64,000 bases of DNA from an uncultured Litoreibacter sp. Its GTDB lineage: Bacteria > Pseudomonadota > Alphaproteobacteria > Rhodobacterales > Rhodobacteraceae. Made by a program: the position numbers and the translations under genes. The DNA is taken from the NCBI RefSeq assembly GCF_947487515.1, contig NZ_CANKWO010000001.1, positions 1 to 64,000 on the forward strand, in the 5' to 3' direction. This document shows positions 1-64,000 of the stretch, one piece after another. How positions within the stretch are numbered: the stretch's first letter is position 1; each line of letters starts with the position of its first letter. The notes under the pieces were generated by a model, which ran no database searches, was not told where the DNA came from, and saw nothing but the letters and a program-made list of their open reading frames with translations.

Positions 1-76
1 CGGTTGTAGCTCAGTTGGTTAGAGTACCGGCCTGTCACGCCGGGGGTCGCGGGTTCGAGTCCCGTCAACCGCGCCA
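1..76 (+). tRNA. tRNA-Asp (GTC), first copy, 5' base outside window
   Basis: The sequence folds as a tRNA with anticodon arm CCGGC-CTGTCAC-GCCGG, giving anticodon GTC (aspartate). The T arm GCGGG-TTCGAGT-CCCGT is intact and CCA is encoded at 74-76. The first acceptor base (G, as in the second copy) lies just before the window, so this copy is one base short here only because of the window edge. It is otherwise identical to the copy at 110-186. Confidence 0.95.
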
Positions 77-109
77 CCGCTGCACATATGAACCCACACA
101 GGCTGATGC

Positions 110-186
110 GCGGTTGTAGCTCAGTTGGTTAGAGTACCGGCCTGTCACGCCGGGGGTCGCGGGTTCGAGTCCCGTCAACCGCGCCA
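110..186 (+). tRNA. tRNA-Asp (GTC), second copy
   Basis: This is a 77-nt tRNA with acceptor stem GCGGTTG/CAACCGC, anticodon GTC and encoded CCA at 184-186. It is a tandem duplicate of the preceding tRNA, separated by 33 nt, and the two are probably cotranscribed. Confidence 0.97.
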
Positions 187-251
187 CTCTTTCTTTTCAT
201 TGGAAAATCTTCTTAGCCCGAAGTCACGCCTTTGGCGGTCTTTGAAACGCA

Positions 252-279
252 AAATGCGAAGGTGTTACCCTTCGCATTT
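252..279. terminator. Hairpin between tRNA-Asp and mmsB
   Basis: There is a perfect 11-bp stem, AAATGCGAAGG (252-262) with CCTTCGCATTT (269-279), around a 6-nt loop. It lies between the rightward tRNA genes and the leftward mmsB operon, so it can act as a bidirectional terminator. The A/T ends of the stem serve as T-tracts on both strands. Confidence 0.75.
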
Positions 280-303
280 CAAAGATTTGTCATTGTGTTT
301 GAG

Positions 304-1176
304 TTACTTGCGTCTACGAGACACAAAGCGCGGCAACATGGCTGAGAAGTCCTTGCCAGCGCCTTCCTCTTCCTCGACGAACTGCGCGTAGAGCTCGGTT
401 GCGCGGGCGCCCATAGGGGTGTCGGCGTCAGAGGCCTCTGCGGCCTGCTGGCTTAAGCGCAGGTCCTTTAGCATCAGCTCAGCGGCGAACCCAGGGGTGT
501 AATCATTGTCGGCTGGGCTTTGAGGGCCAACGCCAGGCGCAGGGCAATAGGCATTCATCGACCAAGAATAGCCCGACGACGTAGACACCACGTCAAACAT
601 TTTTTGACGGTCCAAGCCCAGTTTGTCAGCCAAGGCAAACGCCTCACAGGTGCCAACCATGGTCACCCCGAGGATCATGTTGTTACAAATTTTTGCCGCT
701 TGACCGTTTCCTGACGGCCCACAATGCACAGCCTTTTGCCCCATGATGTCAAACAGGGGAGAGACCGCAGCGAAGCCTTCATCGGTCCCGCCAGCCATAA
801 AGGTCAAAGTGCCACCTGCAGCACCACCGATGCCGCCCGAAACGGGGGCGTCAACCGCACTTAGGCCGGAGGCATGCGCGCTGGAGGCCACGGCACGTGC
901 GCTCTCGACATCCACCGTAGAGCAGTCCAGCAGCGTGGCGCCTTGCTTCATCGCGGGGATGATATCTGACGCAACAGCTTGCAAGATTGCACCGTTGGGA
1001 AGCATTGTGATGACCACATCCTTATCGGTCGCAGCCTCTTGCACCGTATTGGCTTTCGCCACCCCTTCAGGCGGTGTGTTGGCGATGTCAAAGCCCGTCA
1101 CCTCATGACCGGCCGCCGCCAGATTGGACGCCATAGGCGCCCCCATGTTCCCGAGCCCGATAAATCCGATCTTCAT
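304..1176 (-). CDS. mmsB: 3-hydroxyisobutyrate dehydrogenase
   Basis: This 290-aa enzyme oxidises 3-hydroxyisobutyrate to methylmalonate semialdehyde with NAD+ in valine degradation. The N-terminus carries the Rossmann motif GFIGLGNMGAPMA (residues 4-16). DAPVSGGIGGAAGGTL (about residue 110) is the substrate-binding signature of beta-hydroxyacid dehydrogenases. The catalytic lysine is in NGQAAKICNNM (about 165). Length is typical. Its ATG overlaps the stop of the upstream hydrolase (ATGA), so it is the last gene of a coupled four-gene operon. Confidence 0.93.
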   Translation of the reverse strand: MKIGFIGLGNMGAPMASNLAAAGHEVTGFDIANTPPEGVAKANTVQEAATDKDVVITMLPNGAILQAVASDIIPAMKQGATLLDCSTVDVESARAVASSAHASGLSAVDAPVSGGIGGAAGGTLTFMAGGTDEGFAAVSPLFDIMGQKAVHCGPSGNGQAAKICNNMILGVTMVGTCEAFALADKLGLDRQKMFDVVSTSSGYSWSMNAYCPAPGVGPQSPADNDYTPGFAAELMLKDLRLSQQAAEASDADTPMGARATELYAQFVEEEEGAGKDFSAMLPRFVSRRRK

Positions 1177-2204
1177 GGCATTTCCTTCCAGTTAAGCGCG
1201 TTGTCCCCTAAAGGCATCAACATTTGTGAGACATCCATATCGGTGACCGCACCGTGGTCGTCATGGGCCCATTTGGGGCTTCGGTCACGATCGATGATGG
1301 CCGCGCGGATGCCTTCGATGAAATCGCCCTGAGCCACAGCACGGAACGTATAACGAAACTCTTGATCCAAAGCCTGCCGGATCGAGCTGGCAGAACGCAA
1401 CCGGCGAATGATCGTCATGGCACAGCCCACGGCCAAGGGCGCGTTGCGCTTCAGCGCTTTAAGTGCCGCTTGCGCAAAGGGGGTGTCGTCGGTCTCTAGG
1501 GACCGGATGACGTCATTTTGAGTTTCGCCTGCGAAGTGGCGGTCAATCTCGGGAAGAAGTTCTTCCAATGTGCCCGCAGGGGCAGGGGCGTTCAGCTTTG
1601 GCAACTTTCCGGTTTCCACCATCTGCGCCTTGAGCGATGGCCAATCGGCCTCTGGTGCATAGGCGTCTGCGAAGCCTGCGAATATCGCATCAGCAGCCCC
1701 CATTCGTGTCGCGGTCATGCCCAGATATTCCCCCAGCCGGCCTGGAGCCAAGGCAAGCATCAAGGAACCTCCCACGTCTGGCACCAGCCCGATGCCGCAT
1801 TCAGGCATCGCGATCTGGCTGCTGTCGCCGACTATGCGCAAGGAGCCATGGCAGCCGACGCCAACGCCGCCCCCCATGGTGAACCCTTGCAAAAAGCTGA
1901 CCACCGGTTTGGGGTACTCGAAAATCTTGGCGTTCAGGCGGTACTCATCGCGCCAGAACTGACGCCCGTAGTCCAGATTGCCCTCTTGGCCGGAGGTGTA
2001 CATATCTGCAATGTCACCCCCAGAGCAAAAGGCGCGATCCCCTTCGGCATCCAGCAAAACAAGGTCGATATCGGCAGTCCGCCATTCATCAAGGGCGGTC
2101 TCAATCGCGAGAACCATGTCGTATGTCAAAGCATTCAGCGCCTCGGGGCGTTGCAACGTGATCCGACCGGCGCGACCTTCTATTCGAACAAAAAGATCAC
2201 TCAT
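1173..2204 (-). CDS. 3-hydroxyisobutyryl-CoA hydrolase (enoyl-CoA hydratase/isomerase family)
   Basis: This 343-aa crotonase-fold protein carries the HIBCH signature. FCSGGDIADMY (about 60) and MGGGVGVGCHGSLRIVGD (about 110) form the oxyanion hole, and MPECGIGLVPDVGGS (about 138) carries the catalytic Glu and Asp positions of hydrolases. The extended C-terminus (SIRQALDQEFRY) is typical of HIBCH rather than simple hydratases. It would release 3-hydroxyisobutyrate from its CoA ester, feeding mmsB. Its start overlaps the upstream dehydrogenase stop by one base (TAATG). An enoyl-CoA hydratase role is less likely in this context. Confidence 0.88.
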   Translation of the reverse strand: MSDLFVRIEGRAGRITLQRPEALNALTYDMVLAIETALDEWRTADIDLVLLDAEGDRAFCSGGDIADMYTSGQEGNLDYGRQFWRDEYRLNAKIFEYPKPVVSFLQGFTMGGGVGVGCHGSLRIVGDSSQIAMPECGIGLVPDVGGSLMLALAPGRLGEYLGMTATRMGAADAIFAGFADAYAPEADWPSLKAQMVETGKLPKLNAPAPAGTLEELLPEIDRHFAGETQNDVIRSLETDDTPFAQAALKALKRNAPLAVGCAMTIIRRLRSASSIRQALDQEFRYTFRAVAQGDFIEGIRAAIIDRDRSPKWAHDDHGAVTDMDVSQMLMPLGDNALNWKEMP

Positions 2205-3340
2205 TAAGAAATCAACCCGCGCGCAACGATCATACGCATGACCTCATTTGTCCCCTCAAGGATCTGATGCACCCGCAGGTCACGCACCAGTTTCTCGATG
2301 CCGTAATCCGCCAGATAGCCGTAGCCCCCGTGCAGTTGCAGGCAGCCATCGACGACGCGAGATCCCGCTTCGGTGACAAACTTCTTGGCCATCGCGCAAT
2401 GGAGCATCGCGTCAGGTGCGCCTGTGTCCAGCTTCCATGCGGCTTGGCGCAAGAAGACGCGGGCGGCTTGCAATTCGATTTCCATTTCCGCAAGGCGGAA
2501 CTGTAGGGCTTGGAACTGGTCGATGGATTTGCCAAAGGCCCGACGCTCGGACATGTAAGTCAGCGTTTGTGTCAAGGCGGACTGTGCGGCCCCCAGCGAG
2601 CAAGCAGAAATGTTCAACCGGCCGCCATTCAGGCCCTGCATCGCATAAGTGAAACCTTTGCCCTCGTCTCCAAGAAGATTCCCCGATGGAATGTTGCAAT
2701 TGTCCATCTGAACTTGGCGTGTGGGCTGTGCGCGCCACCCCATTTTATCCTCAAGCCCGCCGTAGGAAAGCCCGTCGGTTCCATCGTCAATGACCATGGC
2801 GGAGATGCCCTTCGGACCAGCATCAGCGGTGCGGGCCATGACGACATAGGCGTCGGAATATCCGCCGCCAGAGATAAATGCCTTCGAGCCGGTTAAGGCA
2901 TAGCCGTCCGCCGTCTGCTCGGCGCGTGTTTTCAATGCTGCTGCATCAGAACCGGACCCAGGCTCGGTCAGGCAGTATGAGAAGAAGGTCTCCATCGTAG
3001 TGGCCTTCTCAAGGTATTTTTCCTTGAGCGCATCTGATCCGTTCTTGTCGATCATTGCGGCGCACATGTTGTGGATGGATAGGAAGGCCGCCACGGACGG
3101 GCAGGACATAGAGAGGGCTTCAAACACGAGCGTCGCATCCAGTCGTGTGAGGCCGGAGCCGCCGTATTCCTCTGAGACATAGAGCCCGCCAAATCCAAGC
3201 TCGGCCAAACGCGGCCAAAGATCTTTCGGGATGTCTCCCTCTTTTTCCCACTGCAAGGCATGGGGGGCGATGAACTCGTCACCAAAGGCCTTGGCCATGT
3301 CAAAAATTGCGGTTTGCTCGTCTGATAGCGCGAAATCCAT
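2204..3340 (-). CDS. Acyl-CoA dehydrogenase, probably isobutyryl-CoA dehydrogenase
   Basis: This is a 378-aa FAD-dependent acyl-CoA dehydrogenase. CLTEPGSGSDAAAL (about 130) and KAFISGGGYSDAYVV (about 150) are the flavin- and substrate-binding motifs. The C-terminal LHGGYGYLADYGIEKLVRDLRV and QILEGTNEVMRMI segments carry the conserved FAD contacts and the catalytic Glu of this family. GGAGG precedes the ATG. Position between mmsA and HIBCH makes isobutyryl-CoA the likely substrate, giving methacrylyl-CoA. No methacrylyl-CoA hydratase lies in the operon; the hydratase at 9695-10480 is one candidate. Confidence 0.88.
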   Translation of the reverse strand: MDFALSDEQTAIFDMAKAFGDEFIAPHALQWEKEGDIPKDLWPRLAELGFGGLYVSEEYGGSGLTRLDATLVFEALSMSCPSVAAFLSIHNMCAAMIDKNGSDALKEKYLEKATTMETFFSYCLTEPGSGSDAAALKTRAEQTADGYALTGSKAFISGGGYSDAYVVMARTADAGPKGISAMVIDDGTDGLSYGGLEDKMGWRAQPTRQVQMDNCNIPSGNLLGDEGKGFTYAMQGLNGGRLNISACSLGAAQSALTQTLTYMSERRAFGKSIDQFQALQFRLAEMEIELQAARVFLRQAAWKLDTGAPDAMLHCAMAKKFVTEAGSRVVDGCLQLHGGYGYLADYGIEKLVRDLRVHQILEGTNEVMRMIVARGLIS

Positions 3341-3417
3341 GGTTTCCTCCGAAAGAATTGAACAGCTGTTTAATTATGCGCCCCTGCACCAGAAATGCAA
3401 GGGCGCACATTGTCCAT

Positions 3418-4917
3418 CTATTCCATGACTGGGATTGAGAACTCGCCGCCTTCTTTGATGCCCGAAGGCCAGCGGGAGGTTACAGTCTTGGTGCGTGTGT
3501 AAAATTTGAACGCATCCGGACCGTGCTGGTTCAGGTCACCAAACATCGATTTTTTCCAACCACCAAAGGTGTGGTAGGCCAGTGGAACTGGGATCGGAAC
3601 GTTCACGCCGACCATGCCGATGTTGATGCGGTTCGCGAAATCACGCGCTGTGTCGCCATCGCGTGTATAGATCGCGGTGCCGTTGCCGTACTCGTGATCC
3701 ATCGCAATTTTTAACGCGTCTTCATATGTTTCGGCGCGTACGGTGGACAACACTGGCCCGAAGATCTCCTGCTTGTAGATGTCCATATCGGTTGTGACAC
3801 CGTCAAACAAATGTGGGCCAACAAAGAAGCCGTCTTCATAGCCCTGCAGTTTGAAATCACGCCCGTCGACAACCAGCTTGGCGCCTTGATCGATACCGGT
3901 TTGCACCAAGCGTTCGATGTTGGCCTTTGCAGCGGATGTAACAACCGGGCCGTAGTCTACGTCTTTCCCAGATGTGTAGGGGCCGACTTTCAGCGCTTCG
4001 ACCTTCGGAACAAGCTTCTCAAGCAAACGATCTGCGGTGTCGTCGCCAACGGCCACAGCCACCGAAATCGCCATGCAACGTTCGCCTGCGGCACCGTAGC
4101 CGGCCCCGACGAGCGCGTCAGCAACCTGAGACATGTCCGCATCCGGCATGATGATCATGTGGTTCTTCGCACCACCGAAACACTGCACGCGTTTCCCGTT
4201 CGCACAGCCAGTGCTGTAGATATATTCGGCGATCGGTGTAGAGCCTACAAAGCCCACGGATTGGATTACATCGTGGTGCAAGATGGCATCCACGGCCTCT
4301 TTGTCACCATTTACCACCTGCAAGATGCCCTTTGGCAGGCCAGCTTCTTCCATCAGCTCTGCCAGCATCAAGGGGACGGATGGGTCACGCTCGGACGGCT
4401 TGAGGATGAAGGCGTTGCCGCAAGCAATGGCAGGCGCAAACATCCACATCGGGATCATCGCTGGGAAGTTGAACGGGGTGATCCCCGCTGTCACGCCCAA
4501 AGCTTGCTTCATGGAGTACATGTCAATGCCGGGGCCGGCGCTGTCGGTGTAATCACCTTTCAGCAATTCGGGCGCACCGATGCAATACTCAACCACTTCG
4601 AGGCCGCGCTGAACGTCGCCAGCCGCATCGGGCAATGTCTTGCCGTGCTCGCGGGACAGGGCTTCGGCCAATTTGTCCATGTCGCGGTTCAACAGGCCCA
4701 CAAACTTCATCATGACCCGCGCGCGGCGCTGCGGGTTGGTGGCGGCCCAAGCAGGCTGTGCTGCAGCGGCGATCTGGACGGCTTGGTCCATCTCGGCAGG
4801 GGAGGCCAATGGAACTGTCGCCTGAACCTCACCAGTGGCAGGGTTGTAAACGTCGGCAAAGCGTCCAGACGTGCCTTTGACATGAGCGCCGTTGATGTAG
4901 TGGGTAAGTTCTTGCAT
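3418..4917 (-). CDS. mmsA: CoA-acylating methylmalonate-semialdehyde dehydrogenase
   Basis: This 499-aa aldehyde dehydrogenase superfamily enzyme converts methylmalonate semialdehyde to propionyl-CoA with NAD+ and CoA. FNFPAMIPMWMFAPAIACGN is the NAD-site region, GFVGSTPIAEYIY (about 235) the dinucleotide motif, and GERCMAISVAVAVG (about 282) holds the catalytic Cys. The usual catalytic glutamate region reads CFGGAKNHMIIMPD, as in MmsA proteins. The start is ATG 4917 because AGGAGG sits six bases upstream; an in-frame ATG 16 codons earlier lacks a good site. It heads the valine operon and is divergent from a LysR gene. Confidence 0.93.
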   Translation of the reverse strand: MQELTHYINGAHVKGTSGRFADVYNPATGEVQATVPLASPAEMDQAVQIAAAAQPAWAATNPQRRARVMMKFVGLLNRDMDKLAEALSREHGKTLPDAAGDVQRGLEVVEYCIGAPELLKGDYTDSAGPGIDMYSMKQALGVTAGITPFNFPAMIPMWMFAPAIACGNAFILKPSERDPSVPLMLAELMEEAGLPKGILQVVNGDKEAVDAILHHDVIQSVGFVGSTPIAEYIYSTGCANGKRVQCFGGAKNHMIIMPDADMSQVADALVGAGYGAAGERCMAISVAVAVGDDTADRLLEKLVPKVEALKVGPYTSGKDVDYGPVVTSAAKANIERLVQTGIDQGAKLVVDGRDFKLQGYEDGFFVGPHLFDGVTTDMDIYKQEIFGPVLSTVRAETYEDALKIAMDHEYGNGTAIYTRDGDTARDFANRINIGMVGVNVPIPVPLAYHTFGGWKKSMFGDLNQHGPDAFKFYTRTKTVTSRWPSGIKEGGEFSIPVME

Positions 4918-4952
4918 GGAATCCTCCTTGAATATCCGTTCCAGTTTAATCT

Positions 4953-5004
4953 TGCATTTCTGCATGAAAAAGGGTCAATTTCTCAAAATCATTTTGCAAA
5001 AATG
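4953..5004. promoter_or_regulatory. Candidate LysR operator between mmsA and the LysR gene
   Basis: The 99-bp divergent intergenic region holds a direct repeat TGCA-TTTC-TGCA (4953-4964) and a dyad CATTTT-GCA-AAAATG (4990-5004). LysR regulators normally bind dyads in such divergent regions, so these are candidate operator elements. No clear promoter hexamers could be assigned, and the assignment rests on symmetry and position only. Confidence 0.35.
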
Positions 5005-5016
5005 TAGGGATACTTG

Positions 5017-5916
5017 ATGCCGGAACCAAAATGGGACGACTTGCGGGTTTTCCTCGCAGTGGCGCGCTCCGAGAGCTTGTCGAGGGCAGGAAAAACCCTG
5101 CGGCTTGATCCCGCGACCGTGGGGCGGCGTGTGGCCCGACTGGAAGAGGCGCTGGAAGCGGTTTTGTTCATGAAATCCCCGCAAGGCTATGCTTTGACGC
5201 AGGCAGGGGCACGGCTAATCGCGCGCGCCGAAGCCATTGAGACCGCTATTTTGAACGCGCAAGAGGACGCCAGTGGCGGGGCCGAGGCACTCACCGGTCA
5301 GATCAGGTTGGGGGCCCCAGATGGCAGTGCGAACTATCTTTTGCCGCAAGTCTGCTCCGCCATTTGCGCGGACCATCCGGGGCTTGAGGTGCAAATTGTA
5401 GCCCTGCCTCGGGTCTTTAATCTGTCCAAACGGGAAGCTGACATGGCGATCACCGTGTCTCCTCCGACGGCTGGGCGGCTGACCAGTCAAAAGCTGACGG
5501 ATTACCACCTGCATTTGATGGCCAGCGAAGACTATTTGAAAAACGCGCCGCCACTCAGAACCTTAAAGGACCTCAAGGATCACACGATTATCGGGTATAT
5601 CTCTGATCTGATTTTCGACGCTGAACTCGATTATCTGTCCGAAATCGGAGGGCCTTCGACAAAGTTCACCTCGAATTCGGTTTCGGTTCAATTCAATTGG
5701 GCGAGAAGCGGGGCGGGGTTGGTGATCGGGCATGACTTTGCCCTGCCGTCTGCCCCAGAGATGAGGCGGGTTCTAACGCATGAATTCTCGCTCAAACGCA
5801 GCTTCTATCTGGTGCGGCATGCCGACGATCGGAACATCTCGCGTCTGCGGCTTTTTGCCGAGGAATTGGGAGCGCGTGTACGCCAAGAAGTGGCGCGTCT
5901 GGAAGGCCAGACTTGA
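5017..5916 (+). CDS. LysR-family transcriptional regulator, probably of the valine operon
   Basis: This 299-aa protein has an N-terminal winged helix-turn-helix (WDDLRVFLAVARSESLSRAGKTL to about residue 65, with the typical LDPATVGRRVARLEEAL recognition region) followed by a LysR substrate-binding domain (about 90-290). ATG 5017 was chosen over the adjacent TTG 5014; AGGGA precedes it by six bases. It is divergent from mmsA, so control of the mms operon is the natural inference. The inducer cannot be read from the sequence. Confidence 0.9.
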   Translation: MPEPKWDDLRVFLAVARSESLSRAGKTLRLDPATVGRRVARLEEALEAVLFMKSPQGYALTQAGARLIARAEAIETAILNAQEDASGGAEALTGQIRLGAPDGSANYLLPQVCSAICADHPGLEVQIVALPRVFNLSKREADMAITVSPPTAGRLTSQKLTDYHLHLMASEDYLKNAPPLRTLKDLKDHTIIGYISDLIFDAELDYLSEIGGPSTKFTSNSVSVQFNWARSGAGLVIGHDFALPSAPEMRRVLTHEFSLKRSFYLVRHADDRNISRLRLFAEELGARVRQEVARLEGQT

Positions 5917-5989
5917 CGGATACCCAAAGTTGCGACGACAGTGGAGTGTATTACACCATAACTTTTGAACAAATGCAGGAGACGCGCAT

Positions 5990-6424
5990 ATGCTGGTGAG
6001 CCACATTTTGAAGCTAAAAGCGGACGATGGAGTTGTAACAATCAGGCCCGAGGCCTCGGTCGCGGATGCGGCCAACATGTTGTCTTCACGCAAGATTGGC
6101 TCAGTTGTGGTTTCCTCCGACACTAAGGCGGCTCTGGGGATTTTGTCCGAGCGCGACATCGTGCGTGAGATCGGCAAGCGCGGTGCGGGATGCCTATCCG
6201 AAACGGTAGACAGCATGATGACCAAGAAGCTGGTGACCTGCACGACCGGTGACCGCGCCGATACGATCCTTACGCAGATGACCGAAGGCCGCTTTCGCCA
6301 TATGCCGGTCGTAGAGCAGGGCGAGATGGTCGGGTTGATTACCCTTGGCGATGTCGTAAAAGCCCGCCTCAGCGAATTGGCGATGGAGAAAGACGCGCTT
6401 GAGGGCATGATTATGGGGCACTGA
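5990..6424 (+). CDS. CBS-domain protein
   Basis: This 144-aa soluble protein consists of two CBS domains (about 8-60 and 75-130). Typical CBS segments are SVADAANMLSSRKIGSVVVSS and LGILSERDIVREIGKRG in the first, and ILTQMTEGRFRHMPVV and VGLITLGDVVKARL in the second. Such stand-alone Bateman modules bind adenine nucleotides and act as sensors. AGGAGA precedes the ATG. It is followed four bases later by the GFA gene, suggesting cotranscription. The partner is unknown. Confidence 0.9.
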   Translation: MLVSHILKLKADDGVVTIRPEASVADAANMLSSRKIGSVVVSSDTKAALGILSERDIVREIGKRGAGCLSETVDSMMTKKLVTCTTGDRADTILTQMTEGRFRHMPVVEQGEMVGLITLGDVVKARLSELAMEKDALEGMIMGH

Positions 6425-6428
6425 CGTC

Positions 6429-6869
6429 ATGGCGCAGGACATAAGCGGCAAATGCATGTGCGGCGCGGTGACATACCGCGCCCAGTTAATAGAGCCCGAA
6501 TTGGGCGCATGCCATTGCTCTATGTGCCGGCGTTGGACGGGAGGGGTGTTTTTGGCGCTTTCGGTGCTGCCGGACGCCATGACATTCGAAGGAGAGGCGC
6601 ATATCCAGCTTTTCCAGTCCTCCCCATGGGCGGAACGCGGGTTTTGTAAAAATTGCGGCTCCAGCTTGTTTTACCGTGTAACTGCGGCGGGAAAAGAGCA
6701 AGGGATTTACCATATCGGGGCTGGAACGATGAACGATCTGGATGGAATTACTTTGTCACAACAGTTGTTTATCGACCAGAAACCCGATGGTTACTCATTT
6801 TGTGAAACCACAGCCGATTTAACCCAAGAACAGGTCGAGGCGATGTTTGCCAATCTTGGCACAGCGTAA
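6429..6869 (+). CDS. GFA / CENP-V domain zinc protein
   Basis: This 146-aa protein has the GFA zinc-binding pattern CMCGAV (9-14), CHCSMCRRWTG (about 28-38) and FCKNCGSSLFYR (about 75-86). The seven cysteines fit two zinc sites. The family is named for a glutathione-dependent formaldehyde-activating enzyme, but many members have other or unknown activity, so a catalytic claim is not supported here. It follows the CBS gene with a 4-nt gap. Confidence 0.85.
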   Translation: MAQDISGKCMCGAVTYRAQLIEPELGACHCSMCRRWTGGVFLALSVLPDAMTFEGEAHIQLFQSSPWAERGFCKNCGSSLFYRVTAAGKEQGIYHIGAGTMNDLDGITLSQQLFIDQKPDGYSFCETTADLTQEQVEAMFANLGTA

Positions 6870-6953
6870 ACCGTTGATCTATCGCTATCGACTTGCATTC
6901 TGCCGCGCAATAATGTTGCGTGAGGCAAATTGAGACGAACAAAGGCCCAGACC

Positions 6954-7445
6954 ATGCGCATCGGATTATATCCCGGCACTTTTGATCCCATTACCCTTGG
7001 ACATTCTGACATCATCCGCCGCGGTTGCTCGCTGGTCGACAGGTTGGTCATCGGAGTGGCTATTAACCGCGATAAAGGACCGTTGTTTTCCCTCGAAGAG
7101 AGGACAGCTATGATTGAAGAGGAATGCGCCAAGATTAGCACCGAAACAGGGTGCGAGATCATCGTACATCCCTTTGAGAATTTGCTGATCCATTGTGCCC
7201 GCGATGTCGGGGCCTCGGTGATTATTCGCGGGCTGCGGGCTGTTGCAGATTTTGAGTATGAATATCAAATGGTTGGCATGAACCGAGCCATGGACAACAG
7301 CGTCGAGACCGTGTTCTTGATGGCCGAGGCGCAGCATCAGGCCATCGCCTCGAAACTGGTCAAAGAAATCGCTCGTTTGGGCGGCGATGTCTCGAAGTTT
7401 GTGACCCCATCTGTGAAGGCTGCATTGCTAGAGCGGCTGGCATAG
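6954..7445 (+). CDS. coaD: Phosphopantetheine adenylyltransferase
   Basis: This 163-aa enzyme transfers AMP from ATP to 4'-phosphopantetheine, the penultimate step of CoA synthesis. GTFDPITLGHSDIIRR (7-22) contains the TxGH nucleotidyltransferase motif, and IIRGLRAVADFEYEYQM (about 87-103) is the pantetheine/ATP site. Length matches bacterial CoaD. ATG 6954 gives the canonical MRIGLYPGTFDP N-terminus; an upstream TTG (6930) would add eight residues that do not fit the family. Confidence 0.96.
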   Translation: MRIGLYPGTFDPITLGHSDIIRRGCSLVDRLVIGVAINRDKGPLFSLEERTAMIEEECAKISTETGCEIIVHPFENLLIHCARDVGASVIIRGLRAVADFEYEYQMVGMNRAMDNSVETVFLMAEAQHQAIASKLVKEIARLGGDVSKFVTPSVKAALLERLA

Positions 7446-7543
7446 ATCCAGCTGCAGAGGCCGAGGTTTCAAGCAGGGGTTTACACTGCTCTCAACTGGT
7501 CTAATTTGTCGCCAAATCCAAAACGCTTAGGAGCGCCCATATA

Positions 7544-8125
7544 ATGGCCGAAATTAAAGATCCCGAAAACACAATCCTGATGGAACTCACCGGCGGTACG
7601 GTTACGATTGAGCTGCTGCCGGATGTGGCCCCACAGCATACTGCGCGCATGAAAGAGCTCGCACGCTCGGGCGCCTATAACAATGTGGCCTTCCACCGTG
7701 TGATCGACGGCTTCATGGCGCAAACAGGTGACGTGGCCAACGGCAACATGGAAAAAGACTTCAACATTCGTATGGCGGGGACGGGCGGCTCTGACATGCC
7801 AGATCTTCCGGCAGAGTTTTCCAAGCTGCCGCACGACCGTGGCTCCATCGGGGCCGCGCGCTCTGCGAATCCGAACTCGGCCAACAGCCAGTTCTTCATC
7901 AACTTCTCTGACAATGCATTCCTGAACGGCCAATACACCGTTTATGGCCGCGTCGTTGAGGGCATGGAACACGTCGACGCCATCCAGCGCGGTGAACCAC
8001 CGATGAACCCAGACCGGATGATTTCGGTTATGGTAGCAGCAGACGCGGGCGGCGCAGACGCGGGCCCAGCAGAAGCTTCAGAGGCGGAAGCCGATGCAGG
8101 TGCCGACGGTGACGCTGGTGAATAA
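7544..8125 (+). CDS. ppiB: Cyclophilin-type peptidyl-prolyl isomerase, cytoplasmic
   Basis: This 193-aa protein has a single cyclophilin domain (about 10-165) with FHRVIDGFMAQTGD, SANSQFFINFSDNAFLNGQYTVYGRV and the usual short bacterial loops. No signal peptide is present. The last 25 residues are an Ala/Glu/Asp/Gly-rich acidic tail (ADAGPAEASEAEADAGADGD), probably disordered. Its 3' end overlaps the next cyclophilin gene by 32 nt in another frame. Confidence 0.93.
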   Translation: MAEIKDPENTILMELTGGTVTIELLPDVAPQHTARMKELARSGAYNNVAFHRVIDGFMAQTGDVANGNMEKDFNIRMAGTGGSDMPDLPAEFSKLPHDRGSIGAARSANPNSANSQFFINFSDNAFLNGQYTVYGRVVEGMEHVDAIQRGEPPMNPDRMISVMVAADAGGADAGPAEASEAEADAGADGDAGE

Positions 8126-8666
8126 GCTTCTGGCAACATGTGCATTTCTGGTCGCAAGCCCCGCGCTTGCCACTGGTCTTGAGGTGGATGTCGCAGGCGA
8201 AGCGAAGGGCACCATTGTCATTGACCTGTTTGAGGATGTGGCCCCCAAGCATGTTGAGCAGATCACCGCGTTGGCAAGTGAAGGCGCATATGACGGGGTT
8301 GTTTTCCACCGCGTGATCGAAGGCTTCATGGCGCAAACGGGCGATGTGCAATTCGGTAAGGCCGATGGCGACACCTCTGGCGCGGGGCGGGGCGGATCAG
8401 ACCGTCCTGATCTGCCGGCAGAGTTCTCGGATCTGAATTTTGACCGTGGCGTTGTGGGCATGGCGCGTAGCCAGAACCCCAATTCTGCCAATAGCCAGTT
8501 CTTCATCATGTTTGAGGAAGGGGCCTTCTTGAACGGGCAATATACCGTAGTGGGAAAGGTGACAGCCGGAATGGACGTCGTCGATCAGATTAAGTTGGGC
8601 ACCGGCGGGAATGGCACTGTGGTCGGAACAGCTGATCAGATGAAAGCCGTTCGCGTCACCAAGTAA
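8094..8666 (+). CDS. Cyclophilin-type peptidyl-prolyl isomerase, exported
   Basis: This 190-aa cyclophilin starts inside the acidic tail of ppiB. The N-terminus NKLLATCAFLVASPALATG is a signal peptide with an ALA-T cleavage site, so the enzyme should be periplasmic. The core repeats FHRVIEGFMAQTGDV and NSANSQFFIMFEEGAFLNGQYTVVG, clearly paralogous to ppiB. ATG 8094 is used, though GTG codons at 8109 and 8118 are alternatives. The 32-nt overlap implies translational coupling. Confidence 0.9.
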   Translation: MQVPTVTLVNKLLATCAFLVASPALATGLEVDVAGEAKGTIVIDLFEDVAPKHVEQITALASEGAYDGVVFHRVIEGFMAQTGDVQFGKADGDTSGAGRGGSDRPDLPAEFSDLNFDRGVVGMARSQNPNSANSQFFIMFEEGAFLNGQYTVVGKVTAGMDVVDQIKLGTGGNGTVVGTADQMKAVRVTK

Positions 8667-8710
8667 CGCGCCGTAAACCCTGCGTGAGCGGGGCTGTTCT
8701 GGCAGCGAGG

Positions 8711-8754
8711 AACGGGCCATGCTTCTTTGGGAGGAGTAAGCATGGCCCGTTTTT
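8711..8754 (+). terminator. Terminator-like hairpin enclosing the RBS and start codon of the DUF3179 gene
   Basis: A perfect 14-bp inverted repeat, AACGGGCCATGCTT (8711-8724) and AAGCATGGCCCGTT (8738-8751), is followed by T residues to 8754. The 13-nt loop contains the GGGAGGAG ribosome-binding site, and the right arm contains ATG 8742 of the downstream gene. It has the form of an intrinsic terminator for the cyclophilin operon and could also hide the start codon in read-through transcripts. Confidence 0.75.
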
Positions 8755-9698
8755 ATATTCTACTGTTCATCCTAAGCATGTCGGTGACAGCGGCATGGGC
8801 GCAATCCGCATATCTTTCAGCGGGCTGGCCGAATACGGATTTTTCCAAAACTACTGTAAACCTTGACGAAATTCGCTCTGGTGGTCCCGGAAAGGACGGC
8901 ATTCCGGCTGTGGATAACCCGACCTTCCTTAAGGTCTCGGACGAGCGCCGCATCGGCCTGCGAGAGCCGGTCATGACGCTGGAGATCAAGGGCCAACGCC
9001 CGCGCGCCTATCCGATCCGCTATTTCATGGTGCATGAGATCGTAAATGACGTCGTCGGCGGGACGCCGGTTGCGGTGACATTCTGCCCGCTATGCAACTC
9101 TGGGGTCGTGTTTGACCGCCGCGTTGCGGGGAAAACCTTGTCGTTTGGGGTCTCGGGCAACCTGCGCAACTCTGATATGGTGATGTATGACCGCGAAACC
9201 GAAAGCTGGTGGCAGCAGGCCGTGGGAACCGGCATTGTGGGGCAACTGGCGGGGCGCAACCTGAAGCAAATCCCCAGCTGGATGGAAAGTTGGGAGGCGT
9301 TCAAGCAGCGTAATCCGAATGGCTTGGTGCTGAATGCTCCTCGAAAGGGATTTAACTACGGATCAAACCCTTACCTGCGGTATGATACGGCCTCGACCCC
9401 GTTTCTTTACGACGGGGCCTTGCCCCCCAACGGGGTTGACCCGATGGCGCGGGTGATTCGTGTCGGCAATCGTGCGTGGTCAATGGAGCGTTTGCGCCGC
9501 GAGAAAATCATTCGCGAACATGGCGTGGTGCTGTCATGGGAGGGCGAGCAAGCCTCAGCCCTAGATAGCCGCAAAATTGACAAGGGGCGCAGCGTTGGCG
9601 CTGTGCGCGTGAAAGACGGGCAGGGCCGCGATCTTGTCCACGATGTCATGTTTGCCTTTGCATTCCATGCTTTTCACCCGAAAGCGACTTGGCACTAG
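8742..9698 (+). CDS. DUF3179 domain protein, exported
   Basis: This 318-aa protein has an N-terminal signal peptide (MARFYILLFILSMSVTAAWAQ) and a DUF3179 domain, recognised by VTFCPLCNSGVVFDR (about 110-125) and FGVSGNLRNSDMVMYDRETESWWQQ. The conserved CPLC pair suggests metal binding or a disulfide, but no activity is established. ATG 8742 follows GGAGGAG by five bases and is the only start that leaves an intact signal peptide; it sits inside a terminator-like hairpin. The stop overlaps the convergent hydratase stop (CTAG). Confidence 0.85.
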   Translation: MARFYILLFILSMSVTAAWAQSAYLSAGWPNTDFSKTTVNLDEIRSGGPGKDGIPAVDNPTFLKVSDERRIGLREPVMTLEIKGQRPRAYPIRYFMVHEIVNDVVGGTPVAVTFCPLCNSGVVFDRRVAGKTLSFGVSGNLRNSDMVMYDRETESWWQQAVGTGIVGQLAGRNLKQIPSWMESWEAFKQRNPNGLVLNAPRKGFNYGSNPYLRYDTASTPFLYDGALPPNGVDPMARVIRVGNRAWSMERLRREKIIREHGVVLSWEGEQASALDSRKIDKGRSVGAVRVKDGQGRDLVHDVMFAFAFHAFHPKATWH

Positions 9699-10480
9699 GT
9701 CCAATTCGGGGCGCGTTTCTCCAAGAAGGCATTGATGCCCTCATCCGTGTCGTCTTGCGCCATATTCACGGCCATAACCTCTCCGGTGAAAGCATAGGCT
9801 TCGGCAGTGGTCATCTGCGCTTGCGCATAGAACGCCTGCTTGCCGATGCGAACGGCAGAGCCAAGCTTGCCTGCGATTGTTTCCGCGAAGGCCAAGGCCT
9901 CTTGGTCAAGATCCTTTTGCGCCACGCGGTTGATCAACCCAAGTTCACACGCGCGCACAGCGTCGACAAACTCTCCCGTTGTTAGCATTTCAAACGCTTG
10001 CTTTCGCGAGATATTTCGGCTGAGTGCAACCATCGGAGTAGAGCAAAACAACCCGATGTTTACCCCGTTTACGCCAAATTTTGTATCCGGTGCCGCAATG
10101 GCCAGATCGCAAGTGGCCACCAATTGGCATCCCGCGGCAGTGGCGATGCCGTGGACTTGCGCAATCACCGGTTGTGGCAGGCTTTGGATGCGCGCCATCA
10201 CGGCAGTGCATCTTTCAAACAAGTCCAACCAAGCCGCGCGTCCCTTGTCTGCGGTGTCTCGGACGGCTTGCATTTCTTTAAGATCATGCCCTGCGCAAAA
10301 GACCTTTCCCGCACCATTTAGGATCACCACGCGGATGGTCGGGTCGTCGGCGATTGTATCCAAAGTCTCATGTAAGCAAGCCAGCATGGCGTCAGACAGG
10401 GCATTCAGCTTGGAGGGAGCGTTTAGGGTCAACCTCGAGATGGCCCCAGAGTCTTCGCGAAGTACTAAACGCTCGTTCAT
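9695..10480 (-). CDS. Enoyl-CoA hydratase/isomerase family protein
   Basis: This 261-aa crotonase-fold protein has FCAGHDLKEMQ (about 60-70) and VHGIATAAGCQLVATCDLAIA (about 110-130) forming the CoA and oxyanion pockets. FGVNGVNIGLFCSTPMVALSR replaces the usual catalytic Glu-rich segment, so classical hydratase chemistry is uncertain. NRVAQKDLDQEAL and the C-terminal INAFLEKRAPNW are family-typical. The substrate is unknown; methacrylyl-CoA hydration in valine breakdown is possible but unproven. Confidence 0.82.
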   Translation of the reverse strand: MNERLVLREDSGAISRLTLNAPSKLNALSDAMLACLHETLDTIADDPTIRVVILNGAGKVFCAGHDLKEMQAVRDTADKGRAAWLDLFERCTAVMARIQSLPQPVIAQVHGIATAAGCQLVATCDLAIAAPDTKFGVNGVNIGLFCSTPMVALSRNISRKQAFEMLTTGEFVDAVRACELGLINRVAQKDLDQEALAFAETIAGKLGSAVRIGKQAFYAQAQMTTAEAYAFTGEVMAVNMAQDDTDEGINAFLEKRAPNWT

Positions 10481-10539
10481 CTTGTCATTCCCTTCATGAT
10501 CTGCTCGGTTGGGCCATGTTTAGAGGGCAGGGGGAACGC

Positions 10540-10962
10540 ATGGAAGTGAAAATGGATAAGGCCGCATTGCAGGCCTTCTTGGAGCGCGACTTTCCACAAG
10601 TGGTCGAAGACTTCGAGTTCGTAGACATCGCGCCGCCCTTTGTGACCATGGCTCTGTCGGCGTCCGAAAAGCATTTGCGCCCCGGTGGTACGGTCTCGGG
10701 GCCATCAATGTTCGCGCTGGCGGACGTGTGTGCGTATTTCTGCATCCTTAGCGCATTGGGGCCTGTGGCGCTGGCTGTGACCACGAATTGCTCCATAGAT
10801 TTCATGCGCAAACCTGCGCCCGGGCGGCTTTTGTGCAAAATGGAGCTGTTGAAACTGGGGCGGGTGTTGGCGGTTACCGAGGGGAGGATTTTCTCTGAAT
10901 CCGAGCCGGACCGACCGGTTGCGCGCGCGTCTTTGACGTATTCAATCCCGCCGCAACAATGA
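10540..10962 (+). CDS. PaaI-type hotdog-fold thioesterase
   Basis: This 140-aa protein has the hotdog signature of PaaI/YbgC thioesterases: RPGGTVSGPSMFALADVCAYFCILSAL (central helix with Gly and Asp) followed by TTNCSIDFMRKPAPGRLLCKMELLKLGRVLAVTEGRIF. It would hydrolyse an acyl-CoA; the substrate is unknown. ATG 10540, behind GGGGGAA, was chosen; an in-frame ATG at 10552 is possible. It is divergent from the crotonase-family gene, which suggests a shared acyl-CoA role. Confidence 0.8.
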   Translation: MEVKMDKAALQAFLERDFPQVVEDFEFVDIAPPFVTMALSASEKHLRPGGTVSGPSMFALADVCAYFCILSALGPVALAVTTNCSIDFMRKPAPGRLLCKMELLKLGRVLAVTEGRIFSESEPDRPVARASLTYSIPPQQ

Positions 10963-10989
10963 AAAAGGACCGGACGCGAACGTCCGGTC
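10962..10989 (-). terminator. Minus-strand terminator of the DUF1127 gene
   Basis: There is a 9-bp stem, GACCGGACG (10968-10976) and CGTCCGGTC (10981-10989), with a 4-nt loop. Read on the minus strand it is followed by CCTTTTT. It lies 70 bp past the stop of the minus-strand DUF1127 gene and abuts the stop of the thioesterase gene. Confidence 0.75.
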
Positions 10990-11057
10990 AAGTTTGACCC
11001 CAACGCGGACAGGGAATGTCACGTCGGGCATCAGGAACTGAATTTCAGAAAGGGGTG

Positions 11058-11291
11058 TTAACCCCGCCAGAAGGGGCGGCGTGCCTCTGCTTCGGCCTGC
11101 GCGCGGGTGATGCCGACGTCTTGTAGTTGCTCGGCGGTCAACCCCTTAAGGGCGCGTCGCGTGCGGTAGGCTTCATCCCAAGACATCAAAACAAACGCCA
11201 ACTTGACAGCTGCGCGAGCCGTCGGCGCCACTTTAGCGCGGGCTGAAAGTGCGGACAGGTCAAGAGAAAGCGGTTGTGTAAGCGTCGCCAT
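11058..11291 (-). CDS. DUF1127 domain protein
   Basis: This 77-aa protein has a C-terminal DUF1127 motif, SWDEAYRTRRALKGLTAEQLQDVGITRAQAEAEARRPFW. Small DUF1127 proteins are common in alphaproteobacteria, and some take part in RNA turnover or phosphate and carbon regulation. ATG 11291 was chosen because GGAGG lies eight bases upstream; the long upstream extension would run through the divergent promoter. It is divergent from the MocR gene and shares its operator region. Confidence 0.85.
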   Translation of the reverse strand: MATLTQPLSLDLSALSARAKVAPTARAAVKLAFVLMSWDEAYRTRRALKGLTAEQLQDVGITRAQAEAEARRPFWRG

Positions 11292-11308
11292 GGGAATGGC
11301 CTCCAGAT

Positions 11309-11398
11309 TTGTATTGATACAATGCAGCAACCTTGCTACAAGAATAGGGTACAATTCAAAATTGTATGCGTCCATAGAAAGATTGTTATGAATACAAT
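11309..11398. promoter_or_regulatory. Three TTGTAT/ATACAA dyads in the DUF1127-MocR divergent promoter
   Basis: Three symmetric elements share the half-site ATTGTA: TTGTAT-TG-ATACAA (11309-11322), TACAATT-CAA-AATTGTA (11350-11366) and ATTGT-N7-ACAAT (11382-11398). The last one spans the MocR start codon. MocR regulators are typically autoregulated through sites in their divergent promoters, so these are the best operator candidates. Confidence 0.6.
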
Positions 11399-12830
11399 AT
11401 GGTTCCCCGACCTCGCGAACAGTACTGGGCCGAAGTATCTGGCCTTGGCAGATGCCATACGCGACGCCATTCAGTCGGGGGGCTTGAAGCACGGCGAAAA
11501 GCTGCCCCCAGTGCGCGAGGTAGCCTATCAGTTGGGCATCACGGCGGGCACAGTGGCGCGCGCCTACTCTCGGCTTGTGGATGCCGGTTGCCTAGAAGCT
11601 GTCGTGGGGCGTGGAACATTTGTCTCGGACAGCCCGTCTGAGGCGGTGGGATCGGGCATTGATATCTCTGCACCCTTACACGTGGGCGGGCCGATCGAAG
11701 TTGATGCTACGCCGCATAACGAAGGCGGGAGCGTCTTTCGCGTGAATATGATTTCGCCTCATCTGCGCAATGTGGGGCAGTCTAGGTTGCTGAAGCAATT
11801 ATTGACGGAGATTGCAAAAGATCCCCCATCTGGAATGATGCACTACCCCAGCAGGGATGCGTCCAAGCCCACCCGAGAAGCCGTGGCGCAGTGGCTGTCT
11901 CAAGCCCCAATCGGGCGGGTCTCCGAGGAGAATGTTGTCCTGACCAATGGCGGGCAAAATGCCATTCTACTTATCATGCAGGCCGTGTTGCGGGGGCGGA
12001 AGCCAGTGGTGCTGGTTGAGGATTTGGCCTATCCGGGGTTTCGGCGCGCCGCCGAGCTACTGCGCGCAGAGGTGATCCCCGTGGCCACGGATAAGAACGG
12101 GATCATTCCGGAAGCCTTGGAGGAGGCCGCACGCACCCATGATGCGCAGATATTATGCACCTCGCCTGAAGTGCATAACCCGACGTGCGGGTTTACCCCA
12201 GAAAGCCGACGGCGCCAGATTGTGGATGTCGCACGGAAGCTCGATTTCGAGATCATGGAAGACGACTGCTACCGGATGTCCTTGGCCGAGACGCCGTCCT
12301 ACCGAATGCTTGCACCCGAACGTAGCTGGTTCGTGGCGTCCCTGTCGAAAACGCTGACGCCGTCCTTGCGGATCGGTTTTGCGGTTGCGCCAACCAATAG
12401 GGTATCGGTTTTGCGCCGTGTTGCCGAGTATTCCTTCTTCGGGTTGGCGACGCCTTTGGGGGATCTATGCACCAAGCTGCTGCTGCATCCCGAAACCCCG
12501 AAAATTGTCGAAGCAGTTCGGCAAGAGACTGCAAAATATGTCCGAGCTGCGGTGAATATATTGGGGGGATATGACGTGAAGTGGCGTGAGGATGTGTTGT
12601 TCTTGTGGTTAGCCTTGCCAGAGGGGTGGCGCGCCAACGCCTTTTGCCAAGCGGCAGAGGCCGAAGGGGTGCAAATCAGGTCTGCAGAAGACTACCAAGG
12701 GCGCTCCGCCCCGACATTGCATTCGGTGCGAATTTCGATCAACGCGGGTGTCAGCCTAAGCAGCTATGAGAAGGCCATAGGGCGATTAAGGGTGCTGCTG
12801 GACAACCCGCCAGAGCAAATCATGTCCTGA
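11388..12830 (+). CDS. MocR-type GntR regulator with aminotransferase-like domain
   Basis: This 480-aa protein has an N-terminal GntR winged helix (about 12-80, with GEKLPPVREVAYQLGITAGTVARAYSRLVDAGCLE) and a fold-type I aminotransferase domain (about 115-475). VLTNGGQNAILLIMQAVL, MEDDCYRMSL and SWFVASLSKTLTPSLRIGF are present; the Lys in SLSKTLTPSLR is the PLP Schiff-base residue. Such proteins are usually sensors rather than enzymes. ATG 11388 was chosen to give the family N-terminus; it lies inside a dyad that suggests autoregulation. The target pathway is unknown. Confidence 0.9.
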   Translation: MNTIWFPDLANSTGPKYLALADAIRDAIQSGGLKHGEKLPPVREVAYQLGITAGTVARAYSRLVDAGCLEAVVGRGTFVSDSPSEAVGSGIDISAPLHVGGPIEVDATPHNEGGSVFRVNMISPHLRNVGQSRLLKQLLTEIAKDPPSGMMHYPSRDASKPTREAVAQWLSQAPIGRVSEENVVLTNGGQNAILLIMQAVLRGRKPVVLVEDLAYPGFRRAAELLRAEVIPVATDKNGIIPEALEEAARTHDAQILCTSPEVHNPTCGFTPESRRRQIVDVARKLDFEIMEDDCYRMSLAETPSYRMLAPERSWFVASLSKTLTPSLRIGFAVAPTNRVSVLRRVAEYSFFGLATPLGDLCTKLLLHPETPKIVEAVRQETAKYVRAAVNILGGYDVKWREDVLFLWLALPEGWRANAFCQAAEAEGVQIRSAEDYQGRSAPTLHSVRISINAGVSLSSYEKAIGRLRVLLDNPPEQIMS

Positions 12831-12981
12831 ATTGTGGGGTAAAATAATACCTTAATTGCAAGGCGTTGTTATTGCTTGATAATTCATGACAAACTGTCGT
12901 TGACTGTGTCGTCAGTTCCGTTAGAACCACGCCATCCCAAGGGGCTTTATGCCTCATGGCCGCAATTCTTGAGGAACACCC

Positions 12982-13443
12982 ATGAAAACCTTTACCGCTA
13001 CTCCTAGCGATATCGACAAGAAATGGATCCTGATCGACGCTGAAGGCGTTGTTCTGGGCCGTCTCGCGTCCATCATCGCGATGCGCTTGCGTGGCAAGCA
13101 CAAGCCGTCCTTCACTCCACACATGGATATGGGCGACAACGTGATCGTTATCAACGCTGACAAAATCCAGCTGACAGGTAACAAGCGTGAAAAGCCAAAC
13201 TACTGGCACACCGGCCACCCGGGCGGCATCAAGTCCCGCACGAACGCCGAAATCCTTGAGGGCAAGCACCCTGAGCGCGTTTTGACCCAAGCTGTGAAGC
13301 GTATGCTTCCAGGTGGTCCGCTGTCGCGTCAGCAGATGACCAACATGCGTGTATACGCATCGGCTGATCACCCGCATGAGGCTCAATCCCCCGAAGTTCT
13401 GGACGTTAAGTCCATGAACAAGAAAAACACTCGGAGCGCATAA
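12982..13443 (+). CDS. rplM: 50S ribosomal protein L13
   Basis: This 153-aa protein has the L13 N-terminus [58 protein letters not shown] in the middle, and the signature [27 protein letters not shown] precedes the ATG. It is followed two bases later by rpsI in the conserved L13-S9 operon. It binds 23S rRNA early in large-subunit assembly. Confidence 0.98.
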
Positions 13444-13445
13444 GA

Positions 13446-13940
13446 ATGGCTGACGAAATCAAATCCCTCGACGAGTTGAACACCGTCGCAGAAGGCGTCA
13501 CCCCAGCAGAAGCTGTGGCAGATGCCATCTCCCGTGAGCCAGTTCGTGACGATCTGGGCCGCTCCTACGCGACTGGTAAGCGTAAAGACGCGGTTGCCCG
13601 CGTTTGGATCAAGCCAGGTTCCGGCAAAGTTGTTGTGAACGGCAAAGAGCAGAACACATATTTTGCACGCCCAGTGCTGCAAATGATCCTGCGCCAGCCT
13701 TTCACAGTGTCCGGCACCGAAGATCAGTTCGACGTTTACGCAACCGTCAAAGGCGGTGGCCTGTCCGGTCAAGCTGGTGCGGTTAAGCACGGCATCTCCA
13801 AGGCGCTGCAGCTTTATGATCCGTCCCTGCGTGGCGCTCTGAAAGCCGCTGGCTTCCTGACCCGCGACAGCCGTGTTGTTGAGCGTAAGAAATACGGTAA
13901 AGCGAAAGCCCGTAAGAGCTTCCAGTTCTCCAAGCGTTAA
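13446..13940 (+). CDS. rpsI: 30S ribosomal protein S9
   Basis: This 164-aa protein has the S9 core from about residue 37: [27 protein letters not shown], then LQMILRQPF and a basic C-terminus ending [11 protein letters not shown], the tail that reaches the P-site tRNA. The first 35 acidic residues are an N-terminal extension commonly seen in alphaproteobacterial S9 and absent from the E. coli protein. It is cotranscribed with rplM. Confidence 0.98.
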
Positions 13941-13963
13941 GCTTCGAGTTCTTGCGAAATTGG

Positions 13964-13994
13964 AAAAGGCCACCCGATGCGGGTGGCCTTTTTT
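13964..13994 (+). terminator. Terminator of rplM-rpsI
   Basis: The stem AAGGCCACCC / GGGTGGCCTT has a 5-nt loop (13976-13980) and is followed by a T-run to 13994. It starts 24 bp after the rpsI stop. Confidence 0.93.
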
Positions 13995-14012
13995 GTTGGG
14001 AATGTCATTGGC

Positions 14013-14969
14013 TTAGAATGTCTCCAGCCCCTTGGTCAATTCCGTGAATATCGGATGTGCCGGTAGTCGCAGATCGTGGTCGATGCTTCGCAACGGGTGT
14101 TGGTTTGGGCGCACAGGATGAGGCACGCCTAGAAACCCGCCGTGAGTGAATGCCGCTCTTAGGTAGTCGATGAAGGGCAAAGCGCGACTGTCCTCGAAAA
14201 CCATCGGGTCCATGCGGGTGTTGGGCAAGAACACATGTGCGCCAATGCCGCCAGATACATTGGCCTTTTGCTCAAAGCTGGGGGCCAGATCCAACTGCAG
14301 GCCGATCCCGCCCGAGGGGAGGGAGACCATTTCAACCTCAAACTCCTGCGACAGGTCGTCCAATCCGTTCAAATCCACCACCAAGGGGTTCCAATCCCCA
14401 AGCCGAGCGATCACCGCGTCTTGGGACGGATGCGGGCGGCGATCTTCGGCTTCGGCGCGAGCTCGCCTTTCTTGGCGCAGCTCGCTTTCCTTGGATTGCA
14501 CGCCCTCTAATGCGCCTTGGATCGCCTTCATCAAGGCGCGTTCTGCAGGGGTGACGGTGCGGCCTCTGATTTCTGCCAGCTCATCCTTTGGCTCCGACGC
14601 GGGGTAGCGTTGTCGCAGGTCGATGACGCCCACAACCAGTGCGAAATAGTGAAATGCCAAAGGCAGAAAGCGCGGGCCACCAACAAACGTTGACAGGTCG
14701 CCAAACCGGTCTTCAAGGGCAGCCTCTGCGTTGCCTAGATGGGTGGAGATTTGACGTCGGGGCGGTTGGGCCTCGCCGTAGCGTCCAGATTCCGTCTCGA
14801 AGCGGTAGCCTGTGTCGCGCAGGCGTTCGATCACTGTGTCGGTGTTGCGCGCCACACGCCCGTAGGTTTCGCGCATGACGGCTTCGATATCGGCGGCGTC
14901 GGTGCTGTGTGCGATTTCTTGCCAAACCTCAACGTGTTGGCCAGACATATATCGCTGGTAAAGGCTCAA
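14013..14969 (-). CDS. Conserved hypothetical protein
   Basis: This 318-aa soluble protein has no family I recognise. The N-terminus is helical and polar (YMSGQHVEVWQEIA), there is an Arg/Glu-rich stretch near 165-185 (SELRQERRARAEAEDRR), and the C-terminal half is mixed (LEVEMV.., DLAPSFEQKANVSGG). No signal peptide or membrane segment is visible. The TTG start at 14969 overlaps the TetR stop (TTGA), as in other coupled pairs here; ATG 14948 would give a protein seven residues shorter. Coupling to the TetR gene suggests a shared transcript. Confidence 0.7.
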   Translation of the reverse strand: MSLYQRYMSGQHVEVWQEIAHSTDAADIEAVMRETYGRVARNTDTVIERLRDTGYRFETESGRYGEAQPPRRQISTHLGNAEAALEDRFGDLSTFVGGPRFLPLAFHYFALVVGVIDLRQRYPASEPKDELAEIRGRTVTPAERALMKAIQGALEGVQSKESELRQERRARAEAEDRRPHPSQDAVIARLGDWNPLVVDLNGLDDLSQEFEVEMVSLPSGGIGLQLDLAPSFEQKANVSGGIGAHVFLPNTRMDPMVFEDSRALPFIDYLRAAFTHGGFLGVPHPVRPNQHPLRSIDHDLRLPAHPIFTELTKGLETF

Positions 14970-15583
14970 TGATCCGGCTCGATCAATCCCAATCCGCGCA
15001 GGTAGATCCCGATTCCGGCCTCCAGCAAATCCTCGGGCGGGTAGGGGGATTTGGACCCAGGCGTACCACGCGCAAAGAGCTCTACGACCCCGTGCGACAA
15101 GGCCCAGATATGGCTGGAGAACATCTTGGCTGGCGGGCGTTTATGTTCGGGGATGTTTTCGCTTAAGCGCATGGCGGCTTGCTCCAAAACCCCGCGTGAA
15201 CGATCGGATGCCAGTGCAAGATCAGGGTTGGATTGCAGGTTCACTCCGCTTTCAAACATCGCCATGTAATGGCCTGGAAACTTGCGCGCAAAGGCCAGAT
15301 AGGCGCGGCCAGTGGCCTCAAACGCTTTTAGCGCCGTGGGGCGGCCGTCGGCGTAGGCGTGCTCCATCAGGTCGCCGAAGATGCGGTGTCCCTGTAGGGC
15401 ACATTCCGCGATCAACGCCTCGCGCCCGTTGAAATGGCGATACACTGCCGCAGGGGTGACCCCTGCCAGCTTGGCGGCTTCGGCCACGGTGAAGCCGGTG
15501 GGACCCTTGCCTTCAATCAACGTCAAGGTGGCCTCTACCAACGCCTGCTTGAGGTTGCCGTGATGGTAGCCGCGTTTAGGCAT
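14966..15583 (-). CDS. TetR/AcrR-family transcriptional regulator
   Basis: This 205-aa protein has an N-terminal helix-turn-helix, RGYHHGNLKQALVEATLTLIEGKGPTGFTVAEAAKLAGVTPAAVYRHFNGREALIAE (3-57), and a C-terminal ligand domain with the WALSHGVVELFARG motif of the TetR C-terminal family. ATG 15583 gives the usual MPKRGYHHGN start; a GTG eight codons upstream is possible. It overlaps the ppk2 3' end by eight bases and the downstream hypothetical by four. The ligand is unknown. Confidence 0.88.
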   Translation of the reverse strand: MPKRGYHHGNLKQALVEATLTLIEGKGPTGFTVAEAAKLAGVTPAAVYRHFNGREALIAECALQGHRIFGDLMEHAYADGRPTALKAFEATGRAYLAFARKFPGHYMAMFESGVNLQSNPDLALASDRSRGVLEQAAMRLSENIPEHKRPPAKMFSSHIWALSHGVVELFARGTPGSKSPYPPEDLLEAGIGIYLRGLGLIEPDH

Positions 15584-16451
15584 TCGCAGACCACATGTCC
15601 ACGCCACCGCAAATTTTGGCGTCTGGACGGATCGCTATGCTATCGTCCTTATTGGCGTAGGGGATGCTGTTGAGCACTTTGCGCAAAGCAGAAATGCGGG
15701 CACGGCGTTTGTCATCGCTGCGGATCACTGTCCAACGGGCATGGCTGCTGTCGGTGGCGTCAAAGGTCTCGGAGATCGCACGCGAATAGGCGTCCCATTT
15801 GCTCAGGCCATCGACATCAATCGACGATAACTTCCACTGCTTTAACTTGTCGCTTTCGCGCGCCAACATGCGCCGAAGCTGCTCGGCACGTCCCACGTTG
15901 AGCCACAGTTTGATGAGTATAACCCCGTCATCCACAAGCATTTTCTCAAAATCAGGGGTCTGGGCGAAAAAGTGGTTCCGTTCCCCAATCGAGCAAAAGC
16001 CGAATACATCCTCGACCACGCCACGATTGTACCAGCTGCGGTCAAACAGCGTGATCTGCCCCGCGTTGGGCATATGTTTGATGTAGCGCTGGAAATACCA
16101 TTGTCCGCGTTCGTCTTCAGTCGGTTTCGACAAAGCCACGGTCTTGCAAACGCGCGGGTTCATGTTCTCGCGAAAGCGTTTGATCGTGCCGCCTTTTCCC
16201 GAGGCATCACGCCCTTCAAAGACGATAGCAACGCGTTTGCCCTCTTTTTTCACCCATGCTTGCAGCTTCATCAGCTCAACCTGAAGGCGCTTCATGGAGT
16301 CCTCATAGTCGTCGCGATCCATGCGATTATCATATGGGTAGCTCTGGGCCAAAATGTCGTTTTTTCCCGCGTTGCGAATGGCTTCGCGTACATTGTCGGG
16401 GATTTCCTTAGTGTAGAATTCGGAAATAGCACCGTCGAAGGGAAGGGTCAT
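15576..16451 (-). CDS. ppk2: Polyphosphate kinase 2
   Basis: This 291-aa enzyme transfers phosphate between polyphosphate and nucleotides. The Walker A segment is FEGRDASGKGGTIKRFRENMNPR (about 79-101). The Walker B/lid region includes LFDRSWYNRGVVEDVFGFC (about 145-163) and LKQWKLSSIDVDGLSKWDAYSRA (about 205-227). Its one-domain length fits class I PPK2, which mostly uses ADP or GDP. It starts at ATG 16451 behind GAGG. It is followed by the TetR gene in an overlapping arrangement. Confidence 0.93.
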   Translation of the reverse strand: MTLPFDGAISEFYTKEIPDNVREAIRNAGKNDILAQSYPYDNRMDRDDYEDSMKRLQVELMKLQAWVKKEGKRVAIVFEGRDASGKGGTIKRFRENMNPRVCKTVALSKPTEDERGQWYFQRYIKHMPNAGQITLFDRSWYNRGVVEDVFGFCSIGERNHFFAQTPDFEKMLVDDGVILIKLWLNVGRAEQLRRMLARESDKLKQWKLSSIDVDGLSKWDAYSRAISETFDATDSSHARWTVIRSDDKRRARISALRKVLNSIPYANKDDSIAIRPDAKICGGVDMWSANA

Positions 16452-16517
16452 AATGGCCTCGTTCTTGTTAACTATCTGCGAGTATGAAGGCTTAAGCCCG
16501 CCTAGGCCAGCGTGGTT

Positions 16518-17438
16518 TTATGAGCCGATCAAATCCATGTCGAAGGGCGTGGTTTGGTAGATCTGGTTGATCCAGTTGCCGTAAAGCTGATGCGCGTGGC
16601 TGCGCCAGCGGTTGATCGGCTTTTGGGTCGGATCGTCATTGGGGTAATAGTTCAAAGGCACAGCGATTTTCACGCCTTCGGAGACGTCGCGGTCGTATTC
16701 GTCCTTCAATGTGGTGCTGTCATACTCGAAGTGGTTGAAGATATAGAGAGCTCGATGCGCGGGATCTTCCACCAAGCATGGCCCACTGTCGGGACTCCCA
16801 AGTAGTGTTTTTAGGCCGTCGACCGCATCGATTTCATCTTGGCGCATTTCGGTCCAGCGGGAGACGGGAATCACGCAATCATCCGAAAACCCGCGCAGAA
16901 AGGGCGAGGTCTCGTCAAGATTGCTGTGGCGAAAACAGCCAAAGAGCTTGGTGTCCAGAAGGTGTTTCTGCACACCATGAAAGTAGTTGATCATCGCCAT
17001 GCCACCCCAGCAAACGCCGAAAGTGGAATGCACATTGGTTTGTGTCCAATCCATAACTTCGCGCAGTTCGTCCCAATAGGTGACGTCGCTGAAAGGCAGA
17101 TGTTCAATCGGGGCGCCGGTGATGATCAATCCGTCGAACTTTTGATCCTTAACTTCTTGGAAAGGCTGGTAGAATTCGGCCATATGTTCAGCGGCTGTGG
17201 TCTTGGTCTGATGCTCTGACATGCGGATCAACGACAGTTCAATCTGCAAGGGAGTGGCCCCAATCAACCGCGCAAACTGGTTCTCTGTCTGAACCTTCTT
17301 TGGCATCAGGTTCAGCAATGCGACGCGCAGCGGGCGGATGTCTTGCACCGCGGCCTGATCGGCACTCATCACGCTCACGCCTTCGCGCTTCAACACGTTA
17401 TAGGCGGGCAGGGAGGATGAAGGCAGTTTGATAGGCAT
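16518..17438 (-). CDS. metA: Homoserine O-acetyltransferase (MetA family)
   Basis: This 306-aa MetA-type acyltransferase activates homoserine for methionine synthesis. Catalytic Cys143 lies in GVCWGGMA, and His236 and Glu238 in FNHFEYD. The specificity position after TGAPI is Glu112, equivalent to E. coli Gly111; in studied MetA proteins Glu here gives acetyl-CoA use and Gly gives succinyl-CoA use. Acetylation is therefore inferred although older annotation would say succinyltransferase. No SAM-II riboswitch could be recognised in the 46-nt leader. Confidence 0.92.
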
Positions 17439-17484
17439 AGGGTCAATCGTATCCGTTGCGGTAGGGATCAGTTACCTAAGTGGA

Positions 17485-18348
17485 TTAGGTCTTGTTGCCA
17501 AGGGTTGCGGCGATCAATTCATCGAGACCTTGGGGGGTGGTGACCTTTCCCAGATCGGTATGAGAGACCTTAATCCCGTAGTGATCAGCCATGGCCCGAT
17601 ACCGTGGCTCGCGCTGCGAGATGGCCTGCGCGTAGGTGAAGGTCATGAAGTCGTTCGGCACGACGTCTGCCTCGGCGCATTTGTGGCTTTCCAAGTACTC
17701 ATCCCACAGGTCCTGCAAGAACTGCGGCCTGTAACACATTGGTTTTGGGGACGATTTGAACCTTCGTACCAGTTCGGCCTCATGGTCTTTCGATCCTTCG
17801 ATCCACACCATTAGGTGGTTTTTTGCCAGATCATTGAGCAAGGGATCGTCTGGGGTAAAAGGATCAACAACTTCACAGGTAGACCCGCCGGTATCACAGA
17901 CGAAGTTCTTGTACCCGTAGAGATCGCTGGCGCGGTCAATGAAGTGGGCTGTGTCGTATAGGGCTGCGACTTCGGCGCGGTGATGTTGGGCCTGACGCGC
18001 CTGATACTCCGCAAAGCTAAGCCCCCCAAGGGCCGGATTTCCAGGTTTGCCCAGATATGTGGACAGGGGGGACAGGTCGTCAAATGTCAGGTTCGACGCG
18101 ATGTAGATGCTGTCAGACCGTAGCAAATCGGCCAAAAACGGATCCTGCATCGCGCGGCGTTTGAAGTTGTCGGTGATATATTCGCCCATGTAGCGCGTGC
18201 CGATCCGGTAGTCTGCACTGTAGTGAAACCAATCACCTGTCGCGCGTAACATATTGGAAATATATGTTTTTCCAAGACCGGACATGCCGAAGAACAGCAC
18301 CTTCTTCCCGTCGGCTTGCAGCCAATCCTGTCCCGAGTTGTAGATCAT
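17485..18348 (-). CDS. P-loop NTP-binding protein of unknown function
   Basis: This 287-aa protein has a Walker A motif GMSGLGKT at 21-28, followed by a region that resembles kinases (WFHYSADYRIGTRYMGEYI). A Walker B-like strand NFVCDTGGSTCEVVD lies near 150, and HLMVWIEGS near 180. The ATG at 18348 is preceded by GGAG eight bases upstream; an upstream TTG lacks support. It sits 46 bp upstream of metA on the same strand. Substrate and role are unknown; a kinase-like or ATPase role is inferred only from the P-loop. Confidence 0.75.
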   Translation of the reverse strand: MIYNSGQDWLQADGKKVLFFGMSGLGKTYISNMLRATGDWFHYSADYRIGTRYMGEYITDNFKRRAMQDPFLADLLRSDSIYIASNLTFDDLSPLSTYLGKPGNPALGGLSFAEYQARQAQHHRAEVAALYDTAHFIDRASDLYGYKNFVCDTGGSTCEVVDPFTPDDPLLNDLAKNHLMVWIEGSKDHEAELVRRFKSSPKPMCYRPQFLQDLWDEYLESHKCAEADVVPNDFMTFTYAQAISQREPRYRAMADHYGIKVSHTDLGKVTTPQGLDELIAATLGNKT

Positions 18349-18422
18349 TCGTATCGCTCCTGTGTCCCCAGACAAATAGGTAACGGTGCGCGGGCGGGCT
18401 TGCTAGGGGTTTCACAGGAAAA

Positions 18423-18454
18423 ACGCAAAACGCCCCGCAAAACAATGCGGGGCG
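18423..18454 (-). terminator. Minus-strand terminator of the FadL-type porin gene
   Basis: The stem CGCCCCGC (18431-18438) and GCGGGGCG (18447-18454) has an 8-nt loop. Read on the minus strand it is followed by TTTTGCGTTT. It lies 26 bp beyond the stop of the porin gene. Confidence 0.85.
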
Positions 18455-18479
18455 CTTTGAAAAATCCTGAGCGGTTTGC

Positions 18480-19550
18480 TTAAAAGTTCAAGCCGATACG
18501 AACGCCCGCTCCAACGGCTTCATTGTCGTTAAAGTTCAACCCGCTGGCAAAGTTCTGGCTGCCGAGTTTGGCGTAGGTGACGCCGCCGGTGATCTTGGTG
18601 TTGCCCTTGGTATAGGTTACGCCCAAGCCGATGCTTGTCTGACCGGTGCGCGGGTTAAGCAATGTGTTGCCCGGGCGGGTAGCAGGCTCTTCAAAGCCAA
18701 GTGTGACAGCACCGGACCAGTTTTCGTTGAAGCGACGGCCAACTCCCAAGGAGTAAGTGACGGTGTCATCGCGGAAGTTCACGTATTGACCTTGCCCAGC
18801 CGTGGTGAGGTTAAAGCCTTCCCACTCGACATAGCGCACAGAGCCAAACAGCAAAGTGTCTTTGGCGATTCCGGTTTGGAACTCAAGGTTCAGGCTTGCT
18901 GGAATTGTCGCCGTGAAAGACGTGGGCGTTGAAGTTAATGTTGCAAGCGCAAGTTCGGTCCCCTCCAGATCAACATCGATCTCGCTGCTGTAGGTCAGGG
19001 CGACACGCATGGCAATGTCGGGGCGTTCATATGCTGCGCCGAATACGAAGCCGACGCCGAAGTCACTGCCTGCAGTCAAGCGAGCAGGGCTAACACCCCC
19101 AACAAAGGTCTGGATCTCGCCGCCAAGATCTTGAAAGCGAAGTCCGCCGTGAACACTGAAGTTCTCGTTGAACTTATAGCGCCCTAAAACAGTTACTGCT
19201 GTACTATTCACCTCTGCATAGCCGGAAATGCCGAATGCAAATGGAAAGGGGCGGTAATCTACGGAGGCACCAATAGGCTGATCGACAATAACCGAAAAGC
19301 TCAACTTCTCGGAGACATCTTGCTTAAAGGCAAACCCGAACAGCGAATAGCTTTTGAGCGGATCAACGGGAAGTCCCGCAGCACTTGCACCGGAACTAAC
19401 GGTCCCGAAGCTGAATTCAGTATACGCGCCGGTTTCACCACCTTCTTCAAACAAGGGGCGAATAAATTGGCCGGTCCGATCGATACCACCGGCAGATGCC
19501 AAGGTTGTGGTTGTCGCAAGAATGGCGGCTGCGCCGTATATCTGTTTCAT
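18480..19550 (-). CDS. FadL/OmpP1-family outer membrane transport protein
   Basis: This 356-aa protein has a signal peptide (MKQIYGAAAILATTTTLASAGG) and beta-strand-rich sequence with alternating hydrophobic residues, ending in a strand with terminal Phe (AGVRIGLNF) as needed for outer-membrane insertion. Motifs such as SEIDVDLEG, GSVRYVEWEGF and RFNENWSGAVTLGFEEPATRPGNTL resemble OmpP1/FadL porins that carry hydrophobic substrates. ATG 19550 follows GGAGG; the longer ORF start lacks a site. Transport of fatty acids or other hydrophobic compounds is inferred. Confidence 0.85.
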   Translation of the reverse strand: MKQIYGAAAILATTTTLASAGGIDRTGQFIRPLFEEGGETGAYTEFSFGTVSSGASAAGLPVDPLKSYSLFGFAFKQDVSEKLSFSVIVDQPIGASVDYRPFPFAFGISGYAEVNSTAVTVLGRYKFNENFSVHGGLRFQDLGGEIQTFVGGVSPARLTAGSDFGVGFVFGAAYERPDIAMRVALTYSSEIDVDLEGTELALATLTSTPTSFTATIPASLNLEFQTGIAKDTLLFGSVRYVEWEGFNLTTAGQGQYVNFRDDTVTYSLGVGRRFNENWSGAVTLGFEEPATRPGNTLLNPRTGQTSIGLGVTYTKGNTKITGGVTYAKLGSQNFASGLNFNDNEAVGAGVRIGLNF

Positions 19551-19700
19551 TTGTTTCCTCCCCGAAACACTTGAATGCTGCTTTCTGTACCCTAATGGCG
19601 ACATTCCGCCTACGTCAATTTGTGACCATACGTCACAGGCAAATTTGGCTGTAGATCATGGCTTTAGTCGCTCAGGCGTGGCGAAAAGCTCACAATTCCC

Positions 19701-20588
19701 TTAGGTCAAGTCACCAGATTTACGTGTCTCAAAGGCAATATTGAGGTAGTTGGCACCAAATATGATGGCTGCGCCAACCAAGACCCACGGATCAAAAGCC
19801 TCGTGAAAAATGGCCACGCCCAGCAGGGCCACAATGGGCAACCGGCCAAAGTCCATTGGCATAACGACAACGGCTGGCGCATGGCTCAAAGCGGTGGTTA
19901 GGCAAAAATGCGCGCTTAGGCCGGTGCAAGACACAACAATGACCCATGGAATTAGCTGCGATGAGGGCCACGCCAGATGGCCATCCCACCCCGCAATTGT
20001 GATCCCGAAAACCGCTTGCATAAGGGCCAGCCAAAAAAGAATGCACGTGATTGAATGGTGCTGCGTAAGCTTCTTTGTCGCAATCGCGGACCCCGCAAAG
20101 CCAATCGCCGATCCCGCTGCCAACATCGATCCCAAGTCTAGGTTTGATACATCAGGGCGCACGACCACAAGAACCCCGATGAAGCCAAGAATGGCAACCG
20201 CAATGCGTAAAGACGTCAGCCGTTCGGCCAGAAAAATCGGGGCCAATAGCGCCACCCAAATAGGGGAGGTGAACTCGATTGCGACGACTTGCGCCAGCGG
20301 GGCAATGGCTATGGCCGCGAACCACATGTTTTGCCCTGCGAAATGAGATATGTTGCGCACGACATGCAGGCCAAAGTGCCGGCTACTGATCTGGTTCAAG
20401 GTGCCTGCGGCGGCGCCGATGCCCAGCACCAAGGCAATCGAGATGACGGACCGATAGGTCATCAGCTCAAAGGTATCCAGCTCTGCGCTGATCTTGCGTC
20501 CTGCTACGGCCATCGTTGAAAACGATATGATCGCACCGACCATCCAAAGGGCAGCCAACGGCATTTGAGGGGCAGGAGACGTTGTCAT
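19701..20588 (-). CDS. EamA/DMT-family permease
   Basis: This 295-aa integral membrane protein has about ten hydrophobic segments in two EamA repeats (first about 10-140, second about 150-285). FTSPIWVALLAPIFLAERLTSLRIAVAILGFIGVLVVVRP is the typical end of repeat one. Such proteins export or import small metabolites; the substrate cannot be read. ATG 20588 was chosen behind AGG; an upstream TTG would add 12 residues. Confidence 0.88.
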   Translation of the reverse strand: MTTSPAPQMPLAALWMVGAIISFSTMAVAGRKISAELDTFELMTYRSVISIALVLGIGAAAGTLNQISSRHFGLHVVRNISHFAGQNMWFAAIAIAPLAQVVAIEFTSPIWVALLAPIFLAERLTSLRIAVAILGFIGVLVVVRPDVSNLDLGSMLAAGSAIGFAGSAIATKKLTQHHSITCILFWLALMQAVFGITIAGWDGHLAWPSSQLIPWVIVVSCTGLSAHFCLTTALSHAPAVVVMPMDFGRLPIVALLGVAIFHEAFDPWVLVGAAIIFGANYLNIAFETRKSGDLT

Positions 20589-20654
20589 GTGTACCTGCAA
20601 ATCTCTTTCCGCTGAGCGGGTCAAGCCGATTTAGGAGGCGCAGCGCATTTGGCG

Positions 20655-20680
20655 GTCACCACCCCCGCGGGGGTAGTGAC
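20655..20680. repeat. GC-rich inverted repeat after guaA
   Basis: GTCAC-C-ACCCCCGCGGGGGT-A-GTGAC forms a nearly perfect dyad 10 bp past the guaA stop. There is no T-tract on the minus strand, so it is at most a weak terminator or an RNA-stabilising structure. Confidence 0.5.
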
Positions 20681-20689
20681 TGGAATTGG

Positions 20690-22282
20690 TTATTCCCACT
20701 CGATGGTGCCCGGAGGCTTCGAGGTGATGTCATAGGTGACGCGGTTGATGCCGGGCACTTCGTTGATAATGCGGGTCGCAGTCTCGCCTAAGAAATCATG
20801 CTCGAAGGGATAGTAATCCGCGGTCATACCATCAACCGAAGTCACCGCACGCAATGCGCAAGCGTAGTCGTATGTCCGCCCGTCGCCCATAACGCCCACG
20901 GTTTTCACCGGTAAAATGGCGACAAAAGCCTGCCAAATGTCATCGTACAGCCCGTGTTTGCGGATCTGGTCGATATAGACCGCATCAGCTTCGCGCAGAA
21001 TGTCGAGCTTGGCGCGGGTAATCTCACCAGGGCAACGAATAGCAAGGCCAGGGCCAGGGAAGGGGTGGCGACCGATAAAGGATTTGGGCAGGCCAAGCTC
21101 GACCCCCAATTCGCGCACCTCGTCTTTGAACAATTCGCGCAAAGGCTCGACCAGCTTGAGACCCATTTTCTCCGGAAGGCCACCCACGTTGTGGTGGGAT
21201 TTGATTGTCACAGAAGGGCCGCCCGAAAAGCTAACGCTTTCAATGACATCAGGGTATAAGGTGCCCTGAGCAAGGAACTTGGCGTCCTCAATCTCATTGG
21301 CGTATTTCTGGAACACATCGATGAACAGCTTGCCAATAATTTTGCGCTTGGTCTCCGGATCCGATTGACCGTCCAACTCGCCCAAGAACAACTCTTGCTC
21401 GTCGGCGTGGATCAGTTTCATCTTATAGTTGTCGCGGAACATGGTGACGACCTCTTCGGCCTCGCCTTTGCGCAACAGGCCGTGGTCAACAAAGACGCAC
21501 GTGAGCTGGTCACCGATGGCTTCATGAATCAGCACAGCCGCAACAGAACTATCGACCCCGCCGGACAAGCCGCAGATCACATGGTTGTCGCCAACCTGTT
21601 CACGGATCGCCGCAATGGCCTGTTCGCGATAGGCACCCATCGTCCAATCACCACTGAACCCAGCCAGTTTGACGAAGTTCTCATATAGTTTCGCGCCATT
21701 TGGGGTGTGGTGCACCTCTGGGTGGAACTGAACCGCATAGAAGTTGCGCGATACGTCTCCCGTGATCGCATAAGGGGCATTCGGGGAGGTGCCGTAAACC
21801 TCAAATCCCGGAGCGATTTCAGAGACATGGTCTCCGTGTGACATCCAAACCTGCTCTTTGCCATCTTCAAACCAACCGTCCAGAATGGCCAGCTTGGCCT
21901 CCGTGGGGGTGACAAAGGCGCGGCCGAATTCCGCAGTGCCATGACCGCTTTCCACCTTGCCGCCCAATTGGGTCATCATCGTCTGTTGGCCATAGCAAAT
22001 ACCCAAGACCGGTACGCCAAGGGTAAAGACACCGTCAGCAGCGCGCGGACTGCCTTCGCGTGTGACGCTATCGGGGCCACCGGACAGGATCACAGCCTTT
22101 GGGTTGAACTCGGTCAAAAAGGCATCAGTGACGTTCTGATAGGGGTGTATCTCGCAGTACACGCTGGATTCGCGCAAACGACGCGCAATCAGCTGTGTGA
22201 CCTGCGACCCGAAGTCGATGATCAGTAATTTTTCATGAATGATGTCAGAGGCTGTGGCGGGGGCGATGATTTGATCTGTCAT
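20690..22282 (-). CDS. guaA: GMP synthase (glutamine-hydrolysing)
   Basis: This 530-aa two-domain enzyme converts XMP to GMP. The N-terminal class I glutamine amidotransferase has [15 protein letters not shown] (nucleophile Cys) and [11 protein letters not shown] (catalytic His/Glu). The ATP pyrophosphatase domain begins with the P-loop [13 protein letters not shown] (about 235-247). The C-terminal dimerisation domain ends [14 protein letters not shown]. Length and order are canonical. Confidence 0.98.
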
Positions 22283-22459
22283 ACATGCTGATTATGAGGC
22301 AACTGCCTGCGTTGCAAGAGCTGTGGCGCGGTGATTTTGCCCGATGCCACGCATAATTGTGGTGACATGTCGCTTTTTCATCGTAAGGGGCGGTTTCTGG
22401 CCATGATCCGAGGCCCCATCGGGTAATCACTTTGTTAACAATTTCTGAGGGAGCCTGCC

Positions 22460-24001
22460 ATGACCGATACAGCCACACCACGTAGACGGACACGCGGCGG
22501 CGGCGGCGCTGCGCGACGGGCCGAGCGCACGGCGGTTTCCATCGAAACAGCCAAATACATTGAACGCAACATCCCGAACTTCGAAGTGCTGAATGAAGAG
22601 GCGCTTCAGATCATCGAGGACAACGCAGAAACGGTTTTGGCCGAAATCGGGGTTAGCTTCGTCGACAACCCATACGCGTTGGACCTGTGGCGCGAGGCAG
22701 GGGCTGAGGTTGACGGGGAGCGCGTGCGCATCCCACGCGGATTGGCCCGCGAACTGTGCAAAACTGCGCCCTCGACGATCACCCAACATGCGCGCAATCC
22801 AGAGCGCTCGGTGGAAATCGGTGGCAAAAATCTTGTTTTGGCCCCGATTTATGGCCCGCCCTTTGTGCGCGATGCCGAGGGGGGACGCCGCTACGCGACG
22901 ATGGAAGACTTCAACAAATTCGTGAAGCTCGGCTATATGTCAAAATGGCTGCACCACTCGGGTGGTACCGTGTGCGAGCCCACAGATGTGCCGGTGAACA
23001 AGCGGCATTTGGACATGCTTTACGCGCATATGTCCCTAAGTGACAAACCGTTCATGGGGGCGGTTACGGAGCCCTCCCGCGCACAAGATTCGGTCGATAT
23101 GTGCGAAATTCTATTTGGCGGCCTGAACGGGCGTACGGTCATGACATCCTTGATCAATATCAATTCGCCGATGACCTTCGATGCGGTGATGATGGGGGCG
23201 TTGGAAGTCTATGCGCGCGCCAATCAGGCGTGCATTATCTCTCCGTTCATTGTGGGCGGAGCAATGGCGCCTGTCTCCGTTGCGGGGACTTTGACGCAGG
23301 TGTTGGCCGAGGTATTGGCAGGCGTGGCCTACAGTCAGTTGGTTCGCAAAGGCGCGCCGGTGATTATGGGGGCCTTTGTAACCTCTATTGATATGAACTC
23401 CGGCGCCCCAACCTTCGGCACGCCGGAGGCGTCTCATATCACCTATGGTGCGGGGCAATTGGCCCGTCGTTTGGGCCTGCCTTACCGCTCCGCGGGGTCG
23501 TTCTGCGGCTCGAAGTTGCCGGATGCGCAAGCGGCCTATGAGACCGCGAACAGCCTGAATATGGGGCTGTTGTCTGGGGTCAACTTCATGCTGCACAGCT
23601 GTGGTTGGCTGGAAGGCGGATTGGTTGCCTCCTTCGAGAAATTCGTGATGGATGCGGATCAGCTTGGCACCCTTCACCACTTTGCAAAAGGTGTCAGCAT
23701 GGACGAGAACGCCCAAGCTATGGGCGCGCTGCGCGAAGTGGGGCCTGGAGGGCACTTCTTGGGCTGTGAACACACGCAGGCGAATTTCAAAACGGCCTTT
23801 TGGCGGTCCGATCTGTTCGACTATAAGCCCTTTGAAACATGGGCCGATGAGGGCGAGCGTGATACTGTCGCACTGGCATCCGCCCGCGTGACGAAATTGC
23901 TTGGTGACTACCAGCAACCGCATCTTGATCCTTCCGTAGATGAGGCGTTGCGGACCTATGTTCGCGAAAAGAAAGAAAGCATGCCCGACGCCTTCAGCTA
24001 G
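22460..24001 (+). CDS. MttB-superfamily methyltransferase, non-pyrrolysine
   Basis: This 513-aa protein belongs to the trimethylamine methyltransferase (MttB) superfamily: GARxxx-rich N-terminus, NIPNFEVLNEEALQIIEDNAETVLAEIGV (about 40-68), YGPPFVRDAEGGRRYATMEDF and GAGQLARRLGLPYRSAG. The frame is open throughout with no in-frame TAG, so it does not encode pyrrolysine; non-Pyl members such as MtgB demethylate glycine betaine and similar quaternary amines. No corrinoid protein gene is adjacent. GAGGGAG lies just before the ATG. Confidence 0.88.
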   Translation: MTDTATPRRRTRGGGGAARRAERTAVSIETAKYIERNIPNFEVLNEEALQIIEDNAETVLAEIGVSFVDNPYALDLWREAGAEVDGERVRIPRGLARELCKTAPSTITQHARNPERSVEIGGKNLVLAPIYGPPFVRDAEGGRRYATMEDFNKFVKLGYMSKWLHHSGGTVCEPTDVPVNKRHLDMLYAHMSLSDKPFMGAVTEPSRAQDSVDMCEILFGGLNGRTVMTSLININSPMTFDAVMMGALEVYARANQACIISPFIVGGAMAPVSVAGTLTQVLAEVLAGVAYSQLVRKGAPVIMGAFVTSIDMNSGAPTFGTPEASHITYGAGQLARRLGLPYRSAGSFCGSKLPDAQAAYETANSLNMGLLSGVNFMLHSCGWLEGGLVASFEKFVMDADQLGTLHHFAKGVSMDENAQAMGALREVGPGGHFLGCEHTQANFKTAFWRSDLFDYKPFETWADEGERDTVALASARVTKLLGDYQQPHLDPSVDEALRTYVREKKESMPDAFS

Positions 24002-24008
24002 GAGGTGA

Positions 24009-24332
24009 TCACACCACGGTAGGGCGCCATCCTGTGCGGCCTTCCGACCGTGTTGCGATTGGCAAATTGCGGGTTTCGGCCATCAGGGCGATCAGCAATT
24101 CGATGTGTTTGTTGACGCTGTAGGTGCCGTCATGGGCAAGGCGGGTTTGCTCGGCTTGTTCTTCTTGCAGCAGTAGTGATTCCACCACCGCGAGAGGCGA
24201 GGCCGATTGCGCCTGACCGGCGATGCGTTGCAAGTCGCGGCTGCGACGGTAACCACTGATCCCATGACGGGCAGCACGCACCAAAAGACGGGGGCGGCGA
24301 AGGTCGGTGATTTGAGTGGCAAGGTCGGTCAT
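24009..24332 (-). CDS. DUF6477-type small protein
   Basis: This 107-aa basic protein starts MTDLATQITDLRRPRLLVRAARHG and continues YRRSRDLQRIAG, which matches my memory of the Rhodobacterales DUF6477 family. No membrane segment or known motif is visible. It is convergent with the MttB gene, eight bases away, and divergent from the DUF6456 gene, with a candidate CtrA site between them. Function is unknown. Confidence 0.7.
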   Translation of the reverse strand: MTDLATQITDLRRPRLLVRAARHGISGYRRSRDLQRIAGQAQSASPLAVVESLLLQEEQAEQTRLAHDGTYSVNKHIELLIALMAETRNLPIATRSEGRTGWRPTVV

Positions 24333-24470
24333 GGCAGTGGCTCCGGGTTAAGTTTGTTCACCGCTAATCTAGGCTTGGGTGTGACGCCGTTGCGCATGAT
24401 TTCGCCTTGCGGACGCTCCCTAAGTGTCTGTTTACGTTTTGGAAACAAAATCGTGGATTTGAACGCAGTG

Positions 24471-24485
24471 TTAACCATCTCGTAA
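24471..24485. promoter_or_regulatory. Candidate CtrA-binding site
   Basis: TTAACCATCTCGTAA matches the CtrA half-site TTAACCAT exactly and the full-site pattern TTAA-N7-TTAA with one mismatch. It lies 77 bp before the DUF6456 start and 139 bp before the DUF6477 start, in a divergent promoter. ctrA itself is in this window. Confidence 0.45.
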
Positions 24486-24561
24486 TGAATACAACCTCAA
24501 GTTGTGTGCGTTGCTTAGGGGTTTTTGCCGCCTTTGCCCTACCGACTTAGGGGAGTCACAC

Positions 24562-25710
24562 ATGCATTCTGCTGCTGTTCTGCCATCTGATTATTCGTTT
24601 CCGACCTGGATACCTCAGGCTGTGCGCCGGTATCTCATTCACACGGAAAAAGGGTTATCCCTCAGAGACTTGGCGCGGCGGGAAGGATGTCATGCGTCGA
24701 CTGTTCTCCGGCAGGTTCGTCGCTTTGAGAACCGCCGCGATGATCCGCTTGTCGATGAGGCGCTTCGAACCTTGAGCAGCAGTTTAGCCATCCGTGAACA
24801 TGCAGATACGCCCCAAGGAGCCGACTCTATGACAGCACATGCCCGTAACCATTCTGAAACCTATGTTAACAACACCAAACCGGTTGATTCTTCCGGCCCG
24901 ACCGTTCTCACCGACGAAGACAAGCTAGGTCGAGAGGCCCGCCGTGTCCTACGCCGGTTGTCGGAGACAGGTGCGGTTCTGGCTTTGGCCGCCGACATGG
25001 ATAAAGCTGTGGTCCTACGCACGCTTAACGATGGTCCGCCAACCCGTACGGCGGTTGTCTCGCGGGATGTGGCGCAGGCTTTTGCTTTGAAGGACTGGAT
25101 TAGCTGCGCGCGCACGGGCCGTGTCTCAAGCTACACGATTACTGCTGCAGGTCGTTCTGCCTTGAAGCAATATTTGTCTCAAGATCTGGAGCGAAAGCGC
25201 AGCGCCAAAGGGTCTCATGACGGGCGATCCCCCTTCGTGGATGCAGATGGTGGCACTGCCTTTGCCCGTCCGATGACGTCGGAAAGCCCTCTGGCGATGC
25301 TCGCGCGTCGCCGCGACAAAGAAGGGCGGGCCTTTCTTGCCCCAGAGCTGGTTCAGGCCGGTGAGCGGTTTCGCGAAGACTATGAACTGGCTCAGATGGG
25401 GCAGGGCGCCGCGCAACATTGGGATCGTTTCATGGCCTCTGGTGATCGCAACGAGTTGATCGGCGACGACAGCATGTCATCGGGGCCGCGTGCCGCGAGA
25501 TCGCGCATCGTCGCGGCGCTTGATGATCTGGGGCCGGGCCTGAGTGACATCATCATGCGGTGTTGCTGCTTTCTTGAGGGGTTGGAGACCGCGGAGAAAC
25601 GTATGGGGTGGTCGGCGCGCTCTGGGAAAGTCGTGTTGCGCATCGCCTTGCAACGGTTGCATCGCCACTATGTCGAAGAAAATGGCCATATGAACGCGAT
25701 GATTGGCTAA
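24562..25710 (+). CDS. DUF6456 domain protein with N-terminal helix-turn-helix
   Basis: This 382-aa protein has an N-terminal region resembling a helix-turn-helix (RRYLIHTEKGLSLRDLARREGCHASTVLRQVRRFENRRDD, about 22-62). A second DNA-binding-like part covers about 115-210 (RRVLRRLSETGAVLALA). The C-terminal domain (GRAFLAPELVQAGERFREDYELAQM through RIALQRLHRHY) matches DUF6456 as I recall it. A regulatory role is inferred. ATG 24562 follows GGGGAG; the upstream extension is not supported. Confidence 0.75.
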   Translation: MHSAAVLPSDYSFPTWIPQAVRRYLIHTEKGLSLRDLARREGCHASTVLRQVRRFENRRDDPLVDEALRTLSSSLAIREHADTPQGADSMTAHARNHSETYVNNTKPVDSSGPTVLTDEDKLGREARRVLRRLSETGAVLALAADMDKAVVLRTLNDGPPTRTAVVSRDVAQAFALKDWISCARTGRVSSYTITAAGRSALKQYLSQDLERKRSAKGSHDGRSPFVDADGGTAFARPMTSESPLAMLARRRDKEGRAFLAPELVQAGERFREDYELAQMGQGAAQHWDRFMASGDRNELIGDDSMSSGPRAARSRIVAALDDLGPGLSDIIMRCCCFLEGLETAEKRMGWSARSGKVVLRIALQRLHRHYVEENGHMNAMIG

Positions 25711-25723
25711 ATCCTCGCCACGA

Positions 25724-25754
25724 ACAGGGCGCCCATTGTCTGGCGCCTTGTTTT
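25724..25754 (+). terminator. Terminator after the DUF6456 gene
   Basis: The stem ACAGGGCGCC (25724-25733) and GGCGCCTTGT (25742-25751) has one G-T pair and an 8-nt loop, and is followed by TTT. It lies 14 bp past the stop codon. Confidence 0.75.
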
Positions 25755-25857
25755 CGGGGGCAGGGGGCTTGATACGTGGACCTGCGACAATACTTCGTTT
25801 AACACTGAACTAAGTTTTGTCGAATAGGCTGAAGCCGTCCAAACAGGAGCCTGAACT

Positions 25858-26817
25858 ATGGCCACCCGCGATCTGAAAATCCCGAGCCAACGTCACCCTG
25901 AGAAGGCAAAGCGTCCCGACAACCAGCAACCGCGCAAACCTGAATGGATTCGGGTCAAAGCCCCAGTTGGAGAAGGCTATAAAGAGACGCGTGACATCAT
26001 GCGCGAACATAAGCTTACGACCGTTTGCGAAGAAGCCGGTTGCCCGAATGTCGGTGAATGTTGGAACCAAGGCCACGCCACAATGATGATCATGGGCGAG
26101 GTATGCACGCGGGCCTGCACCTTCTGCAACATCGCAACCGGCAAGCCCCCAGAAGCCTTGGATGTGTTCGAGCCAGGTCGCGTGGCGGATGCGGTGAAGA
26201 AGTTGGGGTTGAACCATGTTGTGATCACATCAGTGGACCGTGACGATATTGAAGACGGCGGCGCAGAGCATTTCGCCCAAACCATTCGGGCCATCCGCCG
26301 TCAATCCCCCAACACAACAATCGAAATTTTGACGCCCGACTTTATTCGCTGCGACCCCAGCGTGTTGGAGATCGTCGTTGAAGCGCGGCCCGATGTGTTT
26401 AACCACAATCTCGAAACCGTCCCGGGGCTATATCCTGAAGTGCGCCCGGGCGCGCGCTACTTTCATTCCCTGCGGTTGCTACAGCGCGTGAAAGAGCTGG
26501 ACCCGTCGATGTTCACCAAATCCGGCATCATGGTGGGCCTTGGCGAAGACCGTCAATCTGTAATGCAGGTTATGGAAGACATGCGCGCCGCGGATATTGA
26601 TTTCCTGACAATCGGGCAATATTTGCAGCCCACGCCCAAGCATCACCGCGTTGATCGCTTTGTCACTCCTGACGAGTTTGCCGCCTATGAGAAAGCGGCC
26701 TTCGGCAAGGGGTTCTTGATGGTTTCGGCGTCGCCTTTGACGAGATCCAGCTACCACGCAGGAGATGATTTCGCGAAGCTTCGCGATGCGCGTTTGGCCA
26801 AAATTGGCAAAGCCTAA
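25858..26817 (+). CDS. lipA: Lipoyl synthase
   Basis: This 319-aa radical-SAM enzyme inserts two sulfurs into octanoyl groups on lipoyl domains. [13 protein letters not shown] (about 60) binds the auxiliary cluster, and [10 protein letters not shown] (about 85-94) is the CX3CX2C radical-SAM cluster motif. The C-terminal RSSYHAGDD carries the conserved serine ligand. AGGAG precedes the ATG. Length is typical. It shares no operon with the neighbouring genes. Confidence 0.98.
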
Positions 26818-26999
26818 GGGCTAAAACGAGGGGCGCGCGGCATACGATCTTGTTGCGCCCATTCCGGCCAGCCGATGTAATGCTCTATCAACGCGATAGC
26901 GATGCAAACGGCAATCAGGCCGACCACCAACTTGACGCGGCGCTCTGAAGGTGGACGGCGGGCCCAGATGGAGGCACGCAGCAGCCATCGCCAATTCAT
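26814..26999 (-). CDS. Small single-helix membrane protein downstream of hpt
   Basis: This 61-aa protein has a basic N-terminus ([22 protein letters not shown]) and one membrane helix ([21 protein letters not shown], about 23-43). The positive N-terminus predicts an N-in topology. Its ATG overlaps the hpt stop by four bases (ATGA), which supports it as a real, coupled gene. Function is unknown. Confidence 0.7.
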
Positions 27000-27532
27000 G
27001 TGAAGCGCACTTTGCCGATGTAGGGCAGGTTGCGGTTGCGCTGCGCGTAATCGATGCCGTAGCCCACGACGAATTTATCGGGAATTTCGAAGCCGGTCCA
27101 AGTTGCTCGAATGTCAACTTCACGACGGGTGGGCTTATCCAGCAAGGCAATGGTCTCGATGCGTGCAGGGGCGCGGCTTTCGAGCAGATGCAAGACGTGA
27201 GACAATGTGAAGCCCGTATCAACGATGTCTTCGACGACCAAAACATCGCGTCCCCCGATTTCGCCGCGAAGGTCCTTGAGAATGCGAACCTCGCGTGAGC
27301 TTTCCATGCCGTCGCCATAGCTGGAGGCCTCTAGAAAATCCACTTCGACGGGAAGGTCCAATTCACGCACGAGATCGGCGATAAACACGAAGGATCCGCG
27401 CAGCAGTCCAACCACCACCAGTTTGTCTGTGTCCTCAAAACGCTCGTGAATATCGCGGGCCAATGTCTCGATGCGGGCTGCAATGGACTTGGCCGAGATC
27501 AACTCGTCAATGACATAGGGTGGGTGAGACAT
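26996..27532 (-). CDS. hpt: Hypoxanthine phosphoribosyltransferase
   Basis: This 178-aa enzyme salvages hypoxanthine or guanine with [18 protein letters not shown] (about 98-111) is the PRPP-binding motif, [20 protein letters not shown] the N-terminal loop region, and [20 protein letters not shown] the C-terminal purine-binding part. ATG 27532 gives the canonical [11 protein letters not shown] start behind AAGGGA; the longer ORF upstream is not family sequence. It is divergent from the RatA-like gene. Confidence 0.95.
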
Positions 27533-27607
27533 GTTATCCCTTGAATTTTGCGTCGGACTGGGGGACACCCGCTTGCAACCTGAGAGCAAGCAGAGCCCCT
27601 TACGCCT

Positions 27608-28063
27608 ATGCCAAGTCACCGCGAAAAACGCAAGCTGCCCTATAGTGCAGACCAAATGTATGCCCTTGTCGCTGATGTCGCGAGCTATCCGGAGTTTCTG
27701 CCATGGTGCTCGGCTGCGCGCATTCGATCCCGCAGCCAAGAAGACGCCTTTGAAGTAATGCTTGCGGACCTTGTTATTAGCTTCAAAGTTTTTCGTGAAA
27801 GTTTTGGCAGCAAGGTAACGCTTTGGACAAGTGAGAGAAGAATAGACACCGAATACCTCGATGGACCTTTTAAATATTTGAAGAGCACTTGGAAGTTTCA
27901 CGATTTAGGTGGAAATGGCTGCGAAGTAGAGTTTTATGTCGACTTCGAGTTCAAAAACCGGATTTTGCAAGGGGCGGCGGGTTTGTTTTTTAATGAAGCA
28001 ATGCAACGAGTTGTCCGCGCATTCGAGGGTCGTGCCCAAAAATTATATGGTGCAAGTTTGTAA
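27608..28063 (+). CDS. RatA/Coq10-type START-fold protein
   Basis: This 151-aa SRPBCC (START-like) protein has the family start [23 protein letters not shown] (about 12-34) and the C-terminal helix [23 protein letters not shown]. Family members include the yeast Coq10 ubiquinone-binding protein and the E. coli RatA ribosome-association toxin; in alphaproteobacteria a ubiquinone-chaperone role is the likelier one. The 3' half is richer in A+T than nearby genes. Confidence 0.88.
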
Positions 28064-28140
28064 CACCGTTTTCCACGCGTAATTAATTTCTTGATTTGAT
28101 GGATTCCAAAATACAATGTCGCAAATGTAGTTAATTGGGC

Positions 28141-29025
28141 ATGGTGCCCAGTGTAGTATTTATTGGTGACATAGTGGAAGTATTTTTCCAGATGAAGTTT
28201 TTCTATTGCGGAAAACCTAAAGGGATTGTGGGCAATCGAGTAAGTAAATCGCGCGAAGATTGCGAAGAAAACATATTAAAACAGTTTGAATTACTAGAGC
28301 GGGTGACATTGCCGTCATTGCGCGACCAATCCGACCCGCAGTTTCGATTGGTTCTGTTGACAAGCACGCGAATGCCGCAAGAGTGCAAGGACCACCTGAC
28401 GTGGTTGCTTAACCACTACTTGCCAGGACGTTCAGAGGTATTGTTTGCGCGCCCCATGGTCGCTGGACGCGTTTTTCGAAACTATATGCAACGCTTAGGG
28501 GACGGCCCCGACACCGTCATTCAAACGCAGGTGCTGGAAGGGGATGCCTTTGGGGTCACTTTTGTCAAAACCCTGCGAGAGCATGCCATCCAAAGCTGGT
28601 CCCAAATACCGACGGAAAAGGGCCAAAGAACCGGCGGCACCTTCATGTCGTTTAAGCGTGGGTTGAAACTGCGATTGCGAGAGAACACACCAGTAGGGTT
28701 AGAGGTCACAAGTACCTCAAATGCGCCCTTTGGGTTGAGCTTGGTCGCAAGACGAACCGGCCGCTACAATCCGGAATTAATCAACCCCGACGTTCTTGGA
28801 GTGAAGCTTCCGCATGTCTCCATTCGAACACGCGATATCCATTGTATGAGGGTGGTCTCTGGCGAGAGTGCACGAAACATGCCGCCGGTCGACGAGGATA
28901 TTCTAATCCAAGCGCGACAAGAATTTGGCGTCCTAAAGTCTGCCGACGCGGTCGCGCGAAAGCGGAACCGGCTCAGAGTTGCTCAAACCGTGGATGGCGT
29001 GATCGGGATGCGGCGCGCCGGATAA
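28141..29025 (+). CDS. Putative rhamnosyltransferase-type glycosyltransferase
   Basis: This protein of up to 294 aa resembles the bacterial 'putative rhamnosyl transferase' family: ENILKQFELLERVTLPSLRDQSDPQFRLVLLTSTRMP, then DTVIQTQVLEGDAFGVTFVKTLRE, where the usual aspartates after the first Rossmann half are partly replaced. The start is uncertain: ATG 28141 and ATG 28192 are possible and neither has a strong RBS. The upstream region is AT-rich, which may indicate acquisition. The substrate is unknown. Confidence 0.7.
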   Translation: MVPSVVFIGDIVEVFFQMKFFYCGKPKGIVGNRVSKSREDCEENILKQFELLERVTLPSLRDQSDPQFRLVLLTSTRMPQECKDHLTWLLNHYLPGRSEVLFARPMVAGRVFRNYMQRLGDGPDTVIQTQVLEGDAFGVTFVKTLREHAIQSWSQIPTEKGQRTGGTFMSFKRGLKLRLRENTPVGLEVTSTSNAPFGLSLVARRTGRYNPELINPDVLGVKLPHVSIRTRDIHCMRVVSGESARNMPPVDEDILIQARQEFGVLKSADAVARKRNRLRVAQTVDGVIGMRRAG

Positions 29026-29028
29026 GCG

Positions 29029-30177
29029 TTAGTAGCCGCGCCAGATCCATCCACCGCCAAAGATACGGCTGGAACCTTCGTCATAGAACACACATGCTTG
29101 GCCCGGAGAAACCCCTTCTTCGGGCGTTAGCAATTCTACTTCTGCTTCGGTCGCAGAGATCGGGCGAATAATCGCCGCGGCAGGCGGACGGGTTGAGCGC
29201 ACTTTGACGCCGACATGCCACTCCGCTTGGCTGTCAAACGGGGCATCCCCCAGCCAGTTGATCTCGCGCACAGGAATTTTTCGCGTTGCAAGTGCTTCCT
29301 TTGGTCCGACCACGACATGCTTTTTGTCGACATCAAGGCTGACCACATAAAGCGGCGAAGCCAGCCCGCCGATGCCAAGTCCTCGGCGCTGGCCAATTGT
29401 GTAGTGGATCACACCGTTATGTTGGCCCAACACAGTGCCATCCATATCAACCAGATCACCCGGTTCTCCGGCGCCGGGGCGGAGCTTCTCAATAACTGAA
29501 GCATAATCGCCATTCGGCACAAAACATATGTCTTGGCTGTCCGGTTTATCCGCCACCGAAAGCCCGTATTTCGCGGCAAGCGCACGGGTTTCATCCTTGG
29601 ACGCCAAATGTCCAAGTGGAAAACGCAGGTAATCCAGCTGTTGTGCCGTCGTTGAAAACAAGAAGTAGCTTTGGTCACGGTTTGCATCGGCTGCCGAGTG
29701 CAATTCGGGCCCTTGATCGCCGGTTTTGCGCTGAATGTAGTGACCGGTTGCCATGCAGTCCGCATCCAGATCCTTGGCCGTTTCCAGCAAATCTTTGAAC
29801 TTCACCCGCTCATTACAGCGAATGCAGGGTACTGGGGTCGCCCCGCCAAGGTAGCTGTCGGCAAATTCGTCGATGACCGCATCCTTGAACACGTTTTCAT
29901 AGTCTAACACGTAATGCGGAAACCCCATGTCCTCTGCCACGCGGCGGGCATCGTGAATGTCGCGCCCCGCACAGCACGCCCCTTTCTTGGCCAATGCCGC
30001 ACCGTGATCGTATAGCTGTAAGGTAACGCCGACGACGTCATACCCTTCTTCGGCCAATTGAGCCGCCACAACCGAGCTATCCACGCCTCCGGACATCGCG
30101 ACAACAACGCGCGTCTCTGAGGGTGGTTTGTCAAATCCAAGTGAATTCAGACGTCCTGGGGTCCAGTCCAATGCCAT
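29029..30177 (-). CDS. mnmA: tRNA-specific 2-thiouridylase
   Basis: This 382-aa enzyme thiolates U34 of tRNA-Lys, Glu and Gln. [18 protein letters not shown] (about 25-42) is the PP-loop ATP site. [17 protein letters not shown] (about 105-121) and [13 protein letters not shown] (about 210) hold the two catalytic cysteines. The C-terminal beta-barrel domain ends [13 protein letters not shown] 30177 follows GGAGG by five bases; the ATG 12 bases upstream overlaps that site. Confidence 0.97.
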
Positions 30178-30306
30178 TTTGGCCTCCATTGGGGGGATAC
30201 GCCGGAATATAGGAAAACTTTAGCCAGTCGCAAGGCCATGCTTCACTCGACCTTAAGATTAGGGGGGCAAACTCGGTAAAGTATTAAGTATTCGGGACGA
30301 TTTGCA

Positions 30307-30606
30307 ATGTATCTGAAACGGGAAACGGGGCCGCGTATGGTCACTTTGGACGATGGCACTTCGATGAGTAGGGCCGATCTGCCGGACCGCGGCACGCGGC
30401 GGTGGGTTGCCAGTCGAAAAGCCTTGGTTGTGCGCGGGGTGGAAGCAGGTCTAATTTCGGATAAAGAAGCCTGCGAAATGTATGAATTATCTGACGAAGA
30501 ACTTTTGGCGTGGCGAAATGCGTTGGCTGATCACGGAACGGCTGCTTTGAGAACAACTTCAATTCAAAATTATCGACAAAAAAATAGTTTGGACGAAAGT
30601 AGTTGA
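30307..30606 (+). CDS. sciP: SciP-type CtrA inhibitor (DUF1153)
   Basis: This 99-aa protein belongs to DUF1153: SRADLPDRGTRRWVASRKALVVRGVEAGLISDKEACEMYELSDEELLAWRNAL contains a helix-turn-helix. In Caulobacter, SciP binds CtrA and blocks its transcription activation. The gene sits 75 bp upstream of ctrA in the same direction, which supports the assignment. The C-terminus (TTSIQNYRQKNSLDESS) is probably flexible. Confidence 0.9.
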   Translation: MYLKRETGPRMVTLDDGTSMSRADLPDRGTRRWVASRKALVVRGVEAGLISDKEACEMYELSDEELLAWRNALADHGTAALRTTSIQNYRQKNSLDESS

Positions 30607-30622
30607 ACTCGGTAACCTCAAA

Positions 30623-30647
30623 TTAACCTTTTCCAAATTAATGTTAA
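30623..30647. promoter_or_regulatory. Cluster of TTAA half-sites upstream of ctrA
   Basis: TTAA occurs at 30623-30626, 30638-30641 and 30644-30647, the first as TTAACC. CtrA binds TTAA-N7-TTAA and is autoregulated in Caulobacter. None of the spacings here is exactly seven, so this is a weak candidate for autoregulation. Confidence 0.3.
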
Positions 30648-30681
30648 GGTACTTGAGGGGACGTATAGCGGAGACCAAATA

Positions 30682-31404
30682 ATGCGAGTTCTTCTCGTCG
30701 AAGACGATCCAACAACTGCCAAGTCCATCTCGATGATGCTGACTCACGCGAATTTAAATGTTTATTCCACTGATTTGGGGGAAGAAGGCATCGATCTGGC
30801 CAAGCTGTATGACTATGATCTGATCCTGCTAGACCTGAATTTGCCTGATATGACTGGGCATGAAGTGTTGCGGCACCTGCGGCAGGCGCGAATTGAAACT
30901 CCGATCCTGATTTTGTCTGGGGCGGATGATACCGATAGCAAATTAAAGGGCTTCGGGTTCGGGGCTGACGACTATTTAACAAAACCCTTCCACCGCGAAG
31001 AACTGGTTGCGCGAATTCATGCTATTATCAGACGCTCGAAAGGGCATTCGCAATCGGTCATCCACACCGGAAGTATTTCGGTCAACCTTGACGCAAAAAC
31101 CGTCGATGTCGGAGGAACGCCTGTTCATTTGACGGGAAAAGAGTACCAGATGTTGGAGCTCTTGAGTTTGCGAAAGGGGACGACGCTAACCAAAGAGATG
31201 TTTTTGAATCATCTTTATGGCGGCATGGATGAACCAGAACTAAAAATCATTGATGTTTTCATTTGCAAGCTTCGCAAAAAATTGGCGGCTGCGACAGGTG
31301 GTGAAAACAACATCGAAACTGTTTGGGGGCGTGGATATGTTTTGCGTGATCCACAACCTGCTCTCGATTCGGATGATACCCCTCTGATTGCCGCCACCGC
31401 ATAG
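30682..31404 (+). CDS. ctrA: Cell-cycle response regulator CtrA
   Basis: This 240-aa OmpR-type response regulator has receiver domain residues 1-115 with the acidic pocket EDD (7-9), phospho-acceptor Asp51 ([11 protein letters not shown]) and the conserved Lys in [11 protein letters not shown]. The winged-helix domain (about 125-230) contains [32 protein letters not shown] and [12 protein letters not shown], which match CtrA closely. In Rhodobacterales CtrA mainly controls motility, gene transfer agents and related traits. The tail ends IAATA, where Caulobacter CtrA has a ClpXP-recognised AA. Confidence 0.97.
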
Positions 31405-31430
31405 ACCTCCATCCAAAAGAAACCACTAAG

Positions 31431-31458
31431 AATGGCGTGCCCTAGGGCGCGCCATTTT
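31431..31458 (+). terminator. Terminator of ctrA
   Basis: AATGGCGTGCCC and GGGCGCGCCATT pair around TA with one internal T-G mismatch, and are followed by a T-run (31454-31458). It lies 26 bp after the ctrA stop. Confidence 0.9.
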
Positions 31459-31486
31459 TGGTATCCTCATTCATAGGTGATACCAA
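31458..31486. repeat. Inverted repeat upstream of ligA
   Basis: TTGGTATC (31458-31465) and GATACCAA (31479-31486) form a perfect 8-bp dyad with a 13-nt spacer, 83 bp before ligA. It could be an operator or part of a second hairpin after ctrA. Confidence 0.4.
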
Positions 31487-31553
31487 TATTGTCCCACGGA
31501 TGTGTTGACCTACTGGACGCCTCGGCATTCTCACAATATCAACAAGTGCGTAG

Positions 31554-33701
<2,148 letters not shown>

Positions 33702-33706
33702 GTATT

Positions 33707-35797
33707 ATGTCAGGTCGCCCAGAAATCCTTTTCCCGCTGTTTACCGCGTTGACCGAGCTGGACGGAATAGGCCCGAAAACCGCCAAAAATTTCGAACATT
33801 TGCGGATCGAAAAGCCTCGCGATCTGCTCTTTACTCTTCCACAATCGGGGATCGATCGGGCGCTCAAAGAGTCTGTTCAAGATGCCATTTTGCCTGATGT
33901 GGTGACCGTCGAAGTCGAAATCGGAATGCATGTTCCCCCGCGTTCACGCGGGCGCCCGTATCACATCCACGTCACGGATAAGACGCTGGAGTTTCGCCTC
34001 ATATTCTTCCACGCACATGGAGATTATCTAAAGAAACAACTTCCTACAGGGCAACGGCGCGTGGTGTCCGGCAGGGTTGAGATATTCGACGGGCAGGCGC
34101 AAATGGTGCATCCCGATTACATTATGACGGTCGATGAAGCCTCCGAAATTCCGGCGTTCGAGCCGATATATCCGCTGACACAAGGGGTCACTCAACGGGT
34201 CATTCACAAAGCTGCAAAATCGACGCTGACACGTGTGCCTGCACTGAGCGAATGGATTGATCCTTCGCAAAAGGCAAAGGCCAATTGGCCAGACTGGGAC
34301 GACGCCATTCGGGCGGCTCATACTCCGCAAAAATTGTCCGATATCACGGCCACCGATCCGCAGCGTGAACGCTTGGCCTATGACGAATTCTTTGCCCATC
34401 AGCTAACCCTTGGGTTGGCTCGTGCGAGGGTTCGCGCAAAGCAGGGTGTTTCAAGTCAGGCGACAGGCGTGCATCAATCGCGCGTGCTTGCAGCGCTTCC
34501 CTATGCTCCAACCGGAGCGCAAACCCGCGCAATTTCCGAGATCGCCGAGGATATGGCGGCCCCAATACGGATGAACCGGCTGCTACAGGGCGATGTTGGG
34601 GCGGGGAAAACCTTGGTCGCCTTTATGGCGCTACTGGGGGCCGTTGAAGCAGGTGGGCAGGGGGTCATGATGGCGCCGACAGAAATTTTGGCCCGTCAGC
34701 ATCACGAAAGCTTGGTCCCCTTGGCCGCAGACGCGGGTGTAGTGCTTCAGCTTTTGACGGGTCGCGACAAGGGATCAGAGCGAAGCGCAAAGCTCAAAGC
34801 ACTGGCGTCTGGCGAAATCCATATTTTGGTGGGCACACATGCCGTTTTTCAAAAAGATGTTGAATTCAATGATTTACGACTAGCGGTCGTGGATGAGCAG
34901 CATCGTTTTGGCGTGAATCAACGCTCGGAGTTGGGCGCGAAGGGGCGCGCGGTGGATGTGTTGGTGATGACCGCGACCCCAATTCCGCGATCTTTGTCGC
35001 TGGCACAATACGGGGATATGGATATCTCTGTGCTTGATGAAAAACCGCCAGGGCGCAAAGCGATTGCCACGGCCACGGTGTCTACGGGGCGCATTGACGA
35101 GGTGGTTCAAAAGTTACGCGGCGTGATCTCAGAGGGGCGGCAGGCCTATTGGGTGTGCCCATTGGTGGAGGAAAGCGAACTCAGCGATAAAACGGCAGCC
35201 GAAGATCGGTTCAAACGGCTTCGCGCGGCCCTTGGTGAGGATGTCGTTGGGTTGGTGCATGGACAAATGCCGCCAGCGGAAAAAGATGCGGCCATGGCGA
35301 AATTCGTAGCTGGTGAGACATCGGTCTTGGTTGCAACAACGGTGATTGAGGTGGGGGTAAACGTGCCCAATGCCACCATTATGGTTATTGAACGGGCCGA
35401 GACCTTCGGTCTGGCTCAGCTACACCAATTGCGCGGGCGGGTGGGGCGCGGGGATGCGGCCTCTACCTGTTTGTTGCTGTTTCAGGATCCTTTGTCGGAA
35501 ACGGCGAAGCGGCGTCTGAACATCATGCGAGAAACTGAAGACGGGTTCAGGATCTCTGAGGAAGATCTGGCAATTCGCGGCGCAGGAGATTTGATTGGCA
35601 CGGCGCAAAGCGGGCTGCCTCGGTTCAGGATTGCAGATATTGAAAGTCAGGCCAGCTTGATGTCAATCGCCCAGAGTGATGCGCGCAAATTGCTGGCGGA
35701 CGATCCATCACTAACATCACCGCGCGGGCAGGCCGCACGTGTTCTTCTGTGGTTGATGGAACAGGATAAGGCAATACGTTTGATTTCAGTGGGTTAG
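33707..35797 (+). CDS. recG: ATP-dependent DNA helicase RecG
   Basis: This 696-aa helicase remodels stalled forks and branched DNA. The N-terminal wedge/OB domain (about 20-260) includes LDGIGPKTAKNFEHL. Walker A is GDVGAGKTLVAF (about 296), the DExH-type box VVDEQHRFGV (about 395), and ATTVIEVGVNVPNATIMVIERAE and QLRGRVGRGD are motifs V and VI. ATG 33707, five bases after the ligA stop region, gives the family start. ligA and recG are probably cotranscribed. Confidence 0.97.
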   Translation: MSGRPEILFPLFTALTELDGIGPKTAKNFEHLRIEKPRDLLFTLPQSGIDRALKESVQDAILPDVVTVEVEIGMHVPPRSRGRPYHIHVTDKTLEFRLIFFHAHGDYLKKQLPTGQRRVVSGRVEIFDGQAQMVHPDYIMTVDEASEIPAFEPIYPLTQGVTQRVIHKAAKSTLTRVPALSEWIDPSQKAKANWPDWDDAIRAAHTPQKLSDITATDPQRERLAYDEFFAHQLTLGLARARVRAKQGVSSQATGVHQSRVLAALPYAPTGAQTRAISEIAEDMAAPIRMNRLLQGDVGAGKTLVAFMALLGAVEAGGQGVMMAPTEILARQHHESLVPLAADAGVVLQLLTGRDKGSERSAKLKALASGEIHILVGTHAVFQKDVEFNDLRLAVVDEQHRFGVNQRSELGAKGRAVDVLVMTATPIPRSLSLAQYGDMDISVLDEKPPGRKAIATATVSTGRIDEVVQKLRGVISEGRQAYWVCPLVEESELSDKTAAEDRFKRLRAALGEDVVGLVHGQMPPAEKDAAMAKFVAGETSVLVATTVIEVGVNVPNATIMVIERAETFGLAQLHQLRGRVGRGDAASTCLLLFQDPLSETAKRRLNIMRETEDGFRISEEDLAIRGAGDLIGTAQSGLPRFRIADIESQASLMSIAQSDARKLLADDPSLTSPRGQAARVLLWLMEQDKAIRLISVG

Positions 35798-35836
35798 GTG
35801 AAGTAGAACGCTTCGTGCTTCTGTTTGTTCACGTTT

Positions 35837-35851
35837 GTTCTCAAAAAGTTC
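35837..35851 (+). promoter_or_regulatory. LexA (SOS) box of the alphaproteobacterial type
   Basis: GTTCTCAAAAAGTTC is an exact GTTC-N7-GTTC direct repeat, the LexA recognition pattern of Rhodobacter and other alphaproteobacteria. A further GTTC lies at 35827-35830. It is 67 bp upstream of the 40-aa membrane protein start at 35919, a plausible promoter position. No other gene lies between the recG stop and this ORF. Confidence 0.7.
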
Positions 35852-35918
35852 TTTACAAGTCATGAATTTAGTGAGAACAAAGGTGCAACAAAAGAAACGA
35901 CTTGAGGGAGCTTTCAAC

Positions 35919-36041
35919 ATGATCAAAGATTTTCGCGACGTTCTGACCCGTTCACCCAAAGCACTTCTGCACGACGCTGCTGGAATTGCATCGATTGGCG
36001 TAATGATGACGGTCGCCCTCTACATTCCCAAATTTTTCTAA
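35919..36041 (+). CDS. 40-residue single-helix membrane protein, predicted SOS-regulated
   Basis: The 40-aa ORF starts at ATG 35919 behind GAGGGAG (eight-base spacing). The N-terminal half is polar and basic (MIKDFRDVLTRSPKALLHDA). The C-terminal half is one hydrophobic helix (GIASIGVMMTVALYIPKFF), giving an N-in membrane anchor. An upstream in-frame extension to 68 aa has no RBS. An exact LexA box lies upstream, and a strong terminator follows at 36177, so it forms its own transcription unit. In Caulobacter the 29-aa SOS-induced SidA blocks division; a similar role is an inference. Confidence 0.75.
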   Translation: MIKDFRDVLTRSPKALLHDAAGIASIGVMMTVALYIPKFF

Positions 36042-36176
36042 GAGTTAACTGCCTGCTGTCTTTCAATAGGTCCGACCGGTTTTCTGTCCCGATGCCCGTC
36101 GGAATACGCAATGTCCCCAACATCACCGGCTGCTTTCCGGTATGCGTAAACACCCTGACGAGACTAGCTGACTGGC

Positions 36177-36209
36177 CGCCGCGTCCCGCCCGGGCGCGGC
36201 GGTTTTTTT
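36177..36209 (+). terminator. Strong terminator after the 40-aa ORF
   Basis: CCGCCGCG (36177-36184) and CGCGGCGG (36195-36202) form an 8-bp GC-rich stem, extended by inner GCCC pairing, and are followed by seven T residues (36203-36209). It ends at the stop codon of the convergent IscU-like gene. Confidence 0.92.
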
Positions 36210-36660
36210 ACGCGCAATTTGCGTGACTTACCTGCTCCATAGCTTCAACAGTCGCATCAATGGCCAACATGATTGATGCATGACGGTTCTTGAATTCTTT
36301 CGCCGGCAGAAGAACTTTTAACCCGTCAAAGGGGGCGTCTGGGGCAGGGCCATCTGATTTCAACATGGCTTTCAGTTGCGTTTGGGCCGTGCGAACTTCT
36401 TTTGCGGTGCGCCCAATCACGGCCGCCCCCACGACGGAGGCTGCGGCCTGACCCAAAGCGCAGGCTTTCACATCCTGCCCGAAGCCGGTGACCCGATCGT
36501 CTGCCATCGTGATATCCACGGTGATCGTGGATCCGCATAGCGGCGAGCGCCGTTTCACCGTCGCTTGCGGTTCATCCAGCCGATCTGTAAGGGGTATCTC
36601 CGCAGCGAGTGCGAGAATTTGGCCCGAATAGAGCTTGATGAGGTCGCTGTTCTCAGACAT
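36208..36660 (-). CDS. IscU/NifU-like iron-sulfur scaffold protein
   Basis: This 150-aa protein of the IscU/SufU fold has the first two ligand cysteines in SPLCGSTITVDI (about 41) and VKACALGQAAASV (about 67). The third cysteine expected near residue 130 is replaced by the segment AKEFKNRHASIML, so cluster binding would need another ligand. This is a recurring variant in alphaproteobacteria. It lies away from the suf operon, divergent from hisI. Confidence 0.82.
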   Translation of the reverse strand: MSENSDLIKLYSGQILALAAEIPLTDRLDEPQATVKRRSPLCGSTITVDITMADDRVTGFGQDVKACALGQAAASVVGAAVIGRTAKEVRTAQTQLKAMLKSDGPAPDAPFDGLKVLLPAKEFKNRHASIMLAIDATVEAMEQVSHANCA

Positions 36661-36740
36661 TTTCAGGTCCTGCTAGGGCTTCTAAATGTGGTTTCAATCA
36701 TAGATAAGCACTAGTGCCGCGATTGCAAAAGGTAAATCCC

Positions 36741-37103
36741 ATGACCCGTTTTGATCCCCAAACACTCATCTACAACGACCAAGGGTTGCTACCCGTGATC
36801 GCACAAGATCACGTTTCAGGGGAGGTGTTGATGTTGGCGTGGATGAATGCCGATGCGGTCGCAAAAACTTTGGAAACAAAGAAAGTGACCTATTGGTCGC
36901 GCTCGCGGCAGGCGTTTTGGGTGAAGGGCGAGACCTCAGGAAACGTCCAGACATTGGTTGACCTAAGGGTCGATTGCGACCGCGATTGCCTGCTTGCCAC
37001 CGTCAATCAAACCGGCCCAGCGTGCCACACGAACCGGCGCAGCTGTTTCTACACATCCGTTGAAGATGGAACCGAGCGCGAGCTGATGAAACCCATGAGC
37101 TAG
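36741..37103 (+). CDS. hisI: Phosphoribosyl-AMP cyclohydrolase
   Basis: This 120-aa enzyme catalyses the third step of histidine synthesis. MLAWMNADAVAKTLETKKVTYWSRSRQAFWVKGETSGN is the family core. VDCDRDCLLATVNQTGPACHTNRRSCF holds the Asp and Cys residues that bind magnesium and zinc. It is a stand-alone HisI without the HisE domain. ATG 36741 follows AAAGG; the nine-residue upstream extension is not family sequence. The stop overlaps the gluQ stop. Confidence 0.97.
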   Translation: MTRFDPQTLIYNDQGLLPVIAQDHVSGEVLMLAWMNADAVAKTLETKKVTYWSRSRQAFWVKGETSGNVQTLVDLRVDCDRDCLLATVNQTGPACHTNRRSCFYTSVEDGTERELMKPMS

Positions 37104-37966
37104 AGCCCGACTTTGGCTCTAATCTGATCAGCAGTTACCCCGTCTTCACGGTATTTTAAGATCGCGCGCGCATCGTCTCGCTTAGCGAGACGTTTTCCAG
37201 CCTCATCGCGGATCAACCTGTGGTGGTGGTAAATTGGCGTTGGCAGCCCGAGCAAATGTTGAAGCACCACGTGAATTTTGGTGGCCTCAAAAAGATCTTG
37301 CCCGCGGACCACATGTGTAATCGCTTGGGCCGCATCATCCAGCACCACGGACAGGTGATATGAGGTGCCAATGTCCCGTCGTGCCAGAACAACATCGCCA
37401 ATCGCCCTGAGAACCTCCTGCCCATCAAATGCGATAAGGCCTGTTTCCCCATTCGGGCCAGCTCCCGTCTCCATAAAGGAATAGCTCTTGTCGCGAACCG
37501 CTTTTGACATGTCTAAACGCAGCGCCACGTCGTCAACAGGCGAGGGCGCCTTCACATGGGATGAGGTCTTGCGACAGGTCCCCGGATAGATAACGCCATC
37601 AGGTCCAACAGGAAGATCGCCGCCTTCTTGCGGCGCAGAGATCGCAGCTAGAATGTCTTTTCGGTTGCAGCGACATTGGAATATCGCATTCCTATCCCAT
37701 AACTCCTGCAAAGCGGCGCGGTAGGCCTCATATCGGTCGGATTGGCGCAAAACAGGGGTAGGCCAGCGCAATCCCAACCAAGATAGATCGTCATAAATCT
37801 GGGCTTCCCATGCGGGTTTTGATCTGGATTGATCAATGTCCTCTATTCTCAGTAGGAATTCACCTGACAATTGCACCGCAATGTCATGCGCCCGCAGGGC
37901 AGAAAAGGCGTGGCCAAGGTGCAAAGGCCCCGTAGGGGATGGGGCGAAACGGGTTCTAACGTGCAT
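37100..37966 (-). CDS. gluQ: Glutamyl-Q tRNA(Asp) synthetase
   Basis: This 288-aa paralogue of glutamyl-tRNA synthetase lacks the anticodon-binding domain and attaches glutamate to queuosine-34 of tRNA-Asp. The HIGH motif is PTGPLHLGHAFSAL (11-24), the zinc-binding cysteines lie in CRCNRKD and the CRK further on, and a degenerate KMSKS is KRLAKRDDA near 265. Its tRNA-Asp substrate genes are at 1-186 in this window. Convergent with hisI. Confidence 0.95.
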   Translation of the reverse strand: MHVRTRFAPSPTGPLHLGHAFSALRAHDIAVQLSGEFLLRIEDIDQSRSKPAWEAQIYDDLSWLGLRWPTPVLRQSDRYEAYRAALQELWDRNAIFQCRCNRKDILAAISAPQEGGDLPVGPDGVIYPGTCRKTSSHVKAPSPVDDVALRLDMSKAVRDKSYSFMETGAGPNGETGLIAFDGQEVLRAIGDVVLARRDIGTSYHLSVVLDDAAQAITHVVRGQDLFEATKIHVVLQHLLGLPTPIYHHHRLIRDEAGKRLAKRDDARAILKYREDGVTADQIRAKVGL

Positions 37967-37999
37967 GCGTAAAGGCTAGCATAGATGCAGCACCGCGGC

Positions 38000-39358
38000 C
38001 TATGCCTTAAGCGCTTCGGATTTCTCCAACCATTGCGTCCAAGCCTGCTTCGCGCGGTCTGTGTACATCTTGTACCGCGTTGCACGGTGCCTGCGGCCAG
38101 TTTTGGCCTCTTCAACCAGTGGAAATAGCCCGAAATTGACGTTCATCGGCTGGAAGGTTTTGGCATCTGCCCCCCCCGTGATGTGGGTGACCAATGCGCC
38201 CATTGCGGTTTCGGGGGCGGGTGCGTCCAGCTCATGACCCAATATTTGTGCCGCTGCATAGCGTCCTGAAAGAAGGCCCATCGCCGCCGATTCGACATAT
38301 CCCTCGACACCCGTGATCTGTCCGGCAAACCGCAAATGCGGCTTTGATTTCAGGCGCATTTGATTGTCCAACAGGGTGGGAGAGTTGATAAATGTGTTGC
38401 GGTGAATGCCGCCAAGGCGTGCGAATTCAGCCTCTTCAAGGCCCGGGATCATGCGCAAAACTTCTTTTTGCGCGCCATATTTCATCTTGGTTTGGAAGCC
38501 GACGATGTTGAACAATGTGCCCAAGGCATTGTCGCGTCGCAATTGTACAATCGCATGGGCCTTCACGTCTGGTTGGTGAGGATTGGTCAAGCCCACAGGT
38601 TTCATCGGGCCAAAGCGCAGGGTCTCGCGACCGCGCTCCGCCATGACTTCGATGGGAAGGCAGCCGTCAAAGTAGCCTGCGGTTTCGCCTTCTTTGAACT
38701 CGGTCTTTTCCGAGGCCAAAAGCGCGTCGATAAATGCCTCATAGGTCTCTTTGTCCATCGGACAGTTGAGATATGCGGTGCGATCTTCTTCTGTTTCGCC
38801 CTTGTCGTAGCGCGATTGGAACCACGCTTTATCCATATTGATCGTGTCGAAATAGATAATCGGGGCGATTGCGTCAAAGAAGGCCAATGCGTCTTGGCCG
38901 GTTTCTGCAGCGATTGCACCCGCCAGCTCCGGTGATGTCAGCGGGCCGGTGGCGATGATCCAGTTGCCCTCCGTCGGGAGTGCGTCAATCGGCTCATATG
39001 AAACCGAAATATTTGGATGTGCGGTCAGCTTTTCGGTCACGGATTGGGCGAATGGATCACGGTCCACCGCCAAGGCGCTCCCTGCGGGCAATGCGTGTTT
39101 GTCCGCCATTTGCATGATGATGCCACCCGCTTGGCGCATTTCCCAATGCAACAGCCCCACAGCATTTTGCTCATGATCGTCAGAGCGGAAGGAGTTGGAG
39201 CAGACCATTTCTGCCAGATCGCCGGTGCGATGCGCGAAGGTCTCTACTTTCGGGCGCATCTCGTGGATGATCACTTTGACGCCCATGTTGGCAGCTTGCC
39301 ATGCGGCTTCAGAGCCTGCCATGCCGCCACCGATGATATTAAGAATGCTATCTGTCAT
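38000..39358 (-). CDS. trmFO: Folate-dependent tRNA (uracil-54-C5)-methyltransferase TrmFO
   Basis: This 452-aa flavoprotein makes m5U54 in tRNA using methylene-THF. The N-terminal FAD motif is [20 protein letters not shown] (6-25), and [24 protein letters not shown] is the family signature (about 55-78). [21 protein letters not shown] and [12 protein letters not shown] are in the C-terminal half. Length is typical. It stands alone, between gluQ and the DUF6614-type gene. Confidence 0.97.
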
Positions 39359-39395
39359 GCAGGGGGTTTAGTGCCGGAACACCGGTAAGGAAAGG

Positions 39396-39749
39396 TCAGA
39401 TTAGCGCAATTCGTTCTCGTTGATCTGGGTCGGGGTAGGGGCGGTATAGACCGATGTCAGCAGTTTCAATCATATCATGAAACCGGATGTATCTTTGTTC
39501 GTCATCGTCATCCACGGATTTCCCCAAGGTCAGAAACGCTTGATCAAGTTGTGACATGCCAAGAACTTCTATTTCCAAGATGAAATCGCTGTGACGTCCA
39601 GACGCAAGGCCGAATTTCCGCCGGTGCAGTCGCCAGTTTTCAATAAGTTGGCGCTGCTTCAAGCCGTTCAGCCAATCTTCCGCCGCCGCCGCGAAGGACA
39701 AAGCCTTTGCGCCGCTGCGAAGTTCTATCATGCAGTGATACATGTTCAT
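39396..39749 (-). CDS. DUF6614-type protein
   Basis: This 117-aa protein starts MNMYHCMIELRSGAKALSFAAAAEDWLNGLKQRQLIENWRLHRRKFGLA and continues SDFILEIEVLGMSQLDQAF, which matches a small Rhodobacterales family I remember as DUF6614. A ferredoxin-like fold is suggested by the alternating strands and helices, but function is unknown. GGAGG sits six bases before the ATG. It lies between trmFO and gyrA on the same strand. Confidence 0.65.
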   Translation of the reverse strand: MNMYHCMIELRSGAKALSFAAAAEDWLNGLKQRQLIENWRLHRRKFGLASGRHSDFILEIEVLGMSQLDQAFLTLGKSVDDDDEQRYIRFHDMIETADIGLYRPYPDPDQRERIALI

Positions 39750-39802
39750 GGGATACCTCCGGAATACGAATGCACCGTATCCCGAAGTATCTTATCAGCC
39801 GG

Positions 39803-42571
39803 TTAAGCTTCGCCGGATTCCGGAGTTTCGCTGGTTTCTGGCGCCTCGTCGTCATCTCCTTGGTCGGCGATATAGGCCACCGAGACGACTTCTTCACCTT
39901 TGCCCGTGTCAAAGACCTTCACCCCACCTGCAGAGCGGGAGCGGAACGAAATTCCTTCAACCGGACAGCGGATCGACTGGCCCTTGGAGGTCGCCAACAT
40001 GATCTGATCATTTATCTCGACAGGGAAGGACGCGATGATTTCCCCGCCACGCATGGCCTTGTCCATGGCTGTGACGCCCATGCCGCCGCGCCCTCGAACA
40101 GGATAGTCATGCGAGGAGCTGAGCTTGCCTGCGCCGCCCTTGGTGATGGTGAGGATCAGGTCCTCAAAGGCCGACATCTCGGCGTAGCGTTCTTGGCTGA
40201 TGTCCCCTGCTGGGGCCTCTTCATCTTCCACTTCAGCATCATCTGCTAAGCCCATGACTGCACGGCGCATTTTCAGATATGCTGCACGCTCGGAGGCCTC
40301 GGCTTCAAAGTGGCGGATGACCGACATCGACACGACACTTTGGCCGTCTTGCAGCTTGATGCCACGCACACCGGTCGAGTTGCGTGACGAGAACACGCGC
40401 ACGTCGGTGGAGGGGAAGCGAATGGCGCGTCCAGCGTTGGTGATCAACATGACGTCGTCACTTTCTTCACAGATGCGGGCGTTCACCAGCTCGACACCTT
40501 CGGGCAGCTTCATTGCAATCTTGCCGTTCCGCATGACGTTGGTGAAGTCTGACAAGGCGTTGCGTCGCACATCACCTGCGGTCGTGGCGAACATGATTTG
40601 CAGGTCGCTCCATTCTTTCTCGTCACGGTCCACTGGCATGATTGCAGCAATGGAAACACCGGTCGGAATAGGAAGGATGTTGACGATGGCCTTGCCCTTG
40701 GCGGTGCGACCGCCTTGCGGCAGACGCCATGTTTTCAGCTTATAGGCCATGCCGTCGGTGGTGAAGAACAACAGCTGCGTGTGGGTGTTTGCCACAAACA
40801 ATTGTGTCACGACATCGTCGTCTTTGGTCGCCATGCCGGACAGGCCCTTGCCGCCACGACGTTGCGCGCGGAATTCGGCCAATGGTGTCCGTTTGATCCA
40901 GCCCGTCTGGGTGATCGTGACGACCATGTCCTCTTTCTCGATGAGGTCTTCGTCTTCCATGTCGCCAGACCAGTCCACCACTTCGGTGCGGCGAGGGACG
41001 GCGAATTGTTCTTTAACTTCAGCAAGTTCGCCGGAAATGATCTCCATGATCCGTTCGCGCGACCGCAGAATGGCGAGGTACTCGGTGATCTTCTTGGCAA
41101 GCTCTTCCAGCTCGTCCGTTACTTCCTTTACGCCGATTTGAGTCAGGCGTTGCAGGCGCAGCTCCAGAATGGCGCGGGCTTGGGTCTCCGACAGGTGGTA
41201 AGTGCCGTCGTCATTCACGGTATGGGTCGGGTCATCGATCAGCTTGATATATGCCGCAATGTCAGCCGCAGGCCATGCGCGGGTCATCAATCGGCTGCGT
41301 GCCTCTGCTGCATCGGCGGAGGAGCGGATGGTCGCGACGATTTCATCGATATTGGTGACGGCCACGGCCAAGCCACATAAGATATGGCTGCGTTCACGGG
41401 CTTTGCGCAACTCAAATGCTGTGCGGCGGGCGACAACATCTTCACGGAAGGCGATGAAGTTGGTCAAGAAGGTGCGCAGCGTCAACTGCTCTGGCTTGCC
41501 GCCGTTCAGCGCCAGCATGTTGCACGCAAAGCTGGTCTGCATCGGCGTGAAGCGGAACAATTGGTTCAACACGACCTCAGCGGTTGCATCGCGCTTCAGT
41601 TCGACCACAACGCGCACGCCGACGCGGTCGGATTCGTCTTGGACGTGGCTGATGCCTTCGATCTTCTTGTCGCGGGCAGTTTCTGCGATCCGCTCAATCA
41701 TGGTGGCTTTGTTCACCTGATAGGGGATCTCGGTGATGATAATGGCGAAGCGGTCCTTGCGAATTTCTTCAACATGGGTTTTGGAGCGCACGATGACCGA
41801 GCCGCGGCCTTCGGTATAAGCCTTAATCGCACCGGATCGGCCAAGGATAATGCCGCCCGTCGGGAAATCGGGAGCGGGGACGTATTCCATCAGCTGATGT
41901 TCGTCCAGATCGGGGGATTCGATCAGCGCCAATGTCGCGTCGATCACTTCGCCCAAGTTGTGCGGCGGGATGTTCGTGGCCATGCCAACCGCGATCCCGC
42001 CAGCGCCGTTGACCAGCATATTCGGGAAACGGGCGGGCAGAACGGTCGGCTCACGGTCTTTGCCGTCGTAGTTGTCTTGGAAATCGACTGTGTCTTTTTC
42101 AATATCCGCCAGCAAGGAGCCGGCCGGCTTGTCCATGCGCACCTCTGTGTAGCGCATCGCGGCGGGGTTATCGCCGTCCATGGAGCCGAAGTTGCCTTGA
42201 CCGTCCAGAAGCGGCAGCGACATGGAGAAATCCTGCGCCATACGCACCAGCGCGTCATAAATCGCGCTGTCGCCGTGGGGGTGATATTTACCCATGACGT
42301 CGCCAACTGGGCGGGCGGACTTTTTGTAGGATTTGTCATGCGTATTGCCGGTCTCATGCATCGCATAAAGAATACGGCGGTGCACCGGTTTTAGGCCGTC
42401 GCGAAGGTCGGGAATCGCACGCGAAATGATGACGCTCATGGCGTATTCGAGGAAGGAGGTCTTCATCTCATCGGAGATGTTGATCTGCGGCCCGTCGTGA
42501 TGCATGCGAAACGGGGTGTTTTCTTCTTCGTTATCAGGTGTTTCCGGCGTGTCGTTCACGTAGCGTCCCAT
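39803..42571 (-). CDS. gyrA: DNA gyrase subunit A
   Basis: This 922-aa subunit carries the breakage-reunion domain with catalytic Tyr141 (AMRYTEVRM) and the quinolone-resistance region [21 protein letters not shown]. Residues Ser102 and Asp106, equivalent to E. coli Ser83 and Asp87, are wild type, so no target-site quinolone resistance is predicted. The GyrA box reads [10 protein letters not shown] (about 577), showing gyrase rather than ParC. The C-terminal tail is acidic ([20 protein letters not shown]). Confidence 0.98.
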
Positions 42572-42671
42572 CTGTCGTTAGATGCGCCGTTAGGCGTCTA
42601 TATATAGTTGATCGCACTATAGACTAACCTAGGTTTAGGGTGCAATGGGCCTCGGTGAATGAGTTCGACGC

Positions 42672-43136
42672 CTAGCCAAAGCGTCGCGCAGCCACCAGCC
42701 AGATTCCAGCGAGGAAGAAGGATATAATCATGTTCCATCCCGCCATGGAGATACCTGCAAGCGCCCATGCGATATCGTCGCATCGCACCAGTGGGGCGGC
42801 CATAATCGACTCCAAAAGCTGCTCTGGTGTCAGGTTGGTAATGTCACCGGAGGTACAGCTGGACGGACCTTCCCACCATTTTTGCTCCACCCCCATGTGG
42901 AACAGCCCGATTGCACCGGATGTGGCAGCTGCAAGGGCGCCCAAAATTGCGATAATGCGACTGGGGATAACCAAAAAGGCGATGCCGATGACAAAGGCGA
43001 TGGCGTGCGGCCAACGTTGCCACAGGCACAGCTTGCAAGGGGGGTAGCCCATCATCTGGAACAAAAATGCGCCGCCCAACAGCAACGCAGATCCACCTGC
43101 GGCCACGGTGACGACCTGCGCGCGCGTCATGCTCAT
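42672..43136 (-). CDS. dsbB: Disulfide bond formation protein DsbB
   Basis: This 154-aa protein has four membrane helices, the first-loop CxxC (YPPCKLCLWQRWPHA, about 34-48) and a second cysteine pair in SSCTSGDITNLTPEQL and LVRCDDIAW. It passes electrons from DsbA to quinone. ATG 43136 overlaps the DedA-like stop (ATGA); the longer ORF upstream belongs to that gene's region. No dsbA is in the window. Confidence 0.9.
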   Translation of the reverse strand: MSMTRAQVVTVAAGGSALLLGGAFLFQMMGYPPCKLCLWQRWPHAIAFVIGIAFLVIPSRIIAILGALAAATSGAIGLFHMGVEQKWWEGPSSCTSGDITNLTPEQLLESIMAAPLVRCDDIAWALAGISMAGWNMIISFFLAGIWLVAARRFG

Positions 43137-43708
43137 ACAAACCTCACCAGTGCAAAGCCGCCCAACAAGACGGCAAGAAACAACGTCATGACAATGCCCA
43201 AACGCTTCTCGATAAAGGCGCGGATCGGATCGCCAAACTTCCACAGCAACGCCGCCACAAGGAAGAAACGCGCCCCACGCGCGATGATCGATGTGATGAT
43301 AAAGGTTGTCAAAGGCATCCCAGTCCACCCCGACATGATTGTAATGACCTTATAGGGGAAGGGCGTCATCCCTGCGATCAATACGGGCCAGAACCCCATG
43401 TCATTGAAACGGGTGTTGAACTCGACCGCGGCGTCGCCTTTGCCCAAGGCCTCCAAAATCGGTTGGCCAATCTGTTCAAAGGCAAGGGCGCCGATTGCGT
43501 ATCCCAGCAACCCGCCAACAACAGATGCCGCTGTTGCCAAGCCTGCGATCAGAAACGCCTTGCTTGGTCGCGCGATGATCATCGGGATCATCAAAATGTC
43601 TGGTGGGATTGGAAAGAAGGAGCTTTCCATAAAGGCCACTACAATCAATGCCCACATTGCATAGGGATGGTCCGCGAGGGACATTGTCCAGTTGTAGAGC
43701 CGTTTCAT
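43133..43708 (-). CDS. DedA/YqaA-family membrane protein
   Basis: This 191-aa integral membrane protein matches the YqaA branch of the DedA/SNARE-associated family: FMESSFFPIPPDILMIPMIIARPSKAFLIAGLATAASVVGGLLGY and GMTPFPYKVITIMSGW, followed by ARGARFFLVAALLWKFGDPIR. DedA proteins move lipids across membranes and support envelope integrity. ATG 43708 was chosen behind GGACAG; upstream codons are not conserved in type. Its stop overlaps dsbB. Confidence 0.88.
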   Translation of the reverse strand: MKRLYNWTMSLADHPYAMWALIVVAFMESSFFPIPPDILMIPMIIARPSKAFLIAGLATAASVVGGLLGYAIGALAFEQIGQPILEALGKGDAAVEFNTRFNDMGFWPVLIAGMTPFPYKVITIMSGWTGMPLTTFIITSIIARGARFFLVAALLWKFGDPIRAFIEKRLGIVMTLFLAVLLGGFALVRFV

Positions 43709-43825
43709 GTGCTGTCCTGCTTCGATCCAGTCGCGCTCGCTTATACCTGCTGGCTGCAAAAGGGAAGTTTGCCTTCACTGCACCATGACCTTAGAAAGGC
43801 GCAAAGTCCAGATGGGGAGTATCAG

Positions 43826-44692
43826 ATGCGTTGGAAAGGACGGCGAGGCAGCCGAAACATAGAAGACCGTCGTATGCAATCCGGATCACGGCGTGTGGGC
43901 AAGGCGGGTGGCGTTGGCGGCATCGGGCTGATTGCTGTTTTGGTGATTGGCTACTTCTTGGGGATTGATGTCTCGCCATTGCTGCAAAATGTTGACGGGT
44001 CAGGAGGGCAGCAGGTTTCAGTCGACACGCGTATCTCGCAAGCTGACCGCGAGGCAGGGGAATTCGTCTCGGTGGTGTTGGCGGATACAGAGGAAGTCTG
44101 GAGCGAGATTTTCCAAGACCAAGTAGGCCGCGCCTATCGCCCTGCAACATTGGTGTTGTTCAAAGGTGGCACACAAAGCCCTTGCGGCGGTGCATCCGGC
44201 GCATCGGGGCCGTTTTATTGTCCCGCCGATCGCAAAGCCTATCTCGACACTGACTTCTTCACCACTTTGTCGCGCCGTCTGGGCGCCTCGGGCGATTTCG
44301 CAGCCGCCTATGTTGTCGCCCATGAAATAGCCCACCACGTGCAAAATGAGCTTGGCATCTTGGCGCAGGCCAACAAAATTCGCCAACAGGTAAGCCAAGC
44401 AGAAAGCAACGCCATCTCTGTGCGCATTGAATTGCAGGCCGATTGCCTGTCCGGCGTTTGGGCGCGTTACGCCAAGGCGCGCTTTAACGCGTTGGAACGG
44501 GGCGACCTCAAGGAAGCGGTCAATGCGGCCAAGCAGATTGGCGATGACACGTTGCAGCGCAACGCTGGACGCCGCCCTAACCCGCATAGCTTCACACATG
44601 GTACATCCGCGCAACGTCAACGCTGGTTCAAGACCGGCTATGAGAATGCCACGGTTCAAAGCTGCGATACCTTCGGGACGGATCGCCTTTAG
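43826..44692 (+). CDS. Neutral zinc metallopeptidase (YpfJ family), membrane-anchored
   Basis: This 288-aa protein begins MRWKGRRGSRNIEDRRMQSG, typical of the YpfJ/KPN_02809 family, with one membrane helix (GGIGLIAVLVIGYFLGIDV, about 32-50). The zinc-binding motif VVAHEIAHHVQNELG is at about 168, followed by ELQADCLSGVWARYA with the third-ligand glutamate. ATG 43826 follows GGGGAG by six bases; the 121-residue upstream extension of the frame runs through the divergent DedA-like gene and is not coding. Confidence 0.9.
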   Translation: MRWKGRRGSRNIEDRRMQSGSRRVGKAGGVGGIGLIAVLVIGYFLGIDVSPLLQNVDGSGGQQVSVDTRISQADREAGEFVSVVLADTEEVWSEIFQDQVGRAYRPATLVLFKGGTQSPCGGASGASGPFYCPADRKAYLDTDFFTTLSRRLGASGDFAAAYVVAHEIAHHVQNELGILAQANKIRQQVSQAESNAISVRIELQADCLSGVWARYAKARFNALERGDLKEAVNAAKQIGDDTLQRNAGRRPNPHSFTHGTSAQRQRWFKTGYENATVQSCDTFGTDRL

Positions 44693-44727
44693 CAACACCG
44701 CTCGCTTCACTCCGAGGAGGAGGGACC

Positions 44728-45312
44728 ATGGCTTTGGCCACTAAACTGGAGGCGCGCGTGGGGCGTGGCCTCAACCGTATTTGCCGATTGTGCGCTTATT
44801 TCGGCGGGATCGTGCTGGTTGCTGCGGCATTGGTCACCATGGCCTCTGTTATTGGGCGGTATTTCCTCTTCGCGGGTCTGGGTCCCATTCGGGGTGACTT
44901 CGAGCTGGTCGAGATGAGCTGCGCCATTGGCATTTTTACCTTTCTCCCTTGGTGTCAGATGAACCGCGGAAATGTCACCGTTGATGTCTTGGTCAACCGT
45001 TTTCCGCTTCGCGTGCAGTCGTTGTTTGGGCTGCTCGGGGATCTGTCGATCACAGTGCTGTCCGCGTTGATCTTCTGGCGCATCTACTTGGGGTTCGGTG
45101 AGAAGTTTCCATATGGCTCCGACAGTTTGCGCGCGGCACTTCACATGGGCACGAAGCCTTTCTATCCCGAAACCACCTATGAATTGGAAATGCCGGTTTG
45201 GATTCCCTATGCGCTGTCGACGCTTGGGGCCGCGCTCTTTTTTGTGGTGAGCCTTTATACCGTCTGGCGGGCGTTGAATTGGGTGATCAGCGGGCAGGAG
45301 GCACAGATATGA
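44728..45312 (+). CDS. TRAP transporter small permease (DctQ)
   Basis: This 194-aa protein has four membrane helices: LCAYFGGIVLVAAALVTMASVIGRY, the ELVEMSCAIGIFTFLPWCQM region typical of DctQ, the LFGLLGDLSITVLSALIFW helix and a final helix near 165-185. GGAGGAGG precedes the ATG. It overlaps the large permease gene (ATGA). It forms the membrane unit of a sodium-driven tripartite transporter for a carboxylate or similar solute. Confidence 0.92.
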   Translation: MALATKLEARVGRGLNRICRLCAYFGGIVLVAAALVTMASVIGRYFLFAGLGPIRGDFELVEMSCAIGIFTFLPWCQMNRGNVTVDVLVNRFPLRVQSLFGLLGDLSITVLSALIFWRIYLGFGEKFPYGSDSLRAALHMGTKPFYPETTYELEMPVWIPYALSTLGAALFFVVSLYTVWRALNWVISGQEAQI

Positions 45313-46661
45313 GCGGCCTAGAGTTGGCCCTATCGGGTTTCGGCTTGATGCTATTGGGGATTTTCCTGCGCATTCCGATTGCAGCGGCGATGTTTGCTTC
45401 GGGTTTTATTGGCACTTGGATCGTGTTGGGGCGGCCATCTGCTACGCTTAGCCAGATGAAGACGCTGACCTATGATACGTTTTCAAGCTACTCGCTGACC
45501 ATCGTGCCGTTGTTCCTGCTGATGGGGCAGTTCGCCACTAAATCGGGCATGAGTGGCGCGCTGTTTGCTGCGGCCTCTGACTGGCTTGGCCATCGCAAGG
45601 GCGGGGTGGCGATGGCGGCTGTCGGCGCCTGCGCGGGGTTCGGGGCCGTCTGTGGGTCCTCATTGGCGACGGCAAGCACGATGGGGCAGGTGGCTTTGCC
45701 AGAGATGCGGAAGCAAGGGTATTCGGATGCCTTAAGCACTGGTGTGCTGGCGGCAGGGGGCACCTTGGGCATCCTTATTCCGCCATCGGTCATCTTGGTG
45801 ATCTACGCGATCCTCACGGAGCAAAACCTTGTAAAGATGTTCATCGGCGCGTTGATCCCCGGAGTGCTGGCGGCAGTGGGGTATATGATTACGGTGGCGA
45901 TCTATGTGCGTCTGCGCCCCGGATCGGGCCCTGTGGCTGAACGTAAGCCCATCAAGGCGCGCTTTAGGACCTTGGTCAGAGTGTGGCCGGTTGTGTTGAT
46001 CTTCTCCTTGGTTATGGGAGGGATCGCGGCAGATTGGAACTGGACCAAAACCGGTGTTCAGGCGCTGTTCACCCCGACCGAAGGGGCCGCAGTCGGGGCC
46101 ATCTTTACCGGCCTATATGGTGTCATCACAGGCGGATTGAACTGGCAGGGGTTCAAAGCTTCCGTTTTGGAAACCGCACAGGCCTCAGCGATGATCTTTC
46201 TGATCATTCTGGGCGCACAGGTGTTCAACTCTTTTCTTGCCTTCACACAGGCGCCTCAGGCCATGGCACAATGGGTGTCCTTGCAGGGGTTTGCGCCTAT
46301 GACTGTGCTCATTGCCATGCTTTTGTGCTACTTGGTCTTTGGGTGTGTCATGGACAGCTTGTCGATGATTTTGCTGACGATCCCGATATTCTATCCGATC
46401 ATCGAGACATTGGACTTTGGATTGGGGGCAGAGGGCACGGCGATCTGGTTCGGCATTCTCGCCCTGATCGTCGTCGAGGTCGGGCTCATCACTCCACCGG
46501 TGGGGATGAATCTGTTCATTATCAATCAAGTTGGAGGCAATATTCCGATCACGCAGACCTATCGCGGGGTGCTGCCTTTCATCGCGTCAGATTTGATCCG
46601 TGTTGTCATTTTGCTGGCTTTTCCGAGCATTACGCTGTGGCTGGTCGGGGTGATGTTCTAG
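45309..46661 (+). CDS. TRAP transporter large permease (DctM)
   Basis: This 450-aa protein has about twelve membrane helices and DctM signatures: IPIAAAMFASGFIG, TIVPLFLLMGQFATKSGMSGALFAAASDWLGHRKGG, GSSLATASTMGQVALPEMRKQGYS and GTLGILIPPSVILVIYAI. LITPPVGMNLFIINQV closes the protein. It starts at ATG 45309, overlapping the dctQ stop. No periplasmic binding protein gene (DctP or TAXI type) lies in the window, so the substrate cannot be assigned. Confidence 0.95.
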   Translation: MSGLELALSGFGLMLLGIFLRIPIAAAMFASGFIGTWIVLGRPSATLSQMKTLTYDTFSSYSLTIVPLFLLMGQFATKSGMSGALFAAASDWLGHRKGGVAMAAVGACAGFGAVCGSSLATASTMGQVALPEMRKQGYSDALSTGVLAAGGTLGILIPPSVILVIYAILTEQNLVKMFIGALIPGVLAAVGYMITVAIYVRLRPGSGPVAERKPIKARFRTLVRVWPVVLIFSLVMGGIAADWNWTKTGVQALFTPTEGAAVGAIFTGLYGVITGGLNWQGFKASVLETAQASAMIFLIILGAQVFNSFLAFTQAPQAMAQWVSLQGFAPMTVLIAMLLCYLVFGCVMDSLSMILLTIPIFYPIIETLDFGLGAEGTAIWFGILALIVVEVGLITPPVGMNLFIINQVGGNIPITQTYRGVLPFIASDLIRVVILLAFPSITLWLVGVMF

Positions 46662-46807
46662 CTGTAGCGCTGCATAGGCGAACTATCTTTGCCAATCGCG
46701 TTAAAAACTGCTGGAATCTGCAAACGACGAATTGACGCGCCCTGAAGCTTTGGCTACACCGCACGCACCTCTGGTGGCGACTACCGCGCTGCCATACGAG
46801 ACAAGGG

Positions 46808-46891
46808 GCCCGAGTGGTGGAATGGTAGACACGACAGATTCAAAATCTGTTGCCGCGAGGCGTGCCGGTTCAAGTCCGGCCTCGGGTACCA
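46808..46891 (+). tRNA. tRNA-Leu (CAA)
   Basis: This 84-nt class II tRNA has acceptor stem GCCCGAG/CTCGGGT, an anticodon arm ACAGA-TTCAAAA-TCTGT with anticodon CAA, an extended variable arm (TGCCGCGAGGCG) and T arm GCCGG-TTCAAGT-CCGGC. CCA is encoded at 46889-46891. It decodes UUG. Confidence 0.97.
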
Positions 46892-47782
46892 AATCATCCA
46901 ATACATATAGAATATAAGCAGGCGGCAAGCCTCGCAAAGAGCGTTTGGTAAGGGTTTTCTTACTTGTGCGATCGATTTTTCGTTCAAATTAAGGCGAAAA
47001 AATGAGACCCGAGATAATCTAGAGAACTTTAGGCTATTGTTTCCAAACTAGCTTTTACGACGTTAGGTAACGCAAGATTCGGCTTCGTTGGGAGCCTCTA
47101 ATCGAATCGAATTTGGGATCAATACTGCCAATTCGGAGACAATCATCGGTAAAGCTCTAGATTGTTCTGTCGTTTCTTACGGGGAATAGATAACGAAAAG
47201 TGACGATGGATTATCGCTGGTTCACAGGAAAGTGAGGACCGAAACTCGGAATTCGTCATGACCATTCCAGTAATCAGAATGTTTGTGTTTGATGTTTGAG
47301 TGATAGTTAAGTTTTTGAAATAAATGAACAATATTAACTTTCCCGACAAGCTGACGCTAGTTTGGGGCAGCGGTTGGCTGCATTTGGGGGAAAAGTAATA
47401 GCCAAAAATAGCGGCCGGAAACAATTTTTGGGGTATCCGGTAAAATGTTGAAATAAGGTATTTTTATGATCTTCGTCAAAGTTTCCGCTTTTTGGTTCTC
47501 TGTCGAAAAGGTATCAAAAGGCACACCCATCTGGGGGGTGAAGACATTTGGCCACGGGGGCGGCCACACGAAAAGCGCGTTCTTGCAGAATGCGGAGGTA
47601 GTCGTGTGATCGTTTGCTGGGCGCGTTGGTTTCAACGAATGCTATTTGCAGATCGTCATCAACGTTGGGCTTACTAAGGTCTGAATTCCTCCTCATTTTT
47701 GGCGTAGCGTTTGAGTGTGGTCGCAATTGTGGCGTCTTCACTAAACTAGATGACACGGAACTGCACGAAGCCTGGGGATCTT
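46892..47782. other. Gene-free AT-rich stretch between tRNA-Leu and the giant RTX gene
   Basis: About 890 bp contain no convincing gene. Short ORFs at 47143-47424 and 47357-47635 (minus) and 47492-47677 (plus) have no RBS, family resemblance or typical codon use. Base composition is visibly richer in A+T than the flanks. A dyad CCAAAAAT (47402-47409) and ATTTTTGG (47424-47431) has a 14-nt spacer. No repeat of the tRNA 3' end, which would indicate an integrated element, was seen. It may be a long regulatory region or a decayed insertion. Confidence 0.6.
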
Positions 47783-47926
47783 ATGGCTGAAATGACTACA
47801 CTTACCGATCTTGTGACAGCGTTCAGCGCTGTCTTGTCTGCTGTGTTGGTTATTCAATTGTGCACTAAAGAGTTAAATTTGTTGCGGGGGTCGGCAGTGT
47901 ATCGACCGACGCTCGTAAAGTCGTAG
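47783..47926 (+). CDS. 47-codon leader ORF upstream of the giant RTX gene
   Basis: ATG 47783 opens a 47-aa ORF with a central hydrophobic segment (LVTAFSAVLSAVLVIQLC, about 10-27) and a basic end (KELNLLRGSAVYRPTLVKS). GGGGA lies five bases upstream. Its stop TAG (47924-47926) overlaps the GGAG ribosome-binding site of the 2487-aa gene (TAGGAG), whose ATG is only nine bases after the stop. Its position suggests a leader peptide or translational coupling. It resembles no family known to me. Confidence 0.45.
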   Translation: MAEMTTLTDLVTAFSAVLSAVLVIQLCTKELNLLRGSAVYRPTLVKS

Positions 47927-47935
47927 GAGACTGAA

Positions 47936-50900
47936 ATGCCTGAGGTACTGCTAACGTTCGAAGATCTGCAAGCTGGTGATATTGTTAACGGTCAATACAC
48001 CTCAAATGGGGTTACTATTAGCTCAGGAAATCCTACCAACCCTACTATGGTGTTTGACACCGATAACCCGACTGGCGGTGACTCGGATTTGGCGACCAAC
48101 AATCTTGGCAACGTTCTGATCCTGTCGGAAGATGGCGATAGCAACGATCCAGACGACAATGCGGGCGGCGGATCGTTCATTTTCGAATTTGAAGAGCCTT
48201 CCGAGGTGGTCAACTTCAGCGTTCTGGACATCGAAGAATCCGGCACCGTGCGCCTTTACGATGTGAACGGGAACCTGATCGATACAGTCACTATTTCGGC
48301 AACAGGTAATAATGGCCAAGCCACCGTTAATATCAACGCCGAAAACGTGGCCCGCATGGAGGTCCAGATCAATGGCTCCGGCGCGATCGACAACATCTGC
48401 TACATAACTCCAGAAGCCTCCGATGACCTTGACGGCATCGTAGAAGGCTCTGCTGGGAATGACGTGATTGATGCGTCTTATGACGGCGACCCAGACGGCG
48501 ACTTCATTGACGCCAACGACGAAATCCTGCCCGGCGAAGGCCCGAACGATGACATCGTTGACGCATTTGGCGGCAACGACACAATCACATCAGGCGAAGG
48601 CAACGACGAAGTCTATGCGGGTTCTGGCGACGACACGGTCGACGGCGGCGCAGGGGATGACATCATCTATGGCGATAGCAACTACGGCGGCCCTGGCGGG
48701 TCCACAACCGTACGCGAAAGCTTTGAGTGGGATTTGCAGTCCGAGGGTGAGGTCGATACGACCTTCGTGCAAGACACTGGCAACGTAGAAGTGACCTACA
48801 CACGTTTGGCTGACGTCAATAACCACGACAGCTTTTTGAACAACGAGCAGCTCAACGTGAGCGGCATCGACGACGGCTCCGAAACTGTGGATACAGATAG
48901 CGGCCTGACATCGGTCACCAACGGCTCGAACGGTCAGGGCAAATTCCAGTGGGAATTCTCCGAAGCGGTTACCGATGTTGACTTCAACATCAATGACATC
49001 GACGGCGACGGCGTCGTCAACGTCAAAGCCTATGACATCAACGGCAACGAAATCCCTGTTCAGTTGACCGGCGGCAGCAACCTGACATTGCGCGACACTG
49101 ATGGTGTGAACGGTGTGGACACTGCAGATAGCAACGGCGGCTATGATGCGACCATCAGCACGCAGTACAACCTGCAGGTGTCCATCGCGGGGCCAGTTGC
49201 CCGTATCGTGGTCAACCACACGCAAGATGGCGGCAACAACTCCGGTGTTCGCATCACCGACATGTTCTTCGACACCTCCACGGCGATCATTGACAACGGC
49301 CCTGACGGCAACGACACGCTGCGCGGCGGCGACGGCAATGACACGATCTTCGGGGAAGGTGGCAACGATCGCCTTGAAGGCGGCGCTGGCGACGACACCC
49401 TTGATGGCGGCGCAGGCCGTGATGTGATCTTGGGCGGCGCGGGTAACGACACCGCTGACGGTGGCGATGGCAATGACGAAATCTGGATGGGTTCCGGCAA
49501 TGACACTGTTGAAGGTGGCGCTGGCAACGACTGGATCCACGGTCAGGGCGGCCACGACACGCTGAACGGCGGCTCCGGCGACGACATGATCTTCGGTGAG
49601 GCCGGCGACGACCGCATCGAAGGCGGCGACGGCAACGACGCGTTGTCTGGTGGTGACGGCGCTGACACCATCCTTGGCGGCGCAGGTCGCGATACCATTC
49701 TTGGTGGCAACGACGGCGACACAGTCGACGGCGGCACAACCGGCGACGACTTTGACGTGCTGGACCTGACCGGCGAAGGTCCGTTCCGCATCGTCAATGA
49801 AACCCTAGATGCCGACGGCGATAGCACCTCCGGCACCGTAGAGTTCCTCGACAACAACGGCAATGTAACGGGTTCTTTGCAGTTCACCGAGATCGAGCAG
49901 ATCATCGGTGACCTCGTAAACCAAGGCCCTGATGCGGTTGATGACACGGCTGAAGGCGTTGAAGACGAAAGCGTGACAATCGACGTTTTGGGCAACGACA
50001 CCGATCCAGAGGGCGACGATCTGACCGTGATTGACGCGACATCTCCAAATGGCGAAGTCGTGATCAACGCTGATGGCACAATCACCTTCACCCCTGACGA
50101 GAACTTCAATGGTGACACGACCATCACCTACACAATTGAAGACGAAGCAGGCAACACAGACACCGCTGTGGTGACATTGACTGTTGAGGCCGTGAACGAC
50201 GACCCAATTGCGAATGATGACACGGCGTCGACCGACGAAGACACCGCAGTTACCATCGACGTTCTGGGCAATGACACAGACGTGGACGGCGACGACCTGA
50301 CAGTTGAAAGCGCGACATCGCCAGACGGCGACGTTGCGATCAACGCAGACGGCTCGATCACCTTCACACCTGAAGATGACTTCAACGGCGAAACCACCAT
50401 CACCTACACAATTTCCGACGGCAATGGTGGTACGGATACCGCGACCGTTACGGTCACAGTCGGTTCGGTCAACGATGGCCCAGACGCTGTGAATGACGTG
50501 AGCACAACCGATGAGGACACTCCGATCACGGTTGATGTGTTGGCCAATGACACCGACCCAGAAAACGATGCGCTGACAGTGACAGGGGCGACCGTTCCTG
50601 CCGCGCAGGGCACAGTTGAGATCGTGAACAACCAAGTAGTGTTCACTCCGGCCGAGAACTTCAACGGCTTGGCGACCATCAGCTACTCTATCACTGACGG
50701 TAACGGCGGCACTGACACAGCGATCCACGAGATCAATGTTCTGCCGGTAAACGATGCCCCAGTGGCGGTTGACGACATTGCAGAGACCTTCGAAGACGAA
50801 GCAGTGGTTATCGACCTGATCGGGAACGACACGGATGTTGACGGCGACCCGTTGAACATCGGCACTGTTTCGGTTCCAGCAGAGCAGGGCACAGTTGTCG

Positions 50901-53900
50901 ACAATGGCGATGGCACAGTGACCTTCACACCTGCTCCGAACTACACAGGTCCGGCGCAAATCACCTACACGGTTCAAGACGGCCAAGGTGGTGAAGACAG
51001 CGGCGCAGCAGTGGTTAACATTGAGGTTATCGGCGTAAATGACGGCCCGCAGGCCATCGATGACACAGCCACAACCGACGAAGACACTCCGGTCACCATC
51101 GACGTGCTGGACAACGACTTCGACACCGAAGGCGACGACCTGAGCATCACAACAGCGACAGTTCCCGCTGAGCAAGGCACGGTCGAAGTTGTCAACGGCC
51201 AGCTGGTGTTCACACCAGCAGAAAACTTCAACGGCGAAGCAACCATCACCTACGGGATCACCGACGGCAATGGCGGTGCGGATATCGGCGAAGTCGTCGT
51301 GACCGTTACCCCTGTGAACGACGATCCGGTTGCAGTCGATGACGTTGAAACCACGGATGAAGATCAGCCAATCACCATTGACCTGATCTCCAACGACACC
51401 GATGTAGATGGCGACGAATTGAGCGTCGGTTCGGTCTCCGTTCCTGCGGATCAAGGCACTGTTGTCGACAATGGCGATGGCACCGTGACCTTCACACCGG
51501 CCCCGAACTTCAACGGCCCCGCAACGATCACCTATACGGTTGTGGACGGCAATGGCGGCGAAGATGAAGGCCAGGCTGTGGTCTCCGTCGGCGCGATCAA
51601 TGACGGTCCAGTGGCTGAGGATGACAGCGATGTCACCACCGAGGACACACCGGTCACCGTAGATCTGCTTGCGAATGACAGCGACGATGACGGCGACGAC
51701 CTCTCGGTCATCAGTGCGACTGTTCCTGCCGACCAAGGCACATTGGTCGACAATGGCGACGGCACGGTCACCTTCACTCCGGCTGAAAACTTCAACGGTA
51801 CGGCGACGATCTCTTACGAGATTTCCGACGGCAATGGCGGCACAGACACTGCCGAGCACACCATCGAAGTAACACCAGTCAACGACGGCCCAGACGCGGT
51901 GGACGACAGCGATGTCACCACCGAAGACACTGCCGTAACTGTTGATTTGCTGGCCAATGACACCGACCCAGAGAACGACGATCTGACCGTCACCAACGCA
52001 ACTGTTCCTGCCGACCAAGGCACTTTGGTCGACAATGGCGACGGCACAGTCACCTTCACTCCGGCACCGGACTTCAACGGCACGGCGACGATTTCATATG
52101 AAATCTCCGACGGCAACGGCGGCACAGATGCTGCGGTGCACACTATCGAAGTGGGCGCGGTGAACGACGGGCCTGATGCGGTTGATGATACAGCTGAAAC
52201 CGACGAGGACACTCCGGTTGAGATCAACGTTCTGGGCAACGACACTGACCCTGAGAACGATGATCTGACAGTGACCGAGGCGACGTCTCCTGACGGCGAT
52301 GTTGTGATCAACGCCGACGGCACGATCACCTTTACTCCGGCTGAAAACTTCAACGGCGACACCACGATCACCTACACCATCACCGACGGCAACGGCGGCG
52401 AAGACACTGCGGTTGTGGCTGTGATGGTGAACTCAGTCAACGACGGTCCAGACGCGGTAGACGACAGCGATGTCACCACCGAAGACACTGCCGTAACTGT
52501 TGATTTGCTGGCCAATGACACCGACCCAGAGAACGACGATCTGACCGTCACCAACGCAACTGTTCCTGCCGACCAAGGCACTTTGGTCGACAATGGCGAC
52601 GGCACAGTCACCTTCACTCCGGCACCGGACTTCAACGGCACGGCGACGATTTCTTATGAAATCTCCGACGGCAACGGCGGCACAGATGCTGCGGTGCACA
52701 CCATCGAAGTTGGCGCAGTGAACGACGGGCCTGATGCGGTTGATGATACGGCTGAAACCGACGAGGACACTCCGGTTGAGATCAACGTTCTGGGCAACGA
52801 CACTGACCCTGAGAACGATGATCTGACAGTGACCGAGGCGACGTCTCCTGACGGCGATGTTGTGATCAACGCCGACGGCACGATCACCTTTACTCCGGCT
52901 GAAAACTTCAACGGCGACACCACGATCACCTACACCATCACCGACGGCAACGGCGGCGAAGACACTGCGACGGTTGATGTCACAGTGAATGCGGTGAATG
53001 ACGATCCGATCGCTGAAGACGATGTCTATACGACAGATGAGGACACTCCGATCACCGTGTCCCCACTGGAGAACGACAGCGACGTTGATGGCGACGATCT
53101 GACCATCACTGACGTGACGCAGCCTGCAACGGGTGAAGTTGTCCTGAATGCCGATGGCACGATCACCTACACACCTGCGGATGATTTCGTAGGCGAGGAA
53201 ACGGTCACCTACACTGTCTCTGATGGCAACGGTGGCACCGACACTGCGACAATCACCTTCACAGTGAACGGCGTGAACGACGGTCCGGACGCTGTTGACG
53301 ACGAAGCATCGACCAACAATCTGACGCCGGTAGTGATCCCAGTTTTGGGCAATGACACGGACCCAGAGAACGATGATCTGACTGTGACAGAAGCCTCCGT
53401 GGATGTGGGCGAGGTGACCATCAACCCTGATGGCACGCTGACTTACACCCCAGTGGCTGAATTCGGCGGCGTGGCAACGATCACCTACACGATCACAGAC
53501 GGCAACGGTGGCTTTGACACCGCAACTGTCACCGTGAACGTGAATGACGGTATCGTTGAAGGCACCGCAGGCGACGACTTGATCGATGAGAACTACCTCG
53601 ACGATCCAGAAGGCGACCTGATCGACAACAACGACGAATTCTTGCCGGGTGAAGGCCCACAAGACGACATCGTGTTGGCCGGCGACGGTGATGACACTGT
53701 TCTGGCGGGCGACGGCGACGACGAAGTCTACGGCGAAGAGGGCAATGACACTCTCTACGGCAACGACGGCGACGACTACCTGTCCGGCGGCGAAGGCAAT
53801 GACACACTCTTCGGTGGCGAAGGCGATGATACGCTGGATGCTGGCCAAGGTGGTGATGAGCTATACGGCGAAGAAGGCGATGATCTGCTGCTTGGTGGAC

Positions 53901-55399
53901 CTGGCCCTGACTTGCTGGATGGTGGCACCGGCGACGATGAGATCATCGGTGGTAACTCCGCTGACACGATCATCGGTGGGGACGGCAATGACACCGTTTA
54001 CGGCGAAGATGGCGATGACGTTATCGACACCTCCGGCGGCAGCCCGCGCCCAGACCTAGGCTACCCAGGCTTGTTCCCGGGTGATCTGGACCCGAATGAC
54101 GACATCGACTTTGTAGATGGCGGCGACGGCGACGACACGATCTCTACCGGCGACGACGCTGACACCATCATCGGTGGCGCTGGCAACGACACAATCGATG
54201 GCGGCCTAGACGCCGATACGATCGATGGTGGCGACGGTGATGACCGTATCGTGGGTGGCGAAGGCTCCGACGTGATCAATGCAGGCGCAGGCAACGATGT
54301 TGTCTACGCTGGTATCGACCCCGATCTGGGCTTGCCTGACAACCTCGACATCGCTGATGTGGACGGCGATCTGGTGCCAAACAACGGTATGGACACAGTC
54401 CACGGCGGCGACGGCAACGACACTATCTTCGGTGCTGATGACGACGACACATTGTTTGGTGATGCGGGTGACGACTACATCGACGGCGGCGTAGATGCAG
54501 ATGATATCTACGGTGGCACAGGTGACGACACGCTGATCGGTGGCCAAGGCGCTGACACAATCGAAGGTGGCGACGATGCTGATACGATCATTGTTAGCAG
54601 CGCAGAAGACGGCGCAGGCGACATCATCGACGGCGGAACCGGCGGCAACGACCTTGATACTCTGGACCTGACTGGGGCCGGCCCACTTCGCATCGTTGGC
54701 GAAACGGTCGATGCGGACGGCGATAGCACCTCCGGTACTGTTGAATTCCTTGACGGTGTTGGCGGTAGCGTGATCGGCACGTTGCAGTTCTCCGAGATCG
54801 AAAGCATCGTTCCTTGCTTCACTCCGGGTACGTCGATTGCCACGCCGCGTGGTGAAATCCTCGTCGAGGACCTAATGGTCGGTGACAAGGTTATCACCCG
54901 TGACAACGGCATTCAGGAAATCCGCTGGATTGGCGCCAAGCGCATGGACGGCCGCGAGTTGCAAAACAACCCGCATCTGCAGCCTGTCTTGATCCAGAAA
55001 GGTTCCCTCGGGAACGGCCTGCCAGAGCGTGATATGCTGGTAAGCCCGAACCACCGGATGCTGGTGAACAACGATCGTGTTGCTCTCTACTTCGACGAAA
55101 ACGAAGTTCTGGTTTCGGCCAAGCACTTGGTTAACCCGTCGGAAGGTGTACAAACCATCGCCTCGATGGGGACCACCTACATCCACTTCATGTTCGATAA
55201 CCACGAAGTTGTCCTGTCGAACGGCGCGTGGACAGAGAGCTTCCAGCCGGGTGATTACTCGCTGAAAGGTATCGGTAACTCGCAACGCAACGAAATCTTC
55301 GAGCTGTTCCCAGAACTGCAAGGCGAAGCTGGCCGCGAAGCATATGCATCCGCCCGCCTGACCCTGAAGAAGCACGAAGCCAAGTTGCTGTTTAAATAG
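47936..55399 (+). CDS. Giant RTX / Ig-like repeat protein with C-terminal Hint domain
   Basis: This is a 2487-aa acidic, probably secreted protein. Order: an N-terminal beta domain (1-160); RTX repeats (about 165-250); a second beta domain (265-440); RTX repeats (450-600, GGxGxDxxx-type); a module DVLDLTGEGPFRIV through FTEIEQI (603-657); thirteen Ig/cadherin-like repeats of about 93 residues (660-1870), each starting NDxPxAxDD; RTX repeats (1872-2230); a second copy of the module (2240-2292); and a Hint domain (2294-2487). The Hint starts CFTPGTSIATPRGEILVEDL, has SPNHRML and FDNHEVVLSNGAWTESF, and ends RLTLKKHEAKLLFK. No N-terminal signal is seen, so type I secretion is inferred, but no such system is nearby. 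Calcium binding is expected. Confidence 0.92.
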   Translation: MPEVLLTFEDLQAGDIVNGQYTSNGVTISSGNPTNPTMVFDTDNPTGGDSDLATNNLGNVLILSEDGDSNDPDDNAGGGSFIFEFEEPSEVVNFSVLDIEESGTVRLYDVNGNLIDTVTISATGNNGQATVNINAENVARMEVQINGSGAIDNICYITPEASDDLDGIVEGSAGNDVIDASYDGDPDGDFIDANDEILPGEGPNDDIVDAFGGNDTITSGEGNDEVYAGSGDDTVDGGAGDDIIYGDSNYGGPGGSTTVRESFEWDLQSEGEVDTTFVQDTGNVEVTYTRLADVNNHDSFLNNEQLNVSGIDDGSETVDTDSGLTSVTNGSNGQGKFQWEFSEAVTDVDFNINDIDGDGVVNVKAYDINGNEIPVQLTGGSNLTLRDTDGVNGVDTADSNGGYDATISTQYNLQVSIAGPVARIVVNHTQDGGNNSGVRITDMFFDTSTAIIDNGPDGNDTLRGGDGNDTIFGEGGNDRLEGGAGDDTLDGGAGRDVILGGAGNDTADGGDGNDEIWMGSGNDTVEGGAGNDWIHGQGGHDTLNGGSGDDMIFGEAGDDRIEGGDGNDALSGGDGADTILGGAGRDTILGGNDGDTVDGGTTGDDFDVLDLTGEGPFRIVNETLDADGDSTSGTVEFLDNNGNVTGSLQFTEIEQIIGDLVNQGPDAVDDTAEGVEDESVTIDVLGNDTDPEGDDLTVIDATSPNGEVVINADGTITFTPDENFNGDTTITYTIEDEAGNTDTAVVTLTVEAVNDDPIANDDTASTDEDTAVTIDVLGNDTDVDGDDLTVESATSPDGDVAINADGSITFTPEDDFNGETTITYTISDGNGGTDTATVTVTVGSVNDGPDAVNDVSTTDEDTPITVDVLANDTDPENDALTVTGATVPAAQGTVEIVNNQVVFTPAENFNGLATISYSITDGNGGTDTAIHEINVLPVNDAPVAVDDIAETFEDEAVVIDLIGNDTDVDGDPLNIGTVSVPAEQGTVVDNGDGTVTFTPAPNYTGPAQITYTVQDGQGGEDSGAAVVNIEVIGVNDGPQAIDDTATTDEDTPVTIDVLDNDFDTEGDDLSITTATVPAEQGTVEVVNGQLVFTPAENFNGEATITYGITDGNGGADIGEVVVTVTPVNDDPVAVDDVETTDEDQPITIDLISNDTDVDGDELSVGSVSVPADQGTVVDNGDGTVTFTPAPNFNGPATITYTVVDGNGGEDEGQAVVSVGAINDGPVAEDDSDVTTEDTPVTVDLLANDSDDDGDDLSVISATVPADQGTLVDNGDGTVTFTPAENFNGTATISYEISDGNGGTDTAEHTIEVTPVNDGPDAVDDSDVTTEDTAVTVDLLANDTDPENDDLTVTNATVPADQGTLVDNGDGTVTFTPAPDFNGTATISYEISDGNGGTDAAVHTIEVGAVNDGPDAVDDTAETDEDTPVEINVLGNDTDPENDDLTVTEATSPDGDVVINADGTITFTPAENFNGDTTITYTITDGNGGEDTAVVAVMVNSVNDGPDAVDDSDVTTEDTAVTVDLLANDTDPENDDLTVTNATVPADQGTLVDNGDGTVTFTPAPDFNGTATISYEISDGNGGTDAAVHTIEVGAVNDGPDAVDDTAETDEDTPVEINVLGNDTDPENDDLTVTEATSPDGDVVINADGTITFTPAENFNGDTTITYTITDGNGGEDTATVDVTVNAVNDDPIAEDDVYTTDEDTPITVSPLENDSDVDGDDLTITDVTQPATGEVVLNADGTITYTPADDFVGEETVTYTVSDGNGGTDTATITFTVNGVNDGPDAVDDEASTNNLTPVVIPVLGNDTDPENDDLTVTEASVDVGEVTINPDGTLTYTPVAEFGGVATITYTITDGNGGFDTATVTVNVNDGIVEGTAGDDLIDENYLDDPEGDLIDNNDEFLPGEGPQDDIVLAGDGDDTVLAGDGDDEVYGEEGNDTLYGNDGDDYLSGGEGNDTLFGGEGDDTLDAGQGGDELYGEEGDDLLLGGPGPDLLDGGTGDDEIIGGNSADTIIGGDGNDTVYGEDGDDVIDTSGGSPRPDLGYPGLFPGDLDPNDDIDFVDGGDGDDTISTGDDADTIIGGAGNDTIDGGLDADTIDGGDGDDRIVGGEGSDVINAGAGNDVVYAGIDPDLGLPDNLDIADVDGDLVPNNGMDTVHGGDGNDTIFGADDDDTLFGDAGDDYIDGGVDADDIYGGTGDDTLIGGQGADTIEGGDDADTIIVSSAEDGAGDIIDGGTGGNDLDTLDLTGAGPLRIVGETVDADGDSTSGTVEFLDGVGGSVIGTLQFSEIESIVPCFTPGTSIATPRGEILVEDLMVGDKVITRDNGIQEIRWIGAKRMDGRELQNNPHLQPVLIQKGSLGNGLPERDMLVSPNHRMLVNNDRVALYFDENEVLVSAKHLVNPSEGVQTIASMGTTYIHFMFDNHEVVLSNGAWTESFQPGDYSLKGIGNSQRNEIFELFPELQGEAGREAYASARLTLKKHEAKLLFK
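51881..52996 (+). repeat. 558-bp near-identical tandem duplication inside the RTX gene
   Basis: Units 51881-52438 and 52439-52996 have equal length (186 codons, two Ig-like repeats each) and differ at only a few scattered positions plus the final twenty or so bases. All other repeats of the gene are much more divergent. This indicates a recent duplication by unequal recombination. Confidence 0.9.
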
Positions 55400-55465
55400 G
55401 TTAAAGTTTCAGCTGCGCTCTCATTTAGGGGGCGCATCTGGGGGGTAACCCGTGAAATAAGTGAG

Positions 55466-55494
55466 AAGGCCCGCTTGAAACAGCGGGCCTTTTT
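55466..55494 (+). terminator. Terminator of the giant RTX gene
   Basis: AAGGCCCGCT (55466-55475) and AGCGGGCCTT (55482-55491) form a perfect 10-bp stem with a 6-nt loop, followed by T residues to 55494. It starts 66 bp after the stop and abuts the convergent MobA-like gene. Confidence 0.94.
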
Positions 55495-56109
55495 CTATTG
55501 CGCAGATGAATTCGGGTCCTTGGATTGCTCCGCCCGCCAGGCAGCCCAGTCTTCAGGCGTATCAAGATCCCGCACAACAGAGGCGCCGATCGGGACTAAA
55601 ACGGTATCCAACTTGTGGCGTTGCAGCAGTGGCTGAGCACCGATGTCGCCAGTCAACGTGTTGAGTTGAGAGAATAAATCTTTGCGCAAAAGAACTGGGT
55701 GACCGGCTTTGCCGTCTGTGCTGGCCCCTCGAAATATCGTGGCATCTGGATGCGCTTTTGCTGCATTCACGACTTGTTGCATGTGTTCGGCCGTCAGGTC
55801 GGGGAGATCGGCGAGCACGATCAACAGCGCATCAGCATCGATATTTTCTACACCGCGTTGCAAGGAGTGGGACATGCCAAGGTCTGATCCGTCATTGAAG
55901 ATGATCTCGACATCCAGCCCATCAAGGGCGCCTATGCGTTCTGGGCGGTTTGGGGGAAGAACAACGCGGACTCCGGTAACGCCAGATTTCAAGCAGGCTT
56001 GCGCGCGTTGGCGAAGAAGGGGGGCTCCATCGACGTCTTCAAGCAGCTTGTCGCGTGAGCCCATTCGCGATGATGCGCCACCTGCTAGTAAAAGTGCGAT
56101 AATTTTCAA
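55495..56109 (-). CDS. MobA-like NTP transferase
   Basis: This 204-aa nucleotidyltransferase has the motif LLLAGGASSRMGSRDKLLEDVDGAPLLRQ (6-34) with the Gly-rich NTP loop and conserved Lys, then LIVLADLPDLTAEHMQQVV with the metal-binding Asp. Related enzymes load CTP or GTP onto molybdopterin; here the substrate is not determined. The start is TTG 56109, overlapping the SMR stop (TTGA); no ATG fits the family start. It is coupled to the SMR gene. Confidence 0.8.
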   Translation of the reverse strand: MKIIALLLAGGASSRMGSRDKLLEDVDGAPLLRQRAQACLKSGVTGVRVVLPPNRPERIGALDGLDVEIIFNDGSDLGMSHSLQRGVENIDADALLIVLADLPDLTAEHMQQVVNAAKAHPDATIFRGASTDGKAGHPVLLRKDLFSQLNTLTGDIGAQPLLQRHKLDTVLVPIGASVVRDLDTPEDWAAWRAEQSKDPNSSAQ

Positions 56110-56441
56110 TGAGTTGCCGTAGATGAAAGCAAGTTGATCACCACAATCCCTGCAAGGATCAGAGACATGCCAAACACCGCAGCGAGGTCTAGCTTTTGGC
56201 CGAAATACACCCATCCGATTATGGCAATAAAAATGATGCCTAGACCGGACCACAACGCATACATGATCCCAACCGGCAGAACTTTTAACGTTAATGACAG
56301 CAAGTAAAAGGCCATTGCAAAGCTGACCATTGCCAACAATGACGGCCAGAGCCGTGTGAACTGCTGGGAGGCTTGGATCGAGGAGGTGCCGATGGTTTCA
56401 GCAGCGACCGCGAGGATGAGATAAAAGTAATGGGCAGGCAT
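56106..56441 (-). CDS. Small multidrug resistance (SMR) family transporter
   Basis: This 111-aa protein has four membrane helices and the EmrE-type pattern: YLILAVAAETIGTSSIQASQQFTRLWPSL with the essential membrane Glu14-equivalent (AAETIG), then LLSLTLKVLPVGIMYALWSGLGIIFIAIIGWVYFGQKLD. It exports cationic compounds in exchange for protons. ATG 56441 gives the family start; the 52-residue extension upstream is not membrane sequence. Confidence 0.93.
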   Translation of the reverse strand: MPAHYFYLILAVAAETIGTSSIQASQQFTRLWPSLLAMVSFAMAFYLLSLTLKVLPVGIMYALWSGLGIIFIAIIGWVYFGQKLDLAAVFGMSLILAGIVVINLLSSTATH

Positions 56442-56566
56442 ATGCGTCCGATCAATCACAAAGTGCGGCGCTTGAACTTGGCGCCATAGTTGCACCCTAG
56501 ATTGCACATGATTGCGCGTCAAAGGGGCGGGCCGTTGCTTCGGTAAGCCTACTGTCAGGAGGTCGA

Positions 56567-56938
56567 ATGATTGTGGCCAATCCCGAAAGCGGCACAAACC
56601 ACCGCATGTTCGATCACGCCATGGCGTGTGCCCAAGGGCAATTGGTCTTCGCGGTTATGCAAAAGCCAGTGCGCTATGCCTATGAAATCGCAAAGAAAGC
56701 GATTCCGGACGATCCGATTGTACCATTGGGATTTGCCGATGAGGTGCGCAATGTTGATCAATAAGCTGCGGGGAAGTGCTGCGACATCATCGACACGCAA
56801 AGCGACGCGCAGTACCTGTCTTTGGTACCACGCGACGCCGCTTCTATGTGCAACCTCGAAAGGAACAGTTCCTTGGGCTACATCAAAGGCAAAGCCTTCA
56901 AAACCTTGCGATCTGAAGACATGAGCCGTTTGACCTAG
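56567..56938 (+). pseudogene. Hypothetical gene interrupted by an in-frame TAA
   Basis: An ORF with a strong RBS (AGGAGG four bases before ATG 56567) encodes 65 residues (MIVANPESGTNHRMFDHAMA onward) and stops at TAA 56762-56764. The same frame then stays open for 57 more codons with typical GC-rich third positions to TAG 56936-56938 (LVPRDAASMCNLERNSS, KAFKTLRSEDMSRLT). The simplest reading is a 123-residue gene broken by one nonsense mutation. The family is not recognised. The alternative is a real 65-aa gene followed by noncoding sequence. Confidence 0.5.
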
Positions 56939-56940
56939 CC

Positions 56941-58149
56941 CTACATTGCTTTGTTCAGGTTCTCGTCGATTTTTTCCAAGAAGCCTTCGGTCGTAAGCCA
57001 GCTTTGATCTGGGCCAACCAGCAATGCGAGGTCTTTGGTCATGAAGCCGCTTTCAACGGTATCCACGATGACCTTCTCCAGCGTTTCAGCAAAGCCCATC
57101 AATTGTTCGTTGCTGTCCAATTTGGCGCGGTGCTTCAAGCCACCTGTCCACGCATAGATCGACGCGATGGAGTTGGTTGAGGTCGCTTCACCGGCTTGGT
57201 GCTGGCGGTAGTGGCGGGTGACGGTACCGTGGGCAGCTTCGGCCTCCACGATCTTGCCGTCTGGTGTCATCAACGCCGATGTCATCAAGCCCAAAGAGCC
57301 AAAGCCCTGCGCCACAGTGTCGGACTGCACGTCGCCGTCGTAGTTCTTGCAGGCCCAGACGAATTTGCCAGACCACTTCATCGCAGAGGCCACCATGTCG
57401 TCGATCAAGCGGTGCTCATACCACAAGCCTGCTTCTTCGAACTGGGCTTTGAACTCTTTGTCGTAGATCTCTTGGAACAAGTCTTTGAAACGGCCGTCAT
57501 AGGCCTTCAAGATTGTGTTCTTGGTCGACAGATACACGGGCCAGCCAACGTTCAAACCATAGTTGAATGAGGCGCGGGCAAAGTCGATGATCGACGCGTC
57601 GAGGTTGTACATGCCCATCGCGACGCCAGCGGAAGGGGCGTCAAAGACCTCTTTCTCAATGGTTTTACCGTCTTCGCCTACGAATTTCATCGTCAGCTTG
57701 CCGGGGCCAGGCATCAAGAAGTCAGTGGCCTTGTATTGATCGCCGAACGCATGGCGGCCAATCACAATGGGATGGGTCCAGCCAGGAACAAGGCGCGGCA
57801 CGTTTTTGCAAATAATTGGCGCACGGAAGACGACGCCGCCAAGGATGTTGCGGATTGTCCCATTCGGGGAACGCCACATCTGCTTGAGGCCAAACTCCTC
57901 AACGCGGCCTTCATCTGGGGTGATCGTCGCACATTTCACGCCAACGCCGTATTTTTTGATCGCTTCGGCAGCGTCGATGGTGATCTGGTCGTTCGTCTCG
58001 TCGCGGACCTCCATGCCAAGGTCGTAATACTTCAGATCAACATCCAGATAGGGAAGGATCAGTTTCTTCTTGATGAAATCCCACATGATGCGGGTCATTT
58101 CGTCACCGTCCAGCTCGACGACGGGGTTTTCTACCTTGATCTTTGACAT
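56941..58149 (-). CDS. icd: Isocitrate dehydrogenase, NADP-dependent
   Basis: This 402-aa enzyme is of the eukaryote-like homodimeric NADP-IDH class. [20 protein letters not shown] (12-31), [34 protein letters not shown] (isocitrate-binding Ser and Arg, about 72-105) and [35 protein letters not shown] (NADP specificity, about 308) are clear. It gives 2-oxoglutarate in the TCA cycle. Monocistronic, with its end three bases from the interrupted gene. Confidence 0.97.
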
Positions 58150-58264
58150 GTGAGGCTCCGGTAAATGGGAAAAGTTTTGTTAGGGGTGATAGCTTAATTT
58201 GTGGTGTAGGGAAAGTTGGCACACGGTTGCATACCGCTTGTGTGCGGCGGGCTTAGACGGTCCC

Positions 58265-58843
58265 TCAAAGCGCCTTGAACCAGGCATCAATTTTGACTTT
58301 GAGATGCCCCCAAAGGGCGGGTGCACCGCGGATCACTTTGGACCCAACGCGCGTCTCAAGCTGATCTTGCGTGACATTATACGCGCGCCACGACCCGCCG
58401 TCGGTCTCAAGATTGCTGATGACCGGTTGCACGCGGTCAATGGATTTGGCGAAAATGGCGTCATCCGTTGCTGCCGCCTCAAACTCCTCCCAAAGGGCGC
58501 GAAACTCGGTGGCTTGATCGGTGGGGAGCAGCCCAAAGATACGGTCAGCGGCGGCTTTTTCACTAATTTCTATCGCGACCGGATCATGGTCGCCGTGAAT
58601 GGGGGTGTCACCGGCATCTATCTCAACGAGATCATGCAAAAGCAGCATCTTGATCACACGATCCAGATTGACCGGTGTTTTGGAGTGCTCCGCCATGACA
58701 AGGGCATAGAGGGCGATATGCCAACTATGCTCGCCCGAATTTTCCCGACGCGAGCCATCATTTAGCGTCGTGCCGCGCACGACAGATTTGAGCTTATCCG
58801 CCTCGGTAAGAAAGGCGAATTGTTGGGAAAGCCTGTCGTTCAT
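58265..58843 (-). CDS. HD-domain phosphohydrolase (YfbR-like)
   Basis: This 192-aa protein has the HD-domain metal ligands in ENSGEHSWHIALYALVMAEH (first His about 39) and MLLLHDLVEIDAGDT (HD about 69-70), with the distal Asp in AKSIDRVQPVI. Overall resemblance is to YfbR/HDDC2 5'-deoxynucleotidases. Substrate is inferred only from family. The gene ends about 115 bp from icd, and the next gene on the strand begins 28 bp upstream. Confidence 0.85.
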   Translation of the reverse strand: MNDRLSQQFAFLTEADKLKSVVRGTTLNDGSRRENSGEHSWHIALYALVMAEHSKTPVNLDRVIKMLLLHDLVEIDAGDTPIHGDHDPVAIEISEKAAADRIFGLLPTDQATEFRALWEEFEAAATDDAIFAKSIDRVQPVISNLETDGGSWRAYNVTQDQLETRVGSKVIRGAPALWGHLKVKIDAWFKAL

Positions 58844-58871
58844 CTGATGCGTTTTCCCAACCTGAGCCGTG

Positions 58872-59120
58872 TTAGCCTTTGTCGCCGCTGGTGGGCAGCT
58901 TCTCGCCCTGTTTCCCTGACAACTTATCCTTGAGGAATTTGATCGCGCGTGCTTCTGCTTTGCGGACGCGCACAGCGGTCAAAAAGGCTTCTTGAGTGGT
59001 TTGGGACGACGCGCCGATCAATGTGGCCACATGCGGGATGACACTTTCGTCTTCCAACTCGTTTTCCACAGCGATTGCCTTTTTGGCAAGGCCGTCGGCG
59101 ATATCTTCTGTGATGCCCAT
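58872..59120 (-). CDS. Small conserved hypothetical protein
   Basis: This 82-aa protein is predicted helical with no membrane segment (ITEDIADGLAKKAIAVENELEDESVIPHVATLIGASSQTTQEAF). The C-terminus is basic (KAEARAIKFLKDKLSGKQ). I do not recognise a family. Its ATG overlaps the stop of the alpha/beta hydrolase gene by one base (TAATG), so it is translationally coupled and likely real. Confidence 0.75.
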   Translation of the reverse strand: MGITEDIADGLAKKAIAVENELEDESVIPHVATLIGASSQTTQEAFLTAVRVRKAEARAIKFLKDKLSGKQGEKLPTSGDKG

Positions 59121-59776
59121 TAGCGGGTGTTCTCTGTCAGGCGTCGCTGAACATAGGTCTCGACCGAACCGGTGAGCGTGTCCATGTGATCATTCTCAAA
59201 GAAGTGGCCAGCGCCTTCGACTTCTTGGTGGGTGATTGTGATGCCCTTTTGCTCGTGCAGCTTGTTGACCAAGTTGACGGTGTCTTGTGGCGGGGCGACG
59301 CGGTCACCTAGCCCGTTGATCATCAAGCCGGATGCAGGGCAGGGCGCAAGGAACGAGAAGTCATACATATTGGCGGGTGGGGATACGGAAATGAAGCCCG
59401 TGATTTCTGGGCGGCGCATCAGCAACTGCATGCCGATCCAAGCGCCGAAACTGAAGCCTGCAACCCAGCAGTGCTTGGCGTTCTGGTTCATCGACTGCAG
59501 GTAATCCAGCGCGGATGCCGCGTCGGACAGCTCGCCGATGCCTTGATCGTATTCGCCTTGGCTTCGTCCAACGCCACGGAAGTTAAACCGCAATACGTTG
59601 AAGCCCATGTTATGGAACGTGTAGTGCATGTTGTAGACGACGCGGTTGTTCATCGTGCCGCCGAACTGCGGATGCGGATGCAGGATAATCGCGATAGGGG
59701 CGTCGCGTTTGCCTTTGTGAGGGTGGTAGCGGCCTTCAAGTCGGCCTTCTGGTCCGGGGAAAATCACTTCGGGCAT
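59120..59776 (-). CDS. Alpha/beta hydrolase
   Basis: This 218-aa hydrolase carries LHPHPQFGGTMNNRVVYNMHYTFHNMGFNVLRFNFRGVGRSQG (oxyanion region), nucleophile elbow GFSFGAWIG (about 107) with Ser, Asp in LMINGLGDRVAPPQD, and His in EGAGHFF. It belongs to the small YfbB/dienelactone-hydrolase-like serine hydrolases next to iscR in many Rhodobacterales (context recalled, not searched). Its substrate is unknown. Divergent from iscR. Confidence 0.88.
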   Translation of the reverse strand: MPEVIFPGPEGRLEGRYHPHKGKRDAPIAIILHPHPQFGGTMNNRVVYNMHYTFHNMGFNVLRFNFRGVGRSQGEYDQGIGELSDAASALDYLQSMNQNAKHCWVAGFSFGAWIGMQLLMRRPEITGFISVSPPANMYDFSFLAPCPASGLMINGLGDRVAPPQDTVNLVNKLHEQKGITITHQEVEGAGHFFENDHMDTLTGSVETYVQRRLTENTR

Positions 59777-59818
59777 ATGCGTCTTTCCTTGCTTCTGGTT
59801 ACCAGCGCCACCCTATTG

Positions 59819-59854
59819 TTGACAGTATCGCTCAGGTAACCTAGAACTATTCTA
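59819..59854 (+). promoter_or_regulatory. Promoter with Irr-type box (ICE) upstream of iscR
   Basis: TTGACA (59819-59824) is followed 17 bases later by TAGAAC, a plausible -35/-10 pair. Overlapping the -10 is the perfect dyad TAGAA-CTA-TTCTA (59842-59854), the core of the iron-control element TTTAGAA-N3-TTCTAAA bound by the haem-responsive regulator Irr in alphaproteobacteria. It lies 96 bp before the iscR start. Confidence 0.6.
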
Positions 59855-59949
59855 ATTCGCCCAAGCGGATACGCCGAGCAGGTCAATTTGAGTTAAGGTC
59901 TGCGCCTTCCATCGTCAACGAAATTCGCCTGAATTTGAGGGATAACGCC

Positions 59950-60411
59950 ATGAAACTTAGTACCAAAGGCCGTTATGCCATGGTTGCGTTGGCCGACTTG
60001 GCTCAAAGTGCGGATCAAGGCCTTGTCTCACTGGGTGAAATTTCCAAGCGGCAAGATGTATCCTTACCCTATCTGGAGCAGCTTTTCGTCAAGCTGCGTC
60101 GCGCAGAATTGGTGGAATCGGTGCGCGGCCCGGGTGGTGGGTACAGATTGGCGAAATCGCCTGATGCCATCCGCGTCTCCGAGATTTTGGAGGCGGTAGA
60201 TGAAACCGTCAGCGCCATGCACACAGGGGCGGGCGCGTCTGGGGCGTCTAGCGGCTCTAAGGCGCAAAGCATGACCAACCGCTTGTGGGAAAGCCTGTCG
60301 GCGCATGTTTACGTTTTCTTGCATCAAACGCGCCTGTCAGATGTCATTGAGAACGAATTGAAACCCTGTCCGGCGGTTTCTACGATCTTCACCGTGGTGG
60401 ATGAGGCTTAG
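59950..60411 (+). CDS. iscR: Rrf2-family regulator IscR
   Basis: This 153-aa regulator has an N-terminal winged helix (MKLSTKGRYAMVALADLAQ through RGPGGGYRLAKSPDAIRVSEIL, 1-80). The usual cluster-binding stretch (three Cys near 92-104 in E. coli, followed by His107) here reads TGAGASGASSGSKAQSMTNRLW without any Cys or His; the only cysteine is in KPCPAV near the end. An IscR with one Cys and altered cluster ligation is documented in Rhodobacter sphaeroides. It heads the suf operon. ATG 59950 gives the family start. Confidence 0.92.
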   Translation: MKLSTKGRYAMVALADLAQSADQGLVSLGEISKRQDVSLPYLEQLFVKLRRAELVESVRGPGGGYRLAKSPDAIRVSEILEAVDETVSAMHTGAGASGASSGSKAQSMTNRLWESLSAHVYVFLHQTRLSDVIENELKPCPAVSTIFTVVDEA

Positions 60412-60414
60412 GCA

Positions 60415-61461
60415 ATGACCCGCGTCTACCTAGATTACAACGCCACAATGCCGTTGGGGCAGGCGGCGCGCGATGCGATGATTGCGGCCATGGATGTGGT
60501 GGGAAACCCCTCTTCGGTCCATGCCGAAGGTCGGGCGGCCAAAGCCATTGTGGAACGCGCCCGTGCGCAGGTGTCTGACGCGTTTGGCGCGTCGGGTGCG
60601 GATATCGTGTTCACCTCTTCGGCCACCGAAGCTGCTGCGCTGGCCTGTGCGGGCCGTGATTTGCAAAGCGCTGCGGTGGAGCATGACGCCGTTGGCGCTT
60701 GGACCTCCGGGGACATGCCTGTTGATCCGGCGGGCAAGGTGGCGGTGCAGGATCCGGCGAATAGCGTTGTGCAGCTTGCAAATTCTGAAACGGGCGTCAT
60801 TCAGCAGCTTCCGGAAGGTTTGGCCTTGTCCGACATGACCCAAGCGTTCGGGAAAATTCCCGTGGCGTTTTCGTGGTCAGGGGCGCAGATGGCGTTGATC
60901 TCGGCTCATAAGCTCGCAGGGCCCAAAGGGATCGGGGCTTTGGTTCTTCAGCAAGGGCTTGATGTGGCCACGCAAATCAAGGGCGGGGGGCAAGAAATGG
61001 GCCGTCGCTCGGGGACAGAGAACGTCATTGGGATCGCTGGATTTGGGGCCGCTGCCGAGATGGCCGCGCGAAATTTGGCCAATGGGGAATGGGATCGGGT
61101 TGCAGAGCTTAGAAATATTCTAGAAAAGACCATTGAGACGCGAACAAAGAACACTATTTTCATCGGAAAAGAAGCGCAGAGGTTGCCTAATACCTCCTGC
61201 TTCGCGACGCCAGGTTGGAAGGGTGAGACGCAAGTGATGGCCATGGATTTGGCCGGATTTGCTGTATCCGCTGGCTCGGCGTGCTCCAGCGGCAAGGTGA
61301 AGGCCAGCCGGACGGTGCAAGCAATGGGATATGACGAGGCCACGGCGACAAGCACTTTGCGTGTTTCAGTAGGTCTCGACACAACCGAAGAACAGATCCT
61401 TCGCTTCGCAGATGCGTGGCTGAAGGCGGAACAAAAATTTCGTGCCAAATCGGCGCGATAA
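60415..61461 (+). CDS. iscS: Cysteine desulfurase (IscS/NifS class)
   Basis: This 348-aa PLP enzyme supplies sulfur for cluster assembly. [11 protein letters not shown] is the N-terminal signature, [10 protein letters not shown] the cofactor-contact region, [10 protein letters not shown] holds Schiff-base Lys166, and [12 protein letters not shown] (about 290) contains the catalytic Cys290 in the group I position. It starts four bases after the iscR stop, and sufB follows with a 14-bp gap. Confidence 0.93.
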
Positions 61462-61475
61462 GCAGGGAGACAGAC

Positions 61476-63002
<1,527 letters not shown>

Positions 63003-63356
63003 ATGAGCGAAGACGGCGAGCGCAAAAAACACGTTGGTAAGGCCTTAGCAACCGTCTCGCGACGGCGTGCATTGGGTGGCGAACTGGCTTTTGTGTGTTC
63101 AGCAGGGTTCCTTGTTGGAGTTCTGATCGCCGGCTCTAAAGATGAATCTCTATTGTTTTTGACTGCTCCTCTCGTGGTCCCTATGTTGTTTGGCTTTGCC
63201 TATTTTCTTTTCTTTCGCTGGGAGAAGAATAGGGAAGCTGAATTGAACTGGGAAAGAGAAACCGAGCTGGATAAAATTCGCCAAGAGAAAACACAAGAAA
63301 GAATAGCGCAAGCTAAGGCACGTGGCGAATTCGACAAGTGGAACAAAAAGCCATGA
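63003..63356 (+). CDS. Small two-helix membrane protein in the suf operon, WNK-tail family member 1
   Basis: This 117-aa protein has a basic N-terminus (RKKHVGKALATVSRRRALGG), two hydrophobic helices (ELAFVCSAGFLVGVLIAG and LLFLTAPLVVPMLFGFAYFLFF), then a charged coiled-coil-like tail (RETELDKIRQEKTQERIAQAKARGEFDKWNKKP). It starts at the base after the sufB stop. The terminal ARGEFDKWNKKP resembles SGDLDRWNKTP at the end of the next protein. No family recognised. Confidence 0.75.
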   Translation: MSEDGERKKHVGKALATVSRRRALGGELAFVCSAGFLVGVLIAGSKDESLLFLTAPLVVPMLFGFAYFLFFRWEKNREAELNWERETELDKIRQEKTQERIAQAKARGEFDKWNKKP

Positions 63357-63700
63357 ATGATATAGATACACACAGCACGCTAAATGATGCGAAGTATCCG
63401 GTGACGGATCATTCGGCGCGTCTTGGTGTGCTGGCTTTTATTGTAGTTTTGATAGGTATTCCTGTATTATCCAACCATAGTGCCTTTTCCAATATTTCAG
63501 GGGCAGCAGTTGCGATTGTTGCTGTAGTCATGGCTATCGTAGTGGGATTGGGTCTTGCACGTATTATGAAGTCCTTCGCGCAACGTAGGCAGGCTACCTA
63601 CGATGCTGAAATTCGTGCAATCGACGCGGAGGAGAAGAAGCGGAAATTATCCGAAGCCCGTAAATCTGGCGACCTAGACCGTTGGAATAAAACCCCATGA
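63353..63700 (+). CDS. Small two-helix membrane protein in the suf operon, WNK-tail family member 2
   Basis: This 115-aa protein starts at ATG 63353, overlapping the previous stop (ATGA). It has two hydrophobic helices (LGVLAFIVVLIGIPVL and ISGAAVAIVAVVMAIVVGLGLARIM) and a charged tail ending SEARKSGDLDRWNKTP, similar to its neighbour. The pair look like diverged duplicates. Function is unknown. Confidence 0.7.
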   Translation: MNDIDTHSTLNDAKYPVTDHSARLGVLAFIVVLIGIPVLSNHSAFSNISGAAVAIVAVVMAIVVGLGLARIMKSFAQRRQATYDAEIRAIDAEEKKRKLSEARKSGDLDRWNKTP

Positions 63701-63761
63701 TGGTCGCGCAAAATATCTCCAGTTTCTCGCCACATTCCGGCCAAACTGCCCGCCTAAATCT

Positions 63762-63777
63762 GTCCGTGAACACGGAC
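63762..63777. repeat. Inverted repeat upstream of the last gene
   Basis: GTCCGTG-AA-CACGGAC is a perfect 7-bp dyad with a 2-nt centre, lying 13 bp before the start codon at 63791 and touching its RBS. It could be an operator or RNA hairpin. Confidence 0.35.
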
Positions 63778-63790
63778 GGAGGGGTTTCCC

Positions 63791-64000
63791 ATGAGCATGG
63801 CAGACGCAAGTTTTCAAGCACGGCTGGAGCGGATCAATTCCGGCAAGGGCTTTGTGGCCGAAGGGCTGCTGGGAACGGGCGAGCTGAACCAAATTCGTGC
63901 ACGCCAAACGAAGGGCAAAACCGCGAGCTTCAATCCGACTTTGGGTGTTCCAGAGGAAAAGAAAAAACTCGAGATCAAGCCAATCATCGTGGCCTTCGTG
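63791..64000 (+). CDS. Hypothetical protein, N-terminal part (runs off the window)
   Basis: An open frame of 70 codons starts at ATG 63791 behind GGAGGGG and continues past the window end. The sequence begins MSMADASFQARLERINSGKGF and has a polar region (TKGKTASFNPTLGVPEEKKKLEIK) followed by a hydrophobic start (PIIVAFV), probably a membrane helix. I do not recognise the family. Confidence 0.65.
   Translation, partial: MSMADASFQARLERINSGKGFVAEGLLGTGELNQIRARQTKGKTASFNPTLGVPEEKKKLEIKPIIVAFV

Follow-up and report, generated by a model that had tools for sequence, protein, structure and literature searches.

A conserved and probably LexA-controlled transcription unit of the Rhodobacteraceae: a candidate SOS division inhibitor joined to a structured 3′ RNA

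The Locus and Its Features

The window (the whole stretch of DNA analyzed here, 64,000 nucleotides in length) belongs to a Rhodobacteraceae genome, as judged by its relatives, and contains a short unit downstream from recG. The gene order is ligA, recG, the unit, a NifU-like gene on the opposite strand, hisI, and a gluQ-like gene, as recognized by Pfam, except for the NifU-like gene, which has no Pfam match and is named from the appearance of its sequence. In all of the first 30 loci (30/30), recG was found beside the open reading frame (ORF) of the unit. The features of the locus are as follows:

33674..35797, plus strand: recG, the upstream neighbor (Pfam RecG_dom3_C, RecG_wedge, DEAD)
35827..35830, plus strand: extra GTTC half-site, 10 nt before box 1 (consensus positions -10 to -7, 88–95% conserved per base, 109 loci)
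35837..35851, plus strand: LexA box 1, GTTC-N7-GTTC, GTTCTCAAAAAGTTC (109/110 loci; the same type of site at lexA, recA, and uvrA)
35852..35857, plus strand: TTTACA, perhaps a -35 element (71–98% conserved per base, 109 loci)
35875..35889, minus strand: second operator, reversed, GAAC-N7-CAAC (consensus GAACAAAgNggCAAC; GAAC-N7-GAAC in some relatives)
35904..35910, plus strand: Shine-Dalgarno-like GAGGGAG (read from the sequence)
35919..36041, plus strand: ORF of a predicted 40-aa single-helix membrane protein (conservation, purifying selection, AlphaFold2 helices)
36049..36172, plus strand: predicted structured 3′ RNA, with a closing helix and inner hairpins, and unpaired CUGCCUG and CUGUCCC (model R2, fold z, covariation in relatives)
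36174..36209, plus strand: intrinsic terminator (13-pair stem with 10 G-C pairs, then a T run)

The first-pass annotation of this DNA had described a LexA box located 67 bp ahead of a 40-aa ORF with a good ribosome-binding site, closed by its own terminator. The box is present at 35837–35851, and the ATG at 35919, 67 nt past it, opens a frame of 40 codons with its stop at 36039–36041, preceded by GAGGGAG at 35904–35910. The terminator also exists, as a hairpin at 36174–36204 followed by the T run, although it lies approximately 130 nt beyond the stop codon, rather than right behind the ORF; a loose text pattern recovers a terminator-like end in 105 of the 110 loci compared. That annotation overlooked two features: the reversed operator that faces box 1, and the structured RNA that separates the ORF from the terminator. 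The TTTACA is perhaps a -35 element, a role which we infer, given that no sigma-70-type promoter pair passes a consensus scan at the locus.

Conservation of the Operator Block

The box by itself is not above chance. The bare GTTC-N7-GTTC pattern occurs four times in the window, where 2.34 matches are expected (24 of 100 shuffles have at least four), and 103 times in the genome, versus 185 matches for a reversed control pattern. It rises above chance because it is conserved in front of the ORF. A total of 121 loci were extracted, of which 110 have distinct coding sequences (the 11 repeats were dropped); these 110 were drawn from the better-scoring protein matches, which biases the set in favor of well-conserved copies. 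In 109 of them, the box is present ahead of the ORF, in contrast with a single one of 180 control chunks of 205 bases having a box in either orientation. The conservation of the box and the ORF together in the Rhodobacteraceae, which the first-pass annotation had proposed as a check, is therefore confirmed in 109/110 loci, with the ORF itself being found in 350 of 394 family genomes. Orthologous loci with no box, which it had considered to be evidence against its reading, are represented by a single case, L117, in which the GTTC repeats persist with a spacing of 6.

Across the 109 loci, the box starts 68–115 nt ahead of the ATG, and in 102 of them a GAAC-type half-site begins 38 nt downstream from where box 1 begins. 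The consensus of the block over these loci is GTTC-nCaaAT-GTTCTcAaAAA-GTTC-TTTACa-N17-GAACAAAgNgg-CAAC.

In a reverse test, the 23-nt block ATGTTCTYAWAAAGTTCTTTACA alone was scanned in a named genome collection (84,980 species), which returned at least 118 stretches, with 80 matches being listed. The listed matches bear mostly Rhodobacteraceae names (Roseovarius, Sulfitobacter, Ruegeria, Leisingera, Celeribacter, Rhodovulum, Gemmobacter, and others), while a few are named only “Alphaproteobacteria” or “Pseudomonadota”. Among these 80, the ORF lies downstream in 78 and recG directly upstream in 79; in the two loci lacking the ORF, the fetched DNA ends too early, and in the one lacking recG, it begins too late. 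As the scan leads back to recG and the ORF, the block appears to mark one single locus, as far as the matches are listed.

Probable Control by LexA

Control of the ORF by LexA, as suggested by the first-pass annotation, is strongly supported by comparison, through the family-wide conserved block and the presence of the same type of site before lexA, recA, and uvrA. One LexA gene and one RecA gene were found in the genome. The lexA match (C1:131473) is preceded by a box at a distance of approximately 50 nt, the recA match (C1:264963) by one at approximately 105 nt, and the uvrA open frame by one at 51 nt. Within the family, GAAC-N7-GAAC precedes lexA in 27 of 30 genomes, versus one of 180 control chunks.

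In Caulobacter, the SOS motif is GTTCN7GTTC, and approximately 97% of the SOS promoters are reported to have a single box (PMC12700426), which makes the second conserved operator found here unusual. The recA promoter of the window genome (L114, 440–510, minus strand) has a degenerate GTTC-N7-GTAC facing a GAAC-N7-GAAC, which is the layout of the new unit, but 11 nt closer.

LexA was present in all 20 of the genomes examined that carry the ORF, and in 16 of another 20 in the family that lack it. Loss of the gene through the loss of LexA is thus not supported, and some SOS systems manage without the ORF. The LexA targets predicted in silico in D. shibae include lexA, recA, dprA, and others, with the ORF not being among the targets consulted, and recG does not occur in the main text (PMC6473078).

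A number of other sites were observed in the loci and genomes compared. Two overlapping boxes, formed by three GTTC half-sites spaced 11 (L099, 497–523), are located within the 3′-terminal part of an imuA-like ORF, named by eye and with no Pfam match, and perhaps serve the next gene. In L103 (480–552), GTTCCAATTTTGTTC stands 71 nt ahead of a gene for methyladenine glycosylase (Pfam), a candidate SOS gene of the window genome. The minus-strand box at offset 481 of L098, GTTCTCCTTAAGTTCTTCATAC, is close to the new block, and no ATG or GTG ORF of at least 40 aa starts within 260 nt downstream from it. The DNA-binding domain of lexA in one genome (G049:C1:1709448-1709635) is split between two partial matches that overlap, one of them containing two internal TGA codons, possibly due to a frameshift or an assembly error.

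The 40-Residue Protein

The window protein alone, used as the query, finds matches in 64 of 198 family genomes, and a profile of 30 relatives in the 350 of 394 Rhodobacteraceae genomes mentioned above, mostly as one copy per genome. A class-wide sample of 289 genomes yielded seven matches, four of them from Rhodobacteraceae, and the other three weak, partial, and located inside open frames of 200–330 aa, so that the protein appears to be confined to this family in the samples searched.

The start codon is ATG in all 110 distinct loci, the window copy included, which supports the 40-aa start over the TTG to which the window frame is also open upstream (68 aa). The length of the ORF is 40 codons in 93 of these loci, 42 in nine, 39 in seven, and 45 in one. 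Synonymous differences exceed the non-synonymous ones (pS 0.504 vs. pN 0.192 in 88 pairs with at least 70% DNA identity), a pattern indicative of purifying selection on the protein.

In the 93 sequences of 40 codons, D19, G22, L34, and P37 are invariant (93/93), K6 and R11 are conserved at 80% and 82%, respectively, and the N-terminal part is positive (mean net charge +0.97 over residues 1–18). Residues 20–34 are largely hydrophobic, with many small residues. A polar N-terminal helix (approximately 2–17) is followed by a predicted membrane stretch (approximately 20–36), and AlphaFold2 places helices at 2–11 and 13–39, with a mean pLDDT of 86.6. The single-helix protein described previously is thus real and conserved, based on the hydropathy, the AlphaFold2 model, and the 93 sequences. 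By the positive-inside rule, the positive N-terminal part would face the cytoplasm. The four invariant residues, together with the many small residues of the helix, fit a specific helix–helix partner.

No family was recovered over the cut-off in Pfam or NCBIfam (three members each; two sub-threshold Pfam matches were ignored), and there was no match in PHROGs or PADLOC (three members), nor in the PDB, using the profile. In tblastn searches, the window protein had no match among plasmids, and one relative had none among phages.

The Structured 3′ RNA

The stop codon is followed by a conserved, covarying RNA of approximately 125–140 nt, and then by the terminator. The stretches beyond the stop in the relatives contain repeated CTGCCTG and CTGTCCC, and distant complementary arms. 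In an alignment-free test, the best helix between two arms within a sequence was compared with that of arms swapped between sequences. For each of the four helices, none of 2000 permutations reached the observed mean: n was 89 for the closing helix, and 73, 56, and 33 for hairpins 2, 3, and 4, respectively. The set was restricted to RNAs of 140–260 nt that begin with the leading motif, which removed 16 of 105, and each hairpin test to the RNAs bearing its motif. Two coding-DNA controls gave 0.21 and 0.49. Consensus folding recovered only the terminator from the first large alignment, and the closing helix as well in three of five subsets of similar sequences.

A covariance model (R1) built from 16 sequences found 90 matches at E ≤ 1 in 100 loci, 15 of them training loci, with three of the 90 matches lying elsewhere in the locus (E 0.2–0.87). 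An alignment (A6) was then formed by 75 matches at E ≤ 0.003 from 81 loci, of which 72 had been chosen as prior matches and nine were untried. Double changes occur at all 27 pairs of A6, and 92.3% of the cells are paired, versus 70.5% when shuffled, values which lean towards the pairs of the model to which the alignment was fitted; when the partners are slid, pairing falls to 35–47%. RNAalifold predicted 22 pairs in A6, all with double changes.

A second model (R2), built from A6 with the window copy outside training, was applied to 34 loci outside its training, where it matched 26 at E ≤ 1 and left eight unmatched, with one match per locus in those 26, at or just behind the end of the ORF, and on its strand. 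The window copy scored 24.0 bits (E 0.0075 in 72 kb), and genome-wide, the sole match in the window genome is 36049–36172, which is weak (E 0.35); R1 did not find this copy genome-wide. Within the family, R2 gave 64 matches in 62 of 120 genomes, fewer than for the ORF (350/394), in a search that is weaker and differently filtered. For 44 of these 62 genomes, the position of the ORF was available for comparison, and in every one of the 44 the best match was located at the ORF or immediately downstream from it. Two genomes each have one further match, with E values of 0.45 and 0.59. In a class sample of 96 genomes, only one was matched at E ≤ 0.1, a member of the Rhodobacteraceae, and the copy of the window genome was missed at this threshold.

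The fold predicted for the window copy has an energy of -61.7 kcal/mol (z -2.5), with none of 200 shuffles being as stable, and this copy contains three UGCCU/UGUCC motifs, two of which are fully unpaired. In 94 RNAs, these motifs occur at a mean of 3.70 per RNA, versus 0.71 in an approximate dinucleotide shuffle, with at least three in 80 of the 94, and their letters are predicted to be 74% unpaired, versus 43% overall. The element is probably a 3′UTR regulatory RNA, and the layout of the locus suggests that it is transcribed together with the ORF.

Rfam gave no match at the gathering score, either in the window (35700–36300) or in 14 loci. The alphaproteobacterial sRNA ar7 aligns weakly over 36074–36208, at 18.9 bits versus a gathering score of 60, and was absent at E ≤ 1 from 14 loci, including that of the window, in a larger search in which only stronger matches would show; given this, it was treated as chance. 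A fragment of the Brucella sRNA CI408, perhaps a small repeat, was recovered by Rfam away from the unit in L045 (313–369; 40.8 bits vs. gathering 398). Self-regulation, through pairing of the RNA with its own ribosome-binding site, was rejected, with no excess over swapped sequences (p 0.92).

Possible Pairing with ftsZ

DinR, a 3′ RNA derived from the LexA-controlled dinI mRNA of Klebsiella, blocks ftsZ (PMC10907235), and as it acts on the ribosome-binding site, ftsZ was examined here before other genes. The two RNAs are alike in their origin, each corresponding to the 3′ portion of a short mRNA under LexA control, with, in the present case, a candidate pairing at the same site of ftsZ. In DinR, however, the pairing stretch is described as specific to Klebsiella and was demonstrated experimentally (PMC10907235), whereas the RNA found here is family-wide and its targets are putative.

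The sequence AGGCGGA stands just ahead of the ftsZ start in 24 of 25 genomes bearing the RNA or the ORF, in several of them as ACAGGCGGACAG; L338, L343, L345, L350, and L353 are among the ftsZ loci examined. It is also found at the ftsZ start in eight of 17 family genomes without the ORF (a ninth has AGGCGGA, with the start unmapped), and in none of the 11 other alphaproteobacteria examined, while the ftsZ of the window genome (L375) has GGGCGGA instead. This rare ribosome-binding site appears to be conserved at ftsZ in most of the Rhodobacteraceae examined.

The loop motifs could pair with such sites, given that CUGCCUGU is complementary to ACAGGCGG over eight bases, with one G-U, and CUGUCC to GGACAG over six. 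At ribosome-binding sites, ACAGGCGGA occurs in none of the 715 called genes of G049, where the ftsZ start is wrong, and in one of the 360 called genes of G073, which is ftsZ. A six-letter-word test gave 20 of 25 for ftsZ versus 128 of 716 control windows, in a comparison that was unmatched for ribosome-binding sites and included some wrong starts. By summed energy, ftsZ ranks 35/716 and 56/360 in single genomes, and when 132 ortholog pairs were ranked jointly, an ORF resembling mraZ by eye came first and ftsZ 14th, with its start wrong in one genome.

Of 20 stretches of the dcw cluster, one (G100), which had no RNA copy, was left out. Using the loops of the predicted folds, ftsZ had a mean z of -0.73 over 21 genomes, third of 12 dcw genes, behind ftsL (five genomes) and murD (18 genomes). 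A second attempt, made after this result with pieces centered on the motifs and compared with order-shuffled ones, placed ftsZ best of the 12, with a mean z of -1.62, ahead of murD (-1.16), although three of the genes were represented by only 2–7 genomes; the value for ftsZ was negative in 21/21 genomes, which are related, and do not therefore constitute 21 independent tests. Its motif-centered ranks in single genomes were 62/716 and 89/360. Pairing of the RNA with the ftsZ ribosome-binding site can thus be considered a doubtful lead, suggested by complementarity.

Function and Alternative Readings

The preferred reading, to which we assign a probability of around one half, is that of a LexA-repressed transcription unit of the Rhodobacteraceae, which would encode a SidA-like, single-helix brake on division and a probable regulatory 3′ RNA. 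The operator, the protein family, and the RNA structure are supported by comparison of the sequences, while SOS induction, the membrane topology, the division target, and any RNA target are inferred. In undamaged cells, LexA would occupy two facing operators around the transcription start, and following DNA damage, RecA would trigger LexA cleavage, releasing one short transcript. This would encode the 40-aa protein, consisting of a polar helix at the N-terminus and a single membrane helix, and the protein would most likely bind the septal wall-synthesis complex (FtsW/FtsI/FtsN) and delay division, as SidA does in Caulobacter. At its 3′ end, the transcript would carry the conserved folded RNA, in which the exposed, C-rich motifs are repeated, and which would probably be released to act as a regulator.

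Inhibition of division is the most likely function by analogy with SidA, DidA, and YneA-type proteins, which act in this way. A comparison of features shows that SidA of Caulobacter crescentus is likewise a LexA-controlled, tiny, single-helix protein of the inner membrane in an alphaproteobacterium with the same type of box. It has 29 aa, in contrast with the 40 aa found here. The gene drives the filamentation of Caulobacter lexA mutants (PMC12700426), and excerpts of the SidA literature mention no counterpart of the conserved 3′ RNA. Both SidA and DidA act on FtsW/FtsI/FtsN (PMC4211646), with FtsW or FtsN being the target of small membrane proteins of the SOS response (PMC4211646, PMC13396833). 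The study of YneA proposes that such proteins may commonly meet FtsW through the membrane helix, although its models for SidA, SosA, and ChiZ are not of high confidence (PMC13396833). DidA, YneA, SosA, and ChiZ are similar as damage-induced small membrane inhibitors of division that act on late division proteins (PMC4211646, PMC13396833), but differ in their sizes and domains: YneA and ChiZ carry LysM, and DidA is not LexA-controlled. The lack of a sigma-70-type promoter in the scan of the locus, the absence of a functional family or structure match for the protein, and the weak RNA copy of the window were counted against the preferred reading, as were the family genomes with LexA but no ORF, the D. 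shibae targets, and the detection of the RNA in fewer genomes than the ORF.

With regard to the RNA, it is somewhat unlikely that the element does no more than stabilize the 3′ end of the mRNA, with no target in trans. The unremarkable ranks of ftsZ in single genomes are consistent with this, whereas the conservation and repetition of mostly unpaired motif letters, beyond the stems, argue against it.

With regard to the protein, a different SOS role, such as the modulation of membrane-bound DNA repair, DNA uptake, or the function of the gene transfer agent, with division untouched, appears improbable. It would fit both the adjoining recG and the LexA sites predicted at recA, dprA, and the gene-transfer-agent cluster of D. 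shibae (PMC6473078), but the adjacency may reflect only a stable gene order, and nothing specific favors this role.

The preferred reading may be extended to a dual-function SOS transcript, in which the protein stalls the septal synthase while the CUGCCUG(U)/CUGUCC loops pair with the ACAGGCGGACAG-like ribosome-binding site of ftsZ. This extension is speculative and, as it stands, rather unlikely. If true, it would mean that division is stopped at both the protein level and the translation level.

TisB is a tiny, hydrophobic, SOS-controlled peptide, and a type I toxin. A similar membrane-active peptide, which would depolarize the membrane and slow growth without binding a division protein, is a distinctly less credible explanation of the present ORF, despite the agreement in size, single helix, and LexA control, and the precedent of the type I toxins of bacteria, a class of small membrane peptides (PMC8309996). 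A weak scan saw no promoter-like site on either strand, nor any antisense antitoxin. The gene, mostly a single copy per genome and present in most family genomes, occupies a conserved chromosomal locus beside recG, and neither the plasmid search with the window protein nor the phage search with one relative gave a match. The invariant D19, G22, L34, and P37, together with the largely hydrophobic stretch, would also suit a specific partner better than a pore.

It is very improbable that the RNA is the main product, with the ORF as a minor passenger, even with its strongly conserved structure and loop motifs, in view of the pS of 0.504 versus the pN of 0.192, the ATG in 110/110 loci, the narrow range of 39–45 codons, and the presence of the ORF in more genomes (350/394) than the RNA (62/120, in the weaker and differently filtered search). 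Finally, a chance box in front of a gene outside LexA control, to which the unenriched bare pattern in the window and genome might point, is negligible as an explanation, given that 109/110 loci keep the box in a fixed block, and that the 23-nt block leads straight to the locus among the matches listed.

Significance for the Rhodobacteraceae

No paper describing the gene or the RNA, and no SOS division checkpoint for the Rhodobacteraceae, was found in the mainly open-access literature searched; a word search for recG, LexA, and SOS in a study of sRNAs derived from the UTRs of R. sphaeroides found none of the three (PMC8625941). Small SOS-controlled membrane proteins are already known, and what is new here is the joining of such a protein to a conserved 3′ RNA. 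The Rhodobacteraceae are abundant marine and photosynthetic bacteria, and the unit is a candidate for an SOS checkpoint of division in the family as a whole. If this reading is true, a membrane-protein inhibitor and a 3′UTR RNA, which are known separately, would be joined in one conserved, damage-induced transcript.
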